Source: an uncultured Lachnospiraceae bacterium
Lineage (GTDB): Bacteria > Bacillota > Clostridia > Lachnospirales > Lachnospiraceae
Length of the DNA stretch: 64,000 bases
Assembly: GCA_902780385.1 (NCBI GenBank)
Contig: CACZFF010000009.1
Span: forward strand, 19,008 to 83,007
Reading direction: 5' to 3'
Of the stretch, positions 1 to 64,000 are shown one piece after another. The first letter of the stretch is position 1. The number at the start of each line of letters is the position of its first letter. The translations under genes and the position numbers were made by a program. Under the pieces are notes generated by a model that saw only the letters and a list, made by a program, of their open reading frames with translations, did not search any database and was not told the origin of the DNA.

Positions 1-1166
1 GGGAACATGATGCCCATGTTGCCATATGCGGAAGCGCGCAGCAGAGCGCGGAGCTGTTTCTTGAAGAACTCTTTTCTGGTCAGGCAGATACGGATGGCAC
101 GGAAGCCCAGTGCAGGGTTCTCTTCCTTGTCCAGATTCATGTAATCGATGGTCTTGTCCGCGCCGATATCGCAGGTACGGATGATGACAAGCTTGGGAGC
201 CAGAGTCTCAACAACGCGCTTGTAGGCTGCGAACTGCTGCTCTTCTGTGGGCTCTTCCTTGCTGTTGAGGTATACGAACTCGGAGCGGAAGAGGCCGACG
301 CCTTCTGCATCGTTCTCGTTCACGCTGCCAAGGTCGGCGGGGCCGCCGATGTTGGCATATACGTGCACGCTGCGGCCGTCGATGGTGGTGCTGGTCTTGC
401 CCTTGAGTTCCTGAAGCAGTGCATCCTTCTTGAGGTCTGCGTCGTATTTAGCCTTCAGGGTCTCCATAAGGTCGGGAGTAGGATCGATGTAGACACAGCT
501 GTTATAGCCGTCCAGGATGGCCATCTTGCCGTCCCAGCTGTCATCGATATCCTTGACCTGGATCAGGGAAGGAAGGTTCATGGAGCGGGCCAGGATCGCG
601 GTGTGGCTGTTAGAGGAGCCTTCGCGGGTGATCATGCCCAGAAGGAGGGACTTGTCGAGCTTGACAGTCTCCGAGGGAGCCAGATCCTCAGCTACCAGGA
701 TGGCGGGCTCTGTGCCCTGCATGCTGCTGGCGTCGTTGCCCATGAGGAAATCAAGAACGTCGGTCTCGACGTCGATGAGGTCGGCGCTTCTGGCCTTCAT
801 GTAAGGGTCGTCCATTTCAGCGAACATCTGCGCATAGTTGTCAAATGCAGTCTTAACTGCGTACTCAGCGCTTCTCTTCTGCTCTGTGATGATCTCCTTG
901 GTGGAATCCTGCAGATCCTCGTCCTCGAGCATGAGCTGATGTGCCTCAAAGATTCCGGCACTCTCTTCGCCTGCGTCCTTTTTGGCCTTCTCATACAGAA
1001 CGCCCTGCTGATCGATGGCCTTCTGCAGAGCTTCCTCAAAGCGCGCCACTTCCGCTGCCGGATCTTCGACGATACCTTCATAGATATCATAGGTGGGAGC
1101 TTTATAGATTTTGATCTTGCCGATACCGATACGATTAAGGATACTCTTGCCGGTTGCAACTACCAT
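1..1166 (-). CDS. ptsI: PTS enzyme I (partial, C-terminus beyond window)
   Basis: Phosphoenolpyruvate-protein phosphotransferase, the cytoplasmic first kinase of the sugar PTS. It takes phosphate from PEP and passes it to His15 of HPr. About 388 of the usual 570-odd residues are present; the rest runs off the left edge. Visible parts are the N-terminal HPr-binding helical region, the phosphohistidine segment NSHTAILARS near residue 190, and the start of the PEP-binding TIM barrel (IRTCDIGADK, ENPALGFRAIR). The ATG at 1166 has an AGGAGG site upstream. It lies 129 bases downstream of ptsH on the same strand, the usual ptsHI order, separated by a hairpin. Confidence 0.97.
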   Translation of the reverse strand, partial: MVVATGKSILNRIGIGKIKIYKAPTYDIYEGIVEDPAAEVARFEEALQKAIDQQGVLYEKAKKDAGEESAGIFEAHQLMLEDEDLQDSTKEIITEQKRSAEYAVKTAFDNYAQMFAEMDDPYMKARSADLIDVETDVLDFLMGNDASSMQGTEPAILVAEDLAPSETVKLDKSLLLGMITREGSSNSHTAILARSMNLPSLIQVKDIDDSWDGKMAILDGYNSCVYIDPTPDLMETLKAKYDADLKKDALLQELKGKTSTTIDGRSVHVYANIGGPADLGSVNENDAEGVGLFRSEFVYLNSKEEPTEEQQFAAYKRVVETLAPKLVIIRTCDIGADKTIDYMNLDKEENPALGFRAIRICLTRKEFFKKQLRALLRASAYGNMGIMF

Positions 1167-1195
1167 AAATATATTTCCTCCTGTAATTTATAATA

Positions 1196-1240
1196 CAAAC
1201 GGGGGTGTTTCTGTCCGCATCCCGAACAGTAACACCCCCG
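1196..1240 (-). terminator. ptsH-ptsI intercistronic hairpin
   Basis: A 10-bp stem (CGGGGGTGTT with AACACCCCCG) closes over about 20 bases. On the minus strand it is followed by TTTGTATT. It could be a partial terminator or an mRNA-stabilising hairpin setting the ratio of HPr to enzyme I. The U-tract is weak, so full termination is doubtful. Confidence 0.6.
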
Positions 1241-1295
1241 GACAATCTGGCTGTCTGATTATAATTCTGATTATAAGATTAATATAATTTTATAA

Positions 1296-1553
1296 TTAGA
1301 AGTTCTCTTTCAGGAATTTCTCGATTGCTTCTGCGCAAGCTGCTTCGTCGTCGCCTTCGACCTGAACGGTGATCTCATCGTTCTGCTTAACAGCCATGCC
1401 CATCAGAGCAAGGAGCTTTCTCATATCGCAGCTCTTATCGCCCTTCCATACAGTGATCTTGGAGCTGAACTTCTTAGCCTCTTTAACAAGGATTCCAGCG
1501 GGACGAGCGTGAATTCCTAACGGATCAGTAACTGTGAATTTAATCTCTTTCAT
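1296..1553 (-). CDS. ptsH: HPr phosphocarrier protein, catalytic type without Ser46
   Basis: Cytoplasmic phosphocarrier of the PTS, 85 residues, the normal size. His15 sits in the canonical GIHARPAG context and accepts phosphate from enzyme I. At the usual regulatory position 46, which in Bacillus is Ser in the KSIMGVMSL segment, this protein reads RKLLALMGM, with Lys at exactly residue 46. It should therefore carry phosphate to sugar permeases but not be phosphorylated by HPr kinase. The start ATG has AAGGAGA nearby. A -10-like TATAAT lies at 1638-1643 on the minus strand without a good -35. A second HPr paralogue with the opposite residue pattern lies at 39938-40216. Confidence 0.97.
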   Translation of the reverse strand: MKEIKFTVTDPLGIHARPAGILVKEAKKFSSKITVWKGDKSCDMRKLLALMGMAVKQNDEITVQVEGDDEAACAEAIEKFLKENF

Positions 1554-1747
1554 TTTGATTCTCCTTCTCTGATAAAGATGTATTAAGGGACATATAAGCG
1601 AGATACAAATATATGTTGTCTCTCAAACGCTATCGCTATTATACTACGAAATGGTTAAAGAAAAAACAGGCTTTTTCAACTTTTTTACAAATTTAAGAAC
1701 TTTTTAAGACCTTGTTTTGTCAAAAATTGCATAAATTCAGCATCACC

Positions 1748-1807
1748 AGGAGAATGACAAGCCCGAGAGGGGAGCTTGTTCACCGAAAGGGTTCGATCAT
1801 TCTTCCT
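1748..1807. other. Predicted three-way-junction fold between PTS genes
   Basis: A 10-bp outer stem (1748-1757 with 1797-1807, one bulged base) encloses two small hairpins. One is CAAGC/GCTTG topped by CC-GAGA-GG, the other is CC-GAAA-GG. On the plus strand both loops are GNRA type; on the minus strand they are not. It lies between the EIIBCA terminator and the ptsH promoter region. It lacks an anticodon arm and is not a tRNA. No function is recognised. Confidence 0.35.
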
Positions 1808-1835
1808 GCCAGGGCCCGGGCGCACATCTCCCCGG

Positions 1836-1872
1836 ATAAAAAACAGAGCCGGTTCCATACAGAACCGGCTCT
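1836..1872 (-). terminator. Rho-independent terminator after EIIBCA gene
   Basis: On the minus strand an 11-bp stem (AGAGCCGGTTC / GAACCGGCTCT, loop of 6) is followed directly by GTTTTTTA. It lies about 40 bases past the EIIBCA stop and separates that transcript from ptsH. Confidence 0.9.
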
Positions 1873-1913
1873 GCCTTTGTCATTCAGACGTATGCAGCAT
1901 ACTGTGTTTTATA

Positions 1914-3838
1914 TTACTGGCCTGCACACTTGACATCATTGTAGTCATCCGCATTGGTGAGGAGGACAACAACTGTGTCGGGATGGTTTGCAGCTTTGAT
2001 CTTATCAATGTCGAAGTTGAGGATCAGCTGGCCGGCCTTGACCTGATCGCCCTCAGCAACCTGAGGATCGAAGCCGTCGCCGTTCATGGCAACAGTGTCA
2101 ACACCGACGTGGATCAGAAGTTCCATGCCGGAGGGGCTTGCGAGGCCGATGGCGTGCTTGGAATCAGCGACAGAGGTGATCTCGCCGTCGAAAGGAGCTA
2201 CGACATAACCTGCGGTAGGCCTGATGCCTACGCCGTCGCCGAGGACGCCGCTTGCAAAGGTCTCGTCTTCGATGTTCTCGCGGGCGATGACTTCGCCGTT
2301 TGCGGGAGCCTTGACTTCACCGGCTTCACAGCTGATGACGGTCTCGGTGGGAACCTTGATCTCAGCAGCGGGAACAGCGGCGGGTTTCTTCTTCTCTTCT
2401 TCTTTCCAGAGGATGTTGGTCAGGACGAACGCAATACCGCCGGAGATAAGGAGAACGATGGTGTACAGTCCTGCATTGTCGATGGTCAGGTAGCCGGGAA
2501 TGCCGGTTACGCCGTAAGCCTTAGCGCCAATGCCCATAAATGCAGCAACAAGAGCACCGACAGCACCGCCGATCATACCGGAGATGAAGGGCTTGAAGAA
2601 GCGCATATTGACACCGAAGATCGCGGGCTCTGTGATACCCAGGGAAGCGGACAGAGCGGAAGGGATCGCGACAGATTTTGTCTTTGCGTTTTTAGCCTTG
2701 AGACCGACCGCAAGGCAGGCGCCGAACTGTGCGAAGTTGGCTGCGGAAGCGATGGGCATCCAGGTGTTGAGGCCGCCTTCAACAGAAAGCATACCGGCCT
2801 CGATAACGTTGTACATGTGGTGCAGGCCCATGACGACGGTCCAGGGATAGATCGCGCCCATGATACCGGAACCAAAAGGATTAGAAACGAGAATCTGTGC
2901 GCCCTGCAGAACCTTTGTCTCAAGGAAGGAGAAGATAGGTCCAATCACAACAAGAGTGACCAGCGCGGTAGCGAAAACGGTGCAAAGAGGAGTGACGAAC
3001 AGGTCGATCATCTCCGGAACGTGTTTGTGCAGCCATTTTTCAATGGTGCTCATAAACCAGACTGCGATAATGACAGGAATTACATGGCCCTGATATCCCG
3101 ATCTCTGAATAGATACGACATTTCCTATCAGGTTCCAGCGGGGTATAGCAGGAGCAGCAACCTTAGCCCAGTCTCCGGTAAACAGATAAGGGCTTCCTCC
3201 CTCTATTTCCATATTAAAGAACTTATAAATCTGTTCGGCATTCGCAACATTCCAGCCGTTCAGGAATGCGGAGTGAATCATCAGCAGACCGATGACCGCG
3301 CCCAGGAACAGGTTGCCTCCGAAGACTCGCGCCGCAGAGATTGCGACAATAACAGGCAGATATGCGAACGCTGTATTTGCGACAGTGTCAAGGAACGCAT
3401 ACCAGTCGCTTCCTGCAAAATTCAGTCCATCGATCTTACCAAGAGCCTCGACGAGACCCATCATAAGACCGGATGCAACGATTGCAGGAAGGATCGGGAC
3501 GAAAACGTCACCGATTGTTTTCAGCGCGCGTTTCCAGATCGGAGCCTTGGCTGCCGCGGCCGCCTTGACGTCGTCCTTTGTACCCGCCGCAACACCTGTG
3601 ATTGCTACGAACTCGTCAAAGACCTTATTGACGGTGCCGGTGCCGATGATCAGCTGGAGCTGTCCGCTGGACTCGAACATACCCTTGACGCCGTCGATCT
3701 CCTCGAGAGCCGCCTTGTTAACTTTCCCGTTATCCGCGATAACGAGACGCAGTCTTGTCGCGCAGTGCGCGGCGGAGACCACGTTTGCGCCGCCGCCGAT
3801 ATTATCAGCGATCTCTTGCGCACATAATCCAATGCCAT
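1914..3838 (-). CDS. scrA: PTS sugar permease EIIBCA, sucrose type, apparent 5' frame break
   Basis: Membrane permease that imports and phosphorylates a disaccharide. Order: EIIB with its phosphorylated Cys in SAAHCATRLRLVI, a hydrophobic EIIC domain with LHHMYN and SASLGITEPAIFGVN motifs, then a glucose-type EIIA with phospho-His in LLIHVGVDTV. EIIC motifs resemble sucrose/trehalose permeases (ScrA, TreB); sucrose is the best guess. The frame holding all domains has no normal start upstream of a GTG inside NVVSAAHC (3782). A well placed GGGAGG-ATG at 3838 encodes MALDY, the expected N-terminus, in another frame. A small indel around codon 6 (near 3820) would join them: a real lesion, an assembly error, or a rare ATT start. 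The promoter and operator lie about 110-150 bases upstream. Confidence 0.85.
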
Positions 3839-3940
3839 ACCAGTTTCCTCCCTCTTTTGGGCAGCATCAGATACATTTTTTGTATCCTGTTTTGTATCCG
3901 GTGCCTCATGAAATGTTGCATTAACAGTTGCTGCAATATT

Positions 3941-3954
3941 TGTAAACGTTTTCA
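3941..3954. promoter_or_regulatory. cre / LacI-family operator in EIIBCA promoter
   Basis: TGTAAACGTTTTCA matches the catabolite-responsive element consensus TGWNANCGNTNWCA at every position and is a CG-centred dyad. It begins about 10 bases downstream of the -10 box at 3965-3970, so a bound protein would cover the transcription start. Either CcpA or the LacI-type protein encoded at 5119-6108 could bind. Confidence 0.75.
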
Positions 3955-3964
3955 GTTTCACTTT

Positions 3965-3993
3965 ATTTTATTTTAATTTTTTCCATTTGTAAA
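3965..3993 (-). promoter_or_regulatory. Sigma-A promoter of EIIBCA gene
   Basis: On the minus strand, TTTACA (3988-3993) and TAAAAT (3965-3970) are separated by exactly 17 bases. Transcription would start near 3958, giving a leader of about 120 bases that contains the operator. Confidence 0.75.
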
Positions 3994-4092
3994 CTGGGGT
4001 TTTACCCCAATAATGGGTTTAGATTTTGTGCATTTTGACATAAATCCATTTAATAAAGAATGAAATTGCCAACACTGCGCTAAAGTGATGTT

Positions 4093-4106
4093 TGAAAACG
4101 ATTGCA
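4093..4106. promoter_or_regulatory. Second, imperfect cre/LacI-type site upstream of EIIBCA
   Basis: TGAAAACGATTGCA differs from the cre consensus at one position. It lies about 150 bases upstream of the perfect site at 3941-3954 and about 100 bases upstream of the -35 box, an arrangement that could allow looping by a tetrameric LacI-type repressor. Confidence 0.5.
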
Positions 4107-4143
4107 AACCCGTCTGCACGGAAACGTTCCTGCACTGAGGCAG

Positions 4144-4986
4144 TTACTCACTGAGCCCAAGGTCCTTAAAGGCCTTTGCCAGACCGTCTTCTGTGACAGC
4201 AGGGCAGACGATGTCGCTCATTTCCATGAGCTTCTGACTGCCGTTGGCCATGCATACGCTGGTGCCGACTGTCTCGATCATCTCCAGATCGTTCATGCTG
4301 TCGCCGAATCCATAGGTGTCCTCGACCGGTATCCCCAGATGCTCGCAGACCCGGAGGATACCGCGGCCTTTGTCAAAGTCACGGCCGATCAGCTCGCCGT
4401 TGAGGCAGGGGTGATCGGGATCGGTGATCTCCTGGATCACGAAATTGAAGTCCTTTTCCAGAAGATCGCGCGCCGGCTGGAGCTGTTCATCCTTCATGCA
4501 CATGATGACGACTTTGTACACGGGTTTTGTGCCGTCAAACTGAGACATAGGCAGAATGTTAAGGCTCTCTGCGAGTGCCTTGCGCCAGCGTTCGATCTCG
4601 CTATTGCCCTTGGTGCCTGCATTGTCAGCCAGAAATGAACCCAGATCCTCATCTCCGTAAGTTGCGTCCAGTGTCTCCACTGTACAGAATACGCCCTCCG
4701 AGTGAAGTGCTTCCAGGGCGGTATGCGCCTGCTCCGGCGTCATGGGGTGGTCATAGATGACCTCATCCCCGACTGTGACATAGCCTCCGGCACTGGCTAC
4801 GACACCGTCAAAGCCGTATTTGAGAAGCGGTGAGAGCATTGCATAGTTTCTTCCGGAGCAGAGAAGGACCTTATGCCCCCTTTCCTGAGCACTGCGTATG
4901 GCTTTCAGGGCACTCTCCGGAGGAACATTCGAGCCGGGCTCTGTCAATGTTCCGTCAATGTCAAGAAAGATCAGCTTCTTTTCCAT
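4144..4986 (-). CDS. Cof-type HAD phosphatase
   Basis: Cytoplasmic haloacid-dehalogenase phosphatase of the Cof/YbjI class, 280 residues from the chosen ATG. Motif I is LDIDGTLT near the N-terminus, motif II is LLCSGRN, and motif IV is GFGDSMNDLEMI near the C-terminus, with a C2-type cap in between. These enzymes remove phosphate from sugar phosphates; sucrose-6-phosphate phosphatase belongs to the same superfamily. The gene sits between a sucrose-type PTS permease and a LacI regulator, which suggests a sugar-phosphate substrate, but the exact one cannot be read from the sequence. An upstream in-frame ATG would add 11 residues; the chosen ATG starts directly at MEKKLIFLDIDG. Confidence 0.85.
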   Translation of the reverse strand: MEKKLIFLDIDGTLTEPGSNVPPESALKAIRSAQERGHKVLLCSGRNYAMLSPLLKYGFDGVVASAGGYVTVGDEVIYDHPMTPEQAHTALEALHSEGVFCTVETLDATYGDEDLGSFLADNAGTKGNSEIERWRKALAESLNILPMSQFDGTKPVYKVVIMCMKDEQLQPARDLLEKDFNFVIQEITDPDHPCLNGELIGRDFDKGRGILRVCEHLGIPVEDTYGFGDSMNDLEMIETVGTSVCMANGSQKLMEMSDIVCPAVTEDGLAKAFKDLGLSE

Positions 4987-5118
4987 ATGTAAGTAAAAAT
5001 CCTTTCTGTCATCTTCCAAACGTTACGCTCGCCGGATCGGCAGCGCAATGGATCATTTGCGAAGAAGATTGAAATTGTGAAACAGGTTTTGCAAGTGTTG
5101 TCAGTGAATGTTTGACCG

Positions 5119-6108
5119 TCACACAGATCCCCGCTCCACAATAAGATATTGGAGACGGATCTGACGAGCGCGGACAGGCTCGTCACTCTCCCTGCTGAGG
5201 ATATCCAGCAGAAGTCCCGCAGCTTCTTCACCGCACTGCCTGAAGAACAGATGGGCAGTGGTCAGGCCGGGGACAGATACCGTATCCACCCAGTTGTCGC
5301 CGACGCCGACGATACTGACATCCCCGGGAATATCTTTTCCTGCCTCCCGGAGCGCCGAGATAGCGCCCATGGCCATGGTATCTGTCGCGCAGATCACGCC
5401 GTCCAGATCAGGATAGCTCTTCAGCAGGTATTCCATGGATTCTTTTCCGCCCTTCGCTTCGAAGGTGCTGACCACATAGGGCATGGCCGAGGCGTTCAAT
5501 CCGGCATCCAGCAGGGCCTGCTCGGCGCCCCTGCGGCGGTTGAGTCCGGCTGCAATATCTGTTTCGGGAGCACCGATCATAACGAGGCGGCGGCGTCCTT
5601 TTTCGATCAGAAGCCTGGTGAGGTCTCTCACGGCATGAAAATCATCGTGATAAACGCAGGGAAATTCTTCGAAATTCTGCCCCGTGATGACAACCGGCAC
5701 ACGGCTGGAACGAATGACTTCCGCTATGCGCGGCGTCAATTCCGCACCCATCAGGATGATTCCGGCCGCCTGGCTCTCCTGGAGGATCTTTATATAACGC
5801 AGTTCTGTTTCCGGGTCGTGTTCCGTACACCCCAGCAGCGTCATGTAGCCATGTTCAAAAAGCCTGGCGGACGCTCCGGCTGTAATCTGGCTGACAGAGT
5901 CGGAATACAGGCGGGGCACAATGACGCCCACCTGATTGATCCTGCCGGTACGCATTGTCTGGGCCATGGGATTGGGCCTGTAGCCCGTCTCCTCGATTGC
6001 CTTTCTGACGCGCTCACTCTTCTCCGGACTGATAGATCCGCCATTCAGATACCGGCTGACTGCGGCCGGAGAGACTCCCGCGAGCCGGGCAACTTCTTTA
6101 ATGGTCAT
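5119..6108 (-). CDS. LacI-family transcriptional repressor
   Basis: Sugar-responsive DNA-binding regulator of 329 residues, the usual family length. The N-terminal helix-turn-helix is MTIKEVARLAGVSPAAVSRYLNG, followed by the hinge helix region YRPNPMAQTMRTG and a periplasmic-binding-protein-like effector domain (VGVIVPRL, ICATDTMAMGA, VGVGDNW). It ends about 130 bases before the HAD gene and lies between the EIIBCA and GH13 genes. The CG-centred dyads at 3941 and 8850 are plausible operators because LacI-family sites have this form. CcpA is an alternative binder of those sites, and this protein is probably not CcpA given its pathway location. Confidence 0.93.
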   Translation of the reverse strand: MTIKEVARLAGVSPAAVSRYLNGGSISPEKSERVRKAIEETGYRPNPMAQTMRTGRINQVGVIVPRLYSDSVSQITAGASARLFEHGYMTLLGCTEHDPETELRYIKILQESQAAGIILMGAELTPRIAEVIRSSRVPVVITGQNFEEFPCVYHDDFHAVRDLTRLLIEKGRRRLVMIGAPETDIAAGLNRRRGAEQALLDAGLNASAMPYVVSTFEAKGGKESMEYLLKSYPDLDGVICATDTMAMGAISALREAGKDIPGDVSIVGVGDNWVDTVSVPGLTTAHLFFRQCGEEAAGLLLDILSRESDEPVRARQIRLQYLIVERGSV

Positions 6109-6237
6109 GTCTTGTTACTAACCTTTCAAGGCTTTGCTGCACGCATCCGCAGCAAGTTATATCATGTCGGTCATAGAAGGATCTGCGTGCTGCATTCATC
6201 TTCTTCAATACAGGTTGGTGAGTAAAAAACTGCAATA

Positions 6238-6275
6238 CCCGGGAACTCCTTGACAGAGCTCCCGGGAGTTTTTCT
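6238..6275. terminator. Hairpin with T-tract upstream of lacI-type gene
   Basis: CCCGGGA-CTC pairs with GAG-TCCCGGG around one mismatch. On the plus strand it is followed by AGTTTTTCTTT; on the minus strand a TTTTTT run follows about 9 bases later. It probably ends the amylosucrase transcript entering from the right. The tight U-tract lies on the plus side, where no gene is seen. Confidence 0.5.
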
Positions 6276-6324
6276 TTCCAGTTTTCTATTCAGTGTATCT
6301 CAAATCTGCTCTTGTCTAATTTTT

Positions 6325-6516
6325 TCCGACATGCCGCTCGCAAGGGCGTCAACACATGCTCCGCATGTGTACGAGGAGAAATTCGCATTTGAAAACCTTA
6401 CATATAAGGTCTTTGAAATTGGCGATTTCTCCGATGGGATCAGCGGAGCTTTGGGCCGTCCCGCGGCACAAAGCTCTGGAGTGAAAAATCTTGTATCGAC
6501 AAGATTTTTCACTCTT
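6325..6516. repeat. Modular multi-hairpin repeat, copy A
   Basis: The first of five related copies. Modules in order: CCGAC-GCCGCTCG stem, an inserted ACACATG/CATGTGT hairpin, a large stem pairing GAGAAATTCGC with GGCGATTTCTC, an AGCTTTG/CAAAGCT stem with inner GCCG/CGGC, and a terminal stem GTGAAAAATCTTGT/ACAAGATTTTTCAC. The terminal stem overlaps the end of the amylosucrase gene, whose stop codon TGA lies inside it. Together with the hairpin at 6238 it fills the 400-base gap 6109-6508. Confidence 0.85.
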
Positions 6517-8722
6517 TTGTCTTAAGAACAGAAGTTTTCTTCTCTGCAGGTGCCCCTGCTTCTGCAGCTGCTGCGGCCTCAGCTTCCTTCTGAGCCTTGG
6601 TCTTCCTGGGAGCGCGCTTTTTGGCTGCAGGCTTCTTCTCTTCTGCTTCGGCAGGGGCGTCTGCAGCTGCCTCTGCAGCCTCAGCTTCCTTCTGAGCCTT
6701 GGTCTTTCTGGCCGCGGGCTTCTTTGCAGCAGGCTTCTTGGCTGCGGGTTTCTTTGCAGCAGTCTTTTTTGCCTTGGTCCCGGCAGCCTTCTCTTCGGCT
6801 GCAGCCTCAGGTTCGGAAGGTTTCTCTGCGGTTACCGGCGCAGCGTCCGCTTTGCTCAGTTCCAGGGGCTTGTTGAAATCTGTCATCAGCCATACGAAAT
6901 CGTATGCCGGAAGCGCGACAGCCTTGGCCTCGCGGGATTCTCCGGTGATGATGTCATGATAGTCTTCGGATTCGTTGATCCATGCGATCTCATCTTCCTT
7001 GCTGAAGTTGAAGAGAGCGATGAGCTTCTGTCCCTTATAGTAGCGGCCGATGCCGAGGATGTGGTCATTGTAGGGCTCGACGATCCATGTGTCGGCCTCA
7101 TTGTCAAAGACCTCGTACTTGGCGCGGACGATCTCGAGGACGCGCAGGGCGTTAAAGATCCTGCCTTCGCGTGTGGAGAGGTCATTTCTGAGAGCGACTT
7201 CATCCCAGTTGAGATCGCCGCGGTGCAGATAACGGCTGTCGTCCCATTTCAGAGGATCTTCGTGGTAGGTGTAGTCGTTTTTCTGGCCGATCTCATCACC
7301 GCTGTAAAGCACGGGAATGCCGCTCTGGGTGAAGAGGAAGGCGTGCAGCATGATATCCAGGCGGATGGCGCGGTCAAGCTTGTATTCGTCCTTCTCGTAC
7401 TCGGCAGCTTCGATGCCGCACAGGGATGCGGTTGTGCCGCACAGACGGGCGTCACCCAGGCGGGGATCGTCATTGTAGAGCTCGCCGCGGGCATCGCTGT
7501 TATAGCCCTTGCCGGTCAGGTAGTCATTGAGGTATTTCTTGTGGGCGACTTCTTCCATTCCGAACTGTTTGAGGAAGTTGTAATCCAGGCCCCAGCCGAT
7601 ATCGTCGTGGCAGCGCAGGTAGTTCAGGAAGGTGTAGTCATGAGGCAGCGCAAAGACAGCTTCCATCTGATGACGGAGCAGGCGCACATCGTGAGTAGCC
7701 ACGGTATGCCAGGTGCTGGCCATGGTCGTGACGTTGTAGAGCATGTGGCATTCGGGCTTCTCGATCGTTCCGAAATAAGGCACGACCTTGGAGGGCTCCA
7801 TGACGACTTCGCCCAGAAGCAGGGTGCCGGGGCAGACGACCTCGGTGGCCATGCGCATCAGGCGGACCAGCGTGTGGACCTGAGGCAGGTTGCGGCAGTC
7901 GGTGCCCAGTTCTTTCCAGATATAGGGCGTTGCATCCAGACGGATGATATCGACACCGTGGTTGCACAGGTTGAGCATGTCAGCGGTCATATCGTTGAAG
8001 ACGACCGGATTTGCGTAGTTCAGATCCCACTGATAAGGATAGAAGGTGGTCATGACGACCTTGCCTGCCTCTTCGCACCAGGAGAAGTTTCCGGGCGCGG
8101 TCTGCGGGAATACCTGGGGGACGGTCTTCTCAAATTCGCTGGGAATCGTCCAGTCATCGTAGAAGAAATATCTGTCCTGATATTCCTTCTCACCGGCGCG
8201 GGCACGCTTTGCCCACTCGTGGTCTTCGCTGGTGTGGTTCATGACGAAGTCCAGGCAGACACACATGCCGCGCTTGTGGCACTCATCGCCGAGCTCAGCA
8301 AGATCTTCCATCGTGCCGAGGGTGGGCTGTACTTTGCGGAAATTCGCGACCGCGTAACCGCCGTCGGACCGTCCGGCAGGGCTCTCCAGCAGAGGCATAA
8401 GGTGGACGTAGTTGAGTCCGCACTCCTGCAGATAATCCAGATGCGACTTGACACCCTGGAGAGTACCAGCGAAGCAGTTGGTATACATGAGCATTCCCAG
8501 CATCTCGTTGCCCTTATACCACTCCGGCACTTCCTCACGCATCTGGTCCCACTGCTTCAAAGCTGTTGATCGCTGTGAATAATACTCATACAGCATATCG
8601 CAGAAATAAGAAAATGCCTGCTGATCATTGTGGTAGAGCTCGGCATAGAGCCATTTGAGCTCGTCATAATGCTTCTCCAGACGTTTTATAAACTCCGGCT
8701 CCCAGTTTTTTTCTTCAAACAT
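6509..8722 (-). CDS. Amylosucrase-like GH13 enzyme with histone-H1-like tail
   Basis: Predicted to split sucrose and transfer glucose onto an alpha-1,4-glucan, releasing fructose. Catalytic residues are visible: nucleophile Asp263 in IIRLDATPYIWK, acid/base Glu305 in LLLGEVVMEP, and CHDDIGWG (Asp373), the amylosucrase signature of the GH13_4 subfamily. SPAGRSDGGYAV and the helical N-terminus also fit. No signal peptide is seen, so it acts in the cytoplasm on unphosphorylated sucrose. Residues from about 625 to 737 are an Ala/Lys/Pro tail with repeated KKPAAKKPAA and two RKTKAQKEAEA units, like bacterial histone-H1 proteins and unusual on an amylosucrase. Other sucrose-active GH13 activities are possible. 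Its own promoter and operator lie upstream. Confidence 0.88.
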   Translation of the reverse strand: MFEEKNWEPEFIKRLEKHYDELKWLYAELYHNDQQAFSYFCDMLYEYYSQRSTALKQWDQMREEVPEWYKGNEMLGMLMYTNCFAGTLQGVKSHLDYLQECGLNYVHLMPLLESPAGRSDGGYAVANFRKVQPTLGTMEDLAELGDECHKRGMCVCLDFVMNHTSEDHEWAKRARAGEKEYQDRYFFYDDWTIPSEFEKTVPQVFPQTAPGNFSWCEEAGKVVMTTFYPYQWDLNYANPVVFNDMTADMLNLCNHGVDIIRLDATPYIWKELGTDCRNLPQVHTLVRLMRMATEVVCPGTLLLGEVVMEPSKVVPYFGTIEKPECHMLYNVTTMASTWHTVATHDVRLLRHQMEAVFALPHDYTFLNYLRCHDDIGWGLDYNFLKQFGMEEVAHKKYLNDYLTGKGYNSDARGELYNDDPRLGDARLCGTTASLCGIEAAEYEKDEYKLDRAIRLDIMLHAFLFTQSGIPVLYSGDEIGQKNDYTYHEDPLKWDDSRYLHRGDLNWDEVALRNDLSTREGRIFNALRVLEIVRAKYEVFDNEADTWIVEPYNDHILGIGRYYKGQKLIALFNFSKEDEIAWINESEDYHDIITGESREAKAVALPAYDFVWLMTDFNKPLELSKADAAPVTAEKPSEPEAAAEEKAAGTKAKKTAAKKPAAKKPAAKKPAARKTKAQKEAEAAEAAADAPAEAEEKKPAAKKRAPRKTKAQKEAEAAAAAEAGAPAEKKTSVLKTKE

Positions 8723-8849
8723 GAAACGCTACCTCCTCTTTGGGGTCTACATTTACCGAATCGACCATAGTCCGGTTCTTCACAGCGCTTGTTTCCCGCC
8801 TGGTGCAGGGCAGATCTGAATAAGAAAAACAAACTGCCCTTTTCCGGTT

Positions 8850-8863
8850 TGTAATCGATTTCA
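8850..8863. promoter_or_regulatory. cre / LacI-family operator of amylosucrase gene
   Basis: TGTAATCGATTTCA (minus-strand reading TGAAATCGATTACA) matches TGWNANCGNTNWCA at every position. It lies about 11 bases downstream of the -10 box, the same geometry as the site at 3941 in front of the PTS permease gene, suggesting shared control. Confidence 0.75.
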
Positions 8864-8874
8864 CAATTACATCC

Positions 8875-8903
8875 ATTATAAAAAATTTATAAACTTTCCG
8901 CAA
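8875..8903 (-). promoter_or_regulatory. Sigma-A promoter of amylosucrase gene
   Basis: Minus-strand TTGCGG (8898-8903), a 17-base spacer and a perfect TATAAT (8875-8880). The transcript would start near 8868 and have a leader of about 145 bases. Confidence 0.75.
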
Positions 8904-8989
8904 TCTGCAAAGCAATGAACTTAAGGGTGTTTTTTTGTTGAATGTGCACAAATTTGAAGATAAATATACATTTTTTTGGTATCTATCAA

Positions 8990-9028
8990 TAAAAAAGGCA
9001 CCTCCGGGATCCTTCCCGGAAAGGTGCC
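8990..9028 (-). terminator. Terminator of the GH13 gene at 9151
   Basis: Minus-strand stem GGCACCTTTCCGGGA / TCCCGGAGGTGCC (stem 8997-9028) followed directly by TTTTTTATT. It ends the transcript of the maltogenic-type gene just before the amylosucrase promoter. Confidence 0.9.
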
Positions 9029-9041
9029 GCTCTTCTTTCAT

Positions 9042-9152
9042 TGTCTCATCCGGATCATGGTCAGCCCCGGACTGTCTTCTGTCTCGTCCGGATCATGGTC
9101 AGCCCCGGACTGTCTTTTGTCTCGTCCGGACCATGATCGATCCCGGACTTCT
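9042..9152. repeat. 38-bp tandem repeat, about 3 copies
   Basis: Three head-to-tail units with starts at 9042, 9080 and 9118. The core is TCCGGATCATGGTCAGCCCC then GGA; the third unit is diverged. Each unit can form a TCCGG/CCGGA hairpin. The array abuts the stop codon of the GH13 gene, between that stop and its terminator. It is too short and gapless to be a CRISPR array. Confidence 0.8.
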
Positions 9153-11514
9153 ATTTTTCTGCTTTCCACCTCAGGAGGATGCCGGACTCCGGGGGCAGGG
9201 TCATGCGCAGTATGCCGTCGCTTGTGTAGACTGGCAGAAGCAGTCTGTCAGAAAGTGTGTCTTCCTGCTGCCTTGCGCCTGCCGGTATAAGGGCGGGATC
9301 CGCAGCGAAACCGCTGCGGTCCGTGCGCAGAAGACATTCGAACTCCACTCTGGGCGGAGCGCCGGCGCAGGTGATATCTGCACTGTAATCAATCGGAATA
9401 TGGTTGATGTTGACCAGCACAATAAATGTCTCCCGTCCGGATCCGGCCGTAGCTGCCGCGGTCCCGTTCTCTGCATCCTTTTTGTCAGCAGATTTTCCGC
9501 GGGTAAACCTTGCGTAGGCCAGCACACCATCTGTGTCCGGAAGGCGGAGCAGAGATCCCCGCCGAAGGGCGCGGCTGGTATGGCGCAGGCCGGTCAGGAC
9601 TTTGTGATAGAGGATCAGGGCGTGGTCTTCATGTCCCCAGGGATAGGTCCTGCGGTTATCGGGGTCTGTGAAGCCCCCCAGTCCTGCCTCATCACCGTAG
9701 TAAATGGTCGGTGAGCCGGTCCAGGTCATCTGGATCAGGACCGCCTGGCGCATGGTCTGCATGTTGACGCCCTCAAGGGCCGCCTCCGTACTAAGGTTCT
9801 CCGCTCTCCCCACGATCCGGCTGGTCCGTGTGAGAAAGCGCGAGTGATCGTGATTGGAAAGCTCGTTCATGCCGATCCGCAGGGAGACATCCGGCATAGC
9901 CTTCTGGCTGTAGCAGAGGACATCGTGCCAGAAAGAGCCGGGATCGCCGAAGCGCTCCTCATCGAGGCTGTCGCTGTGTTTCTCCATTCCTGTGAGAAAA
10001 TACGTGAGCGGTTCCATGAAGAACTCGTAATTCATGATGGTATCCCACTCGTCCCCCTGCAGCCATTTGTAGGAGTCCACATAGTTTTCCGCAATGATGA
10101 CGGCCTCCGGATTGGCCTCCTTGACCGCTTTCCGGAAGCGCTTCCAGAAACGGTGATTGAATTCCGAGGAATGTCCCACATCCGCGGCGACATCCAGGCG
10201 CCAGCCATCGGCATTATAGGGCGGAGAGACCCACTTGCGTCCGATCTCCAGTATATACTCGCACAGTTCCTCCGAGGTCTCGTAGCTCAGCTTGGGAAGT
10301 GTGAAGAAGCCCCACCAGGACTCAAAAGAATCGTTGGACGGCCATTTATCCTTTTCAAACCGGAAATAGTTCACATAGGGCGATTTTTTCGATGCGAAGG
10401 ATCCTTTTTTGCTGCCTGGCAGCTGTTCATAGATCTTCTCCGCGTCCAGCCAGCGGTGGAAGGAGCCGCAGTGGTTGAATACGCCGTCCAGAATAACGCG
10501 GATCCCGTGTCTGTGAGCCTTGTCCACCAGCTTCGCGAACAGGCGGTCACTGGCCTCCAGGTTGGCGGGATCTGTCACTCGACAGAGATAACGGGAAGCC
10601 TGCCGGTTGGTGCGGCGGCCGATGGTGAGATCTTCTTCCCGCACGGACTCAAAGCCCCGGGTCGCATCCGGCCACAGCACTTCACCCGGAGATCGTCCCG
10701 ACAGAGGAATCCGCACCTTTCTGCCCCGGGCTGCTGTCTTTGCGGCATCCGGGCTGTTCCCTGTATTTTTTGCGCTGTTGATGCCGGCGCGGAGGCGAAA
10801 GAGCAGTTCTCCCTTATCGTGAACGATCTTCCCGAAATGGGGATCGATATGCTCATAATCCTGCGTATCGTATTTATGGCTGGAGGGCGAGAGAAAAACC
10901 GGATTGAGATAAATGGCTTCCACCCCCAGTTCCTGAAGATAATCCAGTCTGTCGATCACTCCCTGCAGGTCCCCGCCGTAAAATTCGCGGTAGCCGTTGG
11001 AAGTCGGGGGCTGATCCCAGTCCCAGACGCCGATGGAAGGCTTGCCCATATAGCTGTATTCGCCGGTCAGCACATCATTGGAGGTGTCCCCGTTGCTGAA
11101 GCGGTCAACGAAGATCTGGTACATCACCGCGCCCTCAGCCCATGCAGGCGGATGGAATCCCGGAATGATGTGCCACCAGTCCGCCGCCCGGAGCATATTT
11201 CTCATCCCGCGGCGGGTGTAATGGATCTTTCTCCCGTTGGAATAGATCTCAAAAATATAGCGGAGCGGTGTCGATGTCACCTCAAATTGAACTTCGTAAT
11301 AATCAAAACACTCATCCGATTCCGCCTTGCGCATGCGCAGAAGTCTTTCCTCTGTCATGAGAAAACAGGTCTGCGCCGCCTCTTTTTCAACACGGAGCCG
11401 TATGGTGACCTTTTCATAAAGATCCGGCTGGGAAGGTGTGACATAATCCTCTGTCGTATCGCTGAAAAAAGCGCTGTAGCCGAGGCCGTCCCGGTAATTC
11501 CCGTCGTATAACAT
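9151..11514 (-). CDS. GH13 alpha-glucosidic hydrolase (maltogenic amylase / cyclomaltodextrinase type)
   Basis: Cytoplasmic alpha-glucan hydrolase of 787 residues. An N-terminal beta domain of about 120 residues (CBM34-like) precedes YQIFVDRFSNGD, and the barrel carries ADGWRLDVAADVG (nucleophile Asp), VIIAENYVDS (acid Glu) and NELSNHDHSRF (third carboxylate). It lacks a signal peptide. A stretch of roughly 90 residues rich in Arg and Ala (around residues 240-330) interrupts the conserved barrel region between HFGKIVHDKGE and LEASDRLFAKLV. The ATG has AGGAGATAAAGGG before it. It likely trims linear or cyclic maltodextrins, possibly including the glucan made by the neighbouring amylosucrase; that link is inference. 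Confidence 0.88.
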   Translation of the reverse strand: MLYDGNYRDGLGYSAFFSDTTEDYVTPSQPDLYEKVTIRLRVEKEAAQTCFLMTEERLLRMRKAESDECFDYYEVQFEVTSTPLRYIFEIYSNGRKIHYTRRGMRNMLRAADWWHIIPGFHPPAWAEGAVMYQIFVDRFSNGDTSNDVLTGEYSYMGKPSIGVWDWDQPPTSNGYREFYGGDLQGVIDRLDYLQELGVEAIYLNPVFLSPSSHKYDTQDYEHIDPHFGKIVHDKGELLFRLRAGINSAKNTGNSPDAAKTAARGRKVRIPLSGRSPGEVLWPDATRGFESVREEDLTIGRRTNRQASRYLCRVTDPANLEASDRLFAKLVDKAHRHGIRVILDGVFNHCGSFHRWLDAEKIYEQLPGSKKGSFASKKSPYVNYFRFEKDKWPSNDSFESWWGFFTLPKLSYETSEELCEYILEIGRKWVSPPYNADGWRLDVAADVGHSSEFNHRFWKRFRKAVKEANPEAVIIAENYVDSYKWLQGDEWDTIMNYEFFMEPLTYFLTGMEKHSDSLDEERFGDPGSFWHDVLCYSQKAMPDVSLRIGMNELSNHDHSRFLTRTSRIVGRAENLSTEAALEGVNMQTMRQAVLIQMTWTGSPTIYYGDEAGLGGFTDPDNRRTYPWGHEDHALILYHKVLTGLRHTSRALRRGSLLRLPDTDGVLAYARFTRGKSADKKDAENGTAAATAGSGRETFIVLVNINHIPIDYSADITCAGAPPRVEFECLLRTDRSGFAADPALIPAGARQQEDTLSDRLLLPVYTSDGILRMTLPPESGILLRWKAEK

Positions 11515-11540
11515 CCCTTTATCTCCTGTTTTTCATTCTT

Positions 11541-11714
11541 CCGACCATGCCGCTCGCCAGAGCGGCCCCGAGGAGAAATACGCATTTCAAAGCCTTACGT
11601 ATAAGGGCTTTGAAATTGGCGTTTTCTCCGATGGGATCAGCGGAGCTTTGGGCCGTCCCGCGGCACAAAGCTCTGGAGTGAAAAAAACGCTATTGAGCGT
11701 TTTTTTCACTCTTT
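11541..11714. repeat. Modular multi-hairpin repeat, copy B
   Basis: The full set of modules: CCGACCATGCCGCTC start, the large GAGAAATACGC / GCGTTTTCTC stem enclosing ATTTCAAAGCC/GGGCTTTGAAAT, the AGCTTTG/CAAAGCT stem, and a terminal stem whose core is ACGCT/AGCGT instead of TCTTGT/ACAAGA. It lies between the ftsH terminator and the GH13 start and fills most of the gap 11515-11851. Confidence 0.88.
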
Positions 11715-11781
11715 TCGCACACCTGACTGTTTTCACAGAATCATGCGTACTGCAGGCTGACAGATCATGGGCCGCTGACTT

Positions 11782-11817
11782 AAATACAAAAGCGGCAGTT
11801 CCCGCCGGAACTGCCGC
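11782..11817 (-). terminator. Terminator after ftsH (first copy)
   Basis: Minus-strand 11-bp stem GCGGCAGTTCC / GGAACTGCCGC with a 4-base loop, followed by TTTTGTATTT. It ends the tilS-hpt-ftsH transcript. Confidence 0.85.
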
Positions 11818-11851
11818 CTCAGTCATCTCAAAAAGTCCGATCCCCTTGTTT

Positions 11852-13711
11852 TCAAACTCCGGCAGGAGCATCTGCTGCCTGCAGAGACGGTTTCTCAAAG
11901 AGAGAATCAAACTCTTTTCCGGTCAGTTTTTCCTTCTCCATAAGGAGCGCAGCGGTGCGGTGAAGAACATCCATGTGGTCGGAAATAATTGCTTTTGCTT
12001 TTCCGTAACAATCGGAAATGATGGCGCGGACTTCCTTGTCGATCTCGCCCGCCATATATTCGCTGTTGCGCTTCTCATGACCGATATCGTAGCCGAGGAA
12101 AACATCCTCGCCGCCCTGCTCATAGTTGATGGTTCCGATGGAGGAGGACATGCCGTAGCGTGTCACCATCTGACGGGCAATGTTTGTCGCCTGTTTGATA
12201 TCCTGGGAGGCACCGGTTGTGATATCATCGAGGACAAGCTCCTCCGCGATCCGGCCGCCCAGGCTGACCATGATCTCCTGGAGCATACGGCCGCGGGTAT
12301 AGTACATCTCGTCGCGGTCAGGAAGAGGCATGGTATAGCCGCCCGCGCCGTTGCCGGTGGGAATGACGGAAATGGTATAGACATCGCCGACATCCGGCAG
12401 CTCGTGGAAAAGAATGGCATGGCCTGTCTCGTGATAGGCGGTGATGCGCTTTTCTTTCTCGGAGATAATATGGCTCTTCTTTTCCGTGCCGATGCCGATC
12501 TTAATGAATGCGTTCTTGATATCCGACTGGGTGATGAAGAGACGGTCTGCCTTTGCCGCCGCAATAGCTGCCTCATTGAGCAGATTTTCCAGGTCGGCGC
12601 CGGAAAAGCCCGCCGTAGTGCGCGCGATCTCTCCCAGATCCACGTCGTCGCCGAGGGGTTTGTTGGCTGCATGGACTTTCAGAATCTCCTCCCTGCCCTT
12701 TACATCGGGACGGCCCACGGAGACCTTGCGGTCAAAACGGCCGGGACGCAGGATGGCGGGATCGAGGACGTCGACGCGGTTGGTCGCGGCCATGACAATG
12801 ATACCCTCGTTTACACCGAATCCGTCCATCTCGACAAGCAGCTGGTTGAGGGTCTGCTCGCGCTCGTCATGGGAGCCGCCCAGGCCTGTGCCTCTGCGGC
12901 GCGCCACTGCATCGATCTCATCGATGAATACGATGCAGGGGGAATTCTTTTTGGCTTCTTCAAACATGTCGCGGACACGGGAAGCACCGACACCGACGAA
13001 CATTTCCACAAAGTCGGAACCTGAAATGCTGAAGAAAGGCACCTTTGCCTCTCCGGCAACTGCTCTCGCCAGGAGGGTCTTGCCGGTTCCGGGCGCGCCC
13101 TCGAGCAGGACGCCCTTGGGAATCCGTGCACCGACCTTGGTATATTTTGCGGGGCTGCGCAGGAAATCAATGATTTCCTCCAGATCGGATTTCTCCTCAT
13201 CGAGACCTGCGACCTGTTTGAATGTCACATCCTCACCGGTGGAAAGCCGGGCCCGGCTCTTGCCGAAATTCATCATCTTGGCATTTCCGCCGCCCATGCC
13301 CTGTCCGGACATCAGATAGAAGAAGAGGAAACAGATAGCCATGACCAGGAGCATGGGGAGGACATTGGTCAGGAATGTGTTCTCCGCCGGAATGTCCAGC
13401 ACAACTGTGAGGGCACCGGCCTGGCGCGCCATATCCTCGACATCGGCGATCACCGTCGCGTAGAGGATCTTTTTGCCTCCGTCCTTGATCGTCACTGTCG
13501 CGCAGCCGGTCATATTGTCCTTGTTGGGACTGATCTCTACCAGCTCCACCTGTCCTTCCTGTAAGTCCTTCGCAAACTGTTCCTTCGTATAAGCGGACTC
13601 ACTCGAAGAAAATGAATTCCGCAGAAACGGAGAAAAGAAAGTGAAGAATAAAACTGCCATGACAAGCAGCCCCAGGTAATTGCCGCTGCCTCTTGTAGGT
13701 TTCTTTTCCAA
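11852..13711 (-). CDS. ftsH: ATP-dependent zinc metalloprotease FtsH (first copy)
   Basis: Membrane-anchored AAA+ protease that degrades misfolded and regulatory membrane proteins. It has 619 residues with membrane segments at about 11-29 and 116-134, Walker A GAPGTGKT (205-212), Walker B VFIDEID, and the zinc-binding HETGH (427-431). The start is a TTG at 13711 with AGGAG six bases upstream. The order tilS-hpt-ftsH is the classic Firmicutes arrangement, which marks this as the orthologue of the usual ftsH; a second copy with different tails lies at 47739-50255. Confidence 0.96.
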
Positions 13712-13766
13712 AACTAACTCCTAAAAATGCTCTCCTGAATACTATTCCGCCGCAGCCGGTTACTTT

Positions 13767-14303
13767 TTATTCATCCAGCCAGGTGATGACTCCGATGTAG
13801 GGAAGATTTCGATATCTCTGATCATAGTCCATTCCCCAGCCGACCACGAACTGATCGGGCACTTCGAAGCCCTTGTAATCTACATGGATATTGATCTCGG
13901 GCGCGCGGCGGGAAGGTTTGTCGAGCAGGGTGCAGACCCTGATCGATGCTGCGCCGCGGCTGCGGAAGAGCTCTTTCAGAAAGCTCAGTGTCCTTCCGGA
14001 ATCAATGATGTCTTCGACAATGATGACATCCTCACCGTCGACCGGATCCTCGAGATCCTTGATAATGCGGACGATGCCGCTGGACGTAGTCCTGCTCCCG
14101 TAGCTGGAGACAGACATAAAATCAAAAGAAACGGGAAGCTCGATCCTCTTGGCAAGCTCGCACATGAAAAATACAGCGCCGCGGAGGATACATACCAGGC
14201 GGACAGAACGGCCCTTATAATCCCTGGTGATCTCTTCTCCCAGTTCCCGGATCCTGTTGTTGACTTCTTCCTCGGTGATCATTTTTTCGATACTGTATGC
14301 CAT
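13767..14303 (-). CDS. hpt: Hypoxanthine phosphoribosyltransferase
   Basis: Cytoplasmic purine salvage enzyme joining hypoxanthine or guanine to PRPP, 178 residues. The PRPP-binding motif VIIVEDIIDSGRTL is complete, and the Ser-Tyr flexible loop region (SVSSYGSRTTSSG) and the C-terminal VVGWGMDYDQRYRNLPYIG are present. The ATG at 14303 has AAGGAGAG upstream and is preferred over an upstream TTG. Its first codons overlap the 3' end of tilS by 25 bases, so the two are probably translated in a coupled manner. Confidence 0.96.
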   Translation of the reverse strand: MAYSIEKMITEEEVNNRIRELGEEITRDYKGRSVRLVCILRGAVFFMCELAKRIELPVSFDFMSVSSYGSRTTSSGIVRIIKDLEDPVDGEDVIIVEDIIDSGRTLSFLKELFRSRGAASIRVCTLLDKPSRRAPEINIHVDYKGFEVPDQFVVGWGMDYDQRYRNLPYIGVITWLDE

Positions 14304-15940
14304 CTTTCTCTCCTTACGTTCCAATGAATTTCCAGAATTCTTGTCGTCGACGAAGTGACTTTGCAGGAATCACCCATGCGCAGTCCCGGAATCCAGAGCG
14401 CCTCATTCCCTGCAAAGGGAAGTACGACCCTGTCCCGGATCCCCGCAGGAATCTTTGCGTCCAGCATGATCCTTGCCAGTTTTTTACAGATCATTTCCCT
14501 GTTTCCCGGGGAAACCGCAGGGTTTGAGCACCCGCCGGGGGTCTCCTCGGCAGCGCCCCCGCCCGGCTGTATCTTTCCGACAGAATAAAGACACATATAA
14601 TCGCCCGGCTGTCGGGTTCGAAAAACAGGAAACGTTCCTATTTTATCATAATCAAACCATTTCGTATACTCATTTTGGGGGATTGAGGACATGCTGCCGT
14701 CAAAATCCCGCAGGCAGCATTCGTACTCCTCCTGGGATACAGGATAAATCTTCTCTGTTATTTCCTGTTCAGCAGGATGCGGCTGCAGGGATCTGTCGGC
14801 TGTATCGGATACATCTGTCTCTCGTGCATCGTATACATCTGTCTCCCGTGCATCGGATACATCCGTCTCCCGGCAGAAAAACAGTCTTCCGCCGCTCCGG
14901 ATCACTGTGACGCGGGAAGGCATGGAGAGCTGTCCGTCCCTCTCTCCGGCGCAGAGCCCGCGCAGCGCCTCCACATGGACCGCCCCCATGTCCTGGCCGG
15001 TCAGTGTACTGTCTGTCAGACACCGGTAAAGGATCCTCCCCTGCAGGTAGGGATCCTCCCTCCGCAGGGCATCGAGGCTCAGGACCTTTATACAGACATG
15101 GCCGCCGGCAAGCAGCATCCTCTCCATGTCCGTATGTGCAGCACTGCATCGTTCCAGGGCCCGGTCTGTCAGGCCTGCCAGGCAGTCTTCCGCCTCCGCG
15201 CACGCTTCCGCGAACCGGGCGATCCTCTGAGCCGCGGCTGCGTGGACTCCCTCTTCAAGGCGCGGCATAATCTCTCTCCGGATATAATTCCGGGTATAGC
15301 CGGTGTCCGTATTGGTCTCGTCCTCCTGCCAGGTAAACCCTCTTTCAGTCAGATAATTTTCAATGGACGCCCTGCTCTCACGCAGCAGTGGACGGATAAT
15401 CTGTCCGTTGACGGGCAGCATGCCGCGCGCACCGCGCAGGTCAGTCCCCCGGCAGAGGTGAAAGAGTACCGTTTCCGCCTGGTCCTCCCGGTGATGGGCA
15501 ACAGCGATCCGGAAGGAGCCGCTCCCGTCATCCATCCCCTGCCCTGTCTGCCCCTCTTCCCCTTCCGGTCGGCATGCATTCTGCTCTGCAAGCTGTTCCC
15601 CGGTCCGCCTGAAAGCCTGGTAGCGGAGCCTTCGCCCTGCTTCTTCGACACCTGTTCCCCACTCTTTTGCAGACGCTGCCGCATCGGCACGCACGATCGT
15701 ACAGGGAACATCCATCTTTGCGCACAGGTTGCGGACAAATTCCAGATCATCCTGTGCTGTGAGACGCAGTCCGTGATGGACATGGACTACATGCAGCCGG
15801 AAACCCATTTCCGGGGCCAGATCATGTAAAAGCAAAAAAAGACACAGCGAGTCTGCCCCGCCGGAGACACCTGCTACAAGGGTATCTCCGGGGCGGATCA
15901 TTCCGTGCTCTTCCATATATTTTCTGACGCGCTGTTTCAT
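14279..15940 (-). CDS. tilS: tRNA(Ile)-lysidine synthase
   Basis: Modifies the wobble C of the CAU-anticodon isoleucine tRNA to lysidine using ATP. It has 553 residues from the ATG at 15940 (AGAGGAAG upstream). The PP-loop GVSGGADSL lies near residue 24 and AHHREDQAETVL follows; the usual C-terminal TilS domains come after. Two oddities are a low-complexity insertion (ACRPEGEEGQTGQGMDDGSG) in the catalytic domain and, further on, three in-frame repeats of ETDVSDAR-like octapeptides from a 24-bp tandem repeat. It overlaps hpt. Confidence 0.93.
   Translation of the reverse strand: MKQRVRKYMEEHGMIRPGDTLVAGVSGGADSLCLFLLLHDLAPEMGFRLHVVHVHHGLRLTAQDDLEFVRNLCAKMDVPCTIVRADAAASAKEWGTGVEEAGRRLRYQAFRRTGEQLAEQNACRPEGEEGQTGQGMDDGSGSFRIAVAHHREDQAETVLFHLCRGTDLRGARGMLPVNGQIIRPLLRESRASIENYLTERGFTWQEDETNTDTGYTRNYIRREIMPRLEEGVHAAAAQRIARFAEACAEAEDCLAGLTDRALERCSAAHTDMERMLLAGGHVCIKVLSLDALRREDPYLQGRILYRCLTDSTLTGQDMGAVHVEALRGLCAGERDGQLSMPSRVTVIRSGGRLFFCRETDVSDARETDVYDARETDVSDTADRSLQPHPAEQEITEKIYPVSQEEYECCLRDFDGSMSSIPQNEYTKWFDYDKIGTFPVFRTRQPGDYMCLYSVGKIQPGGGAAEETPGGCSNPAVSPGNREMICKKLARIMLDAKIPAGIRDRVVLPFAGNEALWIPGLRMGDSCKVTSSTTRILEIHWNVRRERWHTVSKK
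14802..14873. repeat. 24-bp in-frame tandem repeat in tilS
   Basis: Three units starting at 14802, 14826 and 14850, each close to GCATCGGATACATCTGTCTC then CCGT. The length is a multiple of three, so it adds octapeptides of the form ETDVSDAR without shifting the frame. It may vary in copy number. Confidence 0.85.
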
Positions 15941-15999
15941 CAAATCTTCCTCTGAAAACCGGAACACAAACCTGCTGACATAGTCTTGCGCTCAAAGTA

Positions 16000-16031
16000 A
16001 TACAAAGCGCCATGCAATATCTGCATGGCGC
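16000..16031 (-). terminator. Hairpin between divIC and tilS
   Basis: Perfect 10-bp stem GCGCCATGCA / TGCATGGCGC with a 5-base loop, followed on the minus strand by TTTGTATTACTTT. The U-tract is interrupted, so termination may be partial. Confidence 0.6.
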
Positions 16032-16051
16032 GATTACAGTCAGCTGCCCGA

Positions 16052-16423
16052 CTATTTTTTTTCCTCTTTAAAGACAGTTTCGCCTTCGTAGATCAGCCCG
16101 AGTTTTTCACGGGCAACCTCTTCTATATAAGCATCTGTTGAGGTATATCTGCGGTACTCTTCGATATCAGCGGCGCGCTGCTGCTCCGTCTGGATCTCCT
16201 TCTTGAGCTGTACGGCACGTTTCCGGTTGTCAGCCAGGCGCCTGTTCAGGGACATGGCGTTAACGGAGACAGCAATCATCAGGATCACTACCACCAGAGC
16301 TGCCAGGAACATACTCAGACGATTATGACGGCGGTCCTGTGTCAACAGCCCTCTGTTCTGCACCCGGGTCCCGTTTTTACTTTTCTTTACCGTACGTTTT
16401 ACGGATTTTCGGGTTGTCTTCAT
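16052..16423 (-). CDS. divIC: FtsB/DivIC-family septum formation protein
   Basis: Small bitopic cell-division protein of 123 residues that joins FtsL and DivIB at the septum. The N-terminus is very basic and cytoplasmic, with one membrane segment at about 38-57 (MFLAALVVVILMIAVSVNAM), then a coiled coil (RRLADNRKRAVQLKKEIQTE) and the conserved ending YIEEVAREKLGLIYEGE. It lies between rqcP and tilS, its place in Bacillus, but the sporulation genes normally around it are missing. Confidence 0.9.
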   Translation of the reverse strand: MKTTRKSVKRTVKKSKNGTRVQNRGLLTQDRRHNRLSMFLAALVVVILMIAVSVNAMSLNRRLADNRKRAVQLKKEIQTEQQRAADIEEYRRYTSTDAYIEEVAREKLGLIYEGETVFKEEKK

Positions 16424-16619
16424 TTCTCTTTCCTCTCAGCCCCTGCTCTCTGTCCCTGCTTCTCCCCGGCAGGATCAGCCTGCTCTTTTTCGCTTTCTAA
16501 ATCATATTATGATAATGCACTGAAAACGTACGGAAAGACCATCGATCCCACGAGGATCTTTCCAGTATCCTTTCTTATACATTCTTTTCTATACAATCTG
16601 TTCTATACAGCAGCATCTG

Positions 16620-16859
16620 TCAGCAGTAGCGGAAAAGATCCTGTACTTCCTCCTTGCGGACATTGTCGCGGACTGCCAGCACTTCCGCCTTGATCTCGCG
16701 GTCTCCGAACGATATCCCTATGATATCGCCGGGCTTTACTTCGGCGCTGGCTCTGGCAATTTTGCCGTTGAGCGTGACCCTGCCGTTATCGCAGGCTTCA
16801 TTCGCAACAGTTCTGCGTTTGATGAGCCTTGTGACCTTCAGATACTTGTCCAGTCTCAT
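16620..16859 (-). CDS. rqcP: S4-domain RNA-binding protein (RqcP/YabO family)
   Basis: A 79-residue protein consisting essentially of one S4 domain: MRLDKYLKVTRLIKRRT, then GRVTLNGKIARASAEVKPGD. In Bacillus this family (YabO, now RqcP) works with RqcH in ribosome-associated quality control, adding alanine tails on stalled 50S subunits. A longer in-frame ORF extends to 17105, but the S4 domain begins exactly at the ATG at 16859, the upstream part crosses a hairpin and hup, and so the short form is chosen. The ribosome site is weak. Confidence 0.88.
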   Translation of the reverse strand: MRLDKYLKVTRLIKRRTVANEACDNGRVTLNGKIARASAEVKPGDIIGISFGDREIKAEVLAVRDNVRKEEVQDLFRYC

Positions 16860-16923
16860 ATTCTGTCTGCTTTCTCTTTCCTGCAGCATGCGTCGAAACG
16901 CCGCAGCGGACTTTATTTTGAGA

Positions 16924-16951
16924 CAGCCCGCTGCCTGGCGGCAGCGGGCTG
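16924..16951 (-). terminator. Strong hairpin after hup
   Basis: A 12-bp GC-rich stem CAGCCCGCTGCC / GGCAGCGGGCTG with a 4-base loop, 27 bases past the hup stop. No T-run follows on the minus strand, so it may protect the abundant hup mRNA from 3' decay rather than terminate. Confidence 0.6.
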
Positions 16952-16977
16952 CATTATTTACATCACAATCACTGTCT

Positions 16978-17253
16978 TCAGCCGTTAATGGCATCCTTGA
17001 AAGCCTTGCCTGCTTTGAATTTAGGTGTCTTGGAGGCAGCAATCTGGATGGACTCGCCTGTCTGAGGGTTTCTGCCTTCTCTTGCGGAGCGCTCGCCGAT
17101 GTCAAATGTGCCGAAGCCTACCAGCTGAACCTTCTCGCCGTCCCTGAGAGCCTCGATCACAGTGTCCGTGAAAGCCTTGTATGCCTTCTCTGCATCCTTT
17201 AAAGTAAGCCCGGATTTCTCATGCATCTTGTCAATAAACTGTCCCTTGTTCAT
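16978..17253 (-). CDS. hup: HU-family DNA-binding protein
   Basis: Nucleoid protein of 91 residues. It has the HU fold with helical N-terminus MNKGQFIDKMHEKSGLTLKD, the GFGTF turn, the DNA-binding arm RSAREGRNPQTGE and the C-terminal helix FKAGKAFKDAI. An upstream in-frame extension is rejected because AAGGAG stands just before the ATG at 17253. A good promoter lies upstream, fitting high expression. Confidence 0.96.
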   Translation of the reverse strand: MNKGQFIDKMHEKSGLTLKDAEKAYKAFTDTVIEALRDGEKVQLVGFGTFDIGERSAREGRNPQTGESIQIAASKTPKFKAGKAFKDAING

Positions 17254-17389
17254 GCTTTTCTCCTTATGTTCTCCCTGCACGGCAGGTTGTTTTGATAATT
17301 GTGTCGCTCTGAAGCAGTAACAACTCTACTGCAGACAAGCGGCTGCATTTTCAGCGTCCTGCCTGGCTGTACAAGACTTCAGCAAATTA

Positions 17390-17419
17390 ATATTACTTGT
17401 TTCACACTGTTTTTGTCAA
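17390..17419 (-). promoter_or_regulatory. Sigma-A promoter of hup
   Basis: Minus-strand TTGACA (17414-17419), an 18-base spacer and TAATAT (17390-17395). The predicted leader is about 130 bases. Confidence 0.7.
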
Positions 17420-17495
17420 TACAGACATGCAGTGTCATAAAGACATGCCGCCGCCATGTCTGGCTTATTTACAGTACACTTCCTGTAATGCGGGC

Positions 17496-18836
17496 TCACA
17501 TTGCGGCGGGCCCGTATTTTTCCATTAAATACTCTTTGTTATTGTGTTCAGGATCATCGATCACATCACGGTACATGGCCCCGAGCACTTCTCCGATCTC
17601 CCTGCCGGGCTTCATGCCGGCTGCGATCAGGTCTTTTCCGTTGACAGCGAGGTCTTTGAGGGAGAGACAGTCTCCCTCCTCCAGTATCTTTCTGTAGAGA
17701 AGACGCACCTCCTCAAGATAATCCATTTTCTCCTGAAAGCGGAAATCACTCTGGGCACGGGTGTCCGCGTCCTTTACCTCCAGATAGAGGGGAAACAGAT
17801 CCTCTCCAATCAGGCTGATCGCTTTTCGGACGCTTTTTCCGGTGAGTCCGCAGGTAAGATCATGATAGCGGACCAGCTTTGACACGCTCCTGCGGGTTTC
17901 ATTGTCCGATTTGAGGCGCCGCAGAATGTCATTGGCCATCTGCGCGCTGACTTCCTGATGTCCGTAGAAGTGGTCGATCCCCTGTTCATCTGTTGTCTTG
18001 CAGGATGGCTTTCCCATATCGTGCATAAGCATTGTATAGCGCAGGATACGGTCCGGACGGGCATTTCCGATGGAAACGATCGTGTGCTCTCCCACACTGT
18101 ACTTGTGGTGAGGGTTGTTCTGTGCAGTCTCCATACACCGGTCAAATTCCGGGAGTATGACTGCAGTGATGCCGCACTCATAGGCCATTTTGAGTTTTTC
18201 GGGGTGCGGCGAGACCAGGAGCTTCTCCAGCTCCGCGGCAATTCTCTCGGCACTGATCTTCGAGAGGGTGGGCGCCAGCTCCTTCATGGCCTGTACGGTA
18301 TCCTCCTCGACCTCATAGCCCAGCTGGGCGGCGAAGCGGACGGCCCGCATGATCCGCAGCGCATCCTCTCCGAAGCGTTTTGCGGGGTCTCCCACTGCGC
18401 GGATCAGGCCCTTTTCCAGGTCCGGAAGCCCTCCGAACAAGTCCTGCAAGCCCTTTCTTTCGCTGTAGGCCATGGCGTTGATCGTGAAATCCCTGCGCTG
18501 CAGGTCCTCCTGCAGGCTGGCCGTAAAAGTGACTTCCGATGGATGCCTTCCGTCCAGATATTCTCCGTCCACTCTGTAGGTGGTGACTTCGAAAGGCTCA
18601 CCGTCCATCAGGATGGTCACAGTCCCGTGTTTGAGGCCTGTGTCGATCGTGCGGCGGAACAGAGCTTTGACCTGGAGCGGAAGCGCCGATGTCGTGATGT
18701 CCCAGTCGTTAGGGTTCCGTCCCAGGAGGCTGTCCCGCACGCAGCCGCCGACCACAAAGGCCTCGTAGCCGTGGTCCTCCAGCACGCGCAGGATCCTGGC
18801 CGCTCCCGGCGGAATCCTGATTTCTATATCTCTCAT
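17496..18836 (-). CDS. cca: CCA tRNA nucleotidyltransferase with HD domain
   Basis: Adds or repairs the 3' CCA end of tRNAs. It has 446 residues from the ATG at 18836, which follows GTGGGGG. The nucleotidyltransferase head has FVVGGCVRDSLLGR and NDWDITTSA (metal Asp pair) plus RRDFTINAMAY. The tRNA-binding helices contain RFGEDALRIMRAVRFAAQLGY. An HD-type phosphohydrolase region follows (LMHDMGKP, YGHQEVSAQM, RYHDL), common in Clostridia versions. A poly(A) polymerase role cannot be excluded by sequence alone. Confidence 0.94.
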   Translation of the reverse strand: MRDIEIRIPPGAARILRVLEDHGYEAFVVGGCVRDSLLGRNPNDWDITTSALPLQVKALFRRTIDTGLKHGTVTILMDGEPFEVTTYRVDGEYLDGRHPSEVTFTASLQEDLQRRDFTINAMAYSERKGLQDLFGGLPDLEKGLIRAVGDPAKRFGEDALRIMRAVRFAAQLGYEVEEDTVQAMKELAPTLSKISAERIAAELEKLLVSPHPEKLKMAYECGITAVILPEFDRCMETAQNNPHHKYSVGEHTIVSIGNARPDRILRYTMLMHDMGKPSCKTTDEQGIDHFYGHQEVSAQMANDILRRLKSDNETRRSVSKLVRYHDLTCGLTGKSVRKAISLIGEDLFPLYLEVKDADTRAQSDFRFQEKMDYLEEVRLLYRKILEEGDCLSLKDLAVNGKDLIAAGMKPGREIGEVLGAMYRDVIDDPEHNNKEYLMEKYGPAAM

Positions 18837-18909
18837 AAAAATCCCCCACAAACGTGAGACATCCGCCCTTTACCGGTCTGAACCATCCGCCGGTCTCAGC
18901 GGCGGGTCA

Positions 18910-20343
18910 TCAATAAGATTTGCCCCAGTAGACCATCTTCTTGGCCGGTTTTCCGCAGCAGACGCAGGTCTGCGCGATCTCTTCCTGCTCGAAGGGGATG
19001 CAGCGGCTGGTCACGCCGAATTTTTCTTTGATTTCTTCTTCACACGCCAGTTCGCCGCACCACATGGCCTTGACGAAACCGGTCTTCTCGGCGAAGGTCC
19101 TGTCGAACTCTTCGCGGCTGGCTGCCTTGTAGGTATGTTCCTCGAGGTGCTTTTTGGCGCGTTCGAACATATCCTTCTGGATCTGCTCCAGAAGCTCGCC
19201 GATCCTGGCTTCCAGCTTATCCAGTTCGCACTCTTCCTTGGCGCCCGTATCTCTGCGGGCGATGATGCACTTGCCGTTCTGGATATCGCGGGGTCCGATC
19301 TCGACACGGAGCGGGAATCCGCGCATCTCCTGGTCCGCAAACTTGAAGCCGGGGCTCTTGTCGCTGTCATCGACTTTGACGCGGAAATTGCTCAGGGTCT
19401 CTTTCAGCTCGTATGCCTTTTCGAGGACGCCTGCCTTGCGCTGCTGGATCGGCACGATCACGACCTGGGTGGGCGCGATGCGGGGAGGCAGCACCAGACC
19501 GGAATTGTCGCCGTGCACCATGATGAGGGCGCCGATGATACGGGTGGAAAGACCCCAGGAGGTCTGGAAGGCGTGCTTCTGCTTGTTGTCCTTGTCCGTG
19601 AACAGGATGCCGTAGGCCTTCGCGAAGTCATCGCCGAAGTCATGGCTGGTACCGGACTGCAGGGCTCTGCCGTCATGCATGAGAGCTTCGATGGTATAGG
19701 TCGCCACGGCACCGGCAAATTTCTCCTTGTCGGTCTTTCTGCCCTTGATGGTGGGGATGGCCAGATCCTCTGCGCAGAAATCCGCATAGACGTTCAGCAT
19801 CTGCTGGGTCCTTGCCTCAGCCTCTTCCGCGGAGGCGTGGACGGTGTGGCCTTCCTGCCACATGAACTCACGGGAACGCAGGAAGGGCCTGGTCTCCTTT
19901 TCCCAGCGGACAACGCTGCACCACTGGTTGTAGATCTTGGGGAGATCGCGGTAGGACTGGATCTCGCCCCTGTAGAAGTCGCTGAACAGAGACTCGGACG
20001 TAGGGCGGACACAGACGCGCTCGTCAAGCTTCTCGGAACCGCCGTGGGTGACCCATGCAACCTCGGGCGCAAAGCCTTCGACCAGGTCGCTCTCCTTGCT
20101 GAGGAGGCGCTCCGGAATCAGCATGGGAAGATATACGTTCTCCACGCCGACTGCCTTAAAGCGGGCGTCAAGGTGTTTCTGTACAGCTTCCCAGATGGCA
20201 TATCCGGCGGGTTTATAGACCATAAATCCCTTGATATTTGAATAGGCGATCAGGCCTGCCTTGATGCAGACATCTGTATACCATTGTGTAAAGTCTTCGT
20301 CCATTGCCGTGATCTCGGCAACCAGTTTCTTCTGTTCTGCCAC
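18910..20343 (-). CDS. proS: Prolyl-tRNA synthetase, archaeal/eukaryotic-like type
   Basis: Charges tRNA(Pro). It has 477 residues from the GTG at 20343, which has GAAAGGG upstream; a longer ORF start at 20439 would run through the hairpin at 20402 and is rejected. Class II motifs are present: VYLPMLIPE, RWEKETRPFLRSREFMWQEGHTVH (motif 2) and GLSTRIIGALIMVHGD (motif 3). It lacks the editing insertion of typical bacterial ProS and has the shorter architecture with a C-terminal zinc-type cysteine cluster (CGELACEEE, CVCCGKPAKK) ending in Tyr. Confidence 0.95.
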   Translation of the reverse strand: MAEQKKLVAEITAMDEDFTQWYTDVCIKAGLIAYSNIKGFMVYKPAGYAIWEAVQKHLDARFKAVGVENVYLPMLIPERLLSKESDLVEGFAPEVAWVTHGGSEKLDERVCVRPTSESLFSDFYRGEIQSYRDLPKIYNQWCSVVRWEKETRPFLRSREFMWQEGHTVHASAEEAEARTQQMLNVYADFCAEDLAIPTIKGRKTDKEKFAGAVATYTIEALMHDGRALQSGTSHDFGDDFAKAYGILFTDKDNKQKHAFQTSWGLSTRIIGALIMVHGDNSGLVLPPRIAPTQVVIVPIQQRKAGVLEKAYELKETLSNFRVKVDDSDKSPGFKFADQEMRGFPLRVEIGPRDIQNGKCIIARRDTGAKEECELDKLEARIGELLEQIQKDMFERAKKHLEEHTYKAASREEFDRTFAEKTGFVKAMWCGELACEEEIKEKFGVTSRCIPFEQEEIAQTCVCCGKPAKKMVYWGKSY

Positions 20344-20401
20344 TTTTTCATTCCCTTTCTCCGGGAAAACCCGGTTGTCTGTGTTGATGGGTTCCGTAGT
20401 C

Positions 20402-20435
20402 ACAGTACACGCCCCTATAAAGGGCGTGTACTGTG
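20402..20435. repeat. Perfect hairpin upstream of proS, shared with 39 kb region
   Basis: A 14-bp perfect stem CACAGTACACGCCC / GGGCGTGTACTGTG with a 7-base loop. The core GTACACGCCC/GGGCGTGTAC recurs at 39363-39389. It lies just upstream of the proS start. It does not resemble a T-box leader. Confidence 0.7.
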
Positions 20436-20531
20436 GCATTGCGTTTCATGCGGATCTGTATTTATCGATCCGGTTCAATCGTGATCCACGCTGCCATGAC
20501 AATTTACTGTATACTGCTGTCAATATGCACT

Positions 20532-21590
20532 TTATGTCTCCCCGCCGGAAGAATCAGCGGATGCGCCTTCTGATGTATCGGATTCATCCGCTTTCTCAGG
20601 CTTTTTGGAGACACGTACATAGACAGTGATGTTTTCTTCACTTGTATCCGTCAGATACGCTCCATCAGGCAGATATTTTTCAATACTGATCAGCTTGTGG
20701 ATATTGCTGCTGATGGGACCGGAAGCAATATCCTCCGCAGGTATTTCTATGGAATCAATGTCCCGCAGGATACCTGCCGCACCGGCGATCTCAATGGATA
20801 AGGGATCCGAAGTGGGATGCGAGTCCATTTTATAGCCGTCTGCAATCGGCACTTCCGAGCCGATGGCGATGCCGACGCTCTTTGTCTGATAGATCGTGGC
20901 TACCACCTTGACAGATGAAATATTGAGATGAAGTTTCTGTGACGCCATCTCTTCCGAAGTGATCTCATCCCCTTCTTCATCATAGAGGATGATGTCCGGA
21001 TAAGAATTGATGCTCCTCTCCGAACCTGTTATATCAACCCGGACCACTGCGCGTCCCACATCTGCCACGCAGGACTGGGGGCCGGTAATAATGACCTGGT
21101 TCTGCTCCGCGGATGATTCATACAGAATATATCCGTCAGCAGGCTTTCCCACAGCTTCCACTTCGAGCGGCAGCGATTTGGTCTCCTGGGGTTCCACCCG
21201 CAGCTGGACATAGCTGATACTGCCCGTGATCCGCTCAATGCTGTTGGAATATTTGTCAGTTGTCAGGGAGATTCTGACGGATCCGTCGTCTTCGATCTGA
21301 CGCACATCCGCAGTCGCAATGACATTTTTTGCCTCCAGCTTGTCGATGACAGAGCGCTTGGCGTAAATGGTCACCGTGGGGATCACATCCGAATCATCCA
21401 GGACCGTATATACATCTCCTTCTTTTTCAATCGACTCCCCGTGCAGGATCTCAACATTTACATTGTTGACTGTCATGCGCACAGCCGGGTCGCTGAAATA
21501 GTTGATCATATACCAGACCGCCATGGCGATCAGAACGGATGCCACTTTCAGACGCAGATTCGAATCCAGGCTCTTGATACGCTCAAACAT
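20532..21590 (-). CDS. cdaR: CdaA regulator, YbbR-domain protein
   Basis: A membrane-anchored extracytoplasmic regulator of the diadenylate cyclase CdaA. It has 352 residues with one N-terminal membrane segment (VASVLIAMAVWYMINYF, about 15-31), then repeated YbbR domains of beta structure, and a low-complexity Ser/Asp/Glu tail. The ATG at 21590 follows AAGGAGGTG and overlaps the 3' end of cdaA by 8 bases; the longer ORF extension lies wholly within cdaA and is rejected. Confidence 0.93.
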   Translation of the reverse strand: MFERIKSLDSNLRLKVASVLIAMAVWYMINYFSDPAVRMTVNNVNVEILHGESIEKEGDVYTVLDDSDVIPTVTIYAKRSVIDKLEAKNVIATADVRQIEDDGSVRISLTTDKYSNSIERITGSISYVQLRVEPQETKSLPLEVEAVGKPADGYILYESSAEQNQVIITGPQSCVADVGRAVVRVDITGSERSINSYPDIILYDEEGDEITSEEMASQKLHLNISSVKVVATIYQTKSVGIAIGSEVPIADGYKMDSHPTSDPLSIEIAGAAGILRDIDSIEIPAEDIASGPISSNIHKLISIEKYLPDGAYLTDTSEENITVYVRVSKKPEKADESDTSEGASADSSGGET

Positions 21591-22605
21591 GCGCACCTCC
21601 TTCCTTTCCCGCATCCGCAGGCTCCAGTATGTCAGGATCCGCGGCCTCCGGAACTTTCGCATCTGAAGCGGTCTTTTTCTGATCCGAAGCGGAACCGCCC
21701 TGTTTTGTCCGGCGCAGTGCGTTTCTGCCGAATTCGGATATTCCGCCCAGGGGCGAGCGGGTCGCATTTTTGGCAGCCTCCTCCTGGGAGAGCTTGTTCT
21801 GCAGACGCACCAGTGCTCCCCGGAGCTGTTCGGGTGTCACATTGCTCCAGAGATTTCCCTTGTAGGAATAGCTCAGCTGTCCGGTTTCTTCCGATACGAT
21901 CAGCGTGAGGGCATCGGTTTCCTCCGATATGCCCACACCTGCCCGGTGCCGCGTTCCCAGGTTTTTGTCCAGCTGGGAAGACGTGATCGGCAGATAACTG
22001 GTCGCGGAGACAATCCTGTTGCCGCGCACAATGACCGCCCCGTCATGGAGCGGTGTATTTTTTTCAAATATATTGATGAGCAGCTGGCTGGAGACGATCG
22101 CGTCGATCTCGATTCCGGAGCGCACATATTCGAGGAGCGGTGTCGTCTGTTCGATCACAATCAGGGCTCCTGTCTTCACCCGTCCCATTTCGATGCAGGC
22201 GCGGAGCAGTTCGTTGATTGTCCGGTCCGAAAAACGGCCCTCCTCGGTCTTGGCAGGTTCCATACGGAGAATGGAGCTCAGGAAATTTCTGCGTCCCAGT
22301 TCCTCCATGGCCTTGCGCAGTTCCGGCTGAAGAATGATCACAAGTGCTGTGACGGCGATACCCGCGACGTGCTGGAAGATCCACAGAATTGTGGTCATGT
22401 TAAAGACAGCTGCAAGAATGGCCATTGCTATCACTACAGCAATTCCCTTCATCAGCTGCCAGGCTCGCGTGTTTTTCACCCACACCAGGATGTGATATGT
22501 CAGATATGCTATAATCAGGACTTCGACAATATCTGTCCACCGTACATCGGGTATTCTAAGCCGCGATATGAAGTCACTAAATGAAAAAGTCCATGAAAAG
22601 TTCAA
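21583..22605 (-). CDS. cdaA: Diadenylate cyclase CdaA
   Basis: Makes the second messenger c-di-AMP from two ATP, controlling potassium, osmotic and cell-wall balance. It has 340 residues with three N-terminal membrane helices up to about residue 95, then the DAC catalytic domain with NTPLHDGAVIV (the DGA motif) and LGTRHRAGVGISEE (the RHR motif). The C-terminal 50 or so residues are a charged linker without clear structure. It is followed by cdaR, the conserved pair; glmM, often third, is not here. Confidence 0.96.
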   Translation of the reverse strand: MNFSWTFSFSDFISRLRIPDVRWTDIVEVLIIAYLTYHILVWVKNTRAWQLMKGIAVVIAMAILAAVFNMTTILWIFQHVAGIAVTALVIILQPELRKAMEELGRRNFLSSILRMEPAKTEEGRFSDRTINELLRACIEMGRVKTGALIVIEQTTPLLEYVRSGIEIDAIVSSQLLINIFEKNTPLHDGAVIVRGNRIVSATSYLPITSSQLDKNLGTRHRAGVGISEETDALTLIVSEETGQLSYSYKGNLWSNVTPEQLRGALVRLQNKLSQEEAAKNATRSPLGGISEFGRNALRRTKQGGSASDQKKTASDAKVPEAADPDILEPADAGKEGGAHV

Positions 22606-22611
22606 CGATTA

Positions 22612-23625
22612 TCATCCTTCGTTTACATCAATATCAGCCTCTTCAGCAGGCGTTTCGTATTCGGGATCGAATTCATCTATCTCCGCCAGATCAGAGGTAT
22701 AAACCATGACTTTAGGGACAGCCTTGACATAGTAATAGTAATCTTCGTCCTCAAACTGGACATTTTCTATGCGCAGGTAATCCACATTGAAAATAAAGAA
22801 CCGTACAATCTGTGCCAGCACAAAGGAAAAAACGATTCCGACAAATACATTGGCAAGATTGATCCCTGTTCCGTAGCGCATGTCACCGATCAGAAGACCG
22901 ATCAGCTCTATGATGCAGCCGGCAGTTATCGCGATCATCCACGCGTTCACGATGGCGAGCCTGCGGATAAAACAGACCACAATGACTGTAACCGCGAGAA
23001 TTGCTGCCAGTATGATCATCGGCCTGTCGTTGGTCATGCCGTCAACCAGACCGCGGAAATTCGTGATAATGCGCTCGCCGGCGATCACCGCCGCTCCTTC
23101 AGGGACTGCGAGCGAGGGGAGGTTCCCTTCCACCAGGAGCACATATTTGGTGAACAAAAGACCGAAGACGACCGGCACAGCCGCGCCCGGTCCGAATACA
23201 AGCCCGGCCAGGATGGGAATCAGATAATGCAGGTTGACCGCATAGGCCACCGGCATGAGCAGAAGAATGATCGTATCTCTGGGCGAGAAGCGGAAATATA
23301 CCAGAAGGCAGACCAGAATCATCGCCGCGCCGATCGCTGCCGCCTCGAGCGACAGCTTATACAGGTTTAAGACCAGAACCAGGGCAATAATGCCCGCGGA
23401 AAAGCCGAGCGGGAGCATTGAGCACACAAGGGCAATGATCACATTGAGCAGGGTGCTGTTGAGCGCCGAGCCGCCGGCAATATGAATGCCGAGGTGGCTG
23501 CGCAGAAGGAGCAGCACCGAAAGGCAGACTGCAAAACGAAATAGAGACAGCAGCAGAAACTCCTGTCTTTTATAGAACTGTATGAGATTTTCTCTGAATA
23601 CATATATACCGCTACTACTGTTCAT
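22612..23625 (-). CDS. Unassigned polytopic membrane protein next to cdaA
   Basis: Not recognised. It has 337 residues with roughly 8 to 10 hydrophobic helices between residues 20 and 280, and a C-terminal cytoplasmic-type tail of about 55 residues rich in Asp, Glu and Tyr (VQFEDEDYYYYVKAVPKV, then EFDPEYETPAEEADIDVNEG). It starts at an ATG behind GGAGGCATA and ends 6 bases before cdaA, so it is cotranscribed with, and perhaps translated with, the c-di-AMP synthase. A link to cell-envelope or osmotic control is suggested only by position. Confidence 0.8.
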   Translation of the reverse strand: MNSSSGIYVFRENLIQFYKRQEFLLLSLFRFAVCLSVLLLLRSHLGIHIAGGSALNSTLLNVIIALVCSMLPLGFSAGIIALVLVLNLYKLSLEAAAIGAAMILVCLLVYFRFSPRDTIILLLMPVAYAVNLHYLIPILAGLVFGPGAAVPVVFGLLFTKYVLLVEGNLPSLAVPEGAAVIAGERIITNFRGLVDGMTNDRPMIILAAILAVTVIVVCFIRRLAIVNAWMIAITAGCIIELIGLLIGDMRYGTGINLANVFVGIVFSFVLAQIVRFFIFNVDYLRIENVQFEDEDYYYYVKAVPKVMVYTSDLAEIDEFDPEYETPAEEADIDVNEG

Positions 23626-23711
23626 TATGCCTCCATTGCTGCCGCACCGGGTGCGGACGGGCCGTGTTAGTCTTCAGGGCTGTGCCGTACCATGCCCATG
23701 CACAGACATGG

Positions 23712-24128
23712 TCAGACTGCGTCTTTTTCCTTTATTCCGATCTCACGGTCGCAGATTTCTGTAAGTGCTTCCAGGTCCTGCTGATACATCCCGCGCCGTC
23801 TGGCAAACGCCGCACTCCTCCTGTAGAAAACCAGCAGTGTGACCAGCAGGAAGATCAGGATGAAAACAGCATAGCTTGTCACTGCCAGACGCAGATAGGT
23901 CCCCAGGCTGTTCTCATAGACCGAAAAGAATATATTCTCAAAAAAATACCCGCAGTAGACAGCCGCGCAGACTCCCCATGCCAGCGAACCTGCCACAAAA
24001 GAACCCACCAGGCCGAAAAGAATATAGTCGTTCCGGAAATATTCGGCTGTCCTCCCGTCCTTGACTCCCAGGCCTTCTTCATAGACAGTCAGCCGGGTCA
24101 TCAGACGGATCTTCTCACTGTTCAGCAT
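23712..24128 (-). CDS. Unassigned small membrane protein
   Basis: Not recognised. It has 138 residues with hydrophobic segments at about 36-57 and 85-105 separated by an aromatic-rich loop (CGYFFENIFFSVYENSLG). The N-terminus and C-terminus are charged and probably cytoplasmic (EKIRLMTRLTVYEEGLG; FARRRGMYQQDLEALTEICDRE). It lies 86 bases upstream of the cdaA-linked membrane gene and 27 bases after comF, on the same strand. Confidence 0.75.
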   Translation of the reverse strand: MLNSEKIRLMTRLTVYEEGLGVKDGRTAEYFRNDYILFGLVGSFVAGSLAWGVCAAVYCGYFFENIFFSVYENSLGTYLRLAVTSYAVFILIFLLVTLLVFYRRSAAFARRRGMYQQDLEALTEICDREIGIKEKDAV

Positions 24129-24155
24129 ATGTAATATGTTCCTCTCATCAGATCA

Positions 24156-24899
24156 TCATGATCCGCTGTCCACGCCTGCGGCGAGTGTAATAAAACAGAC
24201 ACGGCAGGCGCCCTGTCTGTACAAAGCTTGAGCACAGGCATCCATTGTGGCGCCGGTCGTGTATATATCGTCTATAAGCATAATCGAATTTAATTCTACA
24301 TCATTTCCAAATGCCTGAAAAGCTTTTTTCAAATTATTTTGGCGCTCCGCAGGGGTCATGTTTTTCATGGGAAGTGTGTCTGTCACGCGCCTCAGCGCGT
24401 CGTCAAGGACAGGAATCCCGGTCTGACGCGATATTTCGCGGGCGAGAACAAGCGCCTGGTTGTAGCCGCGTGTCCGCAGCCTGTGCGCAGAGACGGGTAC
24501 CGGCACAAGATAATCAGGCATACGAGACGGGCCGCCTGCAGCTTCGCAGAGCTTGCCGGCCATGCATCTGCCGTAATAGGTCCCGTATTCCTGTCTTCCC
24601 TTGTATTTAAAGCGAAAAATACCTCCCGCGGCACTGTGATAGGTAAAAACCGTGCGTCCGCGCTCAAATACATGGGGAAGCATGCGGCAGTCCCGGCAGA
24701 GATTCTCTGCCGCTGAAAGAAGCTGTTTTCCGCAGCGGCGGCAGAAGGGTGCCTGCACTTTCTGCAGCATACCTTCGCAGAAGGGGCAGACCAGTGCCCC
24801 GAAGGGCCGCACAGGCCTGTCGCACACAGGACACCGGCGGGGAAAGGCCAGGTCCTCCGCCATACGCGCGGGCGCAGTCATTTTTTCATAAATCTTCAT
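24156..24899 (-). CDS. comF: ComF-family phosphoribosyltransferase-like protein
   Basis: A 247-residue ComF family protein. The N-terminus holds zinc-ribbon cysteine pairs (CPVC, CPFC, CRRC, CRDC), followed by a PRTase fold with RTRGYNQALVLAREI and the PRPP-loop-like IMLIDDIYTTGATMDACA. In Bacillus ComF is needed for uptake of transforming DNA; in many anaerobes the role is unknown. The start ATG overlaps the recD2 stop by 4 bases (ATGA), so translation is coupled to the helicase gene. Confidence 0.92.
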   Translation of the reverse strand: MKIYEKMTAPARMAEDLAFPRRCPVCDRPVRPFGALVCPFCEGMLQKVQAPFCRRCGKQLLSAAENLCRDCRMLPHVFERGRTVFTYHSAAGGIFRFKYKGRQEYGTYYGRCMAGKLCEAAGGPSRMPDYLVPVPVSAHRLRTRGYNQALVLAREISRQTGIPVLDDALRRVTDTLPMKNMTPAERQNNLKKAFQAFGNDVELNSIMLIDDIYTTGATMDACAQALYRQGACRVCFITLAAGVDSGS

Positions 24900-27544
24900 T
24901 TGTTTCTCCGTCCCTTTGTCTTCAGACCCTTCCGGGCAGCTGATTCAGGATCAGCCGGGTCCCGGGAAACCTTTCCTCGGTTACTGTATCCCCGTTCGGG
25001 AATGTGTAAAACACCCGGATCGATCTCTGCCTCTTTCGCGCTGAGCTCGGTGATCCTGTCCCGCAGGCCGGTCCAGCGGCGGGTACGGCGGGTATTGGCG
25101 ATCATGCGGTCCACGGCGTCGCGGCTTCCCAGAAGCACAACACAGCTTTTGGCGCGGGTGACCGCCGTGTAGAGAAGGTTTCTGTTGAAAAGTCCGGACG
25201 GCCCTGCCAGAAGGGGCAGGATGACCGCCGGATATTCGGATCCCTGGGATTTATGCACCGTGATGGCATAGGCCAGATCCAGATCCTCAAGCTCTGCAAA
25301 GGGGTACTCTACCGTCCTGGAATCATCAAAAATGACGGTCATGGTCTCACTCTGGGGATCGATCTCTTCAATCCTTCCGAAATCGCCGTTGAAAATACCT
25401 GTGCCGCGGTCGACGGGCATGCCGAAATTGCCGCGCACCTCCCATTCGATGCGGTAATTATTGCGGGTCTGCATGACCTTGTCCCCCTCGCGGAAGACGG
25501 TCTCCTGACGCACATGCTCCCGCTTTCCCTTGGCGGGCGGATTGAGGACGCTCTGAAGGACTTCGTTGAGGCGCTCCACACCCAGGCTCCCCCGCCGCAT
25601 AGGGGTCAGCACCTGGATATCCTCCGGCCTGCAGCCGATATATTTTGGCAGCATCTGGCGGATCAGCTGCACCGTGTGCTTATAGATCACAGGCGCCTGG
25701 TCACGCTCCAGGAAAAAGAAATCCCGGCTCTTGTTGTCCATGGGCAGGGAGGCTCCCTCCAGGATCCGGTGGGCGTTCATGACGATATCGCTCTCACTGG
25801 CCTGACGGAATACATTGCGCAGCATGATGGTATGAAAGGCCTGTGATTCGATCAGGTCCTGCAGGACACAGCCGGGTCCCACGCTGGGCAGCTGATTGAC
25901 GTCTCCGACCAGTACAAGCCGGGCTCCGACCGGCACCGCCTTGAGAAGATAGTGGAAGAGATTCATATCCACCATCGACATCTCATCTATAATGACGACA
26001 TCTGCCTCGAGCGGGTTATCCTCACCGCGCTCAAAATATGAATAATTCTGATTTTTTCCGGATTTTCCGCCGCTTCCGGCGTCTCCGAAGGGGTCATTGG
26101 TCCCGGGAGCCCCCGCAGAGCCGCCGGAAAGTCCTTCGCTTTTGAAAAAATCCCTCTCGCCGTCATCGTCTCCGACACTCCGCACGCCCAGGAGGCGATG
26201 GATGGTCATAGCGGGATAGCCCGTCGCCTCGGACATGCGCCTGGCCGCCCGCCCTGTGGGCGCCGCCAGAAGCACACGCAGATCTTCGCTCATAAAATAG
26301 CGGATAATCGTGTTGATCGTCGTTGTTTTTCCCGTGCCCGGACCGCCGGTGATCAGAAGGACCGCATTTTCCACCGCCTCCTGCACCGCTTTTTTCTGGA
26401 GGGGATCCAGGGTGATCTCCTCCTCCTTCTCCAGACGCTCCAGACGGGCTATCTTTTTTTCTGTTTTTTTACGTTCTCCGGAGTCCTTTACAGTCCTCTG
26501 AATCTGTGCGTCCAGGTCCAGAAGCATCCTGGCGATCTCCTGTTCCCTGCGGAAAACACTGGTCAGAAATACCTCCACGTCCTCTGTGGCTGCTGTATCC
26601 GCGGCTTCCCCCGCAGTTTCCTCTGCCGGCTCCTCTATCTCCGCCGCCTCCTTTGCAGGCTCCTGTAACTCAAAGCTTCTGCGGACGCGGCGGATGCGGA
26701 GACGCCTCTCCACCGCGAGATTTTCCAGCTGCAGGTGCACTTCCTCCGCGGGCAGATGCAGAAGGGTACAGGTTCTCTGTACCAGCACATCCCGGGGAAG
26801 AAAGCTGTGTCCTTCTCCGGAGGCCATGAACAGGGTATACAGAAGGCCGCTCCGGATCCGGTACTCCGAATCCGCCCGGATCCCCATCCTGCGGGCGATA
26901 TCGTCCGCCGTCGCAAAACCGATCCCGCGGATGTCCTCTGCCAGGCGATAGGGATTATTTTTCATGATCTCATAGAGGCCCGTTCCGTAGGCCTGCCAGA
27001 TCCGCGCCGCGTGGGCGCTCCCGATCCCGTACTGCTGCAGGAAGATCATGGCGTCCCTGAGATCCTTTTTGTCTTCCATCTGGGCGCCGATCTCCCGGGC
27101 GATCCGCAGGCTGATGCCCTTGACCTGGGCCAGCTTCTCCGGCTCCTCCTCCATGATCCGCAGGGTATCATCGCCGAATTTCTTTACGATCCTGGCTGCC
27201 ATGGCGGCGCCGATCCCCTTGATGCTTCCGGCTGCCAGATAGCGGTACATGGCCTGGGCACTCTCCGGCGCCACGGCCTGATAGGACTGCACCCGGAGCT
27301 GTTCCCCGTAAACAGGGTGCGTCGTATACTCACCCGTCACGGCGCACCCCTCGCCCTCGCTGATCGAGACCGGATAGCCGACACAGGTGATCACATCGCC
27401 CACATCGGCGCCGAACGGCTCAAAGGCAGTGTCAGCCTTCTCTTTCTTTTCACCGGCTCCCGTCAGGGTGATCTCGAAAACAGTATAGCCGTTCTCCTCA
27501 TTCCGGTAGATGATGTGTGATACAAAACCCCTGAATTCGGTCAT
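24896..27544 (-). CDS. recD2: RecD2-like 5'-3' DNA helicase
   Basis: An SF1B helicase acting in DNA repair without RecBC, 882 residues. The N-terminal OB-like domain is followed by tandem helix-hairpin-helix segments (IKGIGAAMAARIVKKFG, VKGISLRIA, IRGIGFATADDIARRM), then Walker A ITGGPGTGKTTTI, Walker B VVIIDEMSMVD, LVGDVNQLPSVGPG, and the C-terminal AITVHKSQGSEY and YTAVTRAKS. An acidic insertion (EEPAEETAGEAADTAATED) precedes the motor. AGGAGAGG stands before the ATG. It forms a two-gene unit with comF. Confidence 0.95.
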   Translation of the reverse strand: MTEFRGFVSHIIYRNEENGYTVFEITLTGAGEKKEKADTAFEPFGADVGDVITCVGYPVSISEGEGCAVTGEYTTHPVYGEQLRVQSYQAVAPESAQAMYRYLAAGSIKGIGAAMAARIVKKFGDDTLRIMEEEPEKLAQVKGISLRIAREIGAQMEDKKDLRDAMIFLQQYGIGSAHAARIWQAYGTGLYEIMKNNPYRLAEDIRGIGFATADDIARRMGIRADSEYRIRSGLLYTLFMASGEGHSFLPRDVLVQRTCTLLHLPAEEVHLQLENLAVERRLRIRRVRRSFELQEPAKEAAEIEEPAEETAGEAADTAATEDVEVFLTSVFRREQEIARMLLDLDAQIQRTVKDSGERKKTEKKIARLERLEKEEEITLDPLQKKAVQEAVENAVLLITGGPGTGKTTTINTIIRYFMSEDLRVLLAAPTGRAARRMSEATGYPAMTIHRLLGVRSVGDDDGERDFFKSEGLSGGSAGAPGTNDPFGDAGSGGKSGKNQNYSYFERGEDNPLEADVVIIDEMSMVDMNLFHYLLKAVPVGARLVLVGDVNQLPSVGPGCVLQDLIESQAFHTIMLRNVFRQASESDIVMNAHRILEGASLPMDNKSRDFFFLERDQAPVIYKHTVQLIRQMLPKYIGCRPEDIQVLTPMRRGSLGVERLNEVLQSVLNPPAKGKREHVRQETVFREGDKVMQTRNNYRIEWEVRGNFGMPVDRGTGIFNGDFGRIEEIDPQSETMTVIFDDSRTVEYPFAELEDLDLAYAITVHKSQGSEYPAVILPLLAGPSGLFNRNLLYTAVTRAKSCVVLLGSRDAVDRMIANTRRTRRWTGLRDRITELSAKEAEIDPGVLHIPERGYSNRGKVSRDPADPESAARKGLKTKGRRNK

Positions 27545-27647
27545 TTACCTCTCCTGGTGCTCCTTTTTTGATGATGATTTTCCGTTTTGATGACAGCTTT
27601 GCACTTTGGCGGCGGCTTTACGTCCAGGAGCAGCAGGTCAGACGCGT

Positions 27648-30602
<2,955 letters not shown>

Positions 30603-30613
30603 ATTCATTCTTT

Positions 30614-30757
30614 CCGACCATGCCGCTCGTAAGAGCGGCAGCCTGAGGCGTTTTCGCTTGCGCGAAAACGGTGAAGGATCAGCAGAGCTTTGGGCCGCCT
30701 CGCGGCACAAAGCTCTGAGAGCGAAAAATCTTGTATCAACAAGATTTTTCACTCTTT
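30614..30757. repeat. Modular multi-hairpin repeat, copy C
   Basis: A variant copy in which the large middle stem is replaced by a CGTTTTCGC / GCGAAAACG hairpin; the start (CCGACCATGCCGCTCG with AGAGCGGC), the AGCTTTG/CAAAGCT stem and the terminal TCTTGT/ACAAGA stem are kept. It is immediately followed by copy D. Confidence 0.85.
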
Positions 30758-30932
30758 CCGACCATGCCGCTCGTAAGAGCGGCCCCGAGGAGAAATACGC
30801 ATTTCAAAGCCTTACGTATAAGGGCTTTGAAATTGGCGTTTTCTCCGATGGGATCAGCGGAGCTTTGGGCCGTCTCGCGGCACAAAGCTCTGAGAGTGAA
30901 AAATATCGTATCGACGATATTTTTCACTCTTT
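30758..30932. repeat. Modular multi-hairpin repeat, copy D
   Basis: A full copy in direct tandem with copy C. The terminal stem core is ATCGT/ACGAT. With copy C it fills the gap between uvrB and uvrA (30603-30970) and may serve as the uvrB transcript end. Confidence 0.87.
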
Positions 30933-30970
30933 TCTACCCGTATTTCGCATACAGGTTCTATATATATATA

Positions 30971-33142
30971 TCACTTTTTCGTCATGCGCTCAGTCCTGCC
31001 GGAGCTCTTTCTTCGGGCGCCGCGCTTTGCGCTGCGCTCGGCGCTGCGGACGGTGTCGTGCATGCTGGCGGAAGGCGAGTCCCCGGGGACGGTTCTGTCC
31101 GACCCGTCAGAAGATCCGGCAGAAAATCCGGCAGATCCCGCCGCGGCGGAAATACCGTTTTCGACTTCCAGAAGGTGCTTTTTGAGTTCCACCATGCGGT
31201 CACGAAGCTCTGCGGCGGCCTCGAAGTTGAGGTCCGCGGCAGCCCTGCGCATCTGTTTTTCGACATCGGCGATGAGTTTTGTCAGCTCCTTCGCATCCAT
31301 GGACTCGGGGTCCTTTTCGAAGCGGACCTCTTCTTTGGAGATCTCCTTTGAGATGGAAATGAGGTCGCGGACAGCCTTGCGGATGGTCTGGGGCGTGATT
31401 CCGTGCTCCTCATTGTATTTCTGCTGGATGGCGCGGCGGCGCTCGGTCTCCCCGATGGCGCGGCGCATGGAATCGGTCATATTGTCGGCGTACATGATGA
31501 CATGGCCGTCGGCATTTCTCGCGGCGCGGCCTATGGTCTGGACGAGGGACGTCTCGGACCGCAGGAAGCCCTCCTTGTCGGCGTCCAGGATGGCGACAAG
31601 GGAAATCTCGGGGATGTCCAGGCCTTCTCTGAGCAGGTTGATGCCGACAAGTACATCAAAGACATCCAGGCGCATGTCGCGGATGATCTGCGAGCGCTCC
31701 AGGGTGTCGATGTCGGAGTGGAGGTATTTGACACGGATGCCGGCCTCAGCCAGGTAGTCCGTCAGATCCTCCGCCATTTTCTTGGTCAGAGTGGTGATCA
31801 GGACCTTATTTTTGTTGTCCGTCTCCTTGCGGATCTCGCCGATCAGATCATCGATCTGGCCCTCGACAGGGCGCACATCGATTTTGGGGTCCAGGAGGCC
31901 GGTCGGGCGGATGACCTGCTCGGTGCGCAGCAGCTCATGCTCTTCCTCGTAAGGGCCGGGCGTGGCGGAAACAAAGAGCATCTGGTCGATGTGGGTCTCA
32001 AATTCCGAAAATTCCAGCGGCCGGTTGTCCAGGGCGGAGGGCAGGCGGAAGCCGTAGCGGACCAGGGTCTCCTTGCGCGACCTGTCTCCGCGGTACATGG
32101 CCCCGATCTGGGGGATGGTCATATGGGATTCATCGATGATGATCAGGAAATCATTGTCGTAGAAATCCATGAGGGTCATGGGCGGCTCGCCGGCCTTCAT
32201 GAAATTCAGATGGCGGGAGTAGTTCTCGATACCGGAGCAGAAGCCGGTCTCGCGCATCATCTCGACGTCGAAATTGGTGCGCTCGGCGATGCGCTGGGCC
32301 TCGAGGAGCATATCCTCTCCCTTGAAATATTTGACGCGTTCCCTGAGTTCCTCCTCGATATTGTCGCAGGCGGCGTTGATCTTCTCCTGGGGAACAACGT
32401 AGTGGGAGGCGGGGTAGATCATCACATGCTCGAGCTGCTTGTGGACGCGGCCGGTCAGCTGGTCCACCTCGCAGATGCGGTCGATTTCATCGCCGAACCA
32501 CTCGACACGGAGTATAAAGTCGCTGCCCTGGGCAGGGAAAATTTCCAGCGTGTCGCCGCGGACGCGGAAATTGGTGCGCTCCAGGGCCATGTCATTGCGG
32601 GTATACTGAATGGCCACCAGCTCCTTCAATACCTCGTCGCGGTCCTTTTCCATGCCGGGGCGGAGGGAGATCGACATTCCCTTAAATTCGTCGGGACTGC
32701 CCAGGCCGTAAATGCAGGAGACAGATGCGACGACAATAACGTCCCTGCGCTCCGCCAGGGAAGCTGTCGCGGACAGGCGCAGCTTATCGATCTCGTCATT
32801 GATCATCGAGTCCTTGGCGATATAGGTGTCGCTCTGGGGAATATAGGCCTCGGGCTGGTAATAATCGTAATAGGACACAAAATATTCCACTGCGTTCTCA
32901 GGGAAAAATTCCTTCATCTCGCCGTAGAGCTGGCCTGCCAGTGTCTTGTTGTGGGAAATGATCAGCGTGGGCTTGTTCAGTGCCTGGATGACATTGGCCA
33001 TGGTAAAGGTTTTGCCCGAACCTGTTACGCCCAGCAGGGTCTCAAACTGATTTCCCTCTTTGAAGCCCCTGACCAGGTCCTCGATCGCCCCGGGCTGGTC
33101 TCCGGTCGGCACATATTCCGAATGGAGCACAAAATGATCCAT
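30971..33142 (-). CDS. uvrB: UvrB, excinuclease ABC subunit B
   Basis: Damage-verifying helicase of nucleotide excision repair, 723 residues from the ATG at 33142 (AGGAGAGG upstream; a longer ORF is rejected). It has Walker [11 protein letters not shown], the beta-hairpin region [18 protein letters not shown], helicase motifs DESHMT and QTIGRAARN, and a C-terminal UvrC-binding domain ([28 protein letters not shown]). After this comes about 60 residues of Ser/Gly/Arg-rich tail not usual for the family. A LexA-box-like site lies about 95 bases upstream. Confidence 0.97.
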
Positions 33143-33235
33143 AGTATCCTCTCCTGATTCTGTCCTGTATCCCGGTGAGATCCCGCCCATAAAAGAGTAA
33201 GCGGATATCCTCGTGGAAAAACGCGGACAAATTAT

Positions 33236-33249
33236 CGAACATATGTTGT
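33236..33249. promoter_or_regulatory. LexA (SOS) box upstream of uvrB
   Basis: CGAACATATGTTGT matches 12 of 14 positions of the Firmicutes LexA site CGAACRNRYGTTYG, with the GAAC and GTT half sites intact. It lies between the S1-gene terminator side and the uvrB start, so uvrB is probably damage-inducible. Confidence 0.65.
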
Positions 33250-33300
33250 GTGGAGACTTAGTATATCACATCTTTTTTCTCAAAAAAAGAGAGAGCCGCA

Positions 33301-33341
33301 AAGAAAAAAGGATACCGCACATTCAGATGAACGCGGTATCC
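33301..33341 (-). terminator. Terminator of the S1-domain gene
   Basis: Minus-strand stem GGATACCGC / GCGGTATCC (9 bp) followed directly by TTTTTTCTTTG. It ends the S1-domain gene transcript upstream of uvrB. Confidence 0.9.
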
Positions 33342-33364
33342 CTGTCCGATATTCTATATGTGAA

Positions 33365-34024
33365 TCAGTCGAACTTGAAGCCCTTGAGCAGGTCTGCAAG
33401 ACTGGTTGTGGCATTTTCCTTTGTGGTGTAAAGAGAGACATCTACGGGCTCTTCTTTTTCCTGAACAGGAGCATCCTCGAGGGTCTTCATGCTGAGGCTG
33501 ATCTTGCCGTCGGCAACCTTGATGATCCTGACCTTGACCTTGTCGCCTTCCTTGACAACTTCAGAAGGATCATTGATCCTCTTCTGGCTCATCTGGGAAA
33601 TGTGGACCAGACCGTCAATACCGTCGCCGAGGTCGACGAAAGCGCCGTAGGGCTTGATCGTCTGCACAGTGCCTTCCAGGACAGTTCCGGGCTGCATGGC
33701 ATTGATGCGGTTTTTACGCTCCTGCCTGCGGCGGTCACGGGCAACCTCTCTGCCGGAAAGGACAAGGCGCTTCTTGTCGGGATCGCAAGTGATAATGCGG
33801 ACATCGACATCCTTGTCGATCCATGCGGAGGTATCCTCGACATAAGCGTCGCTGAGCTGGGACGCAGGGATAAAAGCGCGGATTCCTTCAACATAAGTCA
33901 CGACACCGGCCTTGACTGTCTCAAGGATCTGCACAGTGAAAACTTCCTTGTTCTCCATCATCCGGGCAAGTTTATCCCATGCAGCGGTGTCACCATTCAT
34001 TGTTTCCATTTTCTCTTCAGACAT
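33365..34024 (-). CDS. Two-domain S1 RNA-binding protein
   Basis: A 219-residue RNA-binding protein with two S1 (OB-fold) domains. The first (EVFTVQILETVKAGVVTYVEG, ending in DPDKKRLVLSGREV) is less canonical; the second (GTVLEGTVQTIKPYGAFVDLGDGIDGLVHISQMS) is typical. The family is related to ribosomal protein S1 but much shorter than RpsA; a role in translation or RNA decay is likely but not defined. The ATG at 34024 has GGAGGAGG upstream. It has its own terminator. Confidence 0.85.
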   Translation of the reverse strand: MSEEKMETMNGDTAAWDKLARMMENKEVFTVQILETVKAGVVTYVEGIRAFIPASQLSDAYVEDTSAWIDKDVDVRIITCDPDKKRLVLSGREVARDRRRQERKNRINAMQPGTVLEGTVQTIKPYGAFVDLGDGIDGLVHISQMSQKRINDPSEVVKEGDKVKVRIIKVADGKISLSMKTLEDAPVQEKEEPVDVSLYTTKENATTSLADLLKGFKFD

Positions 34025-34231
34025 ACTTTTCCTCCTCCCCGCAGGCTTTTGCGCTGCGAAACGCATATCTGCGCTTATAACTCCACCCGTTTATTCAGTA
34101 AAAATCTGATAAGCAAGTGGAAGTATCGTATCATAAAAAGTCCATAAAGTAAATCGTTACTGTCCAGACTGCCTCAAAAAATCCTGCAGAATCCTGCAAA
34201 ATTCGAGGTGCAGTGCGGAAACATCTTCTTT

Positions 34232-34816
34232 TCAGAATCCCCCGCCGAACAAAATCTTACATCCGATCAGGATCAGGATCACGCCGCCGAGGATGGATGC
34301 TCTGCCGGCCAGCCGCATGCCGAAATACCTGCCGATCCGTATGCCGGCCAGACAGATGATCAGTGTAGTAACTCCGATCAGGGCCGAAGCAAAGAGTGCC
34401 TCGCCTGTGCTGTAAGGCGCAATCGTAAATCCGACGGAAAGTGCGTCAATGGATGTGGCGATCCCCTGCATGAGCAGCTCGCTGTGCGACAGTCGGATTT
34501 CCTCCTGTACTTCCTCCGCTCCCCGGATTCCCTCCACAAGCATTTTGCCTCCGATGAAGCCCAGAAGAAGAAAAGCGATCCAGGGTATCATCTTCTGAAA
34601 AGCAGTGAAGCGCTCGGAAATTGTGTGGACACAGATCCATCCGGTCACCGGCATCAGAAACTGGAAAAAAGCAAATGTCCCGGCAATGGTGAACATCCTC
34701 TTTCTGCTCATCCCGGGATTTTGAAGGCCGTTTGCCATGGAGACAGAGAAAGCGTCCATTGCGAGCCCGACTCCCAGCAATATGCTTTTGCAGATAAATA
34801 AAAAATATCTTTGCAT
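34232..34816 (-). CDS. mntP: MntP-type manganese efflux pump
   Basis: Inner-membrane Mn(II) exporter family, 194 residues with six predicted helices in two related halves. Both conserved Asp motifs are present: GVGLAMDAFSVSMANG near residue 20 and GIATSIDALSVGFTIAP in the second half. The ATG has AGAGGAG upstream. The leader was inspected for a yybP-ykoY manganese riboswitch, but none was clear. Confidence 0.9.
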   Translation of the reverse strand: MQRYFLFICKSILLGVGLAMDAFSVSMANGLQNPGMSRKRMFTIAGTFAFFQFLMPVTGWICVHTISERFTAFQKMIPWIAFLLLGFIGGKMLVEGIRGAEEVQEEIRLSHSELLMQGIATSIDALSVGFTIAPYSTGEALFASALIGVTTLIICLAGIRIGRYFGMRLAGRASILGGVILILIGCKILFGGGF

Positions 34817-34903
34817 CTTTCTCCTCTCAGTCTTCGATACCGTTCATACTTGCGGCCATGGACCTGTTCCCTTTGTGTTAGGCAAAGCAAATTCTCTTTG
34901 ACA

Positions 34904-34939
34904 TGAAAAACCGGCACAGGTAAAAGTCCTGTGCCGGTT
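34904..34939 (-). terminator. Terminator between SH3-like gene and mntP
   Basis: Minus-strand 12-bp stem AACCGGCACAGG / CCTGTGCCGGTT followed by TTTTTC. The remainder of the 300-base gap 34817-35116 holds a weaker CAGACAGAA/TTCTGTCTG hairpin near 35050-35080 and nothing else recognisable. Confidence 0.88.
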
Positions 34940-35116
34940 CAGACGAAGTCTCAAAAACACGATACGGATGCCGTCTTTATTTATGCCTGCTGCTTTTCAT
35001 AGCGCGATAGAACTGCATCTGTCTTTCGTACTCCCCTTGTGTAAAGGCCAGACAGAAGGCTGACCGCATTCTGTCTGCACTTCAAATATGGATATTCAAA
35101 CGCAATTGTCTGAGCA

Positions 35117-35896
35117 TCAGGGAATCTGAATGAAGCCATATGTAGGTGCTCCGCTGAGCCATACGGAAACACGATGCCAGCCGTTGCCGGCCTCTGCAGC
35201 TTCTTCAATCGCAACACTCCAGCCGGGAACCAGTTCCATTACAGCTTCGGAATCAGTAGATGCTTCAGAATAAAGGGTCATAGGGTTCTCGATCGTGTAG
35301 ACCGTACCGGCATCGAGAACTGTCGTAGAGGTAACTTCCTCAGCAGGAGCAGCTGCCTCTTCTGCAGGCGCAGCATCCTCTTCGTCTTCTACAACGATTT
35401 CCTGGACCTCTTCCTCAGCGGGAGCAGCTTCTTCTTCAGCGGGAGCGGCTTCTTCTTCAGCGGGAGCAGCTTCTTCCCCGACTGCCTCTTCCTCAGTTTC
35501 TTCTGCAGTCTCTTCTACTGCCTCAGCTTCCTCCTCAGTCTCTGTCTCTGCTTCCGCAACAGCTGTCTCTGCAGCTGCTGTCGCATCAGCCGCGGCAACC
35601 TGTGTGGTTGTTGCTGCAGATGCCTTCTCTTCGTCAGAAGATCCGGAAGTAAGCCAGATCACGATTCCGACAACCGCGAGAAAAGCGACGACACCGATCA
35701 GAAGAAGCAGGTTCTGTCTGTCTTCTTTGCGCTGCTTTTCACGGTCGGCGCTGCTCTTTGCGCTGCTCTCAGCTTTAGGCTCCGCCTTGCTTTCCTTAAC
35801 CGGTGTGACTTCCTCGGCTTCCTCTGTTACAGGTGCCTGAGTCTTTGCCTCTTCCGGCTTCTGGTTTGTGTTTCTTTTTTTCCTGTTATTTGCCAT
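35117..35896 (-). CDS. Membrane-anchored SH3-like protein with acidic repeats
   Basis: Family not firmly assigned. It has 259 residues from the ATG at 35896, which follows GGAGGATGAA. A basic, charged cytoplasmic start (NNRKKRNTNQKPEEA) is followed by one membrane segment at about 61-80 (NLLLLIGVVAFLAVVGIVIWL), then about 100 residues of Ala/Glu-rich spacer with three EEAAPAEE repeats, and a C-terminal bacterial SH3-like domain (YTIENPMTLYSEASTDSEAVMEL, GNGWHRVSVW). It probably reaches into the cell wall. The acidic repeats are encoded by near-identical DNA units and may vary in number. Confidence 0.8.
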   Translation of the reverse strand: MANNRKKRNTNQKPEEAKTQAPVTEEAEEVTPVKESKAEPKAESSAKSSADREKQRKEDRQNLLLLIGVVAFLAVVGIVIWLTSGSSDEEKASAATTTQVAAADATAAAETAVAEAETETEEEAEAVEETAEETEEEAVGEEAAPAEEEAAPAEEEAAPAEEEVQEIVVEDEEDAAPAEEAAAPAEEVTSTTVLDAGTVYTIENPMTLYSEASTDSEAVMELVPGWSVAIEEAAEAGNGWHRVSVWLSGAPTYGFIQIP

Positions 35897-36086
35897 TTCA
35901 TCCTCCTGTTGGCTGCAGTACTGACGCTGCTGATCGTTTTGAATGCAAGCAGGCTCATTTTCATTCCGAGCCATTGTTTATTGTAGCACAAAACCCCGTG
36001 TGAGGCTCGTTACTTTTCCAAGTAACTGCATTTTTTTCAATAAAAATGTTCAATTCTAAAAACAAATTATCTGTTTAAAAAACAAA

Positions 36087-36920
36087 TCATCTGCGGATCA
36101 CTGTGAAGTAGATAATGACCAGCAGTCCGAGAACGATCCTGTACCATCCGAATACCTTGAAATCGTGTGAGCGGATATAACTCATCAGGAAGCGGATGAT
36201 CAGGACAGAGACGACAAAGGCGACGATCATGCCGACCGCCAGAATTGCCATTTCCATACCGGAAAAATAAAGTCCGTATTTGACGATCTTGAGAAGGCTG
36301 GCGCCGAACATGACCGGGATGGCCAGAATAAAGGTGAACTGCGCCGCCACTGTTCTGGATACACCGATCATGATTCCGCCCAGGATCGTCGCGCCGGAGC
36401 GGGAAGTGCCCGGAAAGATCGCGGCGATCAGCTGGAACAGCCCGATGAAAAGGGCTTCGCGGTAGGTCAGGTCCCGCAGCTTTCTGGTGACAGCCTTTTT
36501 ACCTGAATTGCGGTTCTCCACTATGATAAAGGCGATACCGACCACGATCAGCATGACCGAAACTACGAACCAATTGTAAAAGTGCACCTCCAGCCAGTCG
36601 TCAGCCAGAATTCCCACAAGGGCGGCGGGGACACAGGCCACAATGGTCTTGCACCAGAGGCTGATCGTATCCTTGTCGATATAGCGCTTTCCGGCCGCGG
36701 AATCTTTTTTGACAGGCCAGATCGTGTTCCAGTAGAGGACCACGACTGCCAGGATCGCTCCCAGCTGAATCACTACGAGAAACATCTGCCAGAAAATCGC
36801 CGAGACGCGGAGCGTCACAAACTCATTCAGCAGGATCATATGACCGGTGCTGCTGACGGGAAGCCATTCCGTAATGCCTTCCACCAGTCCGAACAGCGCG
36901 GCTTTCAACAGTTCAATCAT
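36087..36920 (-). CDS. uppP: Undecaprenyl-diphosphatase UppP (BacA)
   Basis: Integral membrane enzyme recycling undecaprenyl pyrophosphate to the monophosphate lipid carrier for wall synthesis; also a bacitracin resistance factor. It has 277 residues, the usual size. The active-site motifs are GLVEGITEWLPVSSTGHMIL at the N-terminus and FPGTSRSGATI in the second half. It is a single gene on the minus strand. Confidence 0.96.
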   Translation of the reverse strand: MIELLKAALFGLVEGITEWLPVSSTGHMILLNEFVTLRVSAIFWQMFLVVIQLGAILAVVVLYWNTIWPVKKDSAAGKRYIDKDTISLWCKTIVACVPAALVGILADDWLEVHFYNWFVVSVMLIVVGIAFIIVENRNSGKKAVTRKLRDLTYREALFIGLFQLIAAIFPGTSRSGATILGGIMIGVSRTVAAQFTFILAIPVMFGASLLKIVKYGLYFSGMEMAILAVGMIVAFVVSVLIIRFLMSYIRSHDFKVFGWYRIVLGLLVIIYFTVIRR

Positions 36921-37070
36921 GAATACTATGTCCTTCCTTTATTGTCCCGGAGCATTGCTATTGTTTACCGTGCTTTACCGTAAACGGCAAAGTGTTTTTT
37001 ATTATGCCGTTACAGCAACATACTTTCGGGTAATAGTCTTTCAAATAATAATCTTTCCGGTATTATCCTT

Positions 37071-38264
37071 TCAGCGATCCGGATATTCTGCTTCCACAAA
37101 GCGCCTGATGGCGGCAAGAGAACGCTCTACCTTCTCTGTGTCCACGCAGTAGGCAACACGGAAGAAGCCGGGGGCATGGAAGCCGTCGCCGGGCACAAAG
37201 ACAAGGTCATATTTGAGGGCCTTTTGGCAGAAGGCAGTCGCGTCGTCCTCCAGTGCTTTGGGCATGATGTAGAAGGTACCGCCGGGACGGGGGACTGTGA
37301 ATCCGAGCTCTTTGAAGGTGTCATAGAGCAGGTTCATGTTGGTCTCATAGACCGAGAGGTCGGAAGTGTCTTCGATGCAATAAGCCGCTGCCAGCATGGG
37401 CAGGGAGGAAGGGCAGTTGTGGCCCAGGCCCCGGGAAATCTGTCCCATCATGGCGACCATCTTGTCCGCCTGCTCACAGTCCGGGGAGACCGCTACATAG
37501 CCGACACGTTCGCCGGGCACGGAGAGGGACTTGGAGAAGGAGTAGCAGGTCAGCGTGTGAGGGTAAAACTTTGCCGGATAGGCCTGCTTTTTGCCGTCAA
37601 ACATGATCTCGCGGTAGGGTTCATCGGAGATCAGGAAGATGGTGTGGCCATAGCGGGCGGATTTCTCAGTCAGCACCTCTGCCAGGCGGGTAAGTGTCTC
37701 CTCGGTGTAGACCGCGCCGGAGGGATTATTGGGTGTATTGATCAGAACCGCGGCAGTCTTTTCGTTAAAGATTCCGTCCGCAGCATCGAAGTTGATCTGG
37801 AAGTCGTCCTCCTTGATGGGCACAATGCGCATTTTCGCGCCGGTACCTTCAATATAGGGGCCATACTCAGAGAAAAAGGGAGCGAAGACCATGACTTCCT
37901 CACCCGGCTCTGTCACACAGCGGAGAGCATGGGCAATAGCGCCTGCCGCACCGGAAGTCGGGAAAATATGTCCTGCCTCATAAGCCATATCGAAACGCTT
38001 ATTCAGGGACTCGGCGACCATCTTCTTGACGCGGGGATCGCCCATGGTCGGATTGTATCCGTGAAGCTTCAGGGGCTCTTCTTCCTGCAGCAGCCTGACA
38101 GAGATATCTCTGTAGCTGTCCGGCGCAGGCACCGAAGGATTCCCGAGACTGAAATCAAATACATTTTCGTATCCTATTTCCTTTCCGCGCGCGGTCGCGT
38201 ATTCCGACAGTTCGCGGATCACAGACTTGTTATCGAGCATTGCAAGGTATTTCTGATTGACCAT
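37071..38264 (-). CDS. Pyridoxal-phosphate aminotransferase (class I/II)
   Basis: Cytoplasmic fold-type I aminotransferase of 397 residues. The lysine that binds PLP lies in CYSFSKSLSVPGERVGY; NTPNNPSGAVYTEE and ISDEPYREI are the conserved cofactor-binding loops, and FFRVAYCVD contains the substrate-carboxylate Arg. It resembles aspartate/tyrosine-type enzymes, but the amino acid specificity cannot be read. The AAGGAGG site lies inside the end of the upstream gene (2-base gap), so the pair is probably one operon. Confidence 0.9.
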   Translation of the reverse strand: MVNQKYLAMLDNKSVIRELSEYATARGKEIGYENVFDFSLGNPSVPAPDSYRDISVRLLQEEEPLKLHGYNPTMGDPRVKKMVAESLNKRFDMAYEAGHIFPTSGAAGAIAHALRCVTEPGEEVMVFAPFFSEYGPYIEGTGAKMRIVPIKEDDFQINFDAADGIFNEKTAAVLINTPNNPSGAVYTEETLTRLAEVLTEKSARYGHTIFLISDEPYREIMFDGKKQAYPAKFYPHTLTCYSFSKSLSVPGERVGYVAVSPDCEQADKMVAMMGQISRGLGHNCPSSLPMLAAAYCIEDTSDLSVYETNMNLLYDTFKELGFTVPRPGGTFYIMPKALEDDATAFCQKALKYDLVFVPGDGFHAPGFFRVAYCVDTEKVERSLAAIRRFVEAEYPDR

Positions 38265-38266
38265 GT

Positions 38267-39280
38267 TTATACCTCCTTCTGATTCATTTCCTTTTGGGCA
38301 TATATAAAAAGCGTTTTATCCGCAGCTTCTCCTTCCTTTTCCGGAGTACAGCTTCCTGCGGGCACAAACCCCAGTTTCGTGAGCAGATGCTGCGAAGCGG
38401 CGTTGTCATTGCGCGCATCAGCCCGCACACATGTAAATCCCAGTTCCGTAAAACCATAACGCAGAAGCGCCCTGCTGACTTCCTCCGCAATTCCCTGTCC
38501 GCGCCATTTGGCCCCGACCAGAAACCCGAAATCCGCGTCAAGAGCTGAAAGTCCCAGTGCCTGTGCCTCCTGCTCCTGCCGGGACGTGATGGCGGAATAG
38601 CCGATCCGTCCGATCAGGACCTCCGGCTCATCCTTTAAAAAAACCGCCCAGTGGCCGAAGCCGTACAGGCCATAGATCCGCTCAATATAGGCTCTCAGAA
38701 TCTCTCTTTCCCTGGCGCGGTCCGCAGAGGGAGGCTGGAGAAAGCGGCAGGCCTGAGCGTCATAGAGGGCATAGATCCCGTCCAGATCCTCTTCGGTAAA
38801 CTCCCGTACAAGGCATCGCTTCGTCTCCAGGATCGTCCATGGAAGGCCTGCTGCCCGCTGATACATTTTGACATAGCTGTCCGCATCGACCAGATCCGGC
38901 TCCTGCACGATATAAGGAGCTCCCGAAAAGCGCTCCGCGGAATTGTCCGCATGTGCATATCCTATTGCGTACGCTCCCTTTTCCAGAAGTTCCCGCAGGA
39001 CATGGCCGCCCTCGCACAGAAAGAGCGTCTCCTCAATCCCGGGAGCACCCGCTGCTTTTCCGGCAGTTGGAAAAATCTGCTCCGCTGACGCAGCAGCATT
39101 CTCCGCTGAAAAAAGCACTTCCCGGGCAGCTGCAGCAGCAGCTTCCGCTGAATCCGCTGTCAGAATACCGCTGATCAATCCGGCTTCCCGGAGAGCTTCT
39201 GCCGTGCGGGTCATCTCGGCCGTCACTGCATCAGAGTGCACAGCCTTTGGGTTTTTGATCAAAAAAACTGCTTTCAACAT
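38267..39280 (-). CDS. Two-domain protein with C-terminal GNAT acetyltransferase
   Basis: A 337-residue fusion. The N-terminal 160 residues are weakly like a degenerate HAD or Rossmann-type domain (LLEKGAYAIGYAHADNSAERF, QEPDLVDADSYVKMY) with an Ala-rich low-complexity stretch. The C-terminal part is a GNAT domain: LVREFTEEDLDGIYAL, GFLVGAKWRGQGIAEEVSRALLRYGF (acetyl-CoA loop) and NDNAASQHLLTKLGF. The acceptor is unknown. The start at 39280 lies only 7 bases after a TATAAT box and has no ribosome site, suggesting a leaderless transcript. Confidence 0.8.
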   Translation of the reverse strand: MLKAVFLIKNPKAVHSDAVTAEMTRTAEALREAGLISGILTADSAEAAAAAAREVLFSAENAAASAEQIFPTAGKAAGAPGIEETLFLCEGGHVLRELLEKGAYAIGYAHADNSAERFSGAPYIVQEPDLVDADSYVKMYQRAAGLPWTILETKRCLVREFTEEDLDGIYALYDAQACRFLQPPSADRAREREILRAYIERIYGLYGFGHWAVFLKDEPEVLIGRIGYSAITSRQEQEAQALGLSALDADFGFLVGAKWRGQGIAEEVSRALLRYGFTELGFTCVRADARNDNAASQHLLTKLGFVPAGSCTPEKEGEAADKTLFIYAQKEMNQKEV

Positions 39281-39287
39281 AACAGCT

Positions 39288-39317
39288 ATTATAACGACAT
39301 AAATATATCGATGTAAA
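39288..39317 (-). promoter_or_regulatory. Promoter giving a likely leaderless mRNA
   Basis: Minus-strand TTTACA (39312-39317), an 18-base spacer and TATAAT (39288-39293). The ATG of the downstream gene begins 7 bases past the -10 box, where transcription should start. Confidence 0.6.
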
Positions 39318-39355
39318 GTGGAAAACAATGCCCTTGCAGGACAAAACCGCCAAAA

Positions 39356-39483
39356 AGTTACAGTACACGCCCTATCGAGGGCGTGTACATGTAACGTCGC
39401 GAAAATCGCATTCCAATACGCTTCGCGCGCGATTTTCGCCGTTCAACTCGGGTTTTTCGCGAAAAGCGCGCGAAAAACACTCG
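39356..39483. repeat. Run of three consecutive hairpins
   Basis: Three perfect or near-perfect stems follow each other: GTACACGCCCT/AGGGCGTGTAC (flanked by GTTACA/TGTAAC), GCGAAAATCGC/GCGATTTTCGC, and GTTTTTCGCG/CGCGCGAAAAAC. The first core also occurs at 20402-20435, and the third resembles the middle hairpin of repeat copy C. No open frame is convincing. Together with the RNA candidate and terminator it fills the gap 39281-39937. Confidence 0.7.
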
Positions 39484-39666
39484 CGTTTCAGGTGGGTCTG
39501 TAACGCCCAAAAACTCTTATCTGCCCCGGTTCAGAAACGTAATCAACAGCATGTGAGAGCTCCCGAAACTTCCTGCAGTACTTGTTAAAAATTTGTTCAT
39601 ATTTTATTAAATGATTTTTAAATTGTTTCTCATTGTCCGTCCATTTTTCATAAGTATACTCTGTTT

Positions 39667-39795
39667 ATAAGCTGAACAGCGAAAAGCAGTACAGCTCAAA
39701 ATGTCGCCAATGCAGCAGGCTTACGAATAACTTTTTCATAACTATGCCAGGTACGCAAGTACCTGGCATCCTCCCTTTTATGGGGGTTTTTATAT
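39667..39795 (+). ncRNA. Candidate small RNA
   Basis: A plus-strand unit with promoter TTGTCC (39633-39638), a 16-base spacer and TATACT (39655-39660). The predicted transcript of about 130 bases carries an AGCTG/CAGCT hairpin, a perfect GCCAGGTAC-gcaa-GTACCTGGC hairpin (39747-39768) and ends in CTCCC/GGGGG followed by TTTTTA. No coding frame of note lies inside. It matches no RNA family I can recall. Confidence 0.4.
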
Positions 39796-39802
39796 TTTAC
39801 AG

Positions 39803-39846
39803 TAAAAATATCGCGTCCGGGGATTGCTCCTCCGGACGCGTTTTTG
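39803..39846. terminator. Bidirectional terminator after whiA operon
   Basis: A 9-bp stem CGCGTCCGG / CCGGACGCG with T-runs on both sides: ATATTTTTAC on the minus strand and TTTTTGTTTT on the plus strand. It ends the hprK-murB-rapZ-whiA-HPr-like cluster. Confidence 0.88.
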
Positions 39847-39937
39847 TTTTCAAATATTCAATTGTCCATCCCGCTTCTTTTCCGCACTGTATGCTGCAGT
39901 CAAAGCAGAATGTACCGGCCGGCCCGGGCGCCGGTCA

Positions 39938-40216
39938 TCAGACAGCTGCGCAGGCCTTTTTCTCTCCACAGCAGAGGAAAGCGGAAATCTCATCCATAGC
40001 CCTGGCCTCATCGTCTCCATCAATCATAACCTCTATACTATCGCCGGACACAGCCTGAAGAGACATCATGCCCATGATACTCTTAGCATTTACCTTCCTT
40101 GTACCATGTTCAAGATACACACGACTCTCGTACTTGCTCGCAACCTGTACCAGCTCTGCAATAGGACGGCCTTCCAGTCCCTGCGGCCGATTGATCAAGA
40201 TCGATTTCCTCAGCAT
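39938..40216 (-). CDS. HPr-family regulatory protein (Crh-like) with Ser46 but no His15
   Basis: A 92-residue HPr fold protein. The HPr-kinase site is intact: NAKSIMGMMSL with Ser at exactly residue 46. The enzyme I site is lost: the loop reads GLEGRP with Glu at residue 15. By analogy with Bacillus Crh, which has Gln15 and Ser46, it should be phosphorylated by HprK and act as a CcpA corepressor without carrying phosphate to sugars. A Cys-Cys-containing tail (FLCCGEKKACAAV) is additional. It follows whiA, the position of crh in Bacillus, and ends the operon. AGGAG precedes the ATG. Confidence 0.92.
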   Translation of the reverse strand: MLRKSILINRPQGLEGRPIAELVQVASKYESRVYLEHGTRKVNAKSIMGMMSLQAVSGDSIEVMIDGDDEARAMDEISAFLCCGEKKACAAV

Positions 40217-40281
40217 ACAAAACTCCTATCCTGCGGTTTCCCGCTGTAATCATTAAATTGATCCTGTTCATTCCGGAATCC

Positions 40282-41289
40282 TCAGGAAGGATTTTTTTCC
40301 TCCCGTGCTTTCTGCGCGAGCGCGGACAGTTTCCGGAGTCGATGATTCATGCCCGATCTTCCGACCGGTGGTTTGGCGAGTTCTCCCAGTTCCGTCAAAG
40401 AAGCACCGGAGTGCTCTGTACGAAGATCTGCTGCTTCGCGGAGCGGGGCAGGAAGTGTCTGTAAAATACCGTTCTCACGAAGATAACGGATATCCTCCAT
40501 CTGTCTGCCCGCGGATTTGACGGTCTTGCCGATATTGGCGGTCTCGCAGTTGACACGACGGTTTACGGAGTTTCTAACCTCTTTGAGAATGCGCGCATTC
40601 TCTGTCGCCATCAGGCCGACAGAAGTTTCCATCAGATGCAGAAGTGTGACAATATCCTCGGAGTCCTTTACATAGACAACAAAGTACCTTTTGCGGCGTG
40701 TCATCCCTGCGTGGATTCCGTGTCTGGAGAGCACCCCCTGCAGCTGCAGTGCCTGCGGCTCCGAAAAGCATCGGTATTCCAGATGATATCTCCTGACCGG
40801 GTCGTTCATAAACCCTGTGCACAAAAACATCTCCCGAAGATACGCTCTGCTCCTCTTCCCGCCGACAAGCTCCGGCTCCAGCGTCCCGTCCTGAATACGC
40901 AGCGTCCCGTCCCTGTTCAGAAAACGGAGCCTCCGCAGCAGATCTGTGATCTGCTCCGAAGCATCCAGCAACAGGTCCGGAGGAACTGCTTTTTCTCTGT
41001 TTGCGGGTGTCCCGGCACCTTCAGTCTGTGCTTCCGTCTTCATTTCAGTGAAAGACATCCACGAAGCCGGGAAACCAGAATTTATATTAACGTTTTTCTG
41101 AATTAAAGTAAAGCACTTTCTTAAGGCCAGAATATTGCCTGCGGAAAAATGCAGCCGGATCAAGCCGTCTTCCGATGTACTTAAGGTACAGATATTGGCA
41201 ATGAGAGCCGCAAGGGCCGTATCCCTGTCCTGCCTCCCGGGCGGGATCAGTCGGGCCGCTTCCGCCCGCAGATTACCGGAAAAAGACAT
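40282..41289 (-). CDS. whiA: WhiA-family DNA-binding protein
   Basis: A 335-residue WhiA family protein combining a LAGLIDADG-like N-terminal fold (MSFSGNLRAEAARL, GGKRSRAYLREMFLCTGFMNDP, EYRCFSEPQALQLQGVL) with a C-terminal helix-turn-helix (HSGASLTELGELAKPPVGRSGMNHRLRKLSALA). In actinomycetes it controls sporulation; in Firmicutes it affects chromosome segregation and division. It lies between rapZ and the HPr-like gene; yvcK, which usually separates rapZ and whiA, is absent. Confidence 0.95.
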   Translation of the reverse strand: MSFSGNLRAEAARLIPPGRQDRDTALAALIANICTLSTSEDGLIRLHFSAGNILALRKCFTLIQKNVNINSGFPASWMSFTEMKTEAQTEGAGTPANREKAVPPDLLLDASEQITDLLRRLRFLNRDGTLRIQDGTLEPELVGGKRSRAYLREMFLCTGFMNDPVRRYHLEYRCFSEPQALQLQGVLSRHGIHAGMTRRKRYFVVYVKDSEDIVTLLHLMETSVGLMATENARILKEVRNSVNRRVNCETANIGKTVKSAGRQMEDIRYLRENGILQTLPAPLREAADLRTEHSGASLTELGELAKPPVGRSGMNHRLRKLSALAQKAREEKNPS

Positions 41290-41352
41290 CTTGGCAGCTT
41301 CACCTCCATGTACAGTTCTTTACAAGTACCTATGTCTGAAAACAGTTTTCTT

Positions 41353-42210
41353 CTACTTTTTTGAATCCCTGTGGTAGATCTTGAGCGCGTAATCCCCATG
41401 GTCCTTAAGGTCCTCATACAGGCAGTTGGCAATAGTCACGCTGCGGTGCTGACCGCCCGTACAGCCGATGGCGATCACCAGCTGGTTTTTTCCCTCATCG
41501 ACATAGTAGGGGATCAGGAAGCGGATCATGCTGCTCAGCATTTTCCTGAATTCGGTCGTCTGGGGAAAAGAGAGCACATAATCCGAGACAGGCTTGTCAT
41601 TGCCTGTCAGGTTCTTGAGCTCATCGATGTAATAAGGATTGGGCAGAAAACGGACATCAAAGACAAGATCCGCATCGTGGGGGATCCCGTTTTTGAAGCC
41701 GAAAGACATGACCGAAACGATCAGGGAATTGTATTTCTCGTCGTCGACAAAAACCCTGATCAGTTCCTCGCGGAGTTCTCGCACAAGCAGACTGGACGTA
41801 TCAAAAACATAGTCCGCCTTGGATTTGATCTGGCGCAGGATCTCGCGCTCCTTGCGGATCCCGTCCTCCACACGGCCCTGGGGCTCGCAGGGATGGGCGC
41901 GGCGAGTCTCTTTATAGCGCTTGATCAGTGTGTCGTCACTGGCGTCCATGAACAGGATCTCATAATCATATCCCCTCTCGCGCAGCGCGGACAGATCTTC
42001 CTCCACATAGATAAAAGGACGGTCAGCGCGCACATCGAGTCCCAGAACAACCTTGTCTATGTTGCTGCCGGGCATGAAAACCAGTTCCATAAATTTATCG
42101 ATCAGGCGGACAGGCAGATTATCGACGCAGTAATATCCTCCGTCTTCGAGAATCTTGATCGCAGTTGCCTTTCCGCCGCCGCTCATTCCTGTCACAACGA
42201 CAAAACGCAT
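41353..42210 (-). CDS. rapZ: RapZ-family nucleotide-binding protein
   Basis: A 285-residue RapZ/YvcJ protein. The enterobacterial member is an RNase adaptor for GlmZ; the Firmicutes role is less clear, with nucleotide hydrolysis reported. The ATG at 42210 has GGAGGGGG upstream. The N-terminus reads MRFVVVTGMSGGGKATAIK: the usual Ser/Thr after the P-loop Lys is Ala here, though a Thr follows. The C-terminal domain IAIGCTGGQHRSVTIANCLYEDL is typical. It lies downstream of murB. Confidence 0.94.
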   Translation of the reverse strand: MRFVVVTGMSGGGKATAIKILEDGGYYCVDNLPVRLIDKFMELVFMPGSNIDKVVLGLDVRADRPFIYVEEDLSALRERGYDYEILFMDASDDTLIKRYKETRRAHPCEPQGRVEDGIRKEREILRQIKSKADYVFDTSSLLVRELREELIRVFVDDEKYNSLIVSVMSFGFKNGIPHDADLVFDVRFLPNPYYIDELKNLTGNDKPVSDYVLSFPQTTEFRKMLSSMIRFLIPYYVDEGKNQLVIAIGCTGGQHRSVTIANCLYEDLKDHGDYALKIYHRDSKK

Positions 42211-42256
42211 ATTTCCCCCTCCATGCCAAACTCTTCCGGATTGCTCAGGTGCGGGC

Positions 42257-43234
42257 TCAGAATTCACCCAGGAAAATCACTTCACGCTCCAGCCTGACTC
42301 CTGTGTCTTCGAATACTTTTTTCTGGACATCACCGATCAGTTCCCGGATCTGTGCGGAAGTAGCTCCTCCCTTGTTGATGACAAAACCGCAGTGTTTCTC
42401 GGAGACCTGTGCTCCGCCCACACTGTAGCCGGCAAGGCCGGCGTCCATGATCAGCTTGCCTGCAAACATTCCCTCCGGCCGTTTGAATGTGCTGCCGGCA
42501 CTGGGATATTCCAGGGGCTGTTTGGAACGGCGCCTTTCAGCCAGATCCGCGATCCTGGCGCGCACCTTCTCCGGATCTTCCGGCATCAGTTCAAACTGTG
42601 CCCGCAGAGCCACCGCATCGATGCTGCGCAGCACACTGGTCCTGTAGCCGAAGGCCATCTGTCTGCCGCTGTAGTCCCGGATGCTGCCGTCCGGCATCAG
42701 CAGACGCACCGAGCGTGTGACAAACCGGATCTCGCCGTCATAGGCGCCCGCATTCATCACCAGACCTCCTCCCACAGTGCCGGGAATACCAGCCGCAAAT
42801 TCTAGACCGGTCAGGCCGTTTTCCATGGCTGCCAGTGCCGCCGCCTTGAGTGTGGCTCCGGCGCCGGCAGTGACGCAATTTCCCTCCACGCAGACTCCGT
42901 CGAGAGGAAAATCCCCCTCCAAACCTGCAGACAGGTCCTGCGCACTCTGACTCCCCTCCGCGGAAGGGGCAGCCGCTGCGGTGACGATCACCCCCCGGTA
43001 GCCGCCGTCGCCGATCAGAAGATTTGTGCCTCTTCCCAGAAGGAAATACGGCTCTTCCCGTTCCCTGAGCAGCTTCAGGAGAGATGCCATTTCCTCTTCC
43101 GTCTTCACGACCGCAAGGACATCCGCCGGCCCGCCGGTCCGGAACGAACAGTGCCGGTCCATCGGTTCATTATAATAAATCTGCCCCTGGGGCAGAATCT
43201 GCTCCATTTCCTCCTGCAATGCTCTGTGAATCAC
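42257..43234 (-). CDS. murB: UDP-N-acetylenolpyruvoylglucosamine reductase
   Basis: FAD enzyme reducing UDP-GlcNAc-enolpyruvate to UDP-MurNAc, an early step of peptidoglycan synthesis. It has 325 residues from a GTG at 43234 that follows GGAGGAGGAGAC; the longer ORF to 43366 reads through repeat copy E and hprK and is rejected. FAD-binding motifs HCSFRTGGPADVL and AAGIPGTVGGGLVMNAGAYDGE are present, with the catalytic Ser in PSAGSTFKRP and Glu in VSEKHCGFVINKG. It lies between hprK and rapZ. Confidence 0.95.
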   Translation of the reverse strand: MIHRALQEEMEQILPQGQIYYNEPMDRHCSFRTGGPADVLAVVKTEEEMASLLKLLREREEPYFLLGRGTNLLIGDGGYRGVIVTAAAAPSAEGSQSAQDLSAGLEGDFPLDGVCVEGNCVTAGAGATLKAAALAAMENGLTGLEFAAGIPGTVGGGLVMNAGAYDGEIRFVTRSVRLLMPDGSIRDYSGRQMAFGYRTSVLRSIDAVALRAQFELMPEDPEKVRARIADLAERRRSKQPLEYPSAGSTFKRPEGMFAGKLIMDAGLAGYSVGGAQVSEKHCGFVINKGGATSAQIRELIGDVQKKVFEDTGVRLEREVIFLGEF

Positions 43235-43245
43235 GTCTCCTCCTC

Positions 43246-43304
43246 CTTCGCGGCACAAACATCCGGAGCGAAAAATATTGCATCGGCAATATTTTTCACT
43301 CTTC
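43246..43304. repeat. Multi-hairpin repeat, partial copy E
   Basis: Only the end of the repeat is present: CGCGGCACAAA and the terminal stem GCGAAAAATATTGC/GCAATATTTTTCAC, whose core differs from copies A-D yet pairs perfectly. The hprK stop codon TGA lies inside it, as for amylosucrase in copy A. Confidence 0.8.
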
Positions 43305-44246
43305 TTCCTCATCTTTTTCTCTGGATTTGCGCATGAGATTTTCCTGTACACGTTTGTACAGTTCATGTGCGGCGTTGTATCCCATGAGCTTCTGGCGGTG
43401 GTTGGCCGCGGCGGACTCGCAGATGATCGCCACGTTTCTGCCCGGGCGGACCGGAACGCGGTAGCAGATCACCTTGTTGCCCAGATATTCTGAATAATTG
43501 TCCTCCATGCCGAGGCGGTCATATTCCCGGTTCTTGTCCCATTCTTCCAGATGGATCTCCATGTCAATACTCTGGCTGTCACGGACGCTGGAAACGCCGA
43601 ACAGGGTCTTGACATCAATGATGCCGATGCCGCGAAGTTCGATAAAGTGCTTGGTGATGGCAGGAGCGATTCCGATCAGGGTCACCTCGCTGACCTTGCG
43701 GATCTCGACCACGTCGTCCGCAACAAGACGATGGCCGCGCTTGATCAGTTCCAGGGCCGCCTCGGATTTGCCGATACCGCTGTCACCGGTCAGCAGGACA
43801 CCGATCCCGTAGACATCCACCAGGACACCGTGAATGGAAATGCAGGGAGCCAGGCGCACATTGAGCCAGCGCAGGATCTCCGCCATAAAAGGACTGGTCG
43901 CCTGGTTGGTGAGATACATGGGCATTCCGTGTTTGCGTCCGATTTCCATGATGACGTCATCCGGGTACATACCACGGGTAAAAATCACCATGGGGACATC
44001 CAGGGAAAAGAGCTTTTCGAAAGCGGCTCTCTCCGACTCTTCGTCCATCTGCTCGATATAGGAATGCTCCACCAGGCCGATCAGCTGGATTCTTCCCGCT
44101 GCGAAATGATCAAAATAGCCCGTCAGTTCCAGTGCGGGACGGTTGACCTCAGTCTGCCTGACCTTGATCCCTTCCGTGGAGATCTCGGGCGCGAGGTTGA
44201 CCAGATTCATTTTTTCGACGATTTCATCAATGCTTACATACGACAT
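43296..44246 (-). CDS. hprK: HPr kinase/phosphorylase
   Basis: Bifunctional sensor of glycolytic state that phosphorylates Ser46 of HPr-type proteins and removes the phosphate. It has 316 residues: an N-terminal domain, then the catalytic domain with Walker A LLTGDSGIGKSE (about 152-163), the family sequence IRGIGIIDVKTLFGV-like region (LRGIGIIDVKTLFGV) and the Ser-binding loop IDMEIHLEEW. Of the two HPr proteins in the window only the one at 39938 has Ser46, so that one is its expected substrate. The last codon pair GAG-TGA lies in repeat copy E. Confidence 0.96.
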   Translation of the reverse strand: MSYVSIDEIVEKMNLVNLAPEISTEGIKVRQTEVNRPALELTGYFDHFAAGRIQLIGLVEHSYIEQMDEESERAAFEKLFSLDVPMVIFTRGMYPDDVIMEIGRKHGMPMYLTNQATSPFMAEILRWLNVRLAPCISIHGVLVDVYGIGVLLTGDSGIGKSEAALELIKRGHRLVADDVVEIRKVSEVTLIGIAPAITKHFIELRGIGIIDVKTLFGVSSVRDSQSIDMEIHLEEWDKNREYDRLGMEDNYSEYLGNKVICYRVPVRPGRNVAIICESAAANHRQKLMGYNAAHELYKRVQENLMRKSREKDEEEE

Positions 44247-44349
44247 ACCTGTGCTCCTGACCTCCTTCTCAACTATATATGCTTCTATAAATGAATCTAT
44301 ATATGATTCTTTTTATGATTTTATTTACGAATTCTGATAAATACTGCCC

Positions 44350-45750
44350 TCACCGTTTTTTCAGCACAATGGTGGTCATCTCATGCTCGTCGCCCTCAAC
44401 GGAAATGATGGGGGTCACGGATGCGCGGGAGTATATGCCCGCCACCCTGCCGCCATAGAGGTAGACACCTGTCATATTGGAGAAGGACTGCCAGCGCGGT
44501 TCCCCGGCACCGAAATAAATATTATCCGTTCTATAGGGCGTCACAAATTCCTGAAGAATGTAATCCGTGTCCGCGCGCAGGTCGAGCTGTTCATTCCACT
44601 CCTTTTCACTGCACAGGCGGCCCGGATAAATGCCGTGTGCCCCATAGGAATCCCGGGGTTTGATGATCCATTTATCTTTGTCTCTGCGGACGTCCTCACG
44701 GTCTGCCGTCTCCCGGGTCAGCATTGCCGTGAAGGGCACATGGGCCGCGACAAAGGCATTGTCTTCTGCGGAAAGGAAGGCGGCTGTGCGGGGATCATGC
44801 AGGATGCGGAAGAGCACCTTATCGTGCACAACCTGCGTGCAGAAGTCCCCGATCAGGCAGACACTGCGGTCCCGGACGGCCTGCAGAAAAGGCCCGACCT
44901 CCTCTTTGTGGGCAAGAATGTCACTGGTCACAGCGCGTCGGTAGACCGCGTCGACAGCATAACCCTCTCCGGTCACAAGCCTGCCGTTCTCATAGCGCAT
45001 ATCGCGGATCTCCGCCACATAGGCCCGGCAGCCGGCACGTTCAAAGGCCTCCCTGAAGGCCGTAAATTCTGCGGCAGAGGAGCCTTTTTCAAGAAAATCG
45101 ACGATCGCGACAGCGGGAAGCGCGTCTCTGACGACTGCGTTTTGTCCGTCTGCATTCTGTTCTCTTGTGTTTTGTCCCTCTGCACTTTGCTCTTTTGTGT
45201 CTCGTCCCTCTGCATAAATGCGGAGGAAGGTCCGGACCCAGGAGTCAAAGAGCTCGAACATGGCCTGGTCGTACCGCTTATCCATCTCACGGTAGAGCAG
45301 GGTATTGCGGTAGGTGCGGTAGAGCTCGGCGTTCTCATTCATGGCGCTGCTGCCGTCGGCATTGAACTCGCAGAATTTAAACTGCCCCGTCTCCTCGTTG
45401 AGGAAAATATCCAGACGGCAGACCGGCAGCAGAGTGCTGTAGTCGGGGCGGTGCAGGATCATCTCCTCGAGCTCCGGCGAAAAGCCGAACAGGGCACGGT
45501 AATCAGGCTTGTCCAGGTATTCCCCGATCACACGGACCAGAATCCTCCAGGCCTGCTCCAGGTCACTTTTCAACTTCGCAAAACCTTCTTCGGAAAAATA
45601 TTTGGGGAGATAGCCGAATTTGATCGGCACTCCCTTATAAGTCGCTGTTCCCTGCCGCATCTCTTCAATCTGGGCACGGCCGGAAGCTGTATGTGCGTCG
45701 AAATCCCGGAGCACCAGTTCACGGGGTTCGGCATCTATGGTCATTTTCAT
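44350..45750 (-). CDS. ATP-grasp-like protein (glutathionylspermidine-synthase-like)
   Basis: Not firmly assigned. It has 466 residues resembling circularly permuted ATP-grasp / glutathionylspermidine-synthase-like proteins: VCRLDIFLNEETGQFKFCEFNADGSSAMNE, then KDKWIIKPRDSYGAHGIYPG as a likely ATP-binding segment, and YILQEFVTPYRTDNIYFG. The substrate is unknown; peptide- or amine-ligation is typical for the fold. The middle carries an in-frame repeat region (EGRDTKEQSAEGQNTREQN) from a 30-bp tandem repeat. It lies between hprK and uvrC. Confidence 0.65.
   Translation of the reverse strand: MKMTIDAEPRELVLRDFDAHTASGRAQIEEMRQGTATYKGVPIKFGYLPKYFSEEGFAKLKSDLEQAWRILVRVIGEYLDKPDYRALFGFSPELEEMILHRPDYSTLLPVCRLDIFLNEETGQFKFCEFNADGSSAMNENAELYRTYRNTLLYREMDKRYDQAMFELFDSWVRTFLRIYAEGRDTKEQSAEGQNTREQNADGQNAVVRDALPAVAIVDFLEKGSSAAEFTAFREAFERAGCRAYVAEIRDMRYENGRLVTGEGYAVDAVYRRAVTSDILAHKEEVGPFLQAVRDRSVCLIGDFCTQVVHDKVLFRILHDPRTAAFLSAEDNAFVAAHVPFTAMLTRETADREDVRRDKDKWIIKPRDSYGAHGIYPGRLCSEKEWNEQLDLRADTDYILQEFVTPYRTDNIYFGAGEPRWQSFSNMTGVYLYGGRVAGIYSRASVTPIISVEGDEHEMTTIVLKKR
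45141..45214. repeat. 30-bp in-frame tandem repeat
   Basis: Two and a half units starting at 45141, 45171 and 45201, each close to TTTGTCCCTCTGCACTTTGC then TCTTTTGTGT. A multiple of three, it encodes the repeated AEGQNTREQ-like segment of the ATP-grasp-like protein. Confidence 0.8.
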
Positions 45751-45840
45751 GATAATTATCTCTTTTGGAATGCCTCAATGTCAGGGAGTCAGGGACAAAA
45801 AGGGAACATTGATCTCTGTCGAAAAAATATACAGCCGCAG

Positions 45841-47742
45841 TCAGTCTGAAACAGAAATATCTTTCTGCTCATCGGAGTGGAAGAATTTCCAGATCTCCTG
45901 TGCCTGACGGGAAGGAATCTCCGGAATGGCAGCCAGTTCTTCGGGTGTGGCCGCCATGATATCCTCTATGGAGCGGAAACTGCGCATCAGGGCCTTTTTG
46001 CGGGCGGGTCCCACGCCGGGAATGGCATCGAGCCGCGAGGTGACCTGGGCTTTGCCGCGCAGGGATCTGTGGTACTCGATGGCAAAGCGGTGCGCCTCAT
46101 CCTGAATGCGGGTAATAAGCTTGAATCCCTCTCCTGAGGTGTCGATGGGAAGTTCGACATTTTTGAAATACAGACCGCGGGTGCGGTGGTTGTCGTCCTT
46201 GACCATGCCGCAGACAGGGATGTCCAGGCCCAGCTCCTCCAGGACCTGGGTCGCGATGTTGACCTGTCCGCGTCCGCCGTCCATGAGGATGAGATCGGGA
46301 AAACGTGTAAAGCTGCCCAGCTCCACGTCGAGGTTCTTTTCCTCCATCTCCTGCTGCTCCTCCAGCCCGTGGCGGAAACGCCGGGTCAGGACCTCGTGCA
46401 TGCAGGCATAATCATTGGGGCCGGCGACAGATTTGATGCGGAATTTGCGGTAGTCACTGCGCTTGGGTTTGCCGTTTTCATAGACCACCATGGATCCGAC
46501 ATTGGCAAATCCGCTGATGTCGGAAATATCGTAGGCTTCCATACGGCGGACAGAAGCCAGTCCCAGCAGATCCGCGATCTCTTTCGCGGCTCCGATGGTG
46601 CGTCCCTCTTCACGGCGCAGACGTTCGCGGTCCTTCTGAAGGACAAGTGAAGCATTCTGGACAGCCAGTTCAACGAGCTTTTCTTTTTTACCTTTTTTGG
46701 GGACAAAAAGTGTGACCTTGCTGCCGCGGCGGGCACTGAGCCAGTCCTCCAGAAGCTGATGGTCCTCCGGCTCCACGGGAAGGAAGATCTCCCTGGGCAC
46801 AAAGGGTGTCGCGGCGTAAAACTGTTTGATGAATTCCGAGAGGATGGCGCCCTCCGACTGGCCGCCGACATGTACCATGTAGTGGTGTTCGCGGCCCATG
46901 AGCTTTCCGTCCCGGACAAAAAAGACCTGTATGACGCCGTCCGCGTCTGCGTTTTCGTGCTCCACGGCAACACCGAGGACGTCGCGGTTTTCACCCACTC
47001 CCTCGGACATCTTCTGCTTCTGGGCGACCTGCTGCACGCTCTGGAGCAGATCACGCCAGTGAATGGCCTCCTCAAAGTGCATCTCTTCCGAGGCCTTTTC
47101 CATTTTTTCCGTCAGATCGCGGAGGACGGGTTTGTAGTTGCCGGAGAGAAATTCCAGCGCCATGTCGATCCGCTTCCGGTATTCCTCTGCGGCGATCTCC
47201 CCTGTGCATGGTCCGCAGCAGCGGTTCATATGAAAATTCAGGCAGGGGCGGTCCTTGCCGAAGTCCCTGGGCAGGACGCGGTTGCAGTCCCGCAGGCCGT
47301 ACATGCGGTTGATCAGCTCGATCGTGCTGCGCACTGCCTGGGCACTGGAAAAGGGGCCGAAATAGCGGGACTTGTCTTTTTTCATCTGGCGGGAGAACAG
47401 GATGCGGGGATAGGCCTCGCCAACCGTGACCTTGATGTAAGGATAGGTCTTATCATCCTTGAGCAGAGTGTTGTACTTGGGACGATGCTCCTTGATCAGG
47501 TTGTTCTCCAGGATCAGGGCTTCGAGCTCGGAATCCGTCACGATATACTCAAAATAGCTGATCTGCCCGACCATACGGTCGATCTGGGGACCGCGGCCCA
47601 CGATTTTGCGAAAATAAGAGCGGACGCGATTGTGGAGGTTCACCGCCTTGCCAACATAAATAATCGCATCCTGCTCATCGTGCATGATATAAACACCGGG
47701 CTGCGCCGGCAGTTTGTTCAAATCTTCGGAAAAATCTTTCAT
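45841..47742 (-). CDS. uvrC: UvrC, excinuclease ABC subunit C
   Basis: Dual-incision nuclease of nucleotide excision repair, 633 residues. It has the GIY-YIG domain at the N-terminus ([19 protein letters not shown]), a cysteine cluster ([13 protein letters not shown]), a UVR domain, the UvrC RNase-H-like domain ([35 protein letters not shown]) and tandem HhH at the end ([18 protein letters not shown]). Its ATG overlaps the ftsH stop by 4 bases, an unusual pairing of repair and protease genes. Confidence 0.97.
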
Positions 47743-50255
47743 TCCTCTCCAAAAATATCGTCCGCGGAGACATGCGAATAGCGTCCCCTGGGCGAATTGG
47801 TCCTGCGGACCAGTTCCTCGGGAGAGAGACCGTCTGCATTCTCAGTGGATTCTTCTGTTTCTGCGGGAACCTGCTCTTCTGCGGTCACTTCTGTTTCCGT
47901 GGAAGCTTGTTCTTCTGCGGTCACTTCTGTTTCTGCGGGAGCCTGCTCTTGGGCAGACTTTTCGGCCTCAGCGGCTTGCTCTGTTTCCAGAGGTTCCGTC
48001 TCTTCTGCAGACTCTCCCGGTTCCGCAGGGGCCTCTGCTGCTTCTGCAGACTTTACCGGTTCTGCAGGAGCCTCTGCTGCTTCCATCTCTGCAGATGGTT
48101 CTGCAGCCGCGCTTTCCTCTGTTTCCCGGGACGCCGCCTCTTCTGCAGACTTTACCGGTTCTGCAGGTGTTTCTGCCGCAGCGGTTTCTTCTGTTTTTGA
48201 GGCTTCTTCCGCAGCTGCCGCCTGACCGGCCTCATCCTCTATCTGCTGATCGGTCAGCAGCGCCTGCCCGCCGTCTCTCTGCGCGCGGACATCATTGAAC
48301 ATCTTCATGAATTCCTTGCCGGTGATGGTCTCCTGTTTGATCAGGAAATCGGCGATGACATCCATGGCATCCATGTTCTCGGACAGAATGCGCTTTGCCT
48401 CCTGATAGCTGGACTCCAGGATCTTGCGGACTTCCTCGTCCACGGCCGCCGCAGTGACATCACTGCAGTTGAGGACGGCCCGTCCCTCCAGATACTGGCT
48501 CTCGACAGTTGCCAGGCCCATCAGGCCGAAGCGCTCGCTCATGCCGTACTGGGTGACCATGTTGCGGGCGAGGGCAGTCGCGCGCTCGATATCATTGGAG
48601 GCTCCGGTGGTGACGCTCTCAAACTTGAGCTCCTCCGCGGCGCGGCCGCCCAGCAGGCCGATGATGATGGCCTCCAGTTCCGCCTTGCTGTTGAGGTATT
48701 TCTCCTCCTCGGGAACCTGCATGACATAGCCCAGTGCGCCCATAGTGCGGGGCACGATGGTGATCTTCTGCACGGGCTCGGAATTTTTCTGCACAGCGCT
48801 GATCAGAGCGTGTCCGACTTCGTGATAGGACACGATCCGGCGCTCTTCCTTACTCATGATGCGGTCTTTTTTCTCCTTGCCGACCAGGACCTGCTCGACA
48901 GCCTCAAAGAGGTCTTTCTGGCAGACATACTGGCGGTGGTCCTTGACGGCGTTGATGGCCGCCTCGTTGATCATATTGGCCAGGTCGGAGCCCACGGCGC
49001 CGCTGGTGGCCAGGGCGATCTCTTCCAGATCGACCGTCTCGTCCATTTTGACATCTTTTGCGTGGACCTTGAGGATGGCGACACGTCCCTTGAGATCAGG
49101 GCGGTCGACGATGATACGGCGGTCAAAACGACCGGGGCGCAGCAGGGCCTTGTCCAGGATCTCGGGGCGGTTTGTCGCGCCGATGATCAGAATACCCTTG
49201 GATGCCTCGAAACCGTCCATCTCGGAGAGCAGCTGGTTGAGGGTCTGCTCGCGCTCCTCATTGCCTCCGCCGTAGCGGGAATCGCGGCTGCGGCCGATGG
49301 CGTCGATCTCATCGATGAAAATAATGCAGGGTGCATTCTTATTGGCTTCTTTGAACAGGTCACGCACACGGGAGGCGCCCACGCCGACATAGAGCTCGAT
49401 GAAATCCGAACCCGTCAGGGAGAAAAAGGGCACATGTGCCTCACCGGCCACGGCCTTTGCCAGCAGAGTCTTTCCGGTTCCGGGAGGGCCCACGAGCAGG
49501 GCTCCCTTGGGAAGCTTGGCGCCGATCTTGACATAGCGGCCGGGATTGTGCAGGAAATCGACGACCTCCACCAGGGATTCTTTGGCCTCGTCCTCACCTG
49601 CCACGTCCTTGAAGGTGACACCTGTCTCCTTTTGTACATATTCCTTGGCCGTGCTCTTGCCCACTCCCATGATACCGCCGCGGCCTCCGCCCATACGGCG
49701 GAAGAGCACACTGAGAAGCCCCCACATCAGCAGGATGGGAAGCACATAGGACAGAATAAAGGACATCACCATCCCGGAGCTGTCCGGCACATAGGGATTA
49801 TAGGTGATCTTGGCATCCATCAGGCGCTTGGTCAGAGCGTCCTCGGATTCGGCCATACCTGTGTAGAGCACCGCATCCGAGTCCTTGAGATGGATCTCCA
49901 GCCGGTCGGACTTCATGTCGACCTCTGTGACCTTCTCCTGTTGGATATATTTGATAAAGTCGTTATAGGAAATCTTGCGCGACTCACCGTTTTCCCGCAT
50001 GAAATAGCTGAAAGCGGCAAACAGGGCGACTGTCACGATCAGAATGATAAAAAGATTCTGACGGGGCTGGCCGTTTCCGCTGCCATCCCCGTTGCCGTCG
50101 CCGTTATTTCCGTTCCCGTTGTTTCCGTTATTGCCATTTCCGCCGTTTCTGCGGTTTCCGGAATTGTTGCCGGAGCCACGTCCGTTCCCGCCCCCGAAAG
50201 GGTCAAAAAACCGGATCCGCCCGGGATTTCGAGTATTCTCACTTCTTCCGATCAT
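47739..50255 (-). CDS. ftsH: FtsH-family zinc metalloprotease (second copy) with long acidic tail
   Basis: A second FtsH, 838 residues against about 620-650 for typical members. A Gly/Asn-rich low-complexity segment (about 21-62) precedes membrane segments at about 67-86 and 162-186, Walker A GPPGTGKT (256-263), Walker [12 protein letters not shown] and the zinc motif HEVGH. The last 160 or so residues are Glu/Ala/Thr/Pro-rich repeats ([24 protein letters not shown] and similar). The two FtsH copies differ strongly at both ends, suggesting different partners or substrates. It is translationally coupled to uvrC. Confidence 0.95.
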
Positions 50256-50452
50256 TCAAATAAACCTTGTTTAATCTTTCTTCCGATCTGGGAATTTTTA
50301 TCATAATGTGTCAGTTATCATACTGCAGCCTTCTCTCTTGTCAATCCCTTCCACATGGATATCCTGAAAATAAGGCTGGAAAGCCATTTATCTATTATAA
50401 AGAAGAAATGCATACAAGGCAATCCTTTGTTTTGACGTTTGGGGACGGTCCC

Positions 50453-52098
50453 AATGACATTAAGGTAAGCCCCCCCTGTGTCCAAAACAATAGTTTCTTA
50501 TTCAATCAGAGGTGAAATATCCTCTGATTTTTTTTGCTATTTTTACAAAAAAAGCTTGACAAAATGATCAAAAAATGCGGCGCGCCTTGAAAAATATATT
50601 TTTTTGGAGGTGTTGCTATGCAATATAATTCTACTGCCCCCGGCCAGATCAGGGAGTCCCTGATCTCTTCGATCAACTCGCTCTTTACTTGTAAAAAAAC
50701 GTCATTTAATTCCCCGGATACTGCTTTTTCCAGGACAAGAAAAATATCTCTTGTTCAGACTGTGCTCTTTGTCATGACTGCCGAATCTGGAACAGTCAAT
50801 AACGAACTGGTTGATTTCTATGGTGAAAACTCATTGCCTACAGCTTCTGCAATGATCCAACGCCGTAATCAATTGAAACCAGAGGCTTTTCGTGAACTTT
50901 TTCTGCATTTTACTCAAAAAGCACAGATTTTAAAGAAGTTTAGAGGATATCAGCTTATTGGAGCAGATGGTTCCCGCGTCAATCTTCCTTATAATCCTTC
51001 TGATGCGTTCAGTCATATCAATTGTATTCAAGGGCGTAAAGGCATAAACCAGGTACACCTGAATACCTTTTATGACCTCTTAAATGACATTTTTCTGGAT
51101 GCCGAGCTTCAGGGTATACGGGAAATGGACGAAAAAGGTGCCTTCTGCAGACTGCTTGGCAGACAAAAGGATTCTGGCAGAAAGCAGATCTTTATAGCCG
51201 ACAGAGGCTATGCTTCTTATAACATCTTTGGTCATGCCATCCACAATAAACAGCTTTTCCTGATCCGTGTTCCGGCGGCTTTTGCAGAATCCATGTATAA
51301 AGGGCCGAAACACTGGCTGGAGAAGGAGACTGAAGACGAAAGCATAACGGTTCATATCGGACGCAGAAGGACGAAAAAGAATGCTCAGCTGCAGAATTAT
51401 CATTGTTTATCAAAATCCCGGCACTACGATTTTATTGAGCCCGGATCAGATAATACCGATGCATTGCAGCTTCGTGTCCTGAAATTTCCTATTGGAGAAG
51501 ATTCTTATGAGTATATTGTGACAAATCTTCCAAAGTATGCTTTTCCTCTGCAGACGATCAAGGAGCTCTACAACCTCCGCTGGAATCATGAAGTGGCATA
51601 CCGATATCTGAAATATGCAGGAAACATGGTCCATATCCACTCTCTGAAAAGAGAGTTCCTCATTCAGGAGATCTATGCCAAGCTGACTTTATATAATTTT
51701 TCATCATTTGTTGCATCCGCTGTCGGGGATATTAAGAAAAAAACAGAAAAATACACCTATGTACTGAACCATACTCAGACACAGAAGAATTGTATACTCT
51801 TTTTAAAAGGCAGGATAGAAGATCTGACAAGTATGATCTGTAGATACCTGGTACCAGTCCGACCGGGCCGTAAATTCAAAAGGAACATGCGGCGCCAGTC
51901 GGCTGATACACTAAACTACAGATAAACTCAAAACAATAAAACACCTTTCAGTAGGCAGTCTCCCCAGACTGTCTGTTTGCCTTTTCCAAAAATAAAAATT
52001 TCTGGCCGTAAACCCGAGAACTGGCTGTGTTCCGTTTGAATTTACCTTATCCTGAATAATACACTATTATTTTCTGTTTTCATACCTTAATGTCATTG
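50453..52098 (+). mobile_element. IS4-family insertion sequence with 9-bp target duplication
   Basis: A complete element of 1646 bp. The terminal inverted repeats are CAATGACATTAAGGTA at 50453-50468 and TACCTTAATGTCATTG at 52083-52098. The 9-bp direct repeat GGACGGTCC flanks it at 50444-50452 and 52099-52107. It encodes one transposase. The AT-rich leader 50470-50617 carries TTGACA without a good -10, and GGAGG before the transposase start. Confidence 0.85.
50618..51925 (+). CDS. IS4-family DDE transposase
   Basis: A 435-residue transposase that appears intact. DDE-fold motifs are visible: first Asp in LIGADGSRVNLP, second in IFIADRGYASYN, and the family signature YNLRWNHEVAYRYLK, where Y, R, E and K have the YREK spacing of IS4 transposases with Glu catalytic. 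GGAGGTGTTGCT precedes the ATG. The base composition is more AT-rich than the surrounding genes, as expected for an acquired element. Confidence 0.93.
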   Translation: MQYNSTAPGQIRESLISSINSLFTCKKTSFNSPDTAFSRTRKISLVQTVLFVMTAESGTVNNELVDFYGENSLPTASAMIQRRNQLKPEAFRELFLHFTQKAQILKKFRGYQLIGADGSRVNLPYNPSDAFSHINCIQGRKGINQVHLNTFYDLLNDIFLDAELQGIREMDEKGAFCRLLGRQKDSGRKQIFIADRGYASYNIFGHAIHNKQLFLIRVPAAFAESMYKGPKHWLEKETEDESITVHIGRRRTKKNAQLQNYHCLSKSRHYDFIEPGSDNTDALQLRVLKFPIGEDSYEYIVTNLPKYAFPLQTIKELYNLRWNHEVAYRYLKYAGNMVHIHSLKREFLIQEIYAKLTLYNFSSFVASAVGDIKKKTEKYTYVLNHTQTQKNCILFLKGRIEDLTSMICRYLVPVRPGRKFKRNMRRQSADTLNYR

Positions 52099-52201
52099 GG
52101 ACGGTCCTTTTGTTTCTGTCCCCATGTTTTGTTCTTGAACACATGGGGACAGAAACAAAAGGACCGTCCCCAAACGCCACCGAAACAAAAGGACCGTCCC
52201 C
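52099..52201. repeat. Long palindrome interrupted by the IS, plus a solo arm
   Basis: GGACGGTCCTTTTGTTTCTG onward (52099-52127) pairs with ACATGGGGACAGAAACAAAA onward (52141-52169), and the loop contains GTTC/GAAC. The left flank of the IS, CGTTTGGGGACGGTCC (50437-50452), pairs with GGACCGTCCCCAAACG at 52161-52176. Removing the IS restores one palindrome of about 85 bp. A further direct copy of GAAACAAAAGGACCGTCCCC lies at 52182-52201. These fill the gap 51926-52280 with the IS end. Confidence 0.85.
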
Positions 52202-52280
52202 ATTCTTAATGTGTTACAATAAAAAAGATTCATCAGGCTCTGTTTTATAAAAGGGCAGCGCAGCCCGTTACTTCAGATCA

Positions 52281-53774
52281 ATGGATAGAGAAATGTCGAA
52301 TAAAGATACGACTACAGAAAAAATGAAAGCGGATCCTCCGCAGGACAATCTGCAGCAGGACCCTGCCCCTGTCTCATCAGAGGAAGGCCGGGAGGAAGAA
52401 AAAAACCGCTGGCTCTTTGAAAAGATGCCGGTTCCAAAAGCGCTTGCGACCATGGCTGTGCCCACGGTGATCTCCCAGATGATCGTCCTGATCTACAACA
52501 TGGCGGACACCTTTTATATCGGGCGCACCAACAACCCCTATATGGTGGCCGGCGCGGCACTGATCCTGCCCATTTTCAATGTCTGCATCGCGGTCGCAAA
52601 CATAGCAGGAACGGGCGGCGGGACCCTGATCGCCCGGCTGATGGGTGCGCGGAATCCCCGCAGCGCCCGCCGTATCGCCTCCTTCAGCATCTGGTTTTCC
52701 GCCTTTATGGGTCTGTTTTTTGCGGTCATGACCGCCGTCTTCATGCACCCTCTGCTGACTCTTCTGGGTGCCAGCAGTCAGACCTATGACTTTGCCAGGC
52801 AGTACTGCACCTGCGTCATCGTACTGGGCGGCACACCCACGATCACAGCCATGACCATGGGAAATCTGCTGCGAAATGTGGGCTGTTCCAAACAGGCGGG
52901 CTTTGCCATCTCCATGGGAGGGATCATCAATATCATCCTGGATCCCATCTTCATGTTCGTGCTGTTGCCGCCCGGCCATGAGATCCTGGGCGCCGGTCTG
53001 GCCACTGCCCTGACCAACACCTTCACCTGCACCTATTTTGTGATCACCATCCTGCGCCTGCACAATCCCATCCTGCATTTTTCCCTCAAGGACGGGCTTC
53101 CGGGCTCTGTTCTTCTGGCATCCTTTTTCGGCGTGGGCATCCCGGCCGCCATGGGTCCCTTCCTCTTCGACCTGGACTACATTGTCCTGGATCGCCTGAT
53201 GGCCGCCCACAGCGACATCGCGCTGGCCGCCATCGGTATTGTCCTCAAGGCGGAGCGCCTGCCCCTCAACGTCGGCATCGGACTCTGTCTGGGCATGGTG
53301 CCCCTGGCCGCCTACAACTACTCCGCCAAAAACTATGCCCGCATGCAGTCTGTACTGAAGGCCACGCGTGCCGCAGGCATTGCGATCAGTATCGGCAGCA
53401 TTGCCCTCTATGAGCTCTTTGCGCCTTACCTGATCCGGATCTTTATCAAGGATCCCGCCACTGTGGCCCTGGGCACCGATTTCCTCCGCATCCGGGTCCT
53501 GGCGACCATCATGATGTTCCTGAGCTTCATCTATGTCTACTTTTTCCAGGCCCTGGGGCAGGGACGCATGGCCCTCTTCCTGGTCATCATGCGCTGGTTC
53601 ATGATCAACATTCCCATGCTCTTCATCCTGGACAGGTTCTTCGGCCAATACGGCCTGGCCTGGTCCCAGCTTGTGAGCGACGTCCTCGTCGCCTTCTTCT
53701 CCTGGCTGCTATACCGGAATTACCGCAAAAAACACCTGCTGCCCGTCCTGAGGGCACAGTCAACGATCTTATAG
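52281..53774 (+). CDS. MATE-family multidrug efflux transporter
   Basis: A sodium- or proton-coupled exporter of 497 residues with about 12 membrane helices in two homologous halves. After a charged 45-residue N-terminus comes MAVPTVISQMIVLIYNMADTFYIGR, a hallmark of the family; GSGTLIARLMGARN-like and AALTNTFTCTYF segments follow. Substrates are unknown. There is no strong ribosome site; an in-frame ATG at 52293 is an alternative start. It converges with the NamZ-like gene on a shared terminator. Confidence 0.92.
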   Translation: MDREMSNKDTTTEKMKADPPQDNLQQDPAPVSSEEGREEEKNRWLFEKMPVPKALATMAVPTVISQMIVLIYNMADTFYIGRTNNPYMVAGAALILPIFNVCIAVANIAGTGGGTLIARLMGARNPRSARRIASFSIWFSAFMGLFFAVMTAVFMHPLLTLLGASSQTYDFARQYCTCVIVLGGTPTITAMTMGNLLRNVGCSKQAGFAISMGGIINIILDPIFMFVLLPPGHEILGAGLATALTNTFTCTYFVITILRLHNPILHFSLKDGLPGSVLLASFFGVGIPAAMGPFLFDLDYIVLDRLMAAHSDIALAAIGIVLKAERLPLNVGIGLCLGMVPLAAYNYSAKNYARMQSVLKATRAAGIAISIGSIALYELFAPYLIRIFIKDPATVALGTDFLRIRVLATIMMFLSFIYVYFFQALGQGRMALFLVIMRWFMINIPMLFILDRFFGQYGLAWSQLVSDVLVAFFSWLLYRNYRKKHLLPVLRAQSTIL

Positions 53775-53818
53775 CAGGCCATGGCCGCAAAAACCTTCAC
53801 TGCTTTTCTCTTCCAAAA

Positions 53819-53883
53819 TCAAAAAACGCTGTTCTCTGCCTTCACCAAGCCCGGTGAACTGTCAGAAAACAGCGTTTTTTTCA
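53819..53883. terminator. Shared convergent terminator
   Basis: AAAAAACGCTGTT and AACAGCGTTTTTTT form the outer stem around an inner CTG/CAG and TTCACC/GGTGAA. The A/T runs at both ends let it terminate both the plus-strand MATE gene and the minus-strand lipoprotein gene. Confidence 0.88.
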
Positions 53884-53902
53884 GTTTATTTCCTCAAGGA
53901 AC

Positions 53903-55594
53903 CTATTCCTCATACAACAGATAGGGCCTGCGCTGTGCTTTGAAGGCTTCCACGTCCTCCTGCCAGGAGGCGCTGATCTCCTCTGCGCTCCTGCCCTCCT
54001 CGATCATAAGGCGGATCCGGTCCGTGCCGCACAGATAATCGATCCAGTAGTGCCCGTCTCCGTCCGGGTTTCCGAAAAAGGAGATCCCCGGGTTCTGTAT
54101 CTTCATAATATTGCGGGTATCGATCACATAGTCCAGGTTGAAATGCTCGTCCAGAATCTGTGCAAGAGGGATTTCCCTCAGGTCTTTCCCGTAACAGGTC
54201 TGTCCCTGGAAGGCAGGCGAATGTGCGCCCTCCATGTCCTCAGGTGTAAATGTGAAATCATATCCCTCCGTGCCTTCCAGCCATGGACTGCCGAAAATCT
54301 CAAAAGGATGTGCCGTTCCCCGCCCGACGGAACAGGCCGTTTTTTCAAACAGGCAGGTGGAAGGATAGAGATAGACAGCCCGCATATCCTTGAGGTTGGG
54401 AGAAGGTCGAGTCACCAGCGCGGTCAGTGTGTCATGTCTGTAATGATCACAGGGCACCACTGTCAGGCTGCAGGCATCCTTTCCGGCCGGCAGCCAACCC
54501 TCGCCGTTGATCATCTGTGCCAGTTCACCCAGGGTCATGCCATGCACGACCGGGATCGGCAGCATACCGACGCCGGAATAAAAACCGTCCTGCAGGATCG
54601 GGCCGTCCACATAGAAACCGTTGGGATTGGGGCGGTCCAGAATCACCACTTCCTTGCCGGCCTCCGCACAGGCATCCATGAGGTAATACATGGAAATATA
54701 GTAGGTATAGAAACGAAGCCCCACATCCTGGATGTCTACAACAAGCGTGTCAAAACGATCAAGATCCGCATCGGAAGGGTACATGGATCCGCTGCCATAG
54801 AGGGAGACGACCGGTACACCTGTCTTCTCGTCCGTGTAGCTTTCCACCTGCGCCCCGGCATCTTCTGTTCCGCGGAAACCGTGTTCCGGAGAAAAAGCCA
54901 CTGTCACATCGACGCCCTGCCGGATCAGAGCATCCAGAATGTGTTCGCCGTATTCCATCGGTGTGCCATCCGCATTCTGTCCGAAAGGCACAAGGCCTTC
55001 TGCCTGCGCAGAATCCGCCGCAGCTCTGCTGTCTTCCCAGTCTTCGCTGTCTTCCCGGTCTTCGCTGCCTTCCATATCTTCACCCTTGTCAGATTCCGTT
55101 TCTGCGTTGATACCGGTATCCATCGGAACATCCCCGGCGGCGCTCTCTGCAGGCTCCTCTTCTATGATTGCGTTTCCCACGATCCCTGTCTGGTTGGAAA
55201 AAACAGCTGTGCGTTTTCCCTCCAGAAGAGGCAGATACAGGTCCGCACGTTCATCACCATAAACAACTGCTTCTGAAGCTGTCTCCGTATCCATCGGCAA
55301 AGACTTTTCTTTTGAAGCAATAACAGATTCCGCAGCTGTACTGTCGGGGCCCGCCTGCTCAGTTCCAGACACTGCTGAAGCTGATTCCGCAGCCGAATTG
55401 CCTGAAATCGTTTGCTCCGTTCCGGGCATTGGTGAAACCGACTCAGAAGCGATCTGCCCGGCCTGATCTGAAGCATCTCTTTTTCCGCCGGCTCCGTTGC
55501 AGCCCGTGAGCAAAGAAGCCGTCATAGAAGCTGTTATCGCCAGGGAAAGGACTATTTTCATCCGGCAGTTCTTCCGGCAGCCCCTTTTCTTCAT
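53903..55594 (-). CDS. namZ: NamZ-like exo-N-acetylmuramidase lipoprotein (DUF1343)
   Basis: Predicted surface lipoprotein of 563 residues. The signal sequence ends in a lipobox (MTASLLTGCNG). The DUF1343 domain, known as NamZ (family GH171), removes terminal MurNAc from peptidoglycan fragments; motifs here are VFSNQTGIVG, VAFSPEHGFRGTEDAGAQV, VDIQDVGLRFYTYYISMYYLMD, LDRPNPNGFYVDGPIL and VHGMTLGELAQMINGE. Two low-complexity stretches stand out: Ser/Ala-rich after the lipobox, and an acidic insertion (about 60 residues with GSEDREDSEDWEDS) between the first strand and the SPEHG motif inside the catalytic domain. The start at 55594 has GGAGG 12 bases upstream. Confidence 0.88.
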   Translation of the reverse strand: MKKRGCRKNCRMKIVLSLAITASMTASLLTGCNGAGGKRDASDQAGQIASESVSPMPGTEQTISGNSAAESASAVSGTEQAGPDSTAAESVIASKEKSLPMDTETASEAVVYGDERADLYLPLLEGKRTAVFSNQTGIVGNAIIEEEPAESAAGDVPMDTGINAETESDKGEDMEGSEDREDSEDWEDSRAAADSAQAEGLVPFGQNADGTPMEYGEHILDALIRQGVDVTVAFSPEHGFRGTEDAGAQVESYTDEKTGVPVVSLYGSGSMYPSDADLDRFDTLVVDIQDVGLRFYTYYISMYYLMDACAEAGKEVVILDRPNPNGFYVDGPILQDGFYSGVGMLPIPVVHGMTLGELAQMINGEGWLPAGKDACSLTVVPCDHYRHDTLTALVTRPSPNLKDMRAVYLYPSTCLFEKTACSVGRGTAHPFEIFGSPWLEGTEGYDFTFTPEDMEGAHSPAFQGQTCYGKDLREIPLAQILDEHFNLDYVIDTRNIMKIQNPGISFFGNPDGDGHYWIDYLCGTDRIRLMIEEGRSAEEISASWQEDVEAFKAQRRPYLLYEE

Positions 55595-55753
55595 CACAAA
55601 AGCCATCCTCCTCCGGTGCAAAACAGACCGGCGCACCCGCAAACAGGCTGCACCGGTCTGTATCTAATTTGTCAAATCTGTAAGAGCTGAAGTGCCATAT
55701 AAAGTTTACAAAGACAACAGCGCCCCACCGGCTATATTAAGATCAGCAGCGGA

Positions 55754-56176
55754 TCAGTTGGACCCTGCGTCTTTTGCCTCCGCGCCGGCATCTTCGGCAG
55801 CAGCTGCATCTTCGCCGGCTTCTTCGGCAGCGCCTGCTTCTTCTCCGGCTGCTTCCGCTTCGCCCTCTGCAGCCTCTTCGGCACCCTCTTGCTGCCCATT
55901 GACAGTAAGCCCCATCTGTTCGAGCTGCTCCGGAGTCAGGACGACGGCATCTGTTGCTGCTGAAGCAGCGATCTCGGATGCAGCTGCTGCAGCATCTTCA
56001 GACGACATCTGCTTATCGCCGATGGTTCCCATACCGACACCCCAATGGAAAGAGGCCCAGACTGAACCCACCACGATCACGGCTACAAAAATACCGAAGA
56101 TAATTGCCCAGAGCTTATAATTGACCTTCACTTCATTTTTTTTCTTTTTGTTTTTGATTTTAACTGTGTTGGACAT
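55754..56176 (-). CDS. Small single-pass membrane protein with Ala/Glu tail
   Basis: Not recognised. It has 140 residues: a Lys-rich start (KIKNKKKKNEVKV), one membrane helix (LWAIIFGIFVAVIVVGSVW, about 25-43), a short middle part (MGTIGDKQMSS, VVLTPEQLEQMGLTVNGQQ) and an Ala/Glu/Gly tail of repeated EEAGEDAA-like units. The ATG at 56176 follows AGGAAGTGGCAGG. It is probably cell-envelope associated; base patterns match the other tailed proteins of this genome. Confidence 0.75.
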   Translation of the reverse strand: MSNTVKIKNKKKKNEVKVNYKLWAIIFGIFVAVIVVGSVWASFHWGVGMGTIGDKQMSSEDAAAAASEIAASAATDAVVLTPEQLEQMGLTVNGQQEGAEEAAEGEAEAAGEEAGAAEEAGEDAAAAEDAGAEAKDAGSN

Positions 56177-56196
56177 TCCTGCCACTTCCTCCCGTT

Positions 56197-56946
56197 TTAC
56201 TGCTTTCTCTTGAATTGCTTCTTTTTACGGCATCCTGCATGCACCTGAACACATGTGCAGGGGTGCAGCGGATAATACCGGTTGTTGGTCAGATAAATCA
56301 TGGAGTGAAACCACTCGTTCCAGTGTTCCACCACATAAAACAACACCATCACCGCCATTGTGGCCTTCGTGACTGGCATGTAGATCTGCACAAGAATCCG
56401 CAGATCGCTGGCCCCATCCAGATAGGCAGATTCCTGCAGTTCATTGGGAACTCCCGCGAAAGCCGTTCGCATCACAATCAGGTTCCAGGTGTTCACCGCC
56501 GTAGGCAGGATGATGGCCCACCGGCTATCCAGCATTCCCAAGGATTTAACCAGCATAAAGGACGGCACAATCCCCACGCTGAAGTACATCGTAAACACAA
56601 ACATGAATACGAAAAACTTCCGGAACGGCCATCCCTGCCGGCTCAACGCATAGGCCCCCAGCGGGGTCAGAATCATATTGATTGTTGTCCCGACAATCAC
56701 ATAGAACATCGTATTTCCGTATCCCTGCAATATATTCGGGTTCCGGAATACCGTCTCATACCCCCTCAGGCTGAATCCCTGGGGACCCAGCATCAGTCCA
56801 CGATGCCGAATCAGCAGGATCGGATCACTGAAGGAGGCAAACAGCACATGCAGCAGCGGATACAGGCACACCAGAGAAAGGGCCGTAATAAACGCGTAGT
56901 TCAAGGCTGTCAGACATTTCTGTCCGAAGTTTCTGCGTTCAATCAT
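56197..56946 (-). pseudogene. Sugar ABC transporter permease (LplC type), C-terminus lost
   Basis: The second permease of a carbohydrate importer of the LplB/LplC class. The EAA loop ESAYLDGASDLRILVQIYMPVT and the helices before it are normal. The conserved sequence stops at YLTNNRYYPL; about 45 residues normally follow, but here a short unrelated ending (HPCTCVQVHAGC, then KRKQ) runs to the stop. The join lies around 56260-56275. No solute-binding protein gene follows, although one usually does. The last helix and contact tail are missing, so function is doubtful. GAGGAGGG precedes the ATG. Confidence 0.75.
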
Positions 56947-56958
56947 TCTGCGCCCTCC

Positions 56959-57894
56959 TCACCACAGGCTCGTGTCGTTCACCCGACGGCTGAAAGCATT
57001 GGCCCCTGTCAGGATCGCCAGATTCACCACGGAATTCAGCAGCCCGACAGCCGCGCCATAGCTGTAGTTTCTTTCATACAGGCCTCGCCGGTACACATAG
57101 CTTGAAATCACGTCCGCCGTTTCGTAGGTAGCGGGAGAGTACAACAGAATCACCTTGTCGAACCCCACCAGCATCATCCTGCCAACCCTCATAATCAGCT
57201 GAATCACAATCACCGGCATCAGCGCAGGGATATTTACATGAATGATCCGCTGAATCCGTCCTGCACCGTCCATCGCCGCCGCTTCATGCAGCGATTGATC
57301 CACTCCACTCAGCGTGGCCAGATAAATAATGGTCCCCCATCCTACGTTCTGCCAGATTTCACTTCCCACAAACAGCGTCCGGAAATATTTGGGATCACTC
57401 AGCAGATTCGTACGTTCCACTCCGAAGGCTGCCAATACATCGTTAATGAGCCCGTCAGACTCACTGAATTCCGTCAGCAGGCTGCAGACCACCACGATGG
57501 AGATGAAATGCGGCATGTAGGTAATCGTCTGAATCACATTCTTGTATTTGTTATCCCGCATCTGGTGAATCAGCAGGGCCAGCACAATGGAAGCCGTAAA
57601 GGCGAACAAAATCTGATAAAGGTTAATCAACAGCGTATTCCGGATCAGCCGCCAGGCATAAATGCTTTTCAGAAATTCTTCAAAATATTTCAGCCCCACA
57701 AAGCGGCTGCCGCTGATACCCTTCATCGGCTTGTAATCCAGGAAAGCGATCACGGAGTAATAGATCCCTGCATAATGGAAGATCACATAGTACAGCACAA
57801 CGGGCAGCAGCATCAGATAGATGTAGCGATATCTGTAAAGCTTCTTCCTCAGGGACCTGCCAGACGGCTTCCTGATCGCGCTTTTCTTCCGCAT
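56959..57894 (-). CDS. Sugar ABC transporter permease (LplB type)
   Basis: First permease of the importer, 311 residues with six helices. It has the N-terminal RKKLYRYRYIYLMLLPVVLYYVIFHY segment and the EAA loop EAAAMDGAGRIQRIIHVNIPAL that contacts the ATPase. The ATG at 57894 follows GGAGGAAAAAGGC; the GTG five codons earlier would include that site and is rejected. In this class the ATPase is a shared MsmX-type protein encoded elsewhere, so its absence is normal, but the missing binding protein is not. Confidence 0.88.
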   Translation of the reverse strand: MRKKSAIRKPSGRSLRKKLYRYRYIYLMLLPVVLYYVIFHYAGIYYSVIAFLDYKPMKGISGSRFVGLKYFEEFLKSIYAWRLIRNTLLINLYQILFAFTASIVLALLIHQMRDNKYKNVIQTITYMPHFISIVVVCSLLTEFSESDGLINDVLAAFGVERTNLLSDPKYFRTLFVGSEIWQNVGWGTIIYLATLSGVDQSLHEAAAMDGAGRIQRIIHVNIPALMPVIVIQLIMRVGRMMLVGFDKVILLYSPATYETADVISSYVYRRGLYERNYSYGAAVGLLNSVVNLAILTGANAFSRRVNDTSLW

Positions 57895-58056
57895 GCCTTT
57901 TTCCTCCACGAACGTCCATTTACATCAGACAATTGATCCGGATGACTATAAACAAAATCTGTCTCACCATTGAGCATCTCAAGTGTACCGTTGCGTGTAT
58001 TTTTGTTCAATTTGTCTTTTTATTTCCCATTTGCTAAATCGCAATTTAACAACTAT

Positions 58057-58105
58057 GCAAAAAACAAACGCCTTTGCGATTTTCAAAGCCTGAATCGCAA
58101 AGGCG
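58057..58105 (-). terminator. Terminator of the AraC-type sensor gene
   Basis: Minus-strand stem CGCCTTTGCGATT / AATCGCAAAGGCG (13 bp) followed by TTTGTTTTTTGC. It separates the regulator transcript from the permease genes downstream. Confidence 0.9.
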
Positions 58106-58136
58106 CCTGTTTGCTGCCCTTTTCTTACTTTCTCAC

Positions 58137-60356
58137 TCATTCTTTCTGGTGCTGCGCCCTGTATTCCCCAGGTGTGACACCGGCGTATTCCTTGAATTTA
58201 CGGGTGAAGCTCGCCAGATCCATATATCCGCATTCCGTCACAACATCCCGGATTACAAGGTCTGTTCCGGTCAGCAGTGCCCTGGCTTTTTCCATTCGCA
58301 GTCCGGATACCACCTGTATATAAGTCAACCCTGTTTCATCACGCAGAAAATGGTTGATGTACGTCGGGGAATATCCCGCCATCTCCGATAGTCTCCCCAG
58401 CGAGAAATCCGGCTCACAGCCATGCTCCTGAATCAGTTTCAGAATATTGTCCCGCTTTTTCTGTGTCTCTGCCTTGCGCCGTTCTTCCACCGCCGCACAG
58501 TTTTTTCTCGTCAGTTCCCGCATCAGCGCAGCGAAAGCTTTCTCATCGCTGAAGGCCTCCGCTGTTGTGTGCTCCTGACCAAACTGACGCGCCGCTTCCG
58601 GTTCGCATGCGCTCAGCGCGTTCACATACAGGTTGTATCGCATGTATCCGGTGTTCAGCATTCCTCCATGGGGAAACTCAGCGTTCATGTTGCCCAGCAG
58701 ATTCTCCAACTGAGCGCTGGCTGCTGAATAATCCACGCTGCGCAGGCTTTGCAGGTAGAGATCGTATGCTGAAGCCCGTCCACTGCCTCCTTCCGCTGGC
58801 GTATCATCTGCTTCATACAGGTATACCCGTTCTCCGCTATCCCGCTTCCGATTGTTCAGCACAATATAGGCCTCCAGGAAGCTGCCCGGCAGGTTCCGGA
58901 TCCCATCTGCCATTCCTCCGCAGTACAGTCTGGGGTTCTCAAGGCCAAAGGCCAACAGCTGATCCGACAGTTCCAGGCACTGCTCTTTCCGCTGGTCTTC
59001 CGTTCCTTTCGGCAGACAGATGAACGCAAAGCATTCATCCCCCTCCAGCCACACGCTGTAAAGGGTCATGTCTTCCATTCGAATCTCCCGCATCGCAGCC
59101 TGCAGAAGCGCCGGGTTCCGGTCTCTGGGCACCGTCAGCACCGCATATACATTCCCGCCCTTTGCTATTTCAGGAAAAATCTGCTTCGCCTGTTCCTCGT
59201 CGTACCGTCCCCGCAGCATGCCGGCCAGCATCTGCGTGCGCACATACGGTTGCTGACTGGCGATGGTATCGTTCAGTTTCTTCATCTGGGTCTGCACGTT
59301 TTTCAGATGCCGGTCGATGTATTCCAGTTCTCCGTTTTCGGCCTGAATATCGGTTCCGCCCCCCGCGGTGTTCAGCAGCTTTCGAATCGGTCGGTAGGAG
59401 TATCTGGCCAGCGCATAGGCCAGCAAAATCAGCCCCCCCATTGTGGGCAGAAGAATCAGCACCATTCTGCCGCTCATTTCACGGCTGTCAAAATAAAGCC
59501 GCTCCAGGTGTACGCCGGCCACAATGTGCAGTCCATTCTGATTGCTCAGCATGTGAAGCACGTCCCAGGATTCCCCGCCAAGATTGAAGGAGGAAATTTT
59601 CCCGGCCGCATTCCGAATCATCCGCAGCCTGGCACCTTCCTCCTGCGCCATGTTTTCCCACGCATACAGCAGCGTCAGATTTGATGAATACAGATAGAAG
59701 TAGCCCGGTTCGGTGCCAATGTAGTCCGACGCGGCACTCAAAAGCTCGCCACTATCCACAATAAAGGCAAATACACCCCGCTGTGCCGGCTCCTGTCCAT
59801 AATAAGGCACCAGCACCGCCAGCGATCCCGCCAGATTGCCCGCACCGGGAGCCGTATACAGCGGAATCACCGTCAGATTCAGTGCACTGTTCAGCCGTGT
59901 GAAAAAGCTGGAGTAGTCCGCGCTGAATTCATCTGCCATCCGTTCTTCAAATTCCTGATAGCTCATTACACCGTCCGCGGTATGAATATTCATACTCCCG
60001 ATGGCATAATAGCAGGTCCTTGCCCGCAAAGAGTGGCTGTTCTGCAAAACCCGAAGATAGGCCGTAATCCGTTCGTTTTCTCGCTCCGTTTCCTCCGACA
60101 TGTCCAAAGATATATTGTTGACCGATGTCTGATATTCACGAATCAAGGCGTCCAAGTGATCCGCAAACTGCGTCACTGTACGCCGGTATAGCTCCTGGGA
60201 AGTGTTTGCATAATGGAATCGCAGCATGAAAAATACCGCTGCTCCCACAATCAGCACTGGAATCAGTGCAATGCAGCAATAGGAAATAAAATATTTCCGG
60301 TAATCGCTCTTACCACGGCGGCACCGTTTGTTTCGATCCCCTGTCCTGTGCGGCAT
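58137..60356 (-). CDS. Membrane-bound AraC-family regulator with extracytoplasmic sensor
   Basis: A 739-residue one-component sensor-regulator typical beside LplB/LplC importers. A membrane helix (ISYCCIALIPVLIVGAAVFFMLRF) near residue 30 and another (MVLILLPTMGGLILLAYALARY) near residue 300 flank an extracellular sensing domain of about 250 residues. The C-terminal AraC DNA-binding domain has two helix-turn-helix units (FSLGRLSEMAGYSPTYINHFLRDETG; VIRDVVTECGYMDLASFTRKFKEYAGVTPGEYR). It probably controls the adjacent permease genes in response to an outside glycan. The ATG at 60356 fits the basic start; an ATG 10 codons earlier is possible. Confidence 0.9.
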   Translation of the reverse strand: MPHRTGDRNKRCRRGKSDYRKYFISYCCIALIPVLIVGAAVFFMLRFHYANTSQELYRRTVTQFADHLDALIREYQTSVNNISLDMSEETERENERITAYLRVLQNSHSLRARTCYYAIGSMNIHTADGVMSYQEFEERMADEFSADYSSFFTRLNSALNLTVIPLYTAPGAGNLAGSLAVLVPYYGQEPAQRGVFAFIVDSGELLSAASDYIGTEPGYFYLYSSNLTLLYAWENMAQEEGARLRMIRNAAGKISSFNLGGESWDVLHMLSNQNGLHIVAGVHLERLYFDSREMSGRMVLILLPTMGGLILLAYALARYSYRPIRKLLNTAGGGTDIQAENGELEYIDRHLKNVQTQMKKLNDTIASQQPYVRTQMLAGMLRGRYDEEQAKQIFPEIAKGGNVYAVLTVPRDRNPALLQAAMREIRMEDMTLYSVWLEGDECFAFICLPKGTEDQRKEQCLELSDQLLAFGLENPRLYCGGMADGIRNLPGSFLEAYIVLNNRKRDSGERVYLYEADDTPAEGGSGRASAYDLYLQSLRSVDYSAASAQLENLLGNMNAEFPHGGMLNTGYMRYNLYVNALSACEPEAARQFGQEHTTAEAFSDEKAFAALMRELTRKNCAAVEERRKAETQKKRDNILKLIQEHGCEPDFSLGRLSEMAGYSPTYINHFLRDETGLTYIQVVSGLRMEKARALLTGTDLVIRDVVTECGYMDLASFTRKFKEYAGVTPGEYRAQHQKE

Positions 60357-60498
60357 AGTGATCCACAACCTTCCTGCCTGATGCAAAGCAAATATCTGAT
60401 TATATTATACAACAGGCAGAAAGGCATTTCCAGCGTTATATTCATTCGCGAACCTGACAGCCATGAGGCTGCGGCCTGGGGAAGAAGCTTGGATCGAT

Positions 60499-60527
60499 TT
60501 GACAATCGCACCGAAGTCCTCTATAAT
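60499..60527 (+). promoter_or_regulatory. Consensus sigma-A promoter of the maturase gene
   Basis: Perfect TTGACA (60499-60504) and TATAAT (60522-60527) with a 17-base spacer. The transcript would start near 60534 with a short leader containing AAGGAG. Confidence 0.85.
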
Positions 60528-60578
60528 TTTGGAGCATTGTCGGAATGAACAAAAACCCGATTGAGAAGGAGCTGTCCC

Positions 60579-61667
60579 ATGCCGCCACTGGCCATGATGA
60601 TTAAACCCGCGTCCTCTGCCTGCAACATGCGATGCCGCTACTGCTTCTATGCGGATGTGGCCTCCCACCGGGAAACGGCGTCCTACGGCCTGATGCAGCC
60701 GGAGACCATGCATGAGCTGATCCGCCGCGCGTTCCATTATGCGGACAGAACCATTTCCTTCGCTTTTCAGGGCGGCGAGCCCACCCTGGCAGGGCTGTCC
60801 TTTTTCCAGGATTTTGTGCGCACCGTGGATCAGTACAACACCCGGCATCTTGAAATCCATTATGCCCTGCAGACTAACGGGACTCTGCTGACAGCAGAAT
60901 TCTGCCGTTTTCTGGCGGAGCATCATTTCCTGACAGGCGTCTCCCTGGATGGATCTCCAGCTCTCCATGATGCCCTCCGGCGGAATGCGGAAGGACAGGG
61001 AACCCATGCTGAAGTCCTGCGTGGCCTCCGGCTGCTGAAAAAAACCGGCGCGGAATATAACATTCTCTGCGTAGTAACGCAGCCCGTGGCCCTTCACGCC
61101 AGGGAGTGCTGGGATAGCCTGAAGGAACACAAATATCTTCAGTTTATTCCCTGCATTGACGACTTTGACCGTCCTCTTCAGGATTATTCCCTCACAGCCT
61201 CCGCATATGGGCAGTTCCTGATCGATACCTTTGGGCTGTATGAGGCGGCTTTCTTTTCGGGACATCCGGTCAGTGAGCGTCGGTTTGACAATTACCTTTC
61301 CCTGGCCATGGGGATGGAGCCGGAAGCCTGCGGAATGCGGGGCGGCTGCGGGAACTATTTTCTGGTGGAATCGGATGGCAGCGTATATCCCTGCGATTTT
61401 TATGTGCTGGATGCCTGGCGGATGGGAAATGTGCACCAGGATTCCCTGATGCGCATGCGCAAAAGCGGCCCGGCACTTCATTTTGCTGAAACCGCACGAC
61501 CGCTCCCTTCTTCCTGCATGAAATGCTCCTGGCTTTCTATCTGCCGAGGCGGCTGCCGCCGGGATCGGGAGCCCCTGGGTGAGAACAAATACTGTGAAAG
61601 CTATCGGATGTTTTTTGAATCCTGCTGGCCCCGGGTTATGTCCCTGGCCCGGAAAGTGATGCACTAG
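60579..61667 (+). CDS. Anaerobic sulfatase-maturase-like radical SAM protein
   Basis: A radical SAM enzyme of 362 residues resembling anSME, which converts a sulfatase Cys or Ser to formylglycine. The 4Fe-4S cluster motif CNMRCRYCFY lies near the start, followed by SFAFQGGEPTLAG and LQTNGTLL; the C-terminal SPASM region has CGMRGGCGNYF, GSVYPCDFYVL and CMKCSWLSICRGGCRRD, ending in CESYRMFFESC. AAGGAG precedes the ATG at 60579; an upstream in-frame ATG is weaker. No sulfatase gene is in the window, so the partner is elsewhere or lost. A different peptide substrate is possible. Confidence 0.88.
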   Translation: MPPLAMMIKPASSACNMRCRYCFYADVASHRETASYGLMQPETMHELIRRAFHYADRTISFAFQGGEPTLAGLSFFQDFVRTVDQYNTRHLEIHYALQTNGTLLTAEFCRFLAEHHFLTGVSLDGSPALHDALRRNAEGQGTHAEVLRGLRLLKKTGAEYNILCVVTQPVALHARECWDSLKEHKYLQFIPCIDDFDRPLQDYSLTASAYGQFLIDTFGLYEAAFFSGHPVSERRFDNYLSLAMGMEPEACGMRGGCGNYFLVESDGSVYPCDFYVLDAWRMGNVHQDSLMRMRKSGPALHFAETARPLPSSCMKCSWLSICRGGCRRDREPLGENKYCESYRMFFESCWPRVMSLARKVMH

Positions 61668-61729
61668 CTGAAGATAAAAAGAAATTATATTTTGAAGCAA
61701 GCCGCTGCGCGCCGGGACGTGTAACATTT

Positions 61730-62455
61730 CTAAAAGCCGGGAGTCGCGCAAATATGAAGCTTTCGATATTGGAGAGGTGTCATTTTTTCGCTTTGATGAA
61801 ACTGCTTGACAAAATGGGATGCGTTGCAAAAGCCACAACGCAAACCTATCTCTTCAATGGAGGCGTCCGTGATTCGTAAAAGTTCTTTCGCATGATTCAG
61901 ACGAACGTGAGTCAGGCAGGAAGAAAAAGGAATTCCGACCTCTTTAAAAAAGAGACGTGATAAATAGCTTGGATTCAGATGCATATCTTCGGCAATCTTA
62001 TTCAGATGCAGATCTGACATATATTCTTCATCCAGGAGATTCAAGACTTTTTTCACGTGTACATTTTTAATAAACAGCGGGTGGCCATAATCTGTTTCAA
62101 GAATGAGCCGTGACAAAATCTGCGTCATAAGCATGGATGCGTATACGTCGCCTGTTATGCTTGCGGGGAACTTGTATAAGAGAACAAGCTTTTCGAATAC
62201 ATCCATTAACGTTTCGGTCCAGCCAATAGAAAAAGCCGCAAATTGGTTTTCTCCCAGCAGAAGTTCACAGTACTTCTGCGCGACAGAACCACCAAACTGA
62301 ATAAAATAGCTTTCTATTTTACCAGAGTGCTCCATGGTATATCCACTGCGGTTGTCGATCAAACCTGTAGCCGCGATGTTATAATCAATACCAATATGGG
62401 AGGAACTGCCTGAGAATTTCAGACTTATGCGCTGATCTCTCCCAAGCAGTTTTAC
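61730..62455 (-). pseudogene. AraC-family regulator, 5' truncated
   Basis: The C-terminal two-thirds of an AraC regulator. The DNA-binding domain is complete (LHLNKIAEDMHLNPSYLSRLFFKEVGIPFSSCLTHVRLNHAKELL; SIEEIGLRCGFCNASHFVKQFHQSEKMTPLQYR). Upstream, IESYFIQFGGSVAQKYCELL belongs to the sensory domain, but the beginning of that domain is missing. Homologous-looking sequence ends near KLLGRDQR (about 62455), exactly where a plus-strand excisionase fragment begins. The reading frame runs on to 62725 through foreign sequence without a fitting start. Confidence 0.75.
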
Positions 62456-62650
62456 ACCAGGATCAATCGGGAGCTGGATATCCCGATTGGTCTGGCGAGC
62501 ATCTACCGGCTGGTGAAGCAGGACGGCTTCCCGTCGGTTACTATTGGCGGCCGGATCTTTGTTGTGGAGAGCAAGGTGGATGAATGGCTGCAGGATCACA
62601 TAAGAAGGAAACTGATTACAGAAAAGGCAGGTGTGAAGGTTGAAGCTTGA
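62450..62650 (+). pseudogene. Excisionase-like HTH gene, 5' truncated
   Basis: The frame reads RELDIPIGLASIYRLVKQDG, then FPSVTIGGRIFVVESKVDEW, a MerR/excisionase-type winged helix as found beside tyrosine integrases. No ATG, GTG or TTG is available before the domain and the open frame is closed by a TGA at 62411; the 5' end is cut at the junction with the AraC fragment. Confidence 0.65.
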
Positions 62651-62840
62651 CCCGAAAAAGCTTTGGTTGACGGTTGATGATGTGGCAACAATGTTGCAGG
62701 TGAAGCGGCCTTGTGCAAAGCGCAAGATGAAAGAGATGGGAGACTGCGTAAATTTAGGCTCTGAGAAGTATCAGATTCTGATGGTTTCCCAGTCGGCCTT
62801 TGATTCGTGGATGAGAAACCACAGGGTAGTCGCTGGTTGA
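62640..62840 (+). CDS. Small HTH excisionase-like protein
   Basis: A 66-residue protein starting at TTG (62640) and overlapping the end of the excisionase fragment. It has a helix-turn-helix of the excisionase/MerR kind: LWLTVDDVATMLQVKRPCAKRKMKEMGDCVNLGSEKYQILMVSQSAFDSWM. It probably binds element ends or regulates the integrase that follows. Whether it is expressed in the decayed element is unknown. Confidence 0.65.
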   Translation: MKLDPKKLWLTVDDVATMLQVKRPCAKRKMKEMGDCVNLGSEKYQILMVSQSAFDSWMRNHRVVAG

Positions 62841-62904
62841 TGGATCTGGCCGGGGAACCCTAAATTCCCCGGCCGATGTCTTATAACGATAAAGGGGGAT
62901 GAGC

Positions 62905-63948
62905 ATGATGCAGAAGCTGGCAAAGCGTAAAGACAGTCGATATATGTGCCGTTATAAAGAAAAATGTTTCTATGGCAAGACACTTGCAGAAGCTACTAGA
63001 AAAAGGGATGAATACAAGTACCGGTGTGAGCATGGGATTGGAGAAATCCGGCAGATGACTGTTCGCCAGTACTCGGAAGACTGGCTCAAAAATTATAAGA
63101 CTGGCATTCAGACTGGTACTTTTCGCCAATATGAATCAATCGTCCGGCGTCTGAATGACTCTATCGGCGATTATTATCTTTCTTCTGTTACGCCGGATGA
63201 TGTAGCTGTCGTTTGGAAAAGCTTTGTTGGGACGAGTAAATCCATGATTACCAAGGCGGGACAGCTCTTCAGGGGTATCTTTGACGCTGCAAAGGAGTCG
63301 GGTTATGCCAGTCGGAATCCGTTTCGCTCTACAGTTGTGAAGGCTCCGAAGGGGACAGCGGCATCCCATCGTGCCATTACCGACGAAGAGCGGCGGCTGA
63401 TAGAAACGGTGCCGCACCGGATGCAAAAGGCTGCCATGATCATGCTTTATGCTGGGTTGCGGCGTGGCGAACTGCTGGCGTTGGAGTATGATGATGTCGA
63501 GAATGATGTTATCAGCATTGATGAAGCGGTTTCTTTTGCAGAAACCAAGCCTGTTGTCAAGGATCCGAAAACGGAATCTTCAGTTCGTCGTGTTCCACTG
63601 TTGGAGCCGCTGAAAAAATATTTTGAAGATGACAGTCAGGTGGGCTATGTGGTGACATCTGCTGATGGGGTTCTTTGCACTGAATCAGCATGGGATCGTG
63701 GCTGGGAGTCGTATATCGCAGCTTTGGAGACAGAATTGAACGGCTGCCATAAGCGCTGGTATCATCTGACCAGAGAGTGGAAGAACGGCCATCCGGAAGA
63801 GTATGAGCATTATCTGAAGCTGAAAAAGAACATCAAAAAGCAGGAACAGGCTGAGCAGTACCGATTAAGGGGTTGGAAGAGTGTGAATATTCGGCCGCAT
63901 GATTTGCGTTATCCAAACCAAAATAAAATCCAAACCTTTTTTAGCTGA
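62905..63948 (+). pseudogene. Tyrosine recombinase (integrase) truncated after HDLR
   Basis: Phage/ICE-type integrase. Present are the arm-binding and core-binding regions (MTVRQYSEDWLKNYKTGIQTGTFRQYE), the catalytic Arg in LYAGLRRGELLALEYDD, a Lys region (VKDPKTESSVRRVPL) and HDLR at 63899-63910. Right after HDLR the sequence changes to YPNQNKIQTFFS and stops, so the following GH motif and the nucleophile Tyr are missing. The final 90 bases of the window (63911-64000) are AT-rich and probably belong to another inserted piece. The ATG at 62905 has GGGGG upstream. Confidence 0.8.
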
Positions 63949-64000
63949 AGCTTGCTTTTCAATCGTGATCAAGTGAAAAAGTTGAAATATTTTTGTATGA

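Follow-up and report, generated by a model that had tools for sequence, protein, structure and literature searches.

We found that the gene at 39938-40216 (minus strand) of the window, by which we mean the whole 64,000-nt stretch of Lachnospiraceae DNA that was analysed, encodes an HPr-like protein of 92 residues with Glu15, Arg17, Ser46 and a Cys-bearing tail. The product is probably a Crh-like signal protein with one site, served only by HprK and uncoupled from the PTS. In the textbook HPr, a single molecule serves both sugar uptake, through His15, and carbon-source signalling, through Ser46. We tentatively propose that in Lachnospiraceae this two-site HPr may have been divided into a PTS carrier (His15, Arg/Lys46) and a whiA-linked signal protein (Ser46, Glu15). 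HprK would then drive a carbon-status pathway that runs without the PTS or canonical CcpA and acts on a receiver yet to be named, and the family genome G225, in which no enzyme I was found, would be the pure form of this arrangement.

Direct counting placed Glu at residue 15 (GLEGRP), Arg at 17 and Ser at 46 (NAKSIMG), and the PF00381 score was 93.7 bits (cut-off 23). Both results bore out the original prediction of an HPr paralogue adjoining whiA with Glu15 and Ser46; the His15 of a PTS HPr is replaced by Glu15. The top-scoring NCBIfam model was NF010354 (77.2 bits versus a cut-off of 123), which we take to be the PRK13782 model built on Crh. The AlphaFold model had a mean pLDDT of 88.4, with the C-terminal residues 86-92 disordered (pLDDT < 50), and its best Foldseek matches were HPr and Crh structures, which confirmed the HPr fold. 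By sequence, the nearest solved structures were 7ff5, a phosphocarrier of Ruminiclostridium cellulolyticum with Asp at site 15, and then Crh.

An AGGAG stands a little ahead of the ATG. Compared with the four close relatives L059-L062 over codons 1-82, the codon differences were concentrated at third positions (3/6/34, 7/4/29, 7/7/41 and 13/12/50 at positions 1/2/3, respectively), and 39938-40216 behaves like a real gene. A decaying HPr copy without function would account for the lost catalytic His. However, it is hardly credible in view of this third-position bias, the retained Ser46 and helix residues, and the whiA-linked copy present in 19 of the 20 family genomes read.

The gene is the last of a co-directional cluster, hprK-murB-rapZ-whiA-HPr, on the minus strand. 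Directly upstream is whiA (40282-41289; TIGR00647, 191.4 bits, cut-off 44.1), which ends 65 nt before the HPr gene on the same strand. The rapZ (yvcJ) match at 41353-42267 (NF003828, 348.5 bits, cut-off 244) begins at residue 22, and the initial ~20 residues of its longest ORF are probably non-coding. The longest murB ORF (42257-43366; NF010480, 329.9 bits, cut-off 259, match from residue 55) overlaps hprK, and thus the true murB start is probably downstream. The HPr(Ser) kinase/phosphorylase gene hprK (43296-44246) is the only hprK found in the window's genome, and its TIGR00679 match (365.6 bits, cut-off 240) confirmed that the kinase predicted there is real. In addition, a terminator-like hairpin, a consensus match only, lies at 39812-39840, about 100 nt beyond the HPr stop codon; it has a T tail on the plus strand and, by eye, a weaker T run after it on the minus strand. 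The 466-aa ORF adjoining hprK (44350-45750, minus strand) had no NCBIfam match at E 0.001.

To describe the relatives, one genome per species was scanned, and out of 554 confirmed hits the best 80 served as named loci (titles mostly Lachnospiraceae). Among these best 80 of 554, residue 15 was E in 72, G in 4, D in 3 and V in 1, and His was found in 0/80, while Arg17 was present in 79. Ser46 was present in 80/80, a count that is biased because the scan used two seeds and one of them, KSIMGMM, includes Ser46; N43, K45 and I47-M51 were invariant in the same best 80, partly due to the construction of the scan. Within these best 80 of 554, whiA lay upstream in 77 loci (in the remaining 3 the HPr gene is at a contig end), hprK was on 62, and the cluster with murB, rapZ and whiA was conserved around the HPr gene. 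Meanwhile, a search of 150 family genomes gave some HPr match in 148. Residue 15 was E in 29 and D in 1 of its 30 best matches (window genome included), and whiA adjoined the HPr gene in 30/30; His15 was absent from all 29 best matches in other family genomes (28 E, 1 D). The 80 named relatives, these 29 best matches and the 19 whiA-linked copies described below overlap in lineage. The expectation that Crh-like HPrs beside whiA are common in the lineage was supported by the 19/20 family genomes with such a copy and by whiA on 77/80 named loci.

Glu15 had been suggested to mimic phosphorylated His15, as a built-in phosphomimic that would make the protein permanently resemble HPr-His15-P to responding targets. 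An acidic residue (E or D) was indeed found in 75 of the 80 named relatives (best 80 of 554) and in 18 of the 19 whiA-linked family copies. Furthermore, repression in Thermoanaerobacterium was relieved by a His15Asp HPr that the authors termed phosphomimetic (excerpt of PMC3526391). However, a relative 80% identical to the window's protein has Val15, four others have Gly15, and the whiA loci of other families carry Q in 4, H in 4, and K, N, T and Y in 1 each (n = 12). In addition, enzyme I was not found in G225, and thus no His-P state would exist there for Glu15 to mimic. We regard mimicry as improbable: the acidic majority speaks for it, and the Val15, the Gly15 and the residues of other families speak against it.

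The Cys-Cys tail (FLCCGEKKAC), originally singled out as an added feature, is present in the sequence, but not as a family-wide feature. Two tail cysteines were found only in L059, L060 and L062, and among the named relatives (best 80 of 554) Cys82 occurred in 10/80 and Cys83 in 1/80. We rejected the tail as a functional feature because the Cys pair is confined to the closest relatives.

In the window's genome, four HPr domains were found, namely H15/K46, E15/S46, H15/N46 (a dehydrogenase fusion) and D15/T46, the last two aligned by eye. The first is the PTS HPr at 1296-1553 (minus strand; profile match and residue reading), which keeps His15 (GIHARP) and has Lys at 46. The only enzyme I found in this genome (N-domain at 789-1154) lies downstream of it, and a sugar PTS EIIBCA (1914-3782) lies upstream. 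The residue pattern is thus reversed between the PTS HPr and the E15/S46 protein. No HPr with Ser46 other than the latter was found in this genome; the assembly is 92% complete, and a second such HPr or a CcpA may have escaped it. Since Lys46 is found in the PTS HPr next to enzyme I, PTS flux and the HprK signal would run on two separate proteins. The H15/N46 domain (L003, 445-1749, minus strand, contig C20) is fused to a D-2-hydroxyacid dehydrogenase in a 434-aa protein. The D15/T46 protein (GLDARL; L004, 1495-1752, plus strand, contig C19) follows shortly after a gene that looks by eye like a mannose-type PTS EIID, and its Thr46 could be another HprK site.

The HPr sets of 20 family genomes comprised 70 loci, 69 with an HPr and one (L252) without, after about 30 weak short matches were left out; these counts do not use the KSIMGMM seed. 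A whiA-linked copy was found in 19 of the 20 genomes, with residue 15 E in 16, D in 2 and Q in 1, and Ser46 in 19/19. By comparison, all 16 enzyme-I-linked family HPrs had His15, and position 46 was R in 7, A in 2, K in 1, G in 1 and S in 5. A His-less whiA-linked protein with Ser46 and a His15 protein without Ser46 occurred together in 14/20 genomes. However, 16/20 also carry an additional HPr in which His15 and Ser46 are combined, and thus the split is clean in no genomes other than the window's, G061, G225 and perhaps G062, where one HPr was left unread.

Other HPr-like sequences were also seen in the family. A third class in L174, L179, L184 and L235 (GLHLRPAG, AKSVLSVLGAC) has both His15 and Ser46; it adjoins glmM in L174 (TIGR01455, 586.1 bits) and elsewhere ORFs that look by eye like YbbR/CdaR, and the ORF beside it in L235 had no NCBIfam match. 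Many short HPr-like ORFs in the 20 genomes matched PF00381 only past the His loop (from profile position 18-21 on), and the control for the PF00381 search also gave matches in Haloferax and other control genomes.

HprK was found in 45 of the 46 genomes searched with the window's own HprK protein as query; in the remaining one (G044), no HprK and also no HPr match was found. A control with PF07475 gave matches in 3 of 14 control genomes but missed B. subtilis, which has hprK, and the protein query was used for the wider survey. In G225, a family genome listed as 100% complete, there was no enzyme I match, the sole full-length HPr match was the E15/S46 protein, and HprK was present. In G004, no enzyme I was found though HprK is present; it is also the one family genome of the 20 in which no whiA-linked HPr was found though HprK is kept. 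The original prediction of a regulator-only HPr in a Clostridia genome is strengthened by two results, namely that the window's genome showed no Ser46 HPr besides the E15/S46 protein and that this protein is kept with HprK in G225, where enzyme I was not found. The Crh-like whiA-linked type stands, whereas the proposed service to CcpA and mimicry by Glu15 are weakened.

The outgroup consisted of 67 loci outside the family, taken from a search of 98 genomes of the class and chosen for their resemblance to the family profile, which biases Ser46 there. Twelve of the 67 were whiA-linked; residue 15 was H in 4, Q in 4, and K, N, T and Y in 1 each, with Ser46 in 12/12. Gln15 was thus found in 1 of 19 whiA-linked family copies versus 4 of 12 whiA-linked loci outside the family. 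In a tree of 95 rows, the 50 whiA-linked rows of the family formed one clade (100/97), the GIHARP-type enzyme-I-linked HPrs formed a separate clade, and B. subtilis Crh grouped with the whiA-linked HPrs of other Clostridia families, outside the family clade. The best tree had 6 changes of His15 over all 59 rows and 3 among whiA-linked rows. That many families lost His15 independently is only suggested by these sequences, because a single clade of all 26 His-less whiA-linked rows was not rejected (AU p 0.0861, 59 rows). Besides, six loci of other Clostridia families (L144, L150, L151, L155, L260 and L265) carry a group of HPrs with Glu15 and Lys17 and had no whiA match nearby; PDB 7ff5 (Asp15, Lys17) looks similar to this group.

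The protein could also be a classical Crh, whose Ser46-P form serves as CcpA corepressor. The gene order whiA-crh is as in Bacillus (excerpts of PMC6171935 and PMC10714963), and Ser46 and Arg17 are present. For CcpA itself, the TIGR01481 (ccpA) cut-off was reached in 0/150 family genomes and also in 0/98 class genomes, and is thus uninformative on the family. We therefore rejected this model as a test for CcpA presence and used the four HPr-contact residues of CcpA, which we take to be Tyr, Asp, Arg and Lys, with positions from structure papers. Seven of the 20 best class hits had all four, versus 0 of the 12 best family hits, among which L048 came highest with three of the four, having Glu for Asp. 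The window's genome had 14 CcpA-like matches; among the 10 highest, which were the ones taken further, 7 could be aligned and 5 of these cover the contact positions. None of these 5 readable LacI-family proteins had all four residues or more than one of them, which weakened the case for CcpA as the partner. A His-less HPr next to whiA does not preclude a CcpA with these residues: in G205, another Clostridia genome, the whiA-linked HPr has Gln15 and a LacI protein carries the full set of four. For the window's protein, we consider the corepressor role improbable. Since a CcpA of standard form was not found in the window's genome, a CcpA-independent output in the family is favoured by the sequence comparisons.

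For the Crh-like, HprK-only signal protein that we prefer, the mechanism may be as follows. HprK is known to act on Ser46 both ways, depending on ATP, fructose bisphosphate and phosphate. With Glu in place of His15, the protein would be unable to accept phosphate from enzyme I, and the HprK of the same cluster would phosphorylate and dephosphorylate Ser46 according to these three signals. The phosphate state of Ser46 would switch binding partners. Likely outputs would be methylglyoxal synthase (MgsA) or some different target, for example a LacI-type regulator of divergent sequence or a sugar ATPase. The window's genome has an MgsA gene (160.5 bits, cut-off 146.9), and an MgsA match was found in 21/21 genomes, 20 of them over the cut-off. 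In B. subtilis, unphosphorylated Crh inhibits MgsA (excerpt of PMC9631020, citing Landmann 2011).

Alternatively, the protein might report carbon status to its neighbours MurB, RapZ and WhiA, and thus to cell-wall precursor supply and division, not to sugar genes. The conserved cluster with murB, rapZ and whiA is consistent with this; likewise, whiA, glmR and crh of B. subtilis form one operon, for which a shared function was suggested (excerpt of PMC10714963). However, what argues for such reporting is gene order, and the same excerpt states that the division defect of B. subtilis whiA is not due to lost crh expression. We consider reporting to the neighbours unlikely, if somewhat less so than mimicry or corepression.

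If our reading is true, a main carbon-control pathway of Lachnospiraceae differs from the Bacillus model, with its receiver yet to be found. This large gut and rumen family has HprK and a Ser46-only HPr, often a PTS HPr without Ser46, and no recognised CcpA. In the literature, seen mostly as titles and openings of abstracts, we recognised no description of the whiA-linked E15/S46 protein, and nothing relevant on 7FF5 was found. Crh-like proteins in Clostridia have precedent, as far as the excerpts go: Ccel_0806 of Clostridium (Ruminiclostridium) cellulolyticum has been proposed to send a Crh-like signal to regulators of the LacI type (PMC3656788), and T. saccharolyticum has been reported to have a BLAST match to Crh (PMC3526391). 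Our additions to these precedents are the residue pattern seen across the family, the reciprocal loss of Ser46 from many of its PTS HPrs and the lack of a recognised CcpA.

Compared with known systems, the window's protein shares with HPr (PtsH), the PTS phosphocarrier, the fold and the Ser46 region, but it lacks His15 and is not beside enzyme I. The R. cellulolyticum phosphocarrier 7ff5 likewise combines a non-His residue (Asp) with Ser46 in a clostridium, but has Lys where our protein has Arg17; it comes from the same species as Ccel_0806. Crh of Bacillus shares with our protein the HPr fold, the absence of His15, Ser46, a gene directly after whiA and hprK in the genome. However, Bacillus Crh has Gln15 where our protein has Glu15, and no CcpA was recognised in the window's genome. 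Furthermore, unlike Bacillus crh, the gene described here has hprK within the same cluster.
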